Position numbers and translations under genes: made by a program
Shown: piece by piece, positions 1 to 40,649 of the stretch
How the letters are laid out: each line of letters starts with the position of its first letter
Position numbering within the stretch: position 1 is the stretch's first letter
NCBI GenBank assembly: GCA_035544955.1
Contig: DASZZN010000033.1
Location: forward strand, 203,329-243,977
Source of the DNA: Candidatus Dormiibacterota bacterium
GTDB taxonomy: Bacteria > Chloroflexota > Dormibacteria > CF-121
DNA: 40,649 nt
Reading direction: 5' to 3'
The notes under the pieces: generated by a model
What the model was told of the DNA's origin: nothing
Database searches by the model: none
Seen by the model: the letters and a program-made list of their open reading frames with translations, nothing else

Positions 1-102
1 ATCCGCTCGATCCCTCACCCAGTCGTCGGCCGCGAGCAGCCGGCGGCCGTCGAGAACGACCAGCGACTGGTCGACGCCGGACGTGTCAATCGCCAGGCGC
101 AT
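1..102 (-). CDS. tsaB: TsaB, N-terminal part (runs off the window)
   Basis: Only the first 34 codons lie in the window. They read MRLAIDTSGVDQSLVVLDGR and onward, which fits the first strand and turn of the ASKHA fold (LAIDTS) that begins TsaB, the non-catalytic partner of TsaD in making the t6A base of tRNA. The ATG at 102 lies inside the end of tsaE (17-base overlap), a usual arrangement for these two partners. TsaD starts in a similar way, but adjacency to tsaE and the short direct start favour TsaB. The rest of the gene, and whether rimI or tsaD follows, cannot be seen. Confidence 0.75.
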   Translation of the reverse strand, partial: MRLAIDTSGVDQSLVVLDGRRLLAADDWVRDRAD

Positions 103-514
103 GTTTGAAGACCGTCAAAATCCGGTCGGGCCCGCGCACCAGGGTGAGCCGGCGCCGCGTCTCCGCCGTGCTGTTCAACCGGATACGGACCGTCGCCCAG
201 TCGTCGAGCACGTCGGCGCGATCCGGCCACTCGATGACGGTCACCGCGTCCGGCGCCGGTTCGTCGAGACCCGTGTCCACCCAGGCCATCCCCTCCAGAC
301 GATAGAGGTCGTAATGCTCGATGGGCAGACGGCCCTGGTAGCGGTGGTGCAAGACGAAGGTCGGACTATGCACGCCGCTCGTGACGCCGAGCGCCTCCGC
401 GATCCCCTTCACCAGTTCGGTCTTTCCCGCACCGAGGTCGCCTTCGAGGGCGATGACGTCTCCCGCCTCGAGCACCTGTCCGAGGCGGCGGCCGAGCTCG
501 CGGGTCTCCTCCAC
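86..514 (-). CDS. tsaE: tRNA threonylcarbamoyladenosine biosynthesis ATPase TsaE
   Basis: The 142-residue product has the TsaE pattern: a Walker A loop GDLGAGKT (residues 25-32), SPTF followed by a basic tyrosine-rich strand (50-60), EHYDLYRL (66-73) and IEWPDR (94-99). TsaE is the small P-loop ATPase that resets the TsaB-TsaD complex during t6A synthesis. The start is a GTG at 514, 10 bases after the thiL stop, so it is probably co-transcribed with the thiamine genes. The end overlaps tsaB by 17 bases. Length and motifs are normal for the family. Confidence 0.93.
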   Translation of the reverse strand: MEETRELGRRLGQVLEAGDVIALEGDLGAGKTELVKGIAEALGVTSGVHSPTFVLHHRYQGRLPIEHYDLYRLEGMAWVDTGLDEPAPDAVTVIEWPDRADVLDDWATVRIRLNSTAETRRRLTLVRGPDRILTVFKHAPGD

Positions 515-524
515 CGATCCCGTC

Positions 525-1490
525 TCAACGAAAGTGCTCGTAGCCGGCTCCTTCGACGCTTTCGAGACGCGTGCCGTTGCGAAGCCGAATGCCCGGCCTG
601 GCTTCGATCTCGCCGACGACCGTCAAGGGGAGGTCGATCCGCTCGAGGACGCGCCTGGCGGCGGCGATGCGAGCGGACGGGGCCGCGCAGATCAGTTCGA
701 AGTCCTCCGAATCTTTGACGGCCAGCCCCCATTCCTTCGGACGCAGGCCTCGCGCCAGTGGGAGCCGCGTGACGTCGATGGTCGCCCCCAGCCGCGCGCC
801 CTCGACCAATCGCTCGACCTCACGGTAGAGGCCGTCGCTGATGTCACCGCCAACCCGGATGCCCGACTCGACGAGGACGCGGCCGGCGACGACGCGGGGC
901 GTCGGATCGAGCTGGGCCGAGACCCAGGCACGCTCGTCGCGGGTCTCGGGCCCGCGCCCGGATTCGAGGAGCCGCAGACCGGCGGCGGCGCCACCCAGGG
1001 CGCCCGTGACGGCGAGGAGCCAGCCGGGCCGTGCGCCTTGCCGCCTGAGCATCGACCGCGCCGAGTCGAGCCGGCCGATCAGCGTCGCCGTGAGGGTGAG
1101 CAGGCCCAAAGTCCCGCTCAGGTCTCCGCCGGCGATCGCGCAGCTGAAGCGTCGCGCTTGTTCGGCGACACCTAGGTAGAGACGCCGGACGTCGGCAACG
1201 GGCAAGGTGCCGCGCAGCGTCAATGCGATAAGCGCATAGCGCGGCTCCGCGCCCATCGCCGCCAGGTCGCTGAGGTTGATCGAGACCAGCCGCCGGCCGA
1301 GGGTGCGGAAATCAAAGCCGGGCCATTGCAGGCGAAAATCGATCTCCTCGACCATGGTGTCGGTGGTCGCGACCACGAAGGGATCGCCGCGCCACACCGC
1401 GGCATCATCGGCTGGCGCCGCAACCAGCAACCCACGTGACGGCGGATCCAGGTAACGACCGATCGACCGCAGGAGGCCGCGCTCGCCCAC
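525..1490 (-). CDS. thiL: Thiamine-monophosphate kinase ThiL
   Basis: ThiL phosphorylates thiamine monophosphate to thiamine pyrophosphate, the last step of the pathway. Visible family motifs are ADDAAV near the start, TTDTMVEEIDF, the metal-binding NLSDLAAMGAEP stretch, AGGDLSG, GGDISDGL and SEDFELI. The open frame reaches 1703, inside thiS-thiG, but that part is arginine-rich and does not look like protein. The first plausible start after the thiG stop is the GTG at 1490 (VGERGLLRSIG), giving 321 residues, the normal size. There is no clear Shine-Dalgarno site before it, so translation may be coupled to thiG, which ends 26 bases upstream. Confidence 0.92.
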   Translation of the reverse strand: MGERGLLRSIGRYLDPPSRGLLVAAPADDAAVWRGDPFVVATTDTMVEEIDFRLQWPGFDFRTLGRRLVSINLSDLAAMGAEPRYALIALTLRGTLPVADVRRLYLGVAEQARRFSCAIAGGDLSGTLGLLTLTATLIGRLDSARSMLRRQGARPGWLLAVTGALGGAAAGLRLLESGRGPETRDERAWVSAQLDPTPRVVAGRVLVESGIRVGGDISDGLYREVERLVEGARLGATIDVTRLPLARGLRPKEWGLAVKDSEDFELICAAPSARIAAARRVLERIDLPLTVVGEIEARPGIRLRNGTRLESVEGAGYEHFR

Positions 1491-1516
1491 ATCCGCAAGC
1501 GTCCGCGGCCGGCGGG

Positions 1517-2497
1517 CTATACGGGAAGACCCTCGACGGGGCTGCTGGCGACGGCCTTCAGGCCGATGTGGGCCCGGCCCGCCTTGAAGGCCCGCCGGCC
1601 GGCAACGACCGCCTCGGCAAAGGCGCGCGCCATCTCGGGTGGATTCTGCGCCCGAGCGATCGCCGTATTGACGAGGACGGCGGCGGCACCGGCCTCGAGG
1701 CAACGCGCCGCTTCGGAGGGAACGCCGAGACCCGCGTCGACGATGACCGGCACCTTGACCTTGCTCACGATCAGCTCCAGGTTCAAAAGATTTTGCAGCC
1801 CGAGCGTCGTGCCGATGGGGGCGGCGCCAGGCATGACGGCGGCCGCACCCGCCTCATAGAGCCGAATCGCCTGCACCACGTCATCGCTCGTGTAGGCCAT
1901 GACGATGAAGCCCTCTTTGACCAGCTGGCGGGTCGCCTCGAGGGTCGCCTGCGGATCCGGAAGTAGCGTGTCTTCGTCGCCGACCACCTCGACCTTGATG
2001 AAGTCGGAGAAACCGGCGGCGCGGGCCAGGCGCGCGAGGCGCACGGCCCCTTCGGCGTTGGTCGCGCCCGCGGTGTTCGGGAGGAGCGTGTAGCGGCGCA
2101 GGTCGATCCCCTCCAGCTCGGAGCGACCGCCCTCGAGGTTCAGGCGGCGGATCGCGACCGTGATCATGTCCGGTTGAGCGGCCTCGAGGCAGCGCGCGAG
2201 CACGTCGTTCGAGGCGAATTTCCCGGTGCCGTGGATCAGCCGCGACCGCAGCAGCCGCCCGCCGACAAGGAAGGCATCGTCGGCTGGTGATCCACCACCC
2301 ACGAAGTACACCAGCTCGAGCTCGTCGCCGTCGCACACCTTCGCCGTCTTGAAGTCCTCTTTGCGGCGGATCTCGCGATTGTGCTCGATCACGACCCGGG
2401 AAGGCTGCACATCCAGCTCCTTGAGCAACTCCAGCAGGCTTATCCCTTCGGGGACCTTCCGCGGCTTCCCATTGAGCGTGACCGTGACGTCGCTCAT
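1517..2497 (-). CDS. thiG: ThiS-ThiG fusion: sulfur carrier protein and thiazole synthase
   Basis: The 326-residue product joins two normally separate proteins. Residues 1-69 are ThiS, a ubiquitin-like sulfur carrier (VTVTLNGKPRKVPEG..., DELELVYFVGGG). Residues 75-326 are ThiG, a TIM-barrel thiazole synthase with the Schiff-base lysine in DFIKVEVVGD (Lys168) and the phosphate-binding GAAAVMPGAAPIG and DAGLGVPSEAA loops. Free ThiS ends in Gly-Gly, which is adenylated and turned into a thiocarboxylate. Here Gly-Gly-Gly (67-69) is followed directly by SPADDAFLVGG and the ThiG domain. The ATG shares one base with the thiE stop (TGATG). Such fusions are annotated in some genomes, but how the carrier end is freed is not clear from sequence. 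Confidence 0.93.
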   Translation of the reverse strand: MSDVTVTLNGKPRKVPEGISLLELLKELDVQPSRVVIEHNREIRRKEDFKTAKVCDGDELELVYFVGGGSPADDAFLVGGRLLRSRLIHGTGKFASNDVLARCLEAAQPDMITVAIRRLNLEGGRSELEGIDLRRYTLLPNTAGATNAEGAVRLARLARAAGFSDFIKVEVVGDEDTLLPDPQATLEATRQLVKEGFIVMAYTSDDVVQAIRLYEAGAAAVMPGAAPIGTTLGLQNLLNLELIVSKVKVPVIVDAGLGVPSEAARCLEAGAAAVLVNTAIARAQNPPEMARAFAEAVVAGRRAFKAGRAHIGLKAVASSPVEGLPV

Positions 2498-3162
2498 CAG
2501 CGTGCTACCTGGAGTCGTGTCATGAGGGCTTCATGCAGGCGCCGGGCCGCTTCCGCAGGATCCGCCGCGTCATAGATCGCGCGAACGACGGCGACGGCTG
2601 GCGCACCCGCGTCAACGACGGAGCCGACATTATCCAGGTCGATGCCACCGACCGCGAGGAATGGCCGATCGATAACCGCGGCGACGCGGGACACGAGCGC
2701 CGAGCCCACGGCGGGACGGCCCTCCTTCGTCGGAGTTGGAAAGACGGGTCCGACCGCAACGTAGTCGACGCCCTCGTGGACAGCGAGTTGCGCCTGGGCG
2801 AGACTGTGCGTGGAACGGCCGATCAATCGTCCTTCAAACCCCGGAAGGGCTCGCACCACCTGAGGTGGAAGATCGTCCTGACCGAGGTGAACCCCATCTG
2901 CGTCGGCCGCGATCGCAAGAGCCGGATCATCGTTAATGATGAGTAGGGCCTCGTGCTCAAGGGTCAGCGTCCGCAGCGCCAGCGCCAGCCGGTATTGCTC
3001 GGGCTTCGGCATCAACTTTTTCCGAAGCTGGATGCCGGTGGCGCCGCCTTCGAGAGCCGCTTCCACGATGCGCGCCGTCTCGACCGCATCACCGCGATCG
3101 CCGGTGATCACGTAGAGGCGCATGCGAGCGAGTCGCTCACGTCGTTCCTTGGCTACTCCCAT
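2497..3162 (-). CDS. thiE: Thiamine-phosphate synthase ThiE
   Basis: ThiE couples the thiazole and hydroxymethylpyrimidine phosphates to give thiamine monophosphate. The 221-residue product is a TIM barrel with the family's signatures: IQLRKK, INDDPALAIAADADGVHLGQDD, IGRSTHS, VGPVFPTPTKEG and AVGGI. It is the first gene of the operon thiE-thiSG-thiL, directly after a TPP riboswitch. The ATG at 3162 is used here. A second ATG at 3123 gives MRLYVITGDRG, where most ThiE proteins begin, so the first 13 residues may not be translated. Neither start has a strong Shine-Dalgarno site. Confidence 0.93.
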   Translation of the reverse strand: MGVAKERRERLARMRLYVITGDRGDAVETARIVEAALEGGATGIQLRKKLMPKPEQYRLALALRTLTLEHEALLIINDDPALAIAADADGVHLGQDDLPPQVVRALPGFEGRLIGRSTHSLAQAQLAVHEGVDYVAVGPVFPTPTKEGRPAVGSALVSRVAAVIDRPFLAVGGIDLDNVGSVVDAGAPAVAVVRAIYDAADPAEAARRLHEALMTRLQVAR

Positions 3163-3192
3163 ATGTCCAGTGTCCCGGCAGTAGCGGAATGC
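3152..3192 (-). promoter_or_regulatory. Putative expression platform of the TPP riboswitch
   Basis: On the transcript, GCATTCCGCT (3192-3183) is the exact complement of AGCGGAATGC (3273-3264) inside the aptamer, so the two can form a 10-bp anti-aptamer helix. The last bases of the same segment, GCTACT (3185-3180), can instead pair with AGTAGC (3157-3152), closing a loop that holds the thiE ATG at 3162. The two pairings exclude each other because they share 3183-3185. This suggests a translational switch: TPP bound, start codon enclosed; TPP absent, start open. It is an inference from complementarity only. Confidence 0.5.
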
Positions 3193-3197
3193 TCGAG

Positions 3198-3286
3198 CCC
3201 CTTTCCTCCGCAGGTATCACCTGATCAGGTTCCAGCGTCAGCCGGCGAACCGACTTTCTCAGCGCATTCCGCTCCGCTAGGGCTGC
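3198..3286 (-). promoter_or_regulatory. TPP (THI-box) riboswitch aptamer
   Basis: Read on the minus strand, this leader carries the conserved TPP-aptamer blocks in the right order: CTAGCGGAGC, then GCGCTGAGA (the CTGAGA loop is 3262-3257), a variable helix, GGAACCTGATCAGG (ACCTGAT at 3230-3224), TGATACCTGCGGAGGAAAG. The ends CCCT and AGGGG can close P1. It binds thiamine pyrophosphate and represses the thiamine genes directly downstream, which fits the thiE-thiSG-thiL operon. The aptamer starts a few bases after the alr stop codon, so it can lie on alr read-through RNA as well as on transcripts from the local promoter. Confidence 0.95.
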
Positions 3287-3290
3287 ATAG

Positions 3291-3296
3291 ATTATA
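3291..3296 (-). promoter_or_regulatory. Candidate -10 box of the thiE operon, overlapping the alr stop
   Basis: The minus strand reads TATAAT here, a perfect consensus -10 in a GC-rich setting. The TAA stop codon of alr (3294-3292) lies inside it. Transcription would begin around 3284-3285, just before P1 of the TPP aptamer, which is where a dedicated riboswitch leader should start. I see no good -35 hexamer at 16-18 bases upstream (GAGCCG or similar), so the promoter is a proposal, not a certainty. Confidence 0.5.
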
Positions 3297-4398
3297 GGTA
3301 TCGGCGCGGGACCCGGCTCGAGATCGCACACAGGACTTCGTAGGAGATCGTTCCCGACGCCTCCGCGAGATCGTCCGCGCTCAAGGTGGCGCCGCCCTCT
3401 TCGCCGATCAGTGTCACGACGTCACCAACTGCGACCTGGGGGACGGTTCGGACGTCGATCGCGGCCTGGTCCATGCTGATCGTGCCGGCGATCGGGACGG
3501 CGACGCCCCGGACGATCGCGCGACCGCCAGCCGACGCGCGCCGGTGCAGGCCGTCGGCATAGCCGACGGCGATGGTCGCCACCCTCGCCGGCTCGCGGGC
3601 AATGAACTTGCGCCCGTAACCGACGCTCTCGCCAATCGGCACCGCGACGACGTTGGTCACGATCGTTTGCCAGCACAGTGCCGGGCGGAGCCCAGGCAGG
3701 TCGGCCCAGCTGGGGACCGGCCGAACACCATAGATGATGAGGCCGGCGCGCACCAGGTCCAGTCGTGCCTCGGGAAAGCGAAGGAGTCCCGCCGAGTTGG
3801 CGGCATGGCTGAGAAATCCGGTGACACCGGCGCGGACCAGGGCGGCGCGGGCGTCGAGAAACACGTGCAACTGCTCCCTTGTAAAAGCGGGGTCCTGGTC
3901 CGCGTCGGCAAAATGCGTCCAGAAGCCCTCCAGCCGCAGGTTCACATCGGCATCAACCTCTGCGGCGAGCTTGACGGCCTCCGCGGGCGCGGCGCCCAGG
4001 CGGTGCATCCCGGTGTCGACCTTGACGTGGACGGGAATCTCGGTCGCCGCGGTCTTGAGCAGCGCCAGGCCGTCGCGATCGTAGACCGTCATCGCCAGTT
4101 TCGCGGCGATCGCCGCCGAGAGCGCGGATGGCGGCGTGTACCCGAGGTTGAGGATCGGCTCGACGATGCCGGCCTTGCGCAGCTCGATCCCCTCCGGTAC
4201 CGACGACACCGCCAGCCAGGTCGCGCCACCCTGTAGCGCCGCTCGGGCCGTGGGCACCGCGCCGTGCCCATAGCCGTCGGCCTTCACCACCGCCATCACG
4301 GCCGTCTTCTCACCGACGAGCTGCTTGACGAGACTCGTGTTGTCAGCGATCGCCGACGGATCGACGTCAGCCCACTTCGTCGCGCCGTGTTCGGTCAG
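3292..4398 (-). CDS. alr: Alanine racemase (apparent CTG start)
   Basis: Alr interconverts L- and D-alanine for peptidoglycan with pyridoxal phosphate. Motifs seen: the PLP lysine in AVVKADGYGHG, HVKVDTGMHRLG, FWTHFADAD, SHAANSAG, RAGLIIYG, SVGYGRKF with the catalytic tyrosine, VGYADGLHR and GTISMDQ. The open frame extends to 4692 but the upstream part is arginine-rich shadow of nnrD. No ATG, GTG or TTG exists between there and the conserved start. A CTG at 4398 overlaps the acpS-nnrD stop as CTGA and has GGAG 8 bases before it. Starting there gives 368 residues and puts the PLP lysine at residue 39, as in well-studied alanine racemases. The start is thus inferred. Confidence 0.9.
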   Translation of the reverse strand: MTEHGATKWADVDPSAIADNTSLVKQLVGEKTAVMAVVKADGYGHGAVPTARAALQGGATWLAVSSVPEGIELRKAGIVEPILNLGYTPPSALSAAIAAKLAMTVYDRDGLALLKTAATEIPVHVKVDTGMHRLGAAPAEAVKLAAEVDADVNLRLEGFWTHFADADQDPAFTREQLHVFLDARAALVRAGVTGFLSHAANSAGLLRFPEARLDLVRAGLIIYGVRPVPSWADLPGLRPALCWQTIVTNVVAVPIGESVGYGRKFIAREPARVATIAVGYADGLHRRASAGGRAIVRGVAVPIAGTISMDQAAIDVRTVPQVAVGDVVTLIGEEGGATLSADDLAEASGTISYEVLCAISSRVPRRYL

Positions 4399-5621
4399 CG
4401 CAACCGCTCCATCACGCGCGGAACCTGTGGCAGCAGGTCGGACGCGAGCACGCCGGCCTGACCCAGCGACGCCTCGAGGTCCAGCCCCGCAAGACTGTGC
4501 AGGTGCACGCCTGTGACGGCGGCCTCGAAGGGCGGCAGCTTTTGGCCCATCAGTCCGCCGATGAGCCCGGCGAGGACATCGCCAGTGCCGCCCGAAGCCA
4601 GCGCCGGCGTCGCGATGGGGTTCAGGGTCACGCGTCCGTCCGGGGCGGCGATGACGGTGCCGGCGCCCTTGAGCACCACCACCTTGTTCCACACCTTGGC
4701 AAAGCGCGACGCGATCCCACGCCGATCCTGCTGCACCGCCGACGTCTCGAGGCCGGATAGGCGCCCGAACTCCGCCGGGTGCGGGGTGAGCACGATCTGC
4801 GGCGACAGGCGCGGCAGGATCGTGCGGTGTTCGGCAAGCAGGTTGAGGGCGTCTGCGTCGAGCACCAGCGGCGCCGCGACGCGCGGAACGAGATCCTCCA
4901 CCAGGCGCCGGGTCGACGCATCGCGTCCCAGCCCGGGCCCGATCACGCCGGCGTCAGCCCCCGCGAAGCCACGAAGGATCCCGCTGAGCGACGCGTGCCC
5001 GACCACCCCGGGCGAGATCTCGGGAACGGGCCCGACGATGACTTCGGTGCACTTCTCGGCGAGGATCGGATAGATCGACTGGGCGACCAGGAGGCGGACG
5101 ATGCCCGCGCCGGATCGCGCCGCGCCCATGCTCGCCAGGTAGGCGGCGCCGGTATAGCCCTGCGACCCCGCCAGTACGACGACCGTCCCAAAGGTCCCTT
5201 TGTGCCCATCGCGCGGTCGGGCGGGGAGCCGGAACCCATCGGGCAGCGCGCCGCGTGGCCGAATCGCCTCGGCCTCCGGGATCACGGCCACCGCAACCGC
5301 GAAGTGGCCATCGTGGGCGATGCTGACGTCCACGCTGCGTCCCGTCAGCGTGGTTGCCGCAGCCACGCGCACATGGGGCCGTCCGTCATCGCTGGGGAGA
5401 ATCTCGACATCGCGCATACGGGGGCGCACCACGCCGGTTGGCATCGCCTTGCCGATCGCTTCCTTTGCCGCCCAGCGGCCCGCCCAGCGCTCTGCGCTGC
5501 CGCCGCAATAGTCGATCTCCCGGTCGGTAAGGAACTTGTGCAGGAACCGATCCCCGAATCGCTTCTGGGCCTCCGCAATGCGCGGAATCGCCGCGACATC
5601 TACGCCGACCCGAGGGGTCAC
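4395..5621 (-). CDS. Holo-ACP synthase fused to NAD(P)HX dehydratase (AcpS-NnrD)
   Basis: Residues 1 to about 115 are AcpS, which loads phosphopantetheine onto acyl carrier protein: GVDVAAIPRI with the metal-binding Asp8, RWAAKEAIGKA with Glu54, and VSIAHDGHFAVAVAV. From about residue 128 to 408 is NnrD, the ADP/ATP-dependent dehydratase that repairs hydrated NAD(P)H: GTVVVLAGSQGYTGAA, LDADALNLLA, LTPHPAEFGRL, VVLKGAGTVI and SGGTGDVLAGLIGGL. In most bacteria NnrD is fused to the epimerase NnrE instead. Here no NnrE domain is present and AcpS takes its place. One reading frame covers both with no sign of a frameshift. The ATG at 5621 is 5 bases after the glmS stop, and the 3' end overlaps alr by 4 bases. 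Confidence 0.9.
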   Translation of the reverse strand: MTPRVGVDVAAIPRIAEAQKRFGDRFLHKFLTDREIDYCGGSAERWAGRWAAKEAIGKAMPTGVVRPRMRDVEILPSDDGRPHVRVAAATTLTGRSVDVSIAHDGHFAVAVAVIPEAEAIRPRGALPDGFRLPARPRDGHKGTFGTVVVLAGSQGYTGAAYLASMGAARSGAGIVRLLVAQSIYPILAEKCTEVIVGPVPEISPGVVGHASLSGILRGFAGADAGVIGPGLGRDASTRRLVEDLVPRVAAPLVLDADALNLLAEHRTILPRLSPQIVLTPHPAEFGRLSGLETSAVQQDRRGIASRFAKVWNKVVVLKGAGTVIAAPDGRVTLNPIATPALASGGTGDVLAGLIGGLMGQKLPPFEAAVTGVHLHSLAGLDLEASLGQAGVLASDLLPQVPRVMERLR

Positions 5622-5626
5622 GCTCC

Positions 5627-7459
5627 TTACTCTACGGTGACGCTCTTGGCCAGGTTGCGGGGCTGGTCGACGTTGCAGCCGCGCTCGGTCGCGACGAAAT
5701 AGGCAAAGAGCTGCAGCGCGACGACATTGGGGATGGGCGACAGGAACTCGGAAACCGCCGGCACCTCGATACGGTCGAGCTGCACCTCGGCGAGCGTGTG
5801 ATCGCCGTCCGTGATCAATGCCAGCACCGGCGCGTCCCTGGCAATGACCTCCTGGATGTTACTGACCATCTTCTCGAGCGTCGCCGCCTTGGTGGCGATC
5901 GCGAAGACGGGGAAATTCTGATCGAGCAGCGCGATCGGCCCATGCTTCAGCTCACCGGCCGCATAGCCCTCGGCATGCAGGTACGAAATCTCCTTGAGCT
6001 TCAGGGCGCCTTCGAGGGCAATCGGGTAGTTGATCCCCCGGCCGATGTACATGAAGTTGCGGTAGCCGGAGTACTTCCGCGCGAGCGCCTGGAACGCCTC
6101 AGCCCGATCGAGGACCTGCTGGACGGCGACCGGCAGGGCCTTCAACTCAGCCGCCAGCTCGCGCAGACGCTCGGGCGCCAGCCGGTGGCGGACCGCCGCC
6201 AGCCGGATCCCCAGCAAATACAGCGAGGTGAGATGGGCGATGAAGGTCTTGGTCGACGCCACGCCAATCTCCGGTCCGGCGTGCAAGTAGATGACGCCAT
6301 CGCTTTCCAGGGCCATCGAGCTGCCGACGACGTTGGTGATGGAGACCACCTTCGCCTTGCGCTGCCTCGCCTCGCGGATGGCGGCCAGCGTGTCGGCGGT
6401 CTCGCCAGACTGGGAGACACCGATCACCAGCGTGTCCTGATCGATGATCGGCTGCCGGTAGCGGAATTCCGAAGCCGGCTCGACTTCGACTGGGATGCGC
6501 GCCAGGTCCTCGATGATGTATTTGCCGAGCAGGGCGGCATAGTACGACGTGCCGGCCGCCACCATCTTGATGTCGTGCACCTTGAGGAGCTGGCGATCGG
6601 TCAGTCCGAATTCCTCGAACGTGACCTCCCCCTCGTCGCTCAGGCGTCCCCGCAGCGCGTTGGAGACCGCCTCAGGCGCCTCGTTGATCTCCTTGGCCAT
6701 GAAGTGCGGGAAGCCCCCCTTCTGGGCCTGGCTGATATCCCACTTGACCTCGATCACTTTGGGCTTGACGGCGGCACCGCCGATGGTGCTCACCTCGGGC
6801 CCGAGCTTGGTGATCGACACCATCTCGCCTTCGCCCAGCAGCAGGACCTTCTTCGTATACGGGATGACCGCGGTGATGTCGGAGGCGACGAACCATTCCT
6901 TGTCACCGATCCCGACCACGAGTGGGGCATTCAGGCGGGCGCCGATCAAGAGGTCGGGGTCGCGCTGGGAGAAGATCGCCATCGCATAAGCGCCCCGCAG
7001 TTTCGCCAGCGCCTCCCGGACGGCCGCCACCAGGTCGCCCTTGTCGAACTCCTCGATCAGGTGGGGCACGACCTCGGTGTCCGTTTCGGAGATGAAGACA
7101 TGGCCCTTCGCCTGCAGGTCCTTCCGCAGCTCCGCAAAGTTCTCGATGATGCCGTTGTGGATCACCATGATCTGCCTGTGGCAGTCGGTGTGGGGATGGG
7201 CGTTGATGACGGTGGGGCGGCCGTGCGTCGCCCAGCGGGTGTGGCCGATGCCGAGCCGGCCCTGGGGCATCTCCTCGGTGAGGCGCTCGACCAGCGTGTC
7301 GACCTTGGCGGCGCTCTTCACCACGGAGGTCTGGCCGTCCGCCTCGTTGAAAATGGCGACCCCGGCGGAATCATAGCCACGGTACTCGAGCCGCTTGAGG
7401 CTCTCCATGATGATGGGCGCCGCCGAGCGCTCGCCCAGGTAGCCAATAATCCCGCACAT
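5627..7459 (-). CDS. glmS: Glutamine-fructose-6-phosphate aminotransferase GlmS
   Basis: GlmS makes glucosamine-6-phosphate from fructose-6-phosphate and glutamine, the first step toward UDP-GlcNAc and peptidoglycan. The product of 610 residues begins MCGIIGYLG, with Cys2 as the N-terminal nucleophile of the glutaminase domain (with GHTRWATHG, HNGIIENF). Two sugar isomerase (SIS) domains follow, with GTSYYAALLGKY, SQSGETADT and IGRGINYPIALEGALKLKE. It ends NLAKSVTVE, the usual C-terminus. An ideal Shine-Dalgarno site, AGGAGG, lies 7 bases before the ATG. It sits downstream of cdaA-cdaR, where many Gram-positive bacteria have glmM. Confidence 0.98.
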   Translation of the reverse strand: MCGIIGYLGERSAAPIIMESLKRLEYRGYDSAGVAIFNEADGQTSVVKSAAKVDTLVERLTEEMPQGRLGIGHTRWATHGRPTVINAHPHTDCHRQIMVIHNGIIENFAELRKDLQAKGHVFISETDTEVVPHLIEEFDKGDLVAAVREALAKLRGAYAMAIFSQRDPDLLIGARLNAPLVVGIGDKEWFVASDITAVIPYTKKVLLLGEGEMVSITKLGPEVSTIGGAAVKPKVIEVKWDISQAQKGGFPHFMAKEINEAPEAVSNALRGRLSDEGEVTFEEFGLTDRQLLKVHDIKMVAAGTSYYAALLGKYIIEDLARIPVEVEPASEFRYRQPIIDQDTLVIGVSQSGETADTLAAIREARQRKAKVVSITNVVGSSMALESDGVIYLHAGPEIGVASTKTFIAHLTSLYLLGIRLAAVRHRLAPERLRELAAELKALPVAVQQVLDRAEAFQALARKYSGYRNFMYIGRGINYPIALEGALKLKEISYLHAEGYAAGELKHGPIALLDQNFPVFAIATKAATLEKMVSNIQEVIARDAPVLALITDGDHTLAEVQLDRIEVPAVSEFLSPIPNVVALQLFAYFVATERGCNVDQPRNLAKSVTVE

Positions 7460-7486
7460 ACCCCGGCCTCCTATGTTCCCACTCCG

Positions 7487-7539
7487 GACACGCTCAAACG
7501 AGCGAACTCAGTTCGCTGTTTTGGTTAAACGGGCGTGTC
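7487..7539 (-). promoter_or_regulatory. Nested inverted repeats in the glmS leader
   Basis: The 89-base gap between cdaR and glmS holds an outer inverted repeat, GACACGC (7487-7493) with GCGTGTC (7533-7539), around an inner near-perfect palindrome AGCGAACT-C-AGTTCGCT (7501-7517). In the glmS leader RNA these could form one long interrupted hairpin about 28 bases before the start codon. Alternatively the palindrome could be an operator. There is no run of T that would make it a usual terminator, and no match to the glmS ribozyme core. Function unknown. Confidence 0.45.
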
Positions 7540-7548
7540 GGCCCAAAG

Positions 7549-8505
7549 TTACGGGCTGGAGCTAGGCGAGGCTCCGGCGATCGGAGCGATAAAGACATGG
7601 ACCTGGACCGTCTTCTGATTCACCGTGACCCCATCCGGCGGCCGGATGTTAACCGTCCTGACGATGTCGGCCTTGGCGCCGGTGAGGTCGATGGGATCGG
7701 TCGCGAGCAGCGCCAGCCCGGCCAGGATGTTGGCGAGGCCGGTCGCTTGCACGACTTGGGGCGCGACCTGGACGCCGGTCAGCCGGTAGCCTGTGGCTGG
7801 CTGCCCGGTGAGCGTGAACCCGACGCCCTTGTCAACGGTGATGGCGTCGGCCTGGACGACCATTTTCACCGTCACGTTGGCCGGGCTCACGGTCATCGAT
7901 TTTGTCACGGGTTTCTTGTTCTGGTCCCAGAGGACGACCGAGAACGGCTGCGTGAAGCCGGGGGCGTTGACCGAGTCCATTTCAATGAGAACCACCGCCT
8001 GGATGCCCGCCAACTGGCTCTTCGGTCCGTCGACGCGGACGCTCGGCGGTGTCACTGTGGTGGCGGCGGTCTGCTCATGGTAGCCGGACACAAGGGCCTT
8101 GACCCGTTCGATCGAAACCGGCAGGTTGCTCGATCCCAGCTCGTCGATCGTGACGGACACCGAGCTGGGCGCGACAACGGTGATCGACGGGTCGGAGTTA
8201 TTGACCCGGATAGGGACGTCATTCTTTCCGACCTTTACTCCGGAAAAATTGCCGGTGATATGCAGCATGCCCGGGTTGACGCGCAGCAGGGCATCAAACG
8301 ACCGCATATGGTCGGTGGTCCCGATGGCGGTGATCGTGACCGACGGCACGTCGCCGACCAGGACGAGCCCAGAAGGCACCGCGGGCGTGTCCATCTTCAA
8401 GCTGTACTTGTGATCCTGAGTAGGGTTCTGGGCGTAGGCGACCACGCTCCAGAGCGCGACAGCAAATGCGATCGCCAGCAGCTTGAGTCGGAGGTTGGCG
8501 AGCAG
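7549..8505 (-). CDS. cdaR: YbbR-domain protein CdaR, regulator of CdaA (start uncertain)
   Basis: CdaR is the membrane-anchored extracytoplasmic partner that tunes the diadenylate cyclase CdaA. The product has an N-terminal hydrophobic anchor (LLANLRLKLLAIAFAVALWS) and then several YbbR-type beta domains rich in V, T and P, ending in a serine/proline tail. The first GTG (8445) would cut the anchor in half, so the real start must be upstream. No ATG, GTG or TTG is in frame there. A CTG at 8505, or an ATC/ATA at 8508/8514, would give a complete anchor. I use 8505. It lies 25 bases after the cdaA stop. Sequence similarity between YbbR proteins is low, so the call rests on context and topology. 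Confidence 0.82.
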   Translation of the reverse strand: MLANLRLKLLAIAFAVALWSVVAYAQNPTQDHKYSLKMDTPAVPSGLVLVGDVPSVTITAIGTTDHMRSFDALLRVNPGMLHITGNFSGVKVGKNDVPIRVNNSDPSITVVAPSSVSVTIDELGSSNLPVSIERVKALVSGYHEQTAATTVTPPSVRVDGPKSQLAGIQAVVLIEMDSVNAPGFTQPFSVVLWDQNKKPVTKSMTVSPANVTVKMVVQADAITVDKGVGFTLTGQPATGYRLTGVQVAPQVVQATGLANILAGLALLATDPIDLTGAKADIVRTVNIRPPDGVTVNQKTVQVHVFIAPIAGASPSSSP

Positions 8506-8530
8506 GATGGTTATCTTACCCGGCCCCGCG

Positions 8531-9370
8531 CTATCGACGCCAGACAGGGAGCGGCGGACGATGGAGCTCGGTACGGGGCTGGAGCAGCGAGGTCAGCACC
8601 TGCCGCAGCCGGTCGGGGTCGAGGTTGCGCAGGAGCTTTCCCTCGTGGGCCACGGCGATCTGGCCGAGCTCCTCGCTGAGGATCAGGACGACGGCGTCCG
8701 TCTGCATCGAGAGGCCGAGCCCGGCGCGGTGGCGGGTTCCCATCCGTTCGCGGACTGTCCCTTCCTCCGCCAGGGGTAGGACGCAGCCGGCGGCCAGGAT
8801 CTGGTTTCCGCGGACGATGACGGCACCATCGTGGAGCGGCGAGTTCGGGAAGAAGATCGCCTCCAGGAATTCCGCGGTGAGCTCGCCATTGATCCGGATG
8901 CCGCTGTTGGCGTAGTTCTCCAATCCGGTTTCCTTCTCGAAGACGATTAGCGCTCCGGTGAAGCGCTGCGTCAGCTTGGTGGTGGCCCGGATCACCTCGT
9001 CGATCATCCGGTTGAAGATCTGGAGGTTGTAGTGCGCCAGCGGGCGGCCGATGAAACCGATCCGCCCGAACTGGTCGAGCGCTCGGCGGATCTCCGGCTG
9101 GAAGAGCACGATGATGCCGACCAGGATGGCGGGGGCGGCATTACGGAAGATCCAGGAGAGGAGGCGCAGATCGAGCAGGCTGGCGAGCAGGCCGATCAGG
9201 GCGAGGAGGAGCACGCCGAACATCAGCTGGACAGCCTGGGTCCCCCGGACCAGCAGGAACAGCCGGTAGAGGAAGAACGCCACCAGGCCGATGTCGATCA
9301 CGTCGAGAACGTGCCGCCAGATGTTCCCGCTCTGAAGGAACACCAGGATGTCGCGCAAGATGACGTCCAC
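8531..9370 (-). CDS. cdaA: Diadenylate cyclase CdaA
   Basis: CdaA makes cyclic di-AMP from two ATP. The 279-residue protein has three N-terminal membrane segments (about residues 23-42, 46-66 and 71-90) and then a DAC domain with both catalytic motifs: DGA at 181-183 (SPLHDGAVIV) and RHR at 213-215 (GTRHRAGLGLS). This is the membrane-bound CdaA architecture and not DisA. The start is a GTG at 9370. Only 25 bases separate it from the divergent hydrolase gene, and a direct repeat CACTAG-cggt-CACTAG (plus-strand 9368-9383) covers the start. It heads the cluster cdaA-cdaR-glmS. Confidence 0.95.
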   Translation of the reverse strand: MDVILRDILVFLQSGNIWRHVLDVIDIGLVAFFLYRLFLLVRGTQAVQLMFGVLLLALIGLLASLLDLRLLSWIFRNAAPAILVGIIVLFQPEIRRALDQFGRIGFIGRPLAHYNLQIFNRMIDEVIRATTKLTQRFTGALIVFEKETGLENYANSGIRINGELTAEFLEAIFFPNSPLHDGAVIVRGNQILAAGCVLPLAEEGTVRERMGTRHRAGLGLSMQTDAVVLILSEELGQIAVAHEGKLLRNLDPDRLRQVLTSLLQPRTELHRPPLPVWRR

Positions 9371-9395
9371 TAGCGGTCACTAGTATCGTCTAACC

Positions 9396-10181
9396 TTGGC
9401 CGAGCAGCCACCCGACTTCCGTCCGCTCAGGGTGGTGTATTCCGTCCCTGGGATGGATCGGATTCAACGCCAGCGTGACCTCGTTTACAAGTCATTGCCA
9501 GCCGGGACGCTCCTCATGGATATCTACCGGCCTGCCCCCGCCGCGGGAGGGGCACTCCCGGCGGTGATCCTTGTCCATGGAGACGGCCCGGCGGACTGGT
9601 TGAAGGACATCAAGGACTGGGGCCAGTACGTGTCGTGGGGAGAACTGCTCGCGGCATCAGGCTTGGTCGCGATTACGTTCAACCACCGTTCAACCCAAGG
9701 ATGGATCCGCATTCCTGACGCAGCAGTGGATGTCGAGGATCTCGTGGCGCTCGTCCGGGCTCGGGCGAGCACCTGGAATGTTGATCCCGATCGACTCGCC
9801 ATCTGGGTCGCGTCAGCGGGAGGCTTCCTGGGTGCGCACGTGGCGGTCACGAACCGACCGGGCGTGCGAAGCCTGGTGGTTTATTACGGATCGATGGTGC
9901 CGCCACCTGTGGCTGGCGTTGAGCTCGAGCGGTTTTCGGCGCCACTCCGGATGGGCAAGAATGGGCCATCGATCTTCGTGGCCAGGGCGGGACTTGACCA
10001 TGCGGGACTCAACGAGACGCTCGATCGTTTCGCAGACTCGGCCCTGAAGGCGGGCCTCGACCTAGAACTTCATAACCACGCCGATGGGAGGCACGCATTC
10101 GATGTCCTCGACCCTAGCCCCCGGTCGCGCGAGATCATCGCCCGCAGTATCGACTTCCTGAAATCGCGGTTATTGTCTTAG
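9396..10181 (+). CDS. Alpha/beta hydrolase, BD-FAE/dienelactone-hydrolase-like
   Basis: The product has the alpha/beta-hydrolase order: LPAVILVHGDG (oxyanion region, residues 54-64), a nucleophile elbow VASAGG with Ser140, Asp201 in ARAGLDHAG, and His233 in DGRHAFDV. The elbow is VxSxG in place of GxSxG, which is uncommon but tolerated in this superfamily. No signal peptide is evident, so it is probably cytoplasmic. The substrate cannot be told; small esters are likely. The longest frame starts at TTG 9396. An ATG at 9453 (MDRIQRQRDLVY) is a good alternative because TAACCT at 9390-9395 resembles a -10 box that would leave the TTG untranscribed. It is the first gene of a three-gene plus-strand island. 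Confidence 0.8.
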   Translation: MAEQPPDFRPLRVVYSVPGMDRIQRQRDLVYKSLPAGTLLMDIYRPAPAAGGALPAVILVHGDGPADWLKDIKDWGQYVSWGELLAASGLVAITFNHRSTQGWIRIPDAAVDVEDLVALVRARASTWNVDPDRLAIWVASAGGFLGAHVAVTNRPGVRSLVVYYGSMVPPPVAGVELERFSAPLRMGKNGPSIFVARAGLDHAGLNETLDRFADSALKAGLDLELHNHADGRHAFDVLDPSPRSREIIARSIDFLKSRLLS

Positions 10182-10206
10182 GCCAGCTGAGCCTAGGCCA
10201 ACCGTT

Positions 10207-10212
10207 TAGACT
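10207..10212 (+). promoter_or_regulatory. Candidate -10 box (TAGACT) for a leaderless transcript
   Basis: TAGACT fits the TANNNT -10 pattern common in GC-rich bacteria. It ends six bases before the ATG at 10219, so transcription would begin at or next to the start codon, giving leaderless mRNA for the small membrane peptide. No convincing -35 box is seen. Confidence 0.35.
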
Positions 10213-10218
10213 CCAAGG

Positions 10219-10371
10219 ATGATTTTGAGTATGGCGGCCGCTCTCATCGTGCCCCTGATCTCGACGGCTATTACGACCAGCAAGATCATCGCCGGCGTGG
10301 TGGTCCTGGTCATCCTCATCGCCGCGGTTGTCTGGTGGATGTCGCGGCGTCGAGGTAGCCCTCGAGCGTAG
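10219..10371 (+). CDS. Small single-span membrane peptide, unknown function
   Basis: A 50-codon frame starts at ATG 10219 (MILSMAAALIVPLISTA...) and ends with TAG at 10369. A second ATG at 10231 would give 46 residues. The chain is a long hydrophobic stretch (KIIAGVVVLVILIAAVVWWM) followed by an arginine-rich end (SRRRGSPRA), which by the positive-inside rule suggests a single span with the C-terminus in the cytoplasm. I do not recognise the family. It lies between a hydrolase and an MFS exporter on the same strand, 37 bases after the former. Coding is supported by the clear membrane pattern and the placed -10 box, not by homology. Confidence 0.5.
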   Translation: MILSMAAALIVPLISTAITTSKIIAGVVVLVILIAAVVWWMSRRRGSPRA

Positions 10372-10405
10372 CCCGGATCTAACCGTCGGCGTCGTCATCG
10401 GCTGC

Positions 10406-10411
10406 TAGCCT
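10406..10411 (+). promoter_or_regulatory. Candidate -10 box (TAGCCT) for the MFS gene
   Basis: TAGCCT ends nine bases before ATG 10421, so a transcript starting around 10418-10421 would be leaderless or nearly so. The same GCTAGCCT string occurs before the S9 peptidase gene (TAGCCT at 35346-35351). No clear -35 box accompanies either. Confidence 0.3.
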
Positions 10412-11680
10412 GTGCCGGCAATGCTGGGAGGCAGTCGGCTCTGGCGTCACCCCGACTTCCTGAAGCTCTGGTCGGGCCAGACCATCAGCGTGATCGGCGG
10501 CGAGATCACCGTGCTCGCCTTGCCCACCCTCGCCATCCTGCAGTTCCACACCAGCGCGATGGTCATCGGGCTGCTCGTCGGGACCCAACGGCTCCCCTTC
10601 CTCGTCCTCACGCTCTTCACCGGCGTCCTCGCCGACCGTGTTCGACGCCGGCCCCTGATGATCATCGCCGATGCCGGACGAGCGATCGCGCTGGCGTCGA
10701 TCCCGCTGGCCTTTCTGCTCAACGGCCTGACGCTCGCCCAGCTCTTCGTGGTCGCGCTCTGCATGGGAATCGGGAACGTCCTCTTCGACGTCGCCTACCT
10801 CGCCTACCTGCCCTCCCTCGTCGGCAAGGCGGACATCGTGGAGGGAAACAACAAGCTGAACACGAGCTTCTCCATCGCCCTGCTTGCCGGGCCGGGCCTA
10901 GGTGGCGTCCTCGTGCAGGCGATCGGCGCGGCGCGCACGATCGGCATCAACGCCTTCTCCTACGTGATCTCGGTTCTTACGCTGCTCTGGATCCGCGAGC
11001 CCGAACCGCTGCCCAGGAGGGTCGGCGCGCAATCCAGCGTGATGGCCGAGCTGCGGGAGGGCATTCGCCTGGTCTTTCACCATCCGCTCCTACGCAGCCT
11101 GCTGGCCATGATGACAAGCCTTTCGATCGCGGAGCAGCTCGCCCTTCCGATCTACCTCGTCTTTTTCTACCGCCAGCTCCACCTGACCCCGGCCGAAGCG
11201 GGCCTCATCTTCGCCGCCTTCGGGGTTGGCGCCCTCGTCGGCTCCGTACTGTCCAGCCGGTTGGTGGCGACGCTGGGCCTGGGGCGCGCGATCCTCGTGG
11301 GGGTGAGCGGCTCGCCGGTCGGTCTCGCCATGATCCCGCTCGCACTCTTCCTCCCCCCGGTCCCCTGGCTCTGTTTCGCGAACTTCGTCGCCGCCGTCGC
11401 GATCACCGTGATGGACATTCAGCAGGTCAGCCTCAGGCAATCGTTAACCCCCTCCCATCTGCAAGGACGCATGAACGCGACCTTCCGCACGTTCTTTTGG
11501 GGCGTCTGGCCTCTGGCCAATTTCGCCGGCGGCTTCCTCGCCGATCGCATCGGATTCGTGCCCACCTTCCTGATCGCCGCCGGGGTGGGACTGCTCCCGG
11601 TCATCATCGTGATCGCGACGCCGATCGGCCGGCTGCGGACCCACGCCGAGGTCGCGCCCGAGCGGGCACAGCCCGGGTAA
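10412..11680 (+). CDS. MFS transporter, DHA3/EntS-like exporter
   Basis: The product of about 420 residues has roughly twelve hydrophobic segments and begins with the DHA3 pattern HPDFLKLWSGQTISVIGGEITVLALP. The cytoplasmic loop GVLADRVRRRPLMIIADAGRA matches the major-facilitator signature between helices 2 and 3, and FAGGFLADRIGF is its counterpart in the second half. Proteins of this group export drugs, macrolides or siderophores; the substrate here cannot be predicted. The frame opens at GTG 10412, but the ATG at 10421 is the likelier start given the -10 box directly upstream. The gene converges with rpsI, with a GC-rich palindrome in the 29-base gap. Confidence 0.9.
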   Translation: MPAMLGGSRLWRHPDFLKLWSGQTISVIGGEITVLALPTLAILQFHTSAMVIGLLVGTQRLPFLVLTLFTGVLADRVRRRPLMIIADAGRAIALASIPLAFLLNGLTLAQLFVVALCMGIGNVLFDVAYLAYLPSLVGKADIVEGNNKLNTSFSIALLAGPGLGGVLVQAIGAARTIGINAFSYVISVLTLLWIREPEPLPRRVGAQSSVMAELREGIRLVFHHPLLRSLLAMMTSLSIAEQLALPIYLVFFYRQLHLTPAEAGLIFAAFGVGALVGSVLSSRLVATLGLGRAILVGVSGSPVGLAMIPLALFLPPVPWLCFANFVAAVAITVMDIQQVSLRQSLTPSHLQGRMNATFRTFFWGVWPLANFAGGFLADRIGFVPTFLIAAGVGLLPVIIVIATPIGRLRTHAEVAPERAQPG

Positions 11681-11689
11681 CAGGAGTGA

Positions 11690-11705
11690 ACGCGGCCGGC
11701 CGCGT
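11690..11705. terminator. GC-rich palindrome between convergent MFS gene and rpsI
   Basis: ACGCGGCCGGCCGCGT is a perfect 16-base palindrome and can fold as a six-pair hairpin with a CCGG loop on either strand. It sits in the 29-base gap between two convergent genes, directly after the rpsI stop, where a two-way terminator is expected. There is no U-tract on either side, so ordinary intrinsic termination is doubtful. Confidence 0.4.
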
Positions 11706-11709
11706 CCGG

Positions 11710-12108
11710 TTAGCGCTTGGTGTACTGCGGGGCTTTGCGGGCGCGCTTGAGGCCGGGCTTCTTCCGTTCCTTCATGCGCGGGTCGCGGGTCAGCATACCG
11801 TGCTTCTTCAACACGGGCCGCATCGCCAGGTCGGCCACGCACAAAGCGCGGGCGATGCCGTGCTGCACAGCCCCGGCCTGGCCGGACATGCCGCCGCCAT
11901 CGACCATGGCGCTGACGTTGAAACGCTTGCTGGTCTCGGTGAGCTTGAGGGGCTCGACCACTACCATCTCCAGCATCCGCCGGCCGAAGTACTGCAGCGG
12001 CGGCTTGTTGTTCACCGTGATCGTGCCCTCACCGGGATAGAGGCGAACACGCGCGACAGCATTCTTGCGCCGTCCGGTGCCGTAGTAGTAGGTGGCGTTA
12101 TCGGCCAA
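11710..12108 (-). CDS. rpsI: 30S ribosomal protein S9
   Basis: The 132-residue product shows the S9 signatures [40 protein letters not shown] and the end RKAPQYTKR, whose last residues reach toward the P-site tRNA in the small subunit. It is the last gene of the long ribosomal cluster and pairs with rplM as in most bacteria. The ATG at 12108 overlaps the rplM stop by 11 bases, longer than the usual four-base ATGA coupling seen elsewhere in this cluster. Confidence 0.98.
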
Positions 12109-12571
12109 TGACTTCTATATCTCCTTTACTTCCGAAGCGGATTGGCACCGGCTGCTGCGCCTTGTGCGGATGCGCGTCGCCGACGTAAACCTTCAAGCGG
12201 CGAAGCTGTTCCTTGCCCAGCGTCCCATGCTGCAGCATCCCGGACACCGCGTGCCGGAAGGGATAGGTCGGATGCTTGACGACCATGTCGCCGTAGGCGC
12301 GCTTGCGAAGGCCGCCGGGATAGCCGGTGTACGAGGTGTAGATCTTGTCGGTCGGCTTCTTGCCGGTCACCTTGATTCCCTTGACGTTGACGACGATGAC
12401 GTGGTCGCCCGTGTTCAGGTGTGGGGTGTACATCGGCTTGTGCTTGCCGCGCAGCACTTTCGCCACGTTGGCCGCAAGCCGGCCCAGCGTCTGCCCGTTG
12501 GCATCCACGATGTACCAGCCGGCCGTGATCTCCGATGGTTTGGCGGTGTAGGTCTTTCCTGGTTGTGGCAT
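12098..12571 (-). CDS. rplM: 50S ribosomal protein L13
   Basis: L13 is an early-assembling large-subunit protein. The product of 157 residues contains [59 protein letters not shown] and the conserved [18 protein letters not shown]. The frame is open upstream to 12703, but that part lies inside truA and is not L13-like. The ATG at 12571 ([12 protein letters not shown]), four bases after the truA stop, is the natural start. Confidence 0.98.
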
Positions 12572-12575
12572 CGCT

Positions 12576-13301
12576 CTAGTACTCCACCGCAACCTGTACC
12601 AGCCCCTGGGCTGGCGCGAGGCGTAATCCGGTCGTCGACCCGCCCAGCAGGGCATCGATCCATTCCACCGGCTGGCGGCGGCGACCGACGTCGACCAGCG
12701 CACCGGCGATGCGGCGCACCATGCCGTAGAGAAAGGCGTCGGCCGCGACCGCGATCGTGACCCAGTCGCCGGCGCCGCTCACCTTGACCTCGTGGACATG
12801 GCGCACGGTGTGGCCGCCGGGTCGCGGGCTCCGGCCGAATGCGCGGAAGTCGTGCCTCCCGGCCAGGCGGTCCCCGGCCGCCTGCATGGCGGTGACGTCC
12901 AGCGTGTCATGCAGGCCCCAGGCGTACTGCCGCTGGTACGCGCCCCGGGGGAGCGCCTGGCGGATCCGGTAGGCGTAGAGGCGGGCCCGCGCCGAGTAGC
13001 GGGCGTTGAAGCTGTCATCGACGGCTTCGGCACGCCGAACCGCGATGTCCGGAGCCAGGCGGGCGTTGAGCGCGCCAGGCAATTGTTCAACCGGAAACGC
13101 GCGCTCGAGGCGGAAGTTGACCACCTGACCGAGCGCATGCACGCCGGCATCGGTGCGGCCGGCAGCCGTCAGCAGCGGTGATTCGCCGGTGAGGGACTGG
13201 ACCGCCTCCCGCAACGCCCCTTCGACCGTCGGTGCGCCCGCCTGTGCCTGCCACCCCTGGTAGCGCGTGCCTTCGTACTCGATGGTGAGTTTGACGTTCA
13301 T
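12576..13301 (-). CDS. truA: tRNA pseudouridine(38-40) synthase TruA
   Basis: TruA converts uridines 38-40 of the tRNA anticodon arm to pseudouridine. The 241-residue product has the catalytic aspartate in AAGRTDAGVHALGQV, an N-terminal KLTIEYEGTRYQGWQAQ, FNARYSARARLYAYRI, HDFRAFG and AFLYGMVRRIAGALVDVG. Its ATG overlaps the rplQ stop by four bases, so it is translated as part of the alpha-operon end. The position between rplQ and rplM-rpsI is a common bacterial arrangement. Confidence 0.97.
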   Translation of the reverse strand: MNVKLTIEYEGTRYQGWQAQAGAPTVEGALREAVQSLTGESPLLTAAGRTDAGVHALGQVVNFRLERAFPVEQLPGALNARLAPDIAVRRAEAVDDSFNARYSARARLYAYRIRQALPRGAYQRQYAWGLHDTLDVTAMQAAGDRLAGRHDFRAFGRSPRPGGHTVRHVHEVKVSGAGDWVTIAVAADAFLYGMVRRIAGALVDVGRRRQPVEWIDALLGGSTTGLRLAPAQGLVQVAVEY

Positions 13302-13654
13302 CGGTCGACGAGCTCTACCAGGACCATCGGCGCGCCGTCGCCCTGGCGTGGGCCAATCTTCAGCACACGGGTATAGCCGCCCGGGCGCTCCTTCATGCGC
13401 GGCATCAGCTTGGTGAAGAGGCGCTCGGTGACCTCACGGTCTTCCACGATCGCGTCCACCGCCCGGCGGGCGGCGACGTTGTCGTTCTTGGCCGTTGTGA
13501 TGACCGTCTCAACCCAGCGGCGCAGCTCCTTACCCTTGGCCTCGGTTGTTTCGATGCGGCCGTGGTCGAGCAGGGACGTGACCAGGTTGCGGCGCATCGC
13601 CTTGCGATGCGCCGTGCTCCGGCTGAACTTGCGTCCCGCCTTCTGATGCCGCAC
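13298..13654 (-). CDS. rplQ: 50S ribosomal protein L17
   Basis: The 118-residue product begins MRHQKAGRKFSRSTAHRKAMRRNLVTSLL, the L17 signature, and continues with IETTEAKGKELRRWVETVITTAK and RLFTKLMPRMKERPGGYTRVLKIGPRQGDGAPMV. L17 sits near the peptide exit tunnel. It follows rpoA by 14 bases and overlaps truA by four bases. Length and sequence are normal. Confidence 0.98.
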   Translation of the reverse strand: MRHQKAGRKFSRSTAHRKAMRRNLVTSLLDHGRIETTEAKGKELRRWVETVITTAKNDNVAARRAVDAIVEDREVTERLFTKLMPRMKERPGGYTRVLKIGPRQGDGAPMVLVELVDR

Positions 13655-13668
13655 CCGCCGCTGGCCTC

Positions 13669-14625
13669 CTAGACCAGGACCTTGGTCAGCTCTTCCGGCG
13701 TCAGGAAGCCGCGCTGAACCAATTTTTCCTTGATCTCGTCCAAGGACTTCCGGCCGAAGTTGCGCAGGCTCAGCAGGTCCTCCTCGCGCAGCGCTACCAG
13801 CTGGCCAATCTTAGTGATCTCATTGGCTTTCAGGCAGTTGAGGGCGCGAACGGAAAGATCGAGGTCCTCGATCGGCGTGTCCGCCAGGCGCGAGGAGACG
13901 TCATTTCCTTTCTGCTGAGGCACGTCGGCATCCTTGATCCGCTCGGTGAAGCGGGTGAAGAGGCCCAGGTGCGACGTGAACTGCTTGGCCGCCTCGCTGA
14001 TGGCCTGATCCGGAACGATCGTCCCATCGGTCCAGACCTCGAGGATCAGCTTGTCCCAGTCCGTTTCCTGGCCGACGCGGGTCTTCTCGATGAGGAAGTT
14101 GGCCTTCACTACCGGGCTGAAGATGGCATCGATCGGAATCACGCCGATCGGCTGGCCTTCCTTCTTGTTCCGCTCGGCGGGCACATAGCCCTTGCCGCGC
14201 TCGACCGTCAGCTCCATGCGGAGCCGGCCCTTGTTGCTGTCGAGGGTGCAGATGTAGAGCTCGGGGTTGACGATCTCGACGTCACTCGGCGCCTGGATGT
14301 CCGACGCCTTGACCTCGCGCGGGCCGGTTACGTCCAGCGTGAGGCGGACGGGGTCGTCACTGTAGGAGATCAGGTTCAGCCCCTTGAGGTTGAGGATGAT
14401 CTCGGTCACGTCTTCCTTGACGTATGGGATCGAGGAAAACTCGTGCGCCACACCCTCGATCGAGACCGAGGTGACGGCGGCGCCCTTCAGCGTGGAGAGC
14501 AGGACGCGGCGCAGCGCGTTGCCGAGCGTTGTGCCGAAGCCGGGCTCCAGCGGCTCGATCTCGAACTTTCCATAAGTGGCGGAGTTCTCGATGCTTTTGA
14601 CTTGGGGTTGGGCGATATCGATCAT
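13669..14625 (-). CDS. rpoA: DNA-directed RNA polymerase alpha subunit
   Basis: The 318-residue protein has the assembly domain at the N-terminus (YGKFEIEPLEPGFGTTLGNALRRVLLSTLKGAAVTSVSIEG) and, after a linker near residues 230-245, the promoter- and activator-binding C-terminal domain (IEDLDLSVRALNCLKANEI, LRNFGRKSLDEIKEKL). It scaffolds beta and beta' and contacts UP elements. It follows rpsD with a 25-base gap, as in the standard alpha operon. Confidence 0.99.
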   Translation of the reverse strand: MIDIAQPQVKSIENSATYGKFEIEPLEPGFGTTLGNALRRVLLSTLKGAAVTSVSIEGVAHEFSSIPYVKEDVTEIILNLKGLNLISYSDDPVRLTLDVTGPREVKASDIQAPSDVEIVNPELYICTLDSNKGRLRMELTVERGKGYVPAERNKKEGQPIGVIPIDAIFSPVVKANFLIEKTRVGQETDWDKLILEVWTDGTIVPDQAISEAAKQFTSHLGLFTRFTERIKDADVPQQKGNDVSSRLADTPIEDLDLSVRALNCLKANEITKIGQLVALREEDLLSLRNFGRKSLDEIKEKLVQRGFLTPEELTKVLV

Positions 14626-14650
14626 GGTTCTCCTTGTATGAATGGGTTCG

Positions 14651-15277
14651 CTAGCGCGAATAAAACTCGACGATCAGTTGCTCCTGGATGGTCTGGTCCA
14701 TGTCGTCGCGTCCGGGTTGCGCGGTGACCTTCGCGGTCATGTTGTCTTTGTCCAGGCTCAGCCAGGGAACGACGGGCCGCTGCTCGCCGGCGTCGAGGGC
14801 ATTCTTGATGCGATCGACCTCCTTGCTCTTGTCCTTGATCGCGATCACGTCGCCGATGCGCACGGCATAGGACGGGATGTTGACGAGCCGGCCGTTGACG
14901 GTGACGTGTCGATGCGAGACGAGCTGCCGGGCATCACGCCGCGAGGCGGCGAAGCCAACCCGGTAGACGACGTTGTCCAGCCGCGTCTCTAGGAGGCGGA
15001 GCAGGTTGAGGCCGGTGACGCCGGCCATCTTCGCCGCGCGGTCGAAGTAGAGCCGGAACTGGCCCTCGAGCAGGAAGTAGATCCGGCGTGCGCGCTGCTT
15101 GGCCCGTAACTGGATCCCATAGTCGGACACCTTGCGGCGGCGGACCTGAGTGTGCATGCCGGGCGGCATCGCCCGCCGGTCGAGGGTGCACTTCGTAAAG
15201 CACTTCTCCCCCTTGAGGAAGAGCTTGACGCCCTCCCGGCGGCAGTGACGGCAGACGGGGCCTTCGTAGCGGGCCAT
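14651..15277 (-). CDS. rpsD: 30S ribosomal protein S4 (zinc-binding form)
   Basis: S4 starts small-subunit assembly at the 5' domain of 16S rRNA. The product of 208 residues starts MARYEGPVCRHCRREG and carries four cysteines, C9-x2-C12-x13-C26-x3-C30, the zinc-binding type of S4. The S4 RNA-binding domain follows (LETRLDNVVYRVGFAASRRDARQLVSHRHVTVNGR). The frame is open to 15310, but the ATG at 15277 lies two bases after the rpsK stop and matches the family start. S4 represses this operon in several bacteria; no such site was identified. Confidence 0.98.
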   Translation of the reverse strand: MARYEGPVCRHCRREGVKLFLKGEKCFTKCTLDRRAMPPGMHTQVRRRKVSDYGIQLRAKQRARRIYFLLEGQFRLYFDRAAKMAGVTGLNLLRLLETRLDNVVYRVGFAASRRDARQLVSHRHVTVNGRLVNIPSYAVRIGDVIAIKDKSKEVDRIKNALDAGEQRPVVPWLSLDKDNMTAKVTAQPGRDDMDQTIQEQLIVEFYSR

Positions 15278-15279
15278 CG

Positions 15280-15672
15280 CTAGACTCGCCTCCGCTTCGG
15301 TGGTCGGCAACCGTTGTGGGGGATGGGCGTGACGTCCGTGATCGCCGTGACTTCGAGACCCGCCGCCTGCAGCGAACGGATGGCGGCCTCGCGGCCGGCT
15401 CCCGGTCCCTTGACGAAGATCTCAATCTGCTTGAGGCCGTGCTCCATCGCGCGCCGCGCCGTCGCTTCGGCGGTGATCTGGGCGGCGAAGGGCGTGCTCT
15501 TGCGCGACCCCTTGAAGCCCTGGCTGCCGGCGCTGCCCCAGGCGAGCACGTTGCCCTGGGCGTCGGTCAACGACACCACGGTGTTGTTGAAGGTGGACTG
15601 GATGTGTGCCTGGCCCACCGTGACGTGCTTCTTCTCGCGGCGGCGGGTGCGGACGACTTTCTTCTTCGGCAT
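15280..15672 (-). CDS. rpsK: 30S ribosomal protein S11
   Basis: The 130-residue product has the S11 hallmarks [65 protein letters not shown] and the end [17 protein letters not shown]11 lies on the platform of the 30S subunit near the mRNA exit. Three bases separate it from rpsM and two from rpsD. Confidence 0.98.
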
Positions 15673-15675
15673 GCC

Positions 15676-16059
15676 TTACTTCTTTGCCTCTGCCTTCTTG
15701 CGCACGCCGACCGTCTTGCGCGGGCCGCGGCGGGTACGGGCGTTGGTGCGGGTCCGCTGCCCGCGGACGGGCAGGCCGCGCCGGTGGCGCAGGCCACGAT
15801 AGGTCCCGATCTCCATCAGGCGCTTGATATTGAGCGCGATCTCGCGGCGAAGCTCGCCTTCAACCTTGGCTTCCTTGTCGAGAACGTCGCGGAGGCGGCC
15901 GATCTGCTCGTCGTTCAGGTTCTTGACGCGCATGTTCGGATCGACGTTCGCGATCGTCAGGACACGCCGCGCGGTATGGGGACCGACCCCGAAGATGTAG
16001 GTAAGCGCGATTTCGACGCGCTTCTCGCGGGGAATATCAACGCCGGCAATTCGAGCCAT
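15676..16059 (-). CDS. rpsM: 30S ribosomal protein S13
   Basis: The 127-residue product begins [26 protein letters not shown] and ends with the basic tail that reaches tRNA in the P site ([24 protein letters not shown], then [16 protein letters not shown]). It forms the head bridge to the large subunit. The start is eight bases after rpmJ. Normal for the family. Confidence 0.98.
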
Positions 16060-16067
16060 CTACCCTC

Positions 16068-16181
16068 TTATCCCTGCCTCTGGTTGTGTTTCGGCGTCAC
16101 GCAGATGACCCGCACCTGGCCGCCGCGCTTGATGACCTTGCACTTCGCGCATATTTTCTTGACCGACGCCCGAACTTTCAT
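16068..16181 (-). CDS. rpmJ: 50S ribosomal protein L36 (zinc form)
   Basis: A 37-residue product, [18 protein letters not shown] followed by [19 protein letters not shown]. The zinc ligands are complete: Cys11, Cys14, Cys27 and His32 (C-x2-C-x12-C-x4-H). L36 binds near the base of the L7/L12 stalk. It lies between infA (three-base gap) and rpsM (eight-base gap), its usual place. Confidence 0.97.
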
Positions 16182-16184
16182 TTC

Positions 16185-16397
16185 TCACTCTGCCTTTCTG
16201 ACGATTCGTCCACGCCCCGGATCGAGCGGTGACACCTCGACGCGGACGCGGTCACCCGGGATCACCCGGAGAAACCGAAGCCGCGCGGCCGGCGCCACGT
16301 GAGCGACGATCCTGTGGCCGGTCTCGAGCTCGACACGGTAGAGCGCGTTGGGCATCGGCTCCACCACTCGTCCGACGACAATCCCCGTCATCAGCAA
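16185..16397 (-). CDS. infA: Translation initiation factor IF-1 (divergent)
   Basis: IF-1 occupies the ribosomal A site during initiation. The product is an OB fold with recognisable blocks: VVEPMPNALYRVELETGHRIVAHV, IPGDRVRVEVSPLDPGRGRIVRK. Two features are odd. The usual N-terminal lead (like MAKEDxIE) is missing, and the strongly conserved basic loop GKMRKNYIR is replaced by APAARLRFLR. The frame opens at TTG 16397; the ATG at 16391 is likelier and gives 68 residues. Position between map and rpmJ is standard, which supports the identity despite the divergence. A structured 120-base leader lies upstream. Confidence 0.92.
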   Translation of the reverse strand: MLMTGIVVGRVVEPMPNALYRVELETGHRIVAHVAPAARLRFLRVIPGDRVRVEVSPLDPGRGRIVRKAE

Positions 16398-16413
16398 ATA
16401 CCCATGACGAGAT

Positions 16414-16429
16414 CGCCGGATTTCCGGCG
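16414..16429 (-). promoter_or_regulatory. Hairpin just upstream of infA
   Basis: CGCCGG (16414-16419) and CCGGCG (16424-16429) form a six-pair stem, or seven with the inner A-T, around a short AT loop, ending about 17-23 bases before the infA start. No U-tract follows, so it is more likely an mRNA leader structure than a terminator. Confidence 0.4.
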
Positions 16430-16440
16430 CACGAACGAAT

Positions 16441-16468
16441 AGCTTACCACAAGATCGGCAGGGCTAAA
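16441..16468 (-). promoter_or_regulatory. Weak candidate promoter inside the map-infA gap
   Basis: On the minus strand TTTAGC (16468-16463) and TAAGCT (16446-16441) are 16 bases apart. The -10 fits TANNNT; the -35 matches the consensus at only three of six positions. It would allow infA-rpmJ-rpsM-rpsK-rpsD-rpoA-rplQ-truA-rplM-rpsI to be transcribed apart from the upstream genes. Confidence 0.28.
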
Positions 16469-16471
16469 CGG

Positions 16472-16491
16472 CCCCCACCCTACCCTCCCCC
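16472..16491 (-). other. G-quadruplex motif on the coding strand between map and infA
   Basis: The minus strand, which is the mRNA sense here, has four G-runs with one- or two-base loops: GGGGG-A-GGG-TA-GGG-T-GGGGG. This meets the standard G3+ with short-loop rule for an intramolecular quadruplex, in DNA or in the polycistronic RNA. It lies 28 bases after the map stop codon, in the only large gap of the ribosomal cluster. It could pause polymerase, protect or process mRNA, or take part in initiation at infA; none of this is shown. Confidence 0.7.
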
Positions 16492-16518
16492 GCAACTGGG
16501 GCAGGGACTGGCAATCCC

Positions 16519-17289
16519 TCATTGGCGCGCCGGGAGGGCCTTCTTCGAGACCGTCAGGATCTCGGGCCCGTCTGCGGTGATCGCCACCGAGTGTTCAAAG
16601 TAGGCGGACCAGAGGCCGTCGACTGTGACCACCGTCCAGCCATCATTCAAGAGGGCCACATCGGGCCCGCCGGCGTTCACCATCGGCTCGATCGCGAGCA
16701 CCATCCCCGGCTTCAGTAGGGGCCCCGTGCCGGCGACGCCGAAATTGGGGACCTGGGGGTCCTCGTGCATGTCTCGGCCGATGCCGTGCCCAACAAACGA
16801 CCGGACGACGGAAAAGCCGGCCTGCTCGACGTGCCGCTGGACGGCGGCGCTGATGTCGCCGATCCGGTTGCCGACGCGGGCCTGGTCGATCCCGATGCTC
16901 AGGGACTCTCGCGTGACGTCCATCAGCCGCTGCGCCTCGGCCGAGATCTTGCCGATGCCGACGGTGAGGCCGGCATCCGCCCAGAAGCCCCGGTGGATCA
17001 GGCCGGCGTCCAGGCTCAGGAGGTCGCCCTCGCGGAGCTTGCGGTTGGAGGGGATGCCATGGACGACGTGGTTATTCACGGAGGTGCAGATGGCGTTCTG
17101 GTACCCCTGGTAGCCGATGAACCCGGGGATACAGTCGCGCCCCCGGATGAAGCGATTCGCCTCGCGGTCCAGCTCGAGCAGGGTGACGCCGGGCCGCGCC
17201 ATCGACTGCAGGTGGGCGAGGGCCTCGCCCAGGATGGCGCCCGCCTCCCGCATCAAGTCGATCTCGGCCGGCGACTTGTAGATGATCAT
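16519..17289 (-). CDS. map: Methionine aminopeptidase type I
   Basis: Map removes the initiator methionine from new proteins. The product of 256 residues carries the five metal ligands in their motifs: Asp in LSLDAG, Asp in FWADAGLTV, His in GHGIGRDMHEDP, Glu in AIEPMV, Glu in YFEHSVAI. The frame is open much farther upstream, but the ATG at 17289 (MIIYKSPAEIDLMREAG) gives the proper N-terminus and overlaps the adk stop by four bases. The adk-map-infA order is typical of the spc/alpha region. Confidence 0.97.
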   Translation of the reverse strand: MIIYKSPAEIDLMREAGAILGEALAHLQSMARPGVTLLELDREANRFIRGRDCIPGFIGYQGYQNAICTSVNNHVVHGIPSNRKLREGDLLSLDAGLIHRGFWADAGLTVGIGKISAEAQRLMDVTRESLSIGIDQARVGNRIGDISAAVQRHVEQAGFSVVRSFVGHGIGRDMHEDPQVPNFGVAGTGPLLKPGMVLAIEPMVNAGGPDVALLNDGWTVVTVDGLWSAYFEHSVAITADGPEILTVSKKALPARQ

Positions 17290-17954
17290 CGTGAGCCGGC
17301 CCCCTTGCGAAGCGCGCTGAGCCGGCGGGTGATGTCGGAGCGTACGGCCTCCACTGACATCTGGCCGTCGATGTTCTCCAGCTTGTGCTGGGCCGTGTAG
17401 TAGTCGATCAAGGGCGCGGTGTGGGTGAGGAAGACGTCGATGCGGTGCGCCACGATCTCGGTGCGGTCGTCCGGCCGCTGGTAGAGCTCGCCGCCGTCGA
17501 GGGTGCAGCGCGGCAGCTCGCGCGCCTGTTGCGGCGTGAAGGTGTAGACCGCATGGCACGTCTTGCAGCTGTAGCGGTGCGACAGCCGGTCGATCAACAC
17601 CTGGCGGCTGACCCGCAGGTAGATCACCGCATCGACCCGCCGCCCCAGCTGGTCGAGCATTGCGTCAAGGGCTTCGGCCTGGGCGACCGTCCGCGGGAAG
17701 CCATCGAGGATGAAGCCGCTCTTCGCATCCGGCTTCTTCAATCGCGTCTTGATGATGTCGATCATCAGCGCGTCCGGCACCAGCTCGCCGCGGTCCATGT
17801 AGCCCTTGACCTGCTCGCCGAGCGCCGACCCGGCCCGCCGCTGCTCGCGCAGCATGTCGCCGGTCGCGATCGCCGGGATGTGGTAGGTCTCGATCAGGGA
17901 TCCCGTCTGGGTGCCTTTGCCGGCGCCGGGCGCGCCAAAAAGAATCAGATTCAT
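17286..17954 (-). CDS. adk: Adenylate kinase (zinc-lid type)
   Basis: Adk balances ATP, ADP and AMP. The 222-residue product has the P-loop GAPGAGKGT (residues 7-15), the AMP-site FILDGFPRTVAQAEAL, and a lid with zinc ligands CKTC followed by RCTLD, that is three cysteines and an aspartate, as in Bacillus-type enzymes. It follows secY with a 25-base gap and overlaps map by four bases. Confidence 0.97.
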   Translation of the reverse strand: MNLILFGAPGAGKGTQTGSLIETYHIPAIATGDMLREQRRAGSALGEQVKGYMDRGELVPDALMIDIIKTRLKKPDAKSGFILDGFPRTVAQAEALDAMLDQLGRRVDAVIYLRVSRQVLIDRLSHRYSCKTCHAVYTFTPQQARELPRCTLDGGELYQRPDDRTEIVAHRIDVFLTHTAPLIDYYTAQHKLENIDGQMSVEAVRSDITRRLSALRKGAGSR

Positions 17955-17979
17955 AGGGACAGTTCGCGACCTGAGGTCG

Positions 17980-19281
17980 CTACTTTATGAACCCCTTGTA
18001 TTGACGCATGATCAGCTGCGTCTCAATCTGTTTCATGGTGTCGAGCGCAACGCCGACCACGATCAGGATCGCGGTCCCTCCGAGGTACATGTTCTGCGTT
18101 GGTATTCGGGTCAGTGCCGTGGCCAGTAGCGGAATCAGCACGGTCACCCCACCGAGGAAGAGGGCGCCGGCAAAGGTGATCCGCGTCATGGTGCGGTCCA
18201 GGTACTGCGCCGTGGCCACGCCCGGACGGATGCCGGGGATGAAGGCGGCGTGCTTCTTCAGGTAGTCGGCCGTATCCACCGGGTCGAAGGTGACCGCGGT
18301 GTAGAAGTAGGTGAAGCCGAAGATGAGGACGAAGTAGACGAAGTTATAGAGGATGTCGGTCGGGATGTTGGGACCGGTCGGCACCCAGTAGGTGCGCAGC
18401 ACCCGCGAGATCGTCCCCCACGGGTCGGGAGCCGTCGCCAGGAAGTTCCCGATGATGACCGGGAAGAACATGATTGAGATGGCGAAGATGATCGGGATGA
18501 CTCCCGCCTGGTTGACACGGAGCGGCAGATGGGAACTTCGCCCCTGGTAGATCTTTCGGCCCACCACGCGCTGTGCCGACTGTATCGGGATCTTCCGCTG
18601 GGCCTGCTGCACCTCGATGATGAAGGCGGTGACCACGATCGCCAGGGCGGCGAAGAGCAGCATCGGCGCCAGGTTCGCGGAGCCGCCGCCGGTCAGCAGG
18701 TTGTAGATGGTGTTCGGGATCCGTCCCACGATGCCGGCGAAGATCACTAGCGAGATGCCGTTGCCGATCCCATACTCGGTGATCAGCTCACCGAACCACA
18801 TCAGCATCACGGTGCCGGCGGTCAACGTGATCATGATCTCCACGATGCCCAGCCAGCTGAGGTTGGACAGGACGCCCTGGCGGCTGAAGACCAGCGTGAG
18901 GCCCCAGGCCTGAAGCAGGCCAAGGGCGACGGTGAGCCAGCGGGTCCAGCGGGTGATCTTGCGCCGACCGAACTCCCCTTCCTTGCTGAGCTCCTTCATC
19001 CGGGTGGAGACGACCGTCATCAGCTGCATGATGATCGAGGCGTTGATGTACGGGTTCACGCCCATGGCGATGATGGAGAAGGTCGACAGCCCGCCTCCCG
19101 AAAACAGGTCGAGCAGACCGAGGAAGGCATTGGTATTGAAGAGCTTGTCGAGGGCGGCCTTGTCGGCGCCGGGCACGGCGATGTGCGCCAGGATCCGGAA
19201 CACGAGGAAGAGTCCGAGCGTGAAGAGGATCTTGCGGCGCAGCTCGGGAATACGGAGTGCGTTACCGATCGCTTCTAACAT
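17980..19281 (-). CDS. secY: Protein translocase subunit SecY
   Basis: SecY forms the membrane channel for protein export with SecE and SecG. The 433-residue product has about ten hydrophobic segments, the early [23 protein letters not shown] plug region, [28 protein letters not shown] and the cytoplasmic loops with [17 protein letters not shown] and the conserved [19 protein letters not shown]. Two bases separate it from rplO. Normal length. Confidence 0.98.
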
Positions 19282-19283
19282 GC

Positions 19284-20042
19284 CTAGCTCTTCTTTTTAT
19301 CCTTATCGGGTTTCGGGGAATCCTCCGAACCGGACGCACGGGTCGCCTGGCCTTTCTCGCCTCGCTCGCGTTTCTCGCCTCGATCGCGTTTCTCGCCTTT
19401 TTCGGCTTGCTCGCCCGGCTCGCCCGGCCCGCTCGCTTCGGCCTTCGCGCTCTGCTCGGCCTTCGCCTTGGCCTTCTTCGAGGCCTTGGCGGCCGCGGCG
19501 TCGACTTCCGATTCCGCTGCCTTCTCGACCGGCTCGGGCTTGACCGGCTTCGGCTGGTTCTTCGCACGCTTCGTCTTCGGGCGGATCGGCGGGGGAACCT
19601 CGATGACGGCGGCCGTCCCGCCGGCGGCCTCGATCTTGCGGCGCGCCTCCGCCGAAAACTGGTGGGCGTGGATCGTCAGCTTGCGCTTGAGGTCACCCGT
19701 GCCCAGGACCTTGATGCCGGCGCCGACGTCCTTGATGATGCCGGCCTCCAGCAGCGTTTCCGGGCGAATCTCCGCGCCCTCCTCGAAGCGGTTCAGCCGG
19801 GTCAGGTTCAGCACCGCGAACCGTTTCTTCCAGCGGTTGTGAAAGCCGCGGAGCTTGGGCGTCCGCATGGTCAGCCGCGTCTGGCCGCCCTCGAACGTCT
19901 TCGGCAGATTCACCGAGGTGCGGGCGCGCTGCCCCTTCTGGCCTCGGGTCGCGGTCTTCCCGTGGCCGGAGCCCGGCCCGCGACCGACCCGCTTGCGGGA
20001 GTGGTGCGACCCGGGCGATGGCTGGAGCTCGTGGAGCTTCAC
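19284..20042 (-). CDS. rplO: 50S ribosomal protein L15 with a long charged C-terminal tail
   Basis: Residues 1-150 are an ordinary L15: MKLHELQPSPGSHHSRKRVGRG, GSGHGKTATRGQKGQ, FEGGQTRLTMRTPKLRGF and the C-terminal domain ending KIEAAGGTAAVIEVP. The remaining 102 residues are low-complexity, first proline- and lysine-rich and then alternating K, E, R and G (GEKRDRGEKRERGEKG). Most L15 proteins stop near residue 150. The tail contains an 18-base tandem repeat in the DNA. It could bind rRNA or be disordered. The reading frame is intact to the stop two bases before secY. Confidence 0.96.
   Translation of the reverse strand: MKLHELQPSPGSHHSRKRVGRGPGSGHGKTATRGQKGQRARTSVNLPKTFEGGQTRLTMRTPKLRGFHNRWKKRFAVLNLTRLNRFEEGAEIRPETLLEAGIIKDVGAGIKVLGTGDLKRKLTIHAHQFSAEARRKIEAAGGTAAVIEVPPPIRPKTKRAKNQPKPVKPEPVEKAAESEVDAAAAKASKKAKAKAEQSAKAEASGPGEPGEQAEKGEKRDRGEKRERGEKGQATRASGSEDSPKPDKDKKKS
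19353..19397. repeat. 18-base tandem repeat in the L15 tail (2.5 copies)
   Basis: On the plus strand TTTCTCGCCTCG followed by CTCGCG (19353-19370) is repeated with one change at 19371-19388 and half again at 19389-19397. In the rplO frame it encodes copies of GEKR(D/E)R. The period is a multiple of three, so gain or loss of copies would keep the reading frame and alter the tail length. Confidence 0.85.
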
Positions 20043-20221
20043 TTTGTCTCCTCCACTTTGACCAGGTGCCGGACTTTATGCACCATGCCGCGCAATTGCG
20101 GGCTGTCTTCGTGCTCCACCGTCTGGTTCAGACGGCGGAAGCCCAGCGCCTGGACGGTCCGTTCCTGGTCGGGCTTCTGCCCGATCACGCTGCGGACGTA
20201 GGTGATCTTCAATCGCGCCAT
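20039..20221 (-). CDS. rpmD: 50S ribosomal protein L30
   Basis: The 60-residue product MARLKITYVRSVIGQKPDQ, then RTVQALGFRRLNQTVEHEDSPQLRGMVHKVRHLVKVEE, has the complete L30 motif. L30 lies on the solvent side of the large subunit near 5S rRNA. It overlaps rplO by four bases and follows rpsE by two. Confidence 0.97.
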   Translation of the reverse strand: MARLKITYVRSVIGQKPDQERTVQALGFRRLNQTVEHEDSPQLRGMVHKVRHLVKVEETK

Positions 20222-20223
20222 GG

Positions 20224-20799
20224 TTAGCCGACCGGCTCCTCCACCGGCGCCTCGGCCGCTGCCGCCACCGGCTCTGGCTTCCTCCCGCGCCGGCTCAGCC
20301 GCTCCATCTCGTCGGCGGGTTTGCCCCGCGCCTGGGCGATGCTATCGGCTGTCTGCAGCGCCTGCAGCGCGGCGATCGTGGCACGGACGGTATTGACCGG
20401 ATTGTTCGTGCCCAGCGATTTGGTGATCATGTCCTTGATGCCGGACAGCTCGACGACGGCGCGCATCGCGCCGCCCGAGCGAATGCCGGTGCCTGGCGCC
20501 GCCGGCTTGAGCAGCACCTTGGCGGCCCCCTTCTTCAAACGAATCTCGTGGGGGATGGTGGTCCCAACCATCGGCACCGTGATCAGGTGCTTCTTCGCCG
20601 ACTCCACCGCTTTGCGGATGGCCTCGGGCACCTCGCCAGCTTTACCGAGCCCGGCGCCGACGCGGCCGTTCTGGTCGCCGACCACGACGAGGGCGCTGAA
20701 CGAGAAGCGACGGCCGCCCTTGACGACCTTCGCCACCCGGTTCAGGTGAACGACTTTCTCCGTGAATTCCGACTGACCTCTTCCGTACTGGTAACTCAT
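20224..20799 (-). CDS. rpsE: 30S ribosomal protein S5
   Basis: S5 helps keep decoding accurate and binds near the mRNA entry. The 191-residue product has the double-stranded RNA-binding domain ([29 protein letters not shown]) and the C-terminal domain ([40 protein letters not shown] in pieces, [16 protein letters not shown]). A C-terminal tail of about 25 residues rich in A, P, V and E ([16 protein letters not shown]) extends past the usual end. The gene sits between rplR and rpmD. Confidence 0.98.
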
Positions 20800-20809
20800 T
20801 CCTTCCCTT

Positions 20810-21178
20810 TTAGAACTTCAATCCGGCGCTGCGGGCGGCGTCGGCCAGCGCTTTGACCCGGCCGTGATACGGAAAGCCGCCACGATCGAACACGACCGTC
20901 TCGATGCCCGCCTGCCGGGCGCGCTGCGCGATGGACTTGCCCACGGCGGCGGCGCCTTCCGCACCCGAGGGTGACTTCAGGCTCTTGCGCAGGTCGGCGT
21001 CGGTCGTGGAGGCGGCCGCCAGCGTTCGTCCCGAGGCATCATCGATCACCTGGGCATAAACGTGGTGCAAGCTGCGGAAGATCGCCAGCCGCGGGCGCGT
21101 GGGACCGCCCACCAGGTGAGTCCGCAGCCGAACGTGCCGGCGGATGCGCGTATTGCGGCGATCAGCCTGCTTGTGCAT
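20810..21178 (-). CDS. rplR: 50S ribosomal protein L18
   Basis: L18 binds 5S rRNA with L5 and L25 in the central protuberance. The 122-residue product shows [37 protein letters not shown] (in part), [46 protein letters not shown]. Its start shares a base with the rplF stop. Normal length. Confidence 0.97.
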
Positions 21179-21738
21179 TACTTCGCCGCTCCGGCACCGG
21201 TGGTCTTGCCGGTCTTACCCGCCTTGCGGCGAATACGCTCGCCACGGTAGAGGATGCCCTTGCCCTTGTAGGGTTCCGGGGGACGGATCTTCCGCACTTC
21301 GGCGGCCACCTGGCCGACATCTTCCTTGTTGGCGCCCTTGATGTTGATACGGGTCGGCTCGGGGACGTCGATCGTGATGCCCTTGGGCACCGGGTAACGG
21401 ACCGGGTGCGAGAACCCCACATTGAGGACCAGTGCCTCGCCCTGGCGGGTGGCGCGATAGCCCACGCCGACCAGCTCGAGCTGTTTCTCGTACCCCTTGC
21501 TGACGCCTTCGATCATGTTCCAGACGAGCGTCCGGGTGAGCCCGTGCAACGACCGGTGCAGCTTCGATTCGCTCGGCCGCTCGACGACGACGGTGCCGTC
21601 TTTGACGGTGACCTTCATCGACGGATTCAGTTCGCGGCTGAGCTCGGCCTTGCCACTCTTGACCACCACCGTGTGATCGGTGAGCGTCACCGTCACGCCG
21701 CTGGGGATCTTGACCGGCAGCTTTCCAATCCTACTCAC
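21178..21738 (-). CDS. rplF: 50S ribosomal protein L6
   Basis: The 186-residue product has both L6 domains: [19 protein letters not shown] at the start and, in the second domain, [62 protein letters not shown], the family signature. L6 lies near the factor-binding site. Three bases separate it from rpsH. The short end [15 protein letters not shown] is slightly longer than usual. Confidence 0.98.
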
Positions 21739-21741
21739 GGG

Positions 21742-22137
21742 TCACCAAACGTAGCACACGACCTCGCCGCCGAGGCCGGCCCTGGTTGCCTTCTGTCCCG
21801 ACATGACGCCGTGTGAGGTCGACAGGATGACGATGCCGAGTCCCCCGAGCACCCGCGGAATCTCGGTCTTGCGCGCGTAGACGCGCAGGCCGGGCTTGCT
21901 GATCCGTCGGAGGCCGGCGAGTGACTTGCCGCGAGGCGTCTTGGGCTTGAACGTGATGTCGAGCTTCTGACCCTGTTCCGCGGCAGCGACATCGTAGGCG
22001 GCGATGTAACCCTCTTCCTTGAGAACGCGCGCGATCTCGACGCCCACGCGCGAGGCCGGGATGGCGACGCGCGAGTGCCCGGCGGTATTCGCGTTACGGA
22101 TCCGGGTCAGCATGTCCGCGATGCTATCGGTGCTCAT
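21742..22137 (-). CDS. rpsH: 30S ribosomal protein S8
   Basis: S8 binds the central domain of 16S rRNA and in some bacteria represses the spc operon. The 131-residue product starts MSTDSIADMLTRIRNANTAGHSRVAIPASRVGVEIARVLKEEGYI and ends with the signature GLGIVILSTSHGVMSGQKATRAGLGGEVVCYVW. It follows rpsN by 19 bases. Normal. Confidence 0.98.
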   Translation of the reverse strand: MSTDSIADMLTRIRNANTAGHSRVAIPASRVGVEIARVLKEEGYIAAYDVAAAEQGQKLDITFKPKTPRGKSLAGLRRISKPGLRVYARKTEIPRVLGGLGIVILSTSHGVMSGQKATRAGLGGEVVCYVW

Positions 22138-22156
22138 CAGTCCCTTGACTCCCTCC

Positions 22157-22342
22157 TCACCACGACGACTTCTTCACGCCCGGGACCTGTCCCTGCGATG
22201 AGAGTGTGCGGAAGCAGATGCGGCAGATGCCGAACTTCCGCATATACGCGCGCGGCCGTCCGCACAGGTTGCAGCGGTTGTGCTGCGAGACCGCGTGCTT
22301 ATGTTTGCGGATTCCGCGATTGATCGTCGACTTCTTAGCCAC
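22157..22342 (-). CDS. rpsN: 30S ribosomal protein S14 type Z
   Basis: The 61-residue product is the short zinc form of S14, with Cys24-x2-Cys27 ([20 protein letters not shown]) and Cys40-x2-Cys43. It ends [15 protein letters not shown], the conserved C-terminus. It sits between rplE and rpsH as in Gram-positive bacteria and Chloroflexota. Confidence 0.98.
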
Positions 22343-22354
22343 TCAGTCTCAGCC

Positions 22355-22978
22355 TCACTTCCTGAAGGGGAACCCGAGCTCCGCCAGCAGCGCACGCGCC
22401 TCGTCGTCGGTGCGCGCGGTGGTGACGAAGGTCACCTCGAGACCCCGTAATTTATCGATCTTGTCGTATTCGATCTCTGGGAAAACCAGCTGCTCGCGCA
22501 GCCCGAGCGTGTAGTTGCCATGGCCGTCGAAGCCGCCGGGCGAGATGCCGCGAAAATCACGGATTCGGGGCAACCCGACCGAGAGCAGCTTGTCGACGAA
22601 CTGATACATCCGCGCGCCGCGGAGCGTAACCTTGATGCCGATCGGCAGGCCCGCGCGCAACTTGAAGTTCGCGATCGCTTTCCGCGATTTCAGCACCACC
22701 GGCTGCTGGCCGGTGATCTTCTTCAGGTCGGCGGTGGCGGCGTCCAGCGCCTTGGGATTGGAGATCGACTCCCCGATCCCGATGTTCGCCACCACCTTGA
22801 CCAGGCGCGGCACCTGCATGGCGTTGGTGTAGGCGAAGCGCTGGATCAGTGCCGGGACAATCTTGCCCTGGTAACGCTGCTTAAGCCTGAGCTCCGTCCC
22901 GGCCGGGCTGGAAACGACGCTGGGACCCTTCGGGCTTGGAGCGGCCTTCACGCCTTTCGAGCTCGCGGCTACGTTCAT
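22355..22978 (-). CDS. rplE: 50S ribosomal protein L5 with an N-terminal extension
   Basis: L5 binds 5S rRNA and touches the P-site tRNA. Conserved parts are [86 protein letters not shown] and [20 protein letters not shown]. The first 28 residues or so ([18 protein letters not shown]...) precede the normal start and are low-complexity, rich in A, S, P and K. The ATG at 22978 overlaps the rplX stop by four bases, and no later start with good spacing is evident, so the extension is probably real. Confidence 0.97.
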
Positions 22979-23334
22979 ACCTTGTTCCTCACGCGCTCGT
23001 AGATCTCACCGCAGTTCACGCAGACGATCGCCTTTGTCCCATTGGACAGCACCGTCTTGCGGATGCGCGTCGGCTTGTCGCATTTGTTGCAGACGAGCAT
23101 CACGTTGGAGTAGTCGAGCGGCGCCTCGAAGTCCACGATGCCGCCCTGGCGGACGGTCGTCGAGCCCTTTTGCTGGCCAGCGCGGGTGTGGCGCTTCAGG
23201 ATGTTGACGCCCTTGACGACGATCTTGCCCGACTGGGGCACGGTGCGTACGACCACGCCGCGCTTGCCACGGTCCTTGCCGGACATGACCTGCACGGTGT
23301 CGTCGCGATGAATGTCGAGATGAAGCCGAGACAT
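22975..23334 (-). CDS. rplX: 50S ribosomal protein L24
   Basis: L24 starts large-subunit assembly. The 119-residue product has the KOW motif [39 protein letters not shown] (in order) and, at the end, two CxxC pairs: [13 protein letters not shown] and [11 protein letters not shown]. The second half, with a possible zinc site, is typical of many Terrabacteria L24 proteins. One base separates it from rplN. Confidence 0.97.
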
Positions 23335-23335
23335 A

Positions 23336-23704
23336 CTAGAGGACCTCCGGAGCCAGGGAAACGATCTTCATGAAGTTCTTGTCGCGAAGCTCGCGCGCCA
23401 CCGGGCCGAAGATGCGGGTGCCGCGCGGGTTGTTTTGCGGGCCGAGGATGACGGCCGCGTTCTCGTCGAAACGAATGGTGGAGCCATCCTGCCGGCGGAA
23501 TTCGCGCGAGGTCCGGACGACGACCGCCTTGACCACCTCGCTCTTCTTCACCTGGCCGCCGGGCGTCGCGACCGTCACGGCAGCCGTGATGACATCGCCG
23601 ATGGAGGCGTACTTGCGGTAATGGCCGCCCATCACCCGGATCAACAGGATCTCACGCGCACCCGTGTTGTCCGCCACCTTCAACCGCGACTCTTGCTGGA
23701 CCAT
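23336..23704 (-). CDS. rplN: 50S ribosomal protein L14
   Basis: L14 lies at the subunit interface and forms bridge B8. The product starts [27 protein letters not shown] and continues with the L14 core ([65 protein letters not shown] in part), 122 residues in all. The frame is open to 23809, but that part overlaps rpsQ and is not L14-like. The ATG at 23704 matches the family. Confidence 0.98.
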
Positions 23705-23712
23705 GGCGACGG

Positions 23713-23988
23713 CTATTTCGCCTTCTCCACGATGGCGACGACGCGCCAACGCTTGTCGTGCGAGAGCGGCCGCGTCTCCATGATGCGGACGCGGTCGCCG
23801 ACCTTGCACTGGTTCTGCTCGTCGTGCGCCTTGAATCGGGTGGCCTGCTGGATGTGCTTCTTGTACTTCGGGTGCTCCTTGAGGGTCTGCACCCGGACGA
23901 TGACGGTCTTGTCCATCTTGTCGCTGATGACGGTGCCGGTGCGCGTCTTGCGCATCGCCCTCTCCGTCGTGTTCTCTTGATCGCTCAT
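23713..23988 (-). CDS. rpsQ: 30S ribosomal protein S17
   Basis: The 91-residue product has the S17 OB fold: [21 protein letters not shown], the [19 protein letters not shown] block and [22 protein letters not shown]. The ATG at 23988 overlaps the rpmC stop by four bases. A second ATG at 23955 ([11 protein letters not shown]) would remove an acidic 11-residue lead. Function: binds the 5' domain of 16S rRNA. Confidence 0.97.
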
Positions 23989-24251
23989 ACGGTCTCCTCC
24001 ACGGCGGCCTTGCGCCGGCGGGGCTTGGGCGGTGCGGGCTCCGGCGTGGTCGCGGGCTCGCCGGTGCGCTCCTTCAGGAAAATCTCGGTCAGGATCTGGG
24101 CCAGGTCGTGGCGCACGTGCCGGATCTGGCGGTGGTTCTGCAACTGGCCGGTCGCCATCTGGAAGCGCAGGTTGAACAGCTCCTGGCGGGAGTCCTTGAG
24201 CTTCTTCTGCAGATCAGGCATAGAGAGGGCCTGGAGGTCTTTCATCTTCAT
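23985..24251 (-). CDS. rpmC: 50S ribosomal protein L29 with a short tail
   Basis: Residues 1-60 form the two-helix L29 ([53 protein letters not shown]), which lies by the exit tunnel and helps dock trigger factor and SRP. About 28 further residues, rich in P, A, T and E with a PKPRRRKAA patch, extend past the usual end. It overlaps rplP and rpsQ by four bases each. Confidence 0.96.
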
Positions 24252-24925
24252 TTCTTCCCACCACCCTTGGCCGGCTTGGCCGGTGCCGCGGCTTTGGGGG
24301 CGGCCGCCGCTTTCGGGGCAGCGCCGGGCGCGGCTTTCGGGGCGGCACCCGGGGCGGGCTTCACCGACGGCGCGGCACCCGGGGCCGCCTTGGGCCCACG
24401 CGCCGGAGCAGCGGCGGCGGTTGGGGCCGCCGCGGCACCCGCGATGCCCTCGACGCCCTCACCCGGCTTCAGCTCCGCCGGTCCCTTGATCTTCACGTCG
24501 GCGGCCGCTTTGACGCCCGACTTGATGCCCATTGTCCGGGTCTTCATCGGCAGCTTGTAGGCCGCCAGTTGGAAGGCGCGCTTGGCCATCTCGGGAGTCA
24601 CCCCGCCCATCTCGAAGAGGACGCGTCCGGGCTTGATCACGACCACCCATCCCTCGGGCGCACCCTTGCCGCTGCCCATGCGGGTCTCGGCCGGCTTCTT
24701 CGTGACCGACTTGTCGGGGAAGACCCGGATGAAGACCTGGCCCCCGCGGCGCACGAAGCGCGTCATGACGCGGCGGGCCGCCTCGATCTGGCGATTCGTC
24801 ATCCAGGCGGCTTCGGACGCCTGCAGGCCGAACTCTCCGAATGCCAGGTCGGCACCCTGGGTGGCCACGCCGGTGCGGCGACCCCGATGCAACTTGCGAT
24901 GCTTGACGCGAGCGGGCAGCAACAT
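24248..24925 (-). CDS. rplP: 50S ribosomal protein L16 with an Ala/Pro/Lys-rich tail
   Basis: Residues 1-137 are a complete L16: [88 protein letters not shown]16 organises the A-site side of the large subunit. Residues 138-225 form an 88-residue tail with repeated APGAAP (three copies, 181-186, 191-196, 199-204) ending KPAKGGGKK. Typical L16 has no such tail. It starts three bases after rpsC and overlaps rpmC by four. Confidence 0.96.
24296..24388. repeat. Repeats coding for APGAAP/KAA units in the L16 tail
   Basis: The plus strand shows recurring GGCACCCGGGGC-like units spaced by a multiple of three bases. In the rplP frame they encode three APGAAP units and several KAA steps. This is an imperfect coding repeat, likely to vary in copy number between strains. 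Confidence 0.7.
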
Positions 24926-24928
24926 CCG

Positions 24929-25912
24929 TTATTCCTTCTTCTTCGTCGCGCGGGCGCGCGGGGCTTTTGGTGCGTCGGGTTTGTCGGTCGTGGTCGCGCG
25001 GGCGCGGGTGGTCCGTTTCGGGGCGGCTTTCTCACCCGCGTCGGCCGTGGTCGCCTCGGTGGTCGCCTTAGTTGCGCGGGTGGCGCGCTTCGCCTTGGCG
25101 GCGGCCGGCGCATCGGCCGTCACCGGGGCCGGGGCAACGGGCGCTACCTCGGGCGCGGCCGGCGCAGCCACCGCGACCTGCACAAGCTCGGCCAACGGGC
25201 TGGGCGCCTCGCCAATCGCGAGAGCCACTGGCACGCCACTTTCAACGGGTTCCTCGGCCGCGGTCGGCGGCTTGACCGCCGCCTCGGTCGGGAAGTTGCC
25301 GGTGTAGACCCAGGCTGAGACGCCGATCCGGCCGAAGGTAGTCTTGGCTTCAGTCTGGCCGAAGTCGATGTCCGCCTTCAGCGTATGCAGCGGCACCCGA
25401 CCCTCGCGGTTCCATTCGACGCGCGCCATCTCCGAGCCGCCGAGGCGGCCCTTGACCCGGATCTTCACGCCCTGGGCGCCGGCCCGCATGGTCTTCATCA
25501 GCGACTGCTTGATGGCACGGCGGAAGGCGATGCGCTTCTCCAGCTGGGCGGCGACGTTCTCGGCCACCAGCTGGGCGGCGAGCTCGGGCTTCTTGATCTC
25601 CTGGATCGTGACCCGGACGCGCTTGCCGGTGATCTTCTCCAGCTCGTCGCGCAGCTGGTCGACACTGGTACCACCCTTGCCGATCACGATGCCGGGCTTG
25701 GCGGTGTGCAGCGTGATGGTCAGCGCCGACGAGGAGCGCTCGGTCTCGATCCGGGCCAGGCCGGCATTCTTCAGGCGGATCATCAGCATCCGCCGCAAGC
25801 GGACGTCCTCCAGCAGAAGCGGCTTGTACTCCTTGTCCGGAGCGAACCACTTCGCCTCCCAGTTACGGTAGACGCCCAGCCGGAACCCATTCGGGTGAAC
25901 CTTGTGCCCCAT
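24929..25912 (-). CDS. rpsC: 30S ribosomal protein S3 with a long C-terminal tail
   Basis: Residues 1-210 are a full S3: [24 protein letters not shown], a KH domain with [18 protein letters not shown], and the C-terminal domain ending [27 protein letters not shown] (in order). S3 guards the mRNA entry channel and acts in mRNA unwinding. Residues 211-327 are a 117-residue tail rich in A, T, P and K ([18 protein letters not shown]..., [27 protein letters not shown]). Being next to the mRNA entry site, a basic disordered tail there could touch mRNA. The ATG follows the rplV stop with no gap. Confidence 0.96.
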
Positions 25913-26533
25913 CTACTTGCTCTTTTTCTCCTTGGTGTCCTTCTTGCCGTCGTCCTTCTTCTTGGCGTCGGTCTTTTTGGCCTCAGTCTTCTTACCCTCG
26001 GCGGGCGCCTTTGACGCGGGCGCCTTGCTCTCCGGCTTCGCCTTCTTCGGCCGGGCCGGAGCGACCCGCTCGTCCGACTCGGTGGTGGCAGGCGTAAGCG
26101 CGGCAGCCGCGCGCGCGGCGGCAGCCGCGGCCGGCGGCGCCTGCCGGCTCGTGGGTTGCGGTGCGCGCGGGAGGGCGGCGGTGCGCCGCCTCACCACACC
26201 GGGCCGGTCTTCCACGATGGCCGTGATATGGCTGGTGCGTTTGAAAATGCTGAAGAGGCGCCCCATGGCGCGCGGCTGACCGCGCTTCAACATCGGACCC
26301 GGCTCCACCCGGATGTCCTTGATCACGAGGTCGTCCTTGACCAGGTTGAAGTTGTTCTCGGCGTTCGCCTGGGCGGAGCGGATCACCTTGGCCACGTCCC
26401 GCGCCGCGGCCTTGGGCATGAACGAGCAGGCGACCAGCGCCTCACTCACCGGCAGGTTGCGCAGCGTCCGTGCGACGAGTCGCACTTTCCGCGGTGATGT
26501 CCTGACCCACTTGGCCTTTGCCTGTACTTCCAT
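25913..26533 (-). CDS. rplV: 50S ribosomal protein L22 with a long charged tail
   Basis: Residues 1-111 are L22, with VRTSPRKVRLVARTLRNLPVSEAL, AKVIRSAQANAENNFNL and PMLKRGQPRAMGRLFSIFKRTSHITAIVED (in order). Its hairpin lines the peptide exit tunnel. The final 95 residues are low-complexity: first AAAAARAAAALTPATTES, then a lysine-rich stretch of the PEGKKTEAKKTDAKKKDDGK type. Typical L22 is about 110-120 residues. It follows rpsS by three bases. Confidence 0.96.
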   Translation of the reverse strand: MEVQAKAKWVRTSPRKVRLVARTLRNLPVSEALVACSFMPKAAARDVAKVIRSAQANAENNFNLVKDDLVIKDIRVEPGPMLKRGQPRAMGRLFSIFKRTSHITAIVEDRPGVVRRRTAALPRAPQPTSRQAPPAAAAAARAAAALTPATTESDERVAPARPKKAKPESKAPASKAPAEGKKTEAKKTDAKKKDDGKKDTKEKKSK

Positions 26534-26536
26534 TGC

Positions 26537-26821
26537 TTATTTAAGAGCGGTGGTCTTCTCCGTGTGATGCCCGTGGGCGCGGAAGCGCCGGGTCGGCGCG
26601 AACTCGCCCAGCAGGTGCCCGACCATGTTCTCGGTGATGAAGATCGGCACGTGCTTCTTGCCGTCGTGAATCGCGAGCGTATGCCCGACCATCTCGGGGA
26701 AGACGCTCGAGTCTCGCGACCAGGTCTTGATCACCTTCTTCTCCTTCTGGAGATTCATCGCCGTGACCTTTTTCATCAGCGACGGATGCACGAACGGTCC
26801 TTTCTTGGTTGAACGTGACAT
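26537..26821 (-). CDS. rpsS: 30S ribosomal protein S19
   Basis: The 94-residue product has [70 protein letters not shown] (in order), the S19 signature. S19 sits in the 30S head and pairs with S13. It lies between rplB and rplV as usual. Confidence 0.98.
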
Positions 26822-26824
26822 GTG

Positions 26825-27670
26825 TTAGCCCTTACTCTTCCGCTTTGGTGGTCTGCGCCGAACGAGCATGTTCTTGGTCTTCTTGTTGCGCCGGGTCCGG
26901 TATCCGAGCGCCGGCTTGCCCCAGGGTGTTTTCGGATGGCCGCCGGGACCCGAACGCCCCTCCCCACCGCCGTGCGGATGGTCGAAGGGGTTCATGGTGA
27001 CGCCGCGGACGGCGGGGCGCTTGCCACGCCAGCGGTTCTTGCCGGCCTTGCCGACGTTCTCGTTTTCGTGCTCGACGTTGCCGATCTGGCCGATCGTGGC
27101 GTAGCAGACGACCGCGACGCGCCGCACCTCGCCCGATGGCATCCGGATCTGCGCGTAGTCACCCTCGCGGGCGAGCAGCTGGGCCGACATGCCGGCCGAG
27201 CGCACCACCTGGCCGCCCTTGCCACGGTTTAGCTCGATGTTGTGCACCGTGCTGCCCAACGGAATGCTCGCCAGCGGCAGCGCGTTGCCCGGTTTGATGT
27301 CGGCCTCGGGTCCGCTGATCACCTTGTCGCCGACGGTCAGCCCGACGGGTGCCAGGATGTAGCGCTTCTCGCCATCGGCGTAGGTGAGCAGCGCGATCCG
27401 CGCGCTGCGGTTCGGGTCGTACTCGACCGCGCTGACGGTCGCCGGGATGTTTAGCTTGTCGCGCTTGAAGTCGATGATCCGGTACAGCTTGCGGTGGCCG
27501 CCGCCCTGGTGGCGGACGGTGATCTTTCCCTGTGCGTTGCGGCCGGCATCGGTCTTGAGCGAGACCAGCAGGCGCTTGTTGGGCTTCTTTTTCGTGGTGA
27601 CCTCGTCGAAGGCGCTCACCGACATGAATCGGCGGCCGGGCGAGGTGGGGCGGTACTTCTTTATCGGCAT
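26825..27670 (-). CDS. rplB: 50S ribosomal protein L2
   Basis: L2 is needed for subunit joining and lies near the peptidyl transferase centre. The 281-residue product has [55 protein letters not shown] and the C-terminal [19 protein letters not shown] with the conserved histidine, ending [11 protein letters not shown]. Three bases separate it from rplW. Normal. Confidence 0.99.
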
Positions 27671-27673
27671 GGA

Positions 27674-27964
27674 TCAGACACCCTGGAACATGCTTTCGAT
27701 CTTTTGCCCTTCTGCCAGCGTGACGACGGCCTTCTTCCAGTTCGACTGAAACCCGTGAGTCTTGCCACGGCGGCGCTCCTTTCCGCGGACGTGCATCGTG
27801 TTCACGCTGACGACCTCGACCTTGAAGGCCTCCGTGATCGCCAGCGCGATCTCGGTCTTCGTCGCTCTCGGGTGCACCCGGAAGAGGTACTTTCCCGTCG
27901 CCATCGCGGCGTAGCTCTTCTCACTGATCAGCGGACGCTGGATCACCTCGACCGCCGCCCTCAT
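27674..27964 (-). CDS. rplW: 50S ribosomal protein L23
   Basis: L23 lies at the tunnel exit and docks trigger factor and SRP. The product shows VIQRPLISEKSYAAMATGKYLFRVHPRATKTEIALAITEAF (in order) and VNTMHVRGKERRRGKTHGFQSNWKKAVVTLAEGQKI. I use the ATG at 27964 (MRAAVEVIQRP), which overlaps the rplD stop as ATGA; a GTG at 27973 would add three residues. Confidence 0.97.
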   Translation of the reverse strand: MRAAVEVIQRPLISEKSYAAMATGKYLFRVHPRATKTEIALAITEAFKVEVVSVNTMHVRGKERRRGKTHGFQSNWKKAVVTLAEGQKIESMFQGV

Positions 27965-28599
27965 GTCAGCCACTCCTCCACCTGGGTCAAAGCCGACCGG
28001 GTGAAGACGATCGTGTCGGCGGTGAGCACGTCGGTGGGATTGAGGTTGGTCGCCAGGATGGTCTTGACACCGGCCAGGTTGCGCGTCGACTTCTCCAGCA
28101 TCAGGTCATGCTCGGGAATGACGAACAGCGTGCGGGCGCCGGCGCCCATCTCGTCGAAGAGGGCGGCGACGACACGCGTCTTGGGCGCCTCCAGCGCGAT
28201 CTCCTCGACGATGCGCACCGCGCCTTCCTGCGACTTGACCGAGAGGGCCGACCGCAGGGCCAGCCGGCGCTGCTTGCGCGGCATCTTCTGCTCATAGCTG
28301 CGCGGGTGCGGACCGAAGACCGTCCCGCCGTGGCGCCATTGGGGCGCCCGGGTGCTGCCCTGGCGGGCGCGGCCGGTGCCTTTCTGCTTCCAGGGTTTCT
28401 TCCCGCCGCCCGACACGTCGCCGCGGGTCTTGGTCTCATGCGTGCCCTGGCGATCGTTCGCCAGCTGCCGCCGCACCGCCTGGTGGAGCACGGCCTCGTT
28501 CACGGGGGCGTTGAAGACGGCCGCCGGCAACTCGAGCGTGCCGGTCTCCTTGCCGTCGCGGTCATGGACCGTGGCAGATGATTTCTCGGTGGCCGCCAT
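27961..28599 (-). CDS. rplD: 50S ribosomal protein L4
   Basis: The 212-residue product has the L4 loop that reaches the exit tunnel: RQGTHETKTRGDVSGGGKKPWKQKGTGRARQGSTRAPQWRHGGTVFGPHPRSY (in order). It continues with LRSALSVKSQEGAVRIVEEI and ends with the Rossmann-like C-terminal domain (LATNLNPTDVLTADTIVFT). L4 represses the S10 operon in enteric bacteria; no matching leader is seen before rpsJ, where only four bases exist. The start shares a base with the rplC stop. Confidence 0.97.
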   Translation of the reverse strand: MAATEKSSATVHDRDGKETGTLELPAAVFNAPVNEAVLHQAVRRQLANDRQGTHETKTRGDVSGGGKKPWKQKGTGRARQGSTRAPQWRHGGTVFGPHPRSYEQKMPRKQRRLALRSALSVKSQEGAVRIVEEIALEAPKTRVVAALFDEMGAGARTLFVIPEHDLMLEKSTRNLAGVKTILATNLNPTDVLTADTIVFTRSALTQVEEWLT

Positions 28600-29249
28600 T
28601 ACTTCTTCCCCTTGGGCTGCCGTGTCGAGTCCCGCACCAGCACCAGACTGTTCTTGTGGCCGGGGACGTCGCCGTTGACCAGGATGAGGTTGCGGTCGAG
28701 GTCCACCCGCACCACCTTGAGGTGCATGGTGGTCCGTTGCGAATTGCCCAGCTGACCGGCCATCCGCATCCCCTTGTAGACACGCGACGGCGTCGAGGAG
28801 GAGCCGATCGAGCCGGGCTGTTTGATGTTGTGCGAGCCGTGGGTGACCGGACCGCGGCCGAAATGATGGCGCTTGTGCTGGCCGGAAAACCCCTTGCCTT
28901 TCGTTACGCCGGTGACGTCGACCAGCTCGCCGGCCGAAAAGAGGTCGGCCTTGAGCGCCTGGCCGACTTCATAGGCGGGGGCGTCGGCCTTGAGCCGAAT
29001 CTCGCGCACGTGGCGATGAGCGGCGACTCCGGCCTTCTTGAAGTGCCCGGCAGCGGGCTTGGTGAGCTGCTTCTCCTTGGCCTCGCCAAAACCGAGCTGC
29101 ACCGCGCCGTAGCCGTCTTTCTGCACGGCCCGCAGCGCGATCACGACGCAGGGCCCGGCTTCGAGCACGGTGACCGGCAGGAGTTCACCCTTCTCGGTGA
29201 ACACCTGGGTCATCCCGATCTTCTTGGCCAGGAGCCCCTTCGTTGCCAT
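28599..29249 (-). CDS. rplC: 50S ribosomal protein L3
   Basis: The 216-residue product has MATKGLLAKKIGMTQVFTEKGELLPVTVLEAGPCVV (in order), KGKGFSGQHKRHHFGRGPVTHGSHNIKQPGSIGSSSTPSRVYKGMRMAGQLGN (in order, the L3 signature with the loop near the peptidyl transferase centre) and LVLVRDSTRQPKGKK. It follows rpsJ by two bases. Normal. Confidence 0.98.
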   Translation of the reverse strand: MATKGLLAKKIGMTQVFTEKGELLPVTVLEAGPCVVIALRAVQKDGYGAVQLGFGEAKEKQLTKPAAGHFKKAGVAAHRHVREIRLKADAPAYEVGQALKADLFSAGELVDVTGVTKGKGFSGQHKRHHFGRGPVTHGSHNIKQPGSIGSSSTPSRVYKGMRMAGQLGNSQRTTMHLKVVRVDLDRNLILVNGDVPGHKNSLVLVRDSTRQPKGKK

Positions 29250-29251
29250 CG

Positions 29252-29557
29252 CTAGAGCTTGATCTCGATGTTGACGCCGGACGGCAGGTTGAGCCGCATC
29301 AGCGCATCCACGACTTTCGGGTTCGGGTCAAGGATGTCGATGATCCGCTTGTGGGTGCGCATTTCGAACTGCTCGCGCGAGTCCTTGTCGATGAACGGCG
29401 ATCGAATCACCGTCCACTTGTTGACCTCGGTGGGCAGCGGGATGGGTCCGGCCGTCGACGCGTTCGTTCGCCGCGCGGTATCCACGATCTTGTCCGCGGC
29501 CTGGTCGAGGACGCGGTGATCGTAGGCCTTCAGCCGGATGCGGATCTTTTGAGCCAC
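29252..29557 (-). CDS. rpsJ: 30S ribosomal protein S10 (NusE)
   Basis: The 101-residue product, [19 protein letters not shown] through [23 protein letters not shown] and [22 protein letters not shown], is a standard S10, which also acts as NusE in antitermination. In many bacteria it opens the S10 operon after a promoter. Here it lies four bases after the tuf stop, so it appears to be transcribed from the str operon. Confidence 0.98.
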
Positions 29558-29561
29558 GACC

Positions 29562-30746
<1,185 letters not shown>

Positions 30747-30770
30747 TGTTACTCCTTCTCGGAATCCTCC

Positions 30771-32846
30771 TTAAGCTCTCGACTTCGCAACGATCTCTTC
30801 GGCGATCGACTTCGGGACTTCTTGATAGTGATGAAACTCCATGCTGTAGACCGCGCGACCCTGGGTCTTGGACCGCAGGTCGGTGGCGTAACCGAACATA
30901 TTGCCCAGCGGCACATACGCCCGCACCACCTGCATCGTGGCCCGGCCTTCCATGCCGAGGATCTGGCCGCGCCGCGAGGACAGGTCGCCGAGGATCTCGC
31001 CCATGAATTCCTCGGGCATGACGACCTCGACCTTCATGATCGGCTCGAGCAGCGTCGGCTGGCCTTTCTGCATGCCGTCCTTGGCCGCCATCGAACCGGC
31101 GATGGTGAAGGCCATCTCATTGGAGTCGACCTCGTGGTAGGAGCCATCGACCAGCGTGGCCTTGACGTCGACCACCGGGAAGCCCGCCAGCACGCCGCTG
31201 TTGAGCGCCTCGATGATGCCTTTCTCGACCGCTGAGTGGTACTCCTTGGGGATCGAGCCGCCGACGACCTTGTTGATGAACTCGAAGCCCTTGCCCGCCT
31301 CATTCGGCTCGATATTGATCTCGGCGTGGCCGTACTGGCCGCGACCGCCCGACTGCCGGATGAAGCGTCCGACGCCGTGCGCCTTGCGCTTGATCGTCTC
31401 ACGGTAGGCGACTTGCGGCTTGCCGACGTTGGCATCGACGGCAAATTCGCGCAGCATCCGGTCGACGATGATCTCGAGATGGAGCTCGCCCATCCCCGAG
31501 ATGATCGTCTGCGCCGTCTCCTCATCGGTCCGGACCTTGAAGGTGGGGTCTTCCTCGGCGAGCTTGGCCAGCGCCTGGCCCATCTTCTCCTGGTCGACCT
31601 TGGTGCGCGGCTCGATCGCCACGCTGATGACCGGGTCGGGGAAGACGATCGACTCGAGCAGGATCGGGTTGTTCTCGTCGGCCAGGGTGTCCCCCGTCGT
31701 CGTCTGCTTCAGGCCGATGGCCGCGGCGATATCGCCCGCGTAAACCTCGGGGATCTCCTCGCGGTGGTTGGCGTGCATTTGCAGGATGCGGCCGACCCGC
31801 TCCTTGGTGCCGCGGGTCGCGTTCCACACGTAGGACCCGGACTTGAGCGTGCCGGCATAGACCCTGAAGAATGTCAGCTTGCCGACGTAGGGGTCGGTCG
31901 CGATCTTGAAGGCCAGCGCCGCGAAGGGCTGGTTATCGGCCGGCTGGCGCCACTCGGTGACGTTGCTCTTGGCGTTGATCCCTTCCACTCCGAGCTTGTC
32001 GAGCGGGGAGGGCAGGAAGTCCACGATGGCGTCGAGCATTGGCTGTACCCCGCGGTTGCGCAGCGCGGCACCCGCCAGCACCGGCACGAACCGGTTCGCG
32101 ACCGTGCCCTTGCGGATGGCGGCCACGATCTCGGGGCCGCTGATCGGCCTGTCGTCCAGGTATTTCTGCAGCAGGACGTCGTCGAACTCGGCGACCGCCT
32201 CGACCAGCTGCTTGTGGTACAGCTCGACCTGCTCGCGCATCTCCACCGGGACCTCTTCGGTCTCGATGGTGGTGCCCAGGTCGTCGGTATACGTGATCGC
32301 GACCTTATTAATAAGGTCGACGACGCCCTCGAACTTCTCCTCGCTGCCGATCGGGAGCTGAATCGGGACGGCGTTCGCCCCCAGCCGCTCGCGGATCGAC
32401 TTCCAGGACGCGAAGAAGTCGGCGCCCATGCGGTCCATCTTGTTGATGAAGGCAATGCGGGGCACTTCGTAGCGATCGGCCTGCCGCCAGACCGTCTCGG
32501 ACTGTGGCTCGACCCCGGCGACGGCGTCGAAGACCGCGACCGCGCCATCCAGGACGCGCAAGCTACGCTCGACCTCGACGGTAAAGTCTACGTGCCCGGG
32601 TGTGTCGATAATGTTGATCCGGTGGCCGCGCCAGTTCGCCACGGTGGCCGCCGACGTGATCGTGATCCCGCGCTCCTGCTCCTGCACCATCCAGTCCATG
32701 GTGGCGGCGCCGTCGTGCACCTCACCCATCTTGTGGATCCGGCCGGCATAGAAGAGGATACGTTCGGTCGTGGTCGTCTTCCCGGCATCGATGTGGGCCA
32801 TGATGCCGATGTTCCGAACCTTGTCCAGCGCGTAAGTGCGAGCCAT
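30771..32846 (-). CDS. fusA: Elongation factor G
   Basis: EF-G drives translocation and, with RRF, ribosome recycling. The product begins [35 protein letters not shown] (in order) with the P-loop, and has [33 protein letters not shown] (in part), NKMDR, and domains II-V including [19 protein letters not shown] (in part) and [14 protein letters not shown]. The frame also opens at a TTG at 32861 that would add five residues; the ATG at 32846 (691 residues) matches the family. It lies between rpsG and tuf as in the classic str operon. Confidence 0.98.
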
Positions 32847-32865
32847 TTTTGTTTCTGCCAATTTC

Positions 32866-33336
32866 CTAGTACCTGAAGTGGCTGAAGGCCTTGTTGCTCT
32901 CAGCCATCTTGTGCGTTTCTTCGCGGCGCTTGATGGTGGCGCCCACTCCGTTGGCGGCGTCCATCAGCTCTCCGGCGAGCTTCTCCTGCATCGATTTCCC
33001 CGAGCGGGCCCTGGCGTAACGGACGATCCAGCGCCGGGCCAGCGCCGAGCGACGGTCCGGCCGGATCTCGACTGGCACCTGGTAGGTGGCGCCACCGATC
33101 CGGCGGGGCTTGACCTCGAGCACGGGCGTGGCGTTCTTCAGGGCGGAATCGAAGACCTCGATCGGGTCCTTCTTTGCCACCTTGCGGATCCGGTCCAGGG
33201 AACCGTAGACGACCCGTTCGGCCGTGCTCCGCTTGCCGCGCTGCATCACGACGTTGACGAACTTAGCTACGCCCTCGTGTGTGTACACTGGGTCGGGCAG
33301 GATGACACGCTTGTGAATTCGGGGACGCCGCGGCAT
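32866..33336 (-). CDS. rpsG: 30S ribosomal protein S7
   Basis: S7 starts assembly of the 30S head and represses the str operon in E. coli. The 156-residue product has [44 protein letters not shown] (in order), [22 protein letters not shown] (in order) and the end NKAFSHFRY. Its ATG shares one base with the rpsL stop, so the two are translationally coupled. Confidence 0.98.
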
Positions 33337-33719
33337 TAGGCCTTCTTCGCCTTCTCGCGCTTCGCGCCGTACTTCGAGCGCCCCTGCTTGCGCCCCTTGG
33401 CGCCGGCCGTATCGAGGGTGCCGCGGACCACGTGGTACCGGACACCGGGGAGGTCCTTTACGCGGCCACCGCGGATGAGCACGACTGAGTGCTCCTGGAG
33501 GTTGTGACCGATCCCGGGAATGTACGCGGTCACCTCCTGGCGGGAGGTGAGGCGAACCCGGGCGACCTTCCGAAGGGCCGAGTTGGGCTTCTTGGGCGTG
33601 GTCGTGTAGACACGCACGCAGACGCCCCGCCGCTGCGGTGAGCCTTGCAACGCCGGTGCCTTCGTCTTCTTCACCAGCGGCTTGCGGCCGTATCGGATCA
33701 ACTGTGAAATCGTGGGCAT
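33336..33719 (-). CDS. rpsL: 30S ribosomal protein S12
   Basis: S12 is part of the decoding centre. The 127-residue product has [24 protein letters not shown] (in part), [22 protein letters not shown] (in part), [34 protein letters not shown] (in part). The lysines in PKKPNS and RVKDLPG, where streptomycin-resistance changes arise, are the sensitive type. GAGG lies seven bases before the ATG. It is the first gene of the ribosomal super-cluster and has its own strong promoter. Confidence 0.99.
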
Positions 33720-33728
33720 AAGGTAACC

Positions 33729-33749
33729 TCGCGCCTGTTTAAGGCGCGA
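33729..33749 (-). promoter_or_regulatory. Hairpin at the 5' end of the rpsL mRNA, touching the Shine-Dalgarno site
   Basis: On the transcript TCGCGCC (33749-33743 side) and GGCGCGA (33735-33729 side) form a seven-pair stem around TTAAACA. The predicted transcription start (about 33748-33750) is at the first base of this stem, so the hairpin would form the very 5' end of the mRNA. Its last bases, G33730 and A33729, are also the first two bases of the GAGG Shine-Dalgarno site of rpsL. It may protect the mRNA end, limit initiation, or bind a ribosomal protein. Confidence 0.6.
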
Positions 33750-33755
33750 AGGCGT

Positions 33756-33785
33756 ATTCTACGGCCGCGTTGAGGCGGCTGTCAA
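33756..33785 (-). promoter_or_regulatory. Strong sigma-70-type promoter of the ribosomal super-cluster
   Basis: The minus strand has a perfect -35 TTGACA (33785-33780) and a -10 TAGAAT (33761-33756, five of six consensus) separated by 18 bases. Transcription should start near 33749, about 30 bases before the rpsL ATG. It is the best promoter in the window and probably drives rpsL through much of the 22-kb cluster. Confidence 0.9.
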
Positions 33786-33853
33786 ATCGCCGGGCGGCCC
33801 GCGCCAGGACGCAACTCCCCCTTCTTACCCGAATCCGGGCGTCCGTAACCGCC

Positions 33854-34039
33854 TTAGAAGGGTTTGAGGATATGAGCCAGAGGAGCGCCGGTGGTCTGCT
33901 TAGACAGCTCAGCGACCGACCGAATCCCGTCGGTCGTCTTCTCCGAGCGCAGGCGGAAGGCCATCGCGGCCGAGGTCCCGTGGGCGAGGAGGAAGCCCGC
34001 CACCGAGGCGATGTGGGCGAACAGGAGCCAGCTGTACAT
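33854..34039 (-). pseudogene. Truncated membrane-protein fragment (N-terminal part only)
   Basis: A 61-codon frame starts MYSWLLFAHIASVAGFLLAHG and continues TSAAMAFRLRSEKTTDGIRS, ending at LAHILKPF. One membrane helix followed by a charged, helix-forming segment looks like the start of a multi-span integral membrane protein of the DUF2269-like kind, as I remember that group; intact members go on for several more helices. Here the frame stops after one, so I read it as a truncated remnant. It overlaps in another frame the last 130 bases of the GT-C-like gene. It could instead be a real one-span small protein. Confidence 0.45.
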
Positions 34040-35297
34040 GCCCGGGATTATGGAGGCGAGCCAGTAGCCCAGCAAGAATCAACTCGACCCCGAGCAACAG
34101 GTAGGCCTGCTGGGCGAACCGGTTCACGAACAGGAAGACGAAGAACGCGACGCCCATCCAGAGGATGGCGTCCCCCGACCGTGGGCGGCGAGAGAGCCAG
34201 CGCCAGGCAAGGATCCAGGTGAGGATCACCAGCGGGATCTGGAGCAGGAGGAAGGGGAACGCGTCCCGGGGACCCTGGATGATGCCGGCCTGGAGCAGCC
34301 AGCTGGAAAGGCCGAGCCCCTGGATCGGGTAGGCTTCCGCGCCGCTGCCGAAGTTGTAGAGGAGGGTATCGGCGACGAAAGCCCGCGCGTTCCAGACCAG
34401 GAAGGGCAGGATCAGCGCCAGAACCGCCACGACGGCCAGGCAGGTCGCTCGAAGAAATGCCTTCCACCCCATGCCGCTGGCGCCGGCCCAGATCACCAGC
34501 ACCGGGACCGCGATCAACGCCGTCTGCTTGGTAGCGACCGCCAGTCCGATCACGAGCCCGGCCACGAGGAACCGACGGCGGCTGATCGCCAGGGCCGCGC
34601 CGAGCAAGAGCGCCACCATCGGCAGGTCGTTGTCGCCCAGCACCGCGAGCAGGCTGTGTCCCGGGATCAAGAAGAAGGTGATGGCCGCCATCCGGCCGGA
34701 CTGACCAGGGGCGAGCCGGCGCAGGAGCACCCACACGGCGACCGCGGCGAGCAGCAACCAGAGGCGCTCATCCCACCAGCCGAGCAGGGCGTGGACGGCG
34801 GCCTGGACCGGCAGCGGGAGCACGATGGTACCCGGCCAGTAGTCGAGGTGATGCAGCGCGGGATTGGCGAAGGCCTGGCCACCCCAGGGCGCCCGCTCGA
34901 GGCCGGTGCCCACGTAGTTGAATCCGTACGGGTCGACACCACGCATCAGCACCTCGCGGGCAAGCTGGATCTGGTACGCGCCGTCGCCGATCAACGCCGT
35001 GGTGGACGGCACCAGGTGCCAGCGGGCGATGCCGCCGGCGATGGGGAGCGCATAGAGCAGTGCTACGGCGGCGGCGGCACCTTGCTCGCGGAAGCGGCGA
35101 CCGGCGACGACCAGGGCCACGGCCACCGCGACGAGTCCTAGCAATGCGAGGCTGATCCAGGCCGGCACCGACCAGGTGCGCGCGATCTGCCAGTCGATCG
35201 CGGCGGTCGGCAGACCGAGGAGGATGAGGACGAGCCCGTCGCCGTGCCGGGTAAGGACCGCCGATCGGGCCGGACGAGGCGGGGTGGCCAGCTGCAT
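33909..35297 (-). CDS. Polytopic membrane protein, GT-C/GT87-like glycosyltransferase
   Basis: From the ATG at 35297 (MQLATPPRPARSAVLTRHGDG) the product has about ten hydrophobic segments. An early loop with STTALIGDGAYQIQLAREVL and RGVDPYGFNYVG is like the acidic first loop of GT-C mannosyl- or arabinosyltransferases, which use polyprenyl-linked sugars. VATKQTALIAVPVLVIW and GDNDLPMVALLLGAALA follow. The natural chain seems to end near YLLLGVELILAGLLA (about 34060). The last 45 residues to 33909 are R-, G- and P-rich and run opposite a better frame, so the 3' end may be altered. The specific sugar and acceptor are unknown. The frame is open to 35447, but the ATG at 35297 leaves room for the divergent promoter. 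Confidence 0.7.
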   Translation of the reverse strand: MQLATPPRPARSAVLTRHGDGLVLILLGLPTAAIDWQIARTWSVPAWISLALLGLVAVAVALVVAGRRFREQGAAAAVALLYALPIAGGIARWHLVPSTTALIGDGAYQIQLAREVLMRGVDPYGFNYVGTGLERAPWGGQAFANPALHHLDYWPGTIVLPLPVQAAVHALLGWWDERLWLLLAAVAVWVLLRRLAPGQSGRMAAITFFLIPGHSLLAVLGDNDLPMVALLLGAALAISRRRFLVAGLVIGLAVATKQTALIAVPVLVIWAGASGMGWKAFLRATCLAVVAVLALILPFLVWNARAFVADTLLYNFGSGAEAYPIQGLGLSSWLLQAGIIQGPRDAFPFLLLQIPLVILTWILAWRWLSRRPRSGDAILWMGVAFFVFLFVNRFAQQAYLLLGVELILAGLLARLHNPGHVQLAPVRPHRLGGGLPPRPRDLGRDGLPPALGEDDRRDSVGR

Positions 35298-35382
35298 CCC
35301 GATACAACGGCCCGTCGTGGCCAATCTCTCCCCGGGGTCCTTTGCTAGCCTGAGACTGTCGCCACCAAATGGGAGGGAGCCA

Positions 35383-37455
35383 ATGACACGTCGACTGGAG
35401 CCGGACGACCTGTACGCCATCAAGCTCGTCGAAGACCCGCAGATCACCCCCGACGGCGAGCGGATTGCCTACGTGGTCGTCGAGATCGACCGCTCAAGCT
35501 ACGAATATCACCGATCCATCTGGGTCGCCCCGACGGGGACGGGTACGCCCCGCCCCTACACGGCCGGCGACAACGACACAACCCCCCGATGGTCGCCCGA
35601 CGGCCGGTCGCTCGTCTTTGTCCGCGCCCCGGCGGGCGAGGTCAAACCCAAGAACGAGGAGGAGCGCGATCGCGGTGTGGGGAAGCCGCAGCTCTGGTTG
35701 CTGCCGGCGGATGGCGGTGAAGCGCGCCAGCTCACCTGGGCACGATGGGGCGCCGGCGATCCCACCTGGTCGCCGGACGGCGACGTCATCGTCTACGCGG
35801 CAGAGGTCGGTGAGCCGGATGATCCGGAGGCGGAGGACGCCGGCCTGCACGAGAAGCGCGTGCCCGCCGTCCGCAGAATCGACCGTCTCTGGACTCGTCT
35901 GGACGGCAAGGGCTGGATTTACGAACGCCGCTCGCACCTCTTCCGAATCCGCAGCGACGGCGGCCAACCCGAGCAACTGACCGACGGCGATTGGGACGAC
36001 GGCTCGCCGGCATTCTCGCCCGACGGTCGATGCATCGCCTTCACCTCTGACCGAATCGAGGACCGATGGACCTGGCCCGGCAATGACATGTGGGTGCTCG
36101 ATCTGTCCTCTAACCGGCTCACTCGTCTCACCGATGAGACGCTCGTCACCGGCCCACCCGCCTGGTCGCCAGACGGCCGGTCGATCGCGTTTGCGGCGTC
36201 GGTGCGCCGGCATGCGGACGGCTACACCGACCTGATGGTGGTCGATAGCGGCGGTGGCTCCGCTCGCCGGCTCACCGAGCATTTCGATCCGACCTTCGAG
36301 GACAGCTGCATCGACGATCAGCGCGTCGGGCACGGCGGCCCGCATCCGTGCTGGTCGTCAGACGGCAAGGAAATTTACACGCAAGCGTCGGGGCGCGGTA
36401 GCACCCAGCTGCTCGCCGTCCCGCTGGCGACGGGGAAACCGCGTGTTGTCGTCGGCGGGCAGCGGCGCGTCTATGCCTTCAGCATGGATCGGGAACGGCG
36501 CCGGGTGGCTCTCGTGAGCTCGGACCCGGGAATCCCCGGCGACCTCTTCAGCTGGGAACTGGTGGAGGGTGGACGAGAGCGCCGCCTCACCGACCTGAAT
36601 GCCAGCCTCTTCAAGGAGGTTACGCTGGCCCGGCCGGAGGAATTCACCTTCAAAGGTGCCGGCGGTTGGGACATCCAGGGATGGGTCATGCGGCCGTCAG
36701 GCGGCGGCGACCGGCCGCCCGCCGTGCTCGAGATCCACGGCGGGCCGACGGCGATGTATGGCTGGAGCTTCTTCTTCGAGTTTCAGCTGCTCGCCTCGCA
36801 TGGTTACGCGGTGCTGTTCACCAATCCTCGCGGCAGCTCCGGATACGGCCGCGCCTTCTCGAAGGCCGTCGTCAACGACTGGGGTGGCAAGGATTATGAG
36901 GACCTGATGGCCGGCGTCGACACTGCCATCGAGCGCGGCTGGGTGGACGGCAGCCGGATGGGAGTTGGCGGTGGAAGCTACGGCGGCTACATGACCAACT
37001 GGGCGGTCAGCCACACCAACCGCTTCAAAGCGGCGGTCACGATGCGCTGCGTGAGCAACCTGGCGGGGATGTTCGGCTACTCGGACCTGGGATGGTTCTT
37101 GATCGATGATTTCATGGGCGCGGTCCCCTGGAAAGACCTCGATCGTCTTGCGGAACGGTCACCGATCACCTACGTCGACCGCATCCAGACCCCGCTGCTC
37201 ATCCTTCACAGCGACCAGGACCTGCGCTGCCCGATCGAGGAAGGCGAGCAGATGTTCACGGCGCTCAAGTTCCTTGGCCGCGAGGTCAGAATGGTCCGCT
37301 TCGAGGGCCAGACCCATGACCTGTCGCGCAACGGCCATCCGCGCTCGCGCGTCATCCGCCTGCGGCACATCGTCTCGTGGTTCATCTCCCACATTCGCAC
37401 CGAGGCCATCCGGCCCAAAGGGGAGCTGGCGAGAGCCGGTGCCGCCGGAGAGTAG
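35383..37455 (+). CDS. S9 family peptidase (acylaminoacyl-peptidase/prolyl oligopeptidase type)
   Basis: The 690-residue product has a beta-propeller N-terminal half with several TolB/WD-like repeats of the form (F/W)SPDGR.I.F (for example PRWSPDGRSLVFV, PAFSPDGRCIAFTSD, PAWSPDGRSIAFAAS). The alpha/beta hydrolase C-terminal half follows: EIHGGPTAMYGW, TNPRGSSGYG, nucleophile Ser532 in GGGSYGGYMTNW, Asp613 in LHSDQDLRCP and His645 in FEGQTHDLSRNGHPR. It should cleave short peptides, probably N-acylated ones, in the cytoplasm, as no signal peptide is seen. GGGAGGGAG just before ATG 35383 is a strong ribosome site, which rules out the earlier starts in frame. A possible -10, TAGCCT, is at 35346-35351. 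The gene converges on rpoC. Confidence 0.95.
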   Translation: MTRRLEPDDLYAIKLVEDPQITPDGERIAYVVVEIDRSSYEYHRSIWVAPTGTGTPRPYTAGDNDTTPRWSPDGRSLVFVRAPAGEVKPKNEEERDRGVGKPQLWLLPADGGEARQLTWARWGAGDPTWSPDGDVIVYAAEVGEPDDPEAEDAGLHEKRVPAVRRIDRLWTRLDGKGWIYERRSHLFRIRSDGGQPEQLTDGDWDDGSPAFSPDGRCIAFTSDRIEDRWTWPGNDMWVLDLSSNRLTRLTDETLVTGPPAWSPDGRSIAFAASVRRHADGYTDLMVVDSGGGSARRLTEHFDPTFEDSCIDDQRVGHGGPHPCWSSDGKEIYTQASGRGSTQLLAVPLATGKPRVVVGGQRRVYAFSMDRERRRVALVSSDPGIPGDLFSWELVEGGRERRLTDLNASLFKEVTLARPEEFTFKGAGGWDIQGWVMRPSGGGDRPPAVLEIHGGPTAMYGWSFFFEFQLLASHGYAVLFTNPRGSSGYGRAFSKAVVNDWGGKDYEDLMAGVDTAIERGWVDGSRMGVGGGSYGGYMTNWAVSHTNRFKAAVTMRCVSNLAGMFGYSDLGWFLIDDFMGAVPWKDLDRLAERSPITYVDRIQTPLLILHSDQDLRCPIEEGEQMFTALKFLGREVRMVRFEGQTHDLSRNGHPRSRVIRLRHIVSWFISHIRTEAIRPKGELARAGAAGE

Positions 37456-37460
37456 AGGGC

Positions 37461-37490
37461 AAAAGAAAGGGCCACCCAACGGGGTGGCCC
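37461..37490 (-). terminator. Intrinsic terminator of rpoC, shared with the convergent peptidase gene
   Basis: GGGCCACCC (37469-37477) and GGGTGGCCC (37482-37490) form a nine-pair perfect stem with a four-base loop. On the minus strand the stem is followed by TTTCTTTT (37468-37461), a good U-tract, 19 bases after the rpoC stop. On the plus strand it lies 14 bases after the peptidase stop but has only CTT after it, so termination is strongest for rpoC. Confidence 0.88.
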
Positions 37491-37508
37491 CTTGGTGCTC
37501 GGGTCGCG

Positions 37509-40649
<3,141 letters not shown>

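Follow-up and report, generated by a model that had tools for sequence, protein, structure and literature searches.

The window, a 40,649-nucleotide stretch of the genome of a Candidatus Dormiibacterota bacterium (Chloroflexota), carries a ribosomal gene cluster in which map and infA are separated by a gap of about 127 nt, the largest junction of the cluster (coordinates from the ORF list, off which the other junctions were also read). The coding strand here is the minus strand. An earlier sequence-only reading had seen in this gap a four-run G motif, an inverted repeat, a candidate promoter and a hairpin, and proposed that they form a control or processing point setting the ratio of the two operon halves. 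The elements themselves are present: GGGGGAGGGTAGGGTGGGGG lies exactly at 16491-16472 of the minus strand, the AGGGA/TCCCT repeat is found as AGGGATTGCCAGTCCCT at 16519-16503, TTTAGC-16 nt-TAAGCT at 16468-16441, and CGCCGG-AAAT-CCGGCG at 16429-16414. To that list are added the dispersed-repeat nature of the G-rich element, a second hairpin (16411-16384) and a GTG ORF (16432-16391). The gap is composed of two unrelated parts, a copy of a G-rich repeat and, downstream, a conserved infA promoter and mRNA leader. Its features, in the order of transcription, are as follows:

16519 to 17289, minus strand: map (methionine aminopeptidase), 5' of the gap, identified by ORF translation, with relatives found by protein search
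16521 to 16519, minus strand: map stop codon
16503 to 16519, minus strand: AGGGA/TCCCT inverted repeat, located at the stop of map and not conserved; the repeat element starts with its 3' half
16471 to 16506, minus strand: dispersed G-rich repeat, CCCTGCCCC-AGTTGC-GGGGGAGGG-TA-GGGTGGGGG(C)
16472 to 16491, minus strand: four G-runs, equivalent to strands two and three of the repeat
16463 to 16468, minus strand: -35-like TTTAGC, weak, 16 nt from the -10; relatives keep only nTT, and that partly
16441 to 16451, minus strand: extended -10 TGTGGTAAGCT, kept in genus and family
16430 to 16432, minus strand: GTG, predicted mRNA 5' end and leaderless start codon, 8 nt past the -10 hexamer in 18 of 18 genomes
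16391 to 16432, minus strand: short ORF GTG...TGA (MRRKSGDLVMGIC), whose stop overlaps the infA start (TGATG)
16414 to 16429, minus strand: hairpin 1, CGCCGG/CCGGCG, with an invariant stem, lying within the short ORF at codons 2-7
16384 to 16411, minus strand: hairpin 2, CTCGTCAT...ATGACGGG, predicted to sequester infA codons 1-3; covaries
16185 to 16391, minus strand: infA, operonic divergent IF1 paralogue

The infA of the window is regarded as a divergent paralogue because a second infA, nearer to canonical IF1 (86.7 versus 61.7 bits), is found elsewhere in the genome (G000:C29:101658-101849, in L225). Most genomes of the class yield two infA matches.

The G-rich repeat adjoining map

Within the window, GGGGGAGGGTAGGGTGGGGG is the sole site of its kind, 0.01 being expected from shuffles. 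In the genome, it is part of a repeat with about 100 copies, built from a pyrimidine arm (CCCTGCCCC), a purine arm (GGGGGAGGG) and a third strand (GGGTGGGGG). When the gap was searched against its own genome (52 contigs, 3.67 Mb in total), 27 further matches were obtained, each of them to 16507-16467 or a portion of that interval, and a 60-nt query gave 43 match rows. Pattern searches tolerating up to two mismatches counted 63 copies with a TA spacer and 44 with a TNA spacer, two sets that may overlap slightly, and none with the reversed control pattern; an E. coli-type consensus with GAGAGGG had recovered only 2 copies before the local consensus gave these counts. Taken together, the copies have a consensus close to TTTCCCTCCCCCGCTTGCGGGGGAGGGTAGGGTGGGGGC, and the family occurs in 15 of 15 genus genomes. 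Among 30 copies, 17 are intergenic, 6 lie at a gene edge and 7 inside predicted ORFs, as judged by rough codon-model ORF calls. One copy adjoins the second infA (at about L225:1459-1492).

The layout of the repeat fits that of the BoxC/PIT/TM intrastrand-triplex motif. Class II of the ITxF rules describes a pyrimidine arm, a purine arm and a third purine strand, with a stem of 6-15, at most one mismatch above 7, and loops of 1-6 nt; the element at 16471-16506 can be written as nine triplets with one mismatch and loops of 6 and 2 nt, and it is multicopy, as the class II motif has to be. It shares with the TM/BoxC/PIT motif of Holder et al. 2015 (PMC4666352) the order of the strands, the G.GC and T.AT triplets, and the multicopy character. 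It differs from it in consensus, TTTCCCTCCCCCGCTTGCGGGGGAGGGTAGGGTGGGGGC here and CCCTCKCCCC...GGGGAGAGGGTTAGGGTGAGGGG in E. coli, and in host, a Chloroflexota MAG, Chloroflexi being unmentioned in the main text of that study. The E. coli copies are always intergenic (PMC4666352).

The G-quadruplex, together with the hairpins of the gap, had been proposed as the control or processing point. The exactness of the motif and its low chance expectation in the window speak for such a role, as does the ability of G-rich triplex motifs to fold and to block polymerase in vitro (PMC4666352). However, the G-runs are not kept at the orthologous site: in the closest relatives (L035-L037) no G-rich repeat is found in the gap, hence conservation does not mark the quadruplex as a control element, and the proposal is largely refuted. 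Furthermore, the roughly 100 copies stand at unrelated genes, the E. coli motif is reported to be devoid of promoter or terminator activity, and NMR on it favoured the triplex over the quadruplex (PMC4666352). A role of the G-quadruplex as the control or processing point is considered highly improbable. The inverted repeat at the map stop is not conserved in relatives either.

In four other genomes (L041, L043, L044 and L045), the C-terminus of map reads through a copy of the repeat (PLVGEGQGGG or similar). Since the repeat is missing in some relatives and read through by map in others, its presence at this position varies from genome to genome. The element is proposed to be an insertion unrelated to the infA leader.

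The promoter and structured leader of infA

The gap was aligned across 18 genomes of the genus and family; the relatives named here are Chloroflexi MAGs. The alignment is variable until about -61 from infA, and then turns into a near-fixed block, TNTGGTANNNT, 8 nt, GTGCGCCGG NNNN CCGGCGA. Identity within the genus reaches 0.96 in the 30-nt bin from -60 to -31, as compared to 0.51-0.61 just upstream. The strongly conserved promoter and leader span 16451 to 16384 of the minus strand. The proposal of a control point at infA therefore stands in part: each of the 17-18 genus and family genomes compared keeps the extended -10 along with two hairpins, CGCCGG/CCGGCG and that over the start codon. The anatomy of the gap suggests translational control at the infA start codon combined with an internal promoter, and it is not a processing point setting the ratio of the operon halves that this anatomy appears to favour.

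The 54 nt starting at the GTG are predicted, in the window sequence, to fold into two hairpins (z = -4.7, 0 of 200 shuffles), and the consensus fold of the alignment consists likewise of hairpins 1 and 2. Folded individually, 18 of 18 relatives form both hairpins, with z from -2.0 to -8.0; this includes L042, which carries a duplication. In 17 family genomes, a covariance model gives a single strong copy of the leader apiece, located at infA (61-82 bits), and its matches elsewhere in those genomes are weak and scattered (up to 32.7 bits). Searches of the window with Rfam returned no match at the gathering threshold, with only sub-threshold chance matches nearby, and the known Rfam ribosomal-operon leaders gave no covariance-model match at family threshold in the window.

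The sequence of hairpin 1 is invariant, and consequently neither supports nor opposes its stem. Taking both helices, 97.2% of the alignment cells are paired, versus 92.4% in shuffled alignments (0 of 500 reaching the observed value) and 27-51% when the helices are slid; 15 cells are changed on both sides versus 3.8 in shuffles. The covariation score is 0.328 versus 0.216 for both helices, and 0.507 versus 0.337 for hairpin 2 alone (0 of 500 in each case). As the relatedness of the genomes inflates the significance of shuffled controls, the slid controls and the events on a tree are reported as well. By parsimony on a tree of the flanking genes, the six core pairs of hairpin 2 have undergone about 21 substitutions and zero breaks, pair-preserving changes that link infA codons 1-3 to the upstream arm. 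The tree holds four double changes that restore or keep a pair and 32 one-sided changes that keep one; two events tagged as "double" by the script end in A-A and are counted as breaks. Breaks are confined to the two outermost pairs and the small inner stem. Residues 2 and 3 of the infA protein vary, and the upstream arm of hairpin 2 changes along with them. The pairing of hairpin 2 with the infA start region is thus well supported, on the basis of 18 leaders from one family, all genomes being MAGs.

A leader devoid of dedicated regulation would also carry an internal promoter and some structure, the ribosomes of infA melting the hairpin and the pairing being a by-product of GC-richness. Indeed, the starts of rpsK, rpsJ and rplB in this GC-rich cluster are predicted to be paired as well, so that the pairing of the infA start is in itself no evidence; the covariation is. 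The by-product view is nevertheless quite improbable, given that the covariation exceeds both shuffled and slid controls, that the core pairs are unbroken, and that the folding z goes down to -8.

The 3' arm of hairpin 1 (approximately 16412-16420, minus strand) can alternatively pair with infA codons 5-7 (approximately 16371-16379) via UCCGGCGAU/GUCGUCGGA. This alternative fold has a near-equal computed energy and shows no covariation; a switch between the two pairings is possible.

The short ORF and translation of infA

The distance between the -10 hexamer and the GTG is exactly 8 nt in 18 of 18 genomes. The ORF that starts at this GTG is 13-15 codons long, out of frame with infA, and in 17 of the 18 genomes its stop overlaps an infA start codon, which is the arrangement expected of a leaderless 5'-uORF. 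Counted from the infA start, the stop occupies one of three positions, -2, +1 or +4. In the +4 group (L038, L039 and L067), two possible infA starts adjoin each other, and it is the second that the stop overlaps. The remaining genome, L042, has a 10-nt duplication that shifts the frame of the ORF and ends it 19 nt upstream of infA. The codons of the ORF display no excess of third-position variation among the aligned genus and family leaders, indicating that the peptide sequence is not selected. A crude test found no Shine-Dalgarno match upstream of infA, nor upstream of several other genes.

The same spacing is encountered in a sister family, f3 (L051-L062, L146-L162 and L208-L219). There, TTC-GTG is located 8 nt from a TACAAT-like -10 (TA...T) in 31 of 31 cases, and the GTG is the start of infA itself, in frame in 29. 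The infA gene of f3 appears to be leaderless, since the same GTG at the same -10 spacing serves as its start. From the spacing conserved in 18 of 18 genomes here and in 31 of 31 cases in f3, we infer that the mRNA of the window begins at or next to the GTG at 16432. Leaderless genes with a TA-like -10 near their start have been reported in bacteria, including some Chloroflexi (PMC3160421).

In another family, f4, a five-codon GTG ORF (MRPSP, for example) overlaps the infA start by ATGA, GTGA or TTGA in most members; it is carried by L054, L145, L157, L163-L169, L201, L203 and L205, and not by L200 and L202. Homology of this mini-ORF to the control of the infA leader is not claimed.

We infer that the short ORF is translated, that reinitiation follows and that infA is regulated thereby. 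RNA polymerase would use the extended -10 TGTGGTAAGCT and begin transcription at the GTG that follows after 8 nt, or right beside it. Ribosomes would initiate in a leaderless manner on this 5'-terminal GTG and translate the 13-15 codons up to the infA start. Hairpin 2, in which infA codons 1-3 pair with codons 8-10 of the short ORF, would keep the SD-less start closed until the translating ribosome unfolds it and terminates on the infA start, permitting reinitiation. On transcripts reading through from map, infA would stay closed because the GTG is not at the 5' end. Such a coupling of infA to initiation at the 5' end of its mRNA, through the opening of hairpin 2 by leaderless-uORF translation, is the reading towards which we lean slightly. 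It draws on the 8-nt spacing, the overlap of the ORF stop, the homology with f3 and the covariation of the hairpin, and is weakened by the frameshift in L042, the unselected peptide, the pairing of other starts and the competing fold of hairpin 1.

Its main rival sees in the two hairpins a regulator-binding site or a thermosensor-like lock on infA, responding to IF1, a ribosomal protein or temperature, the translation of the short ORF being uninvolved and the GTG being kept as initially transcribed sequence or as the context of a 5' hairpin. The stems are indeed kept in 18 of 18 genomes, including L042, where the ORF frame is broken, the sequence of hairpin 1 is invariant, the peptide is not under selection, and the synonymous conservation reaches into infA. 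This last feature is pronounced: at four-fold sites, infA is 0.88 identical within the genus (relatives L034-L046, L067 and L086), as compared to 0.57-0.58 for map, rpsM and rpsK, and 0.74 for rpmJ. The near-frozen stretch covers about codons 4-62 and includes the rare codons AGG27 and TCA54; families f3 and f4 show a weaker freeze, and f2 shows none. However, a regulator or thermosensor leaves unexplained the overlap of the leader-frame stop with the infA start, maintained in 17 of 18 genomes through three stop positions, as well as the homology of the GTG with the leaderless infA start of f3. We hold it to be somewhat unlikely.

Two other origins of the synonymous freeze were considered. An overlapping gene was rejected, no alternative frame being free of stops in all genomes. 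A larger RNA structure running through infA, as drawn by alifold, is not claimed either: its pairs are mostly invariant and no covariation is seen past hairpin 2.

The leaderless-uORF coupling may be taken one step further. The uORF and the start hairpin might together sense how initiation stands in the ribosome pool (initiation factors, free 70S, initiator tRNA) and thereby control IF1 synthesis; infA could then be expressed from its leaderless transcript alone, read-through mRNA being unable to yield it. In vitro, leaderless translation is stimulated by IF1 and IF2 and inhibited by IF3 (reviewed in PMC9031893). Initiation factors thus affect leaderless translation, making a link between the initiation state and IF1 synthesis conceivable, with either sign. 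The sensor is a speculative and unlikely extension; if true, the frozen synonymous sites of infA would belong to the same RNA.

Comparison with known leaders

To our knowledge, little is understood of how IF1 synthesis is controlled, and natural cases in which a defined, covarying start hairpin is coupled to a leaderless uORF are rare. The infA leader would join the known leaderless-uORF and translational-coupling leaders as an RNA leader family without an Rfam match. Family f3, with the GTG as the infA start, would then display the evolutionary step by which a start codon became a uORF. If the coupling holds, leaderless initiation and the amount of an initiation factor would be directly connected.

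In erm-type translational attenuation, the translation of a leader-peptide ORF unmasks a start sequestered in a hairpin. The infA leader would resemble it, translation of the upstream ORF unmasking the sequestered start; it would differ by its leaderless start and its termination-reinitiation overlap, and no antibiotic stalling is suggested here. The mycobacterial polycysteine attenuators (Canestrari et al. 2020, as described where PMC9031893 cites it) are similar in that a leaderless short ORF controls a downstream gene of the operon, a control that is conjectural in our case. Compared with what that citing text conveys of them, the present leader has no cysteine run, possesses a conserved hairpin covering the start, belongs to a distant phylum and would control infA.

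The E. coli 5'-uAUG mRNAs (Beck, Fleming and Janssen 2016, PMC4965119) would share with it a start triplet at the 5' end, a position that is predicted for the infA leader, and the triplet opens a short out-of-frame ORF, with a stop near or overlapping the downstream start. According to the sections of that report drawn upon here, these uORFs span 5-26 codons and knocking out the 5'-uAUG alters downstream expression for some genes (PMC4965119). In contrast to them, the infA leader combines a GTG as the uORF start, the lack of a downstream Shine-Dalgarno sequence, a covarying start hairpin and a gene for an initiation factor.
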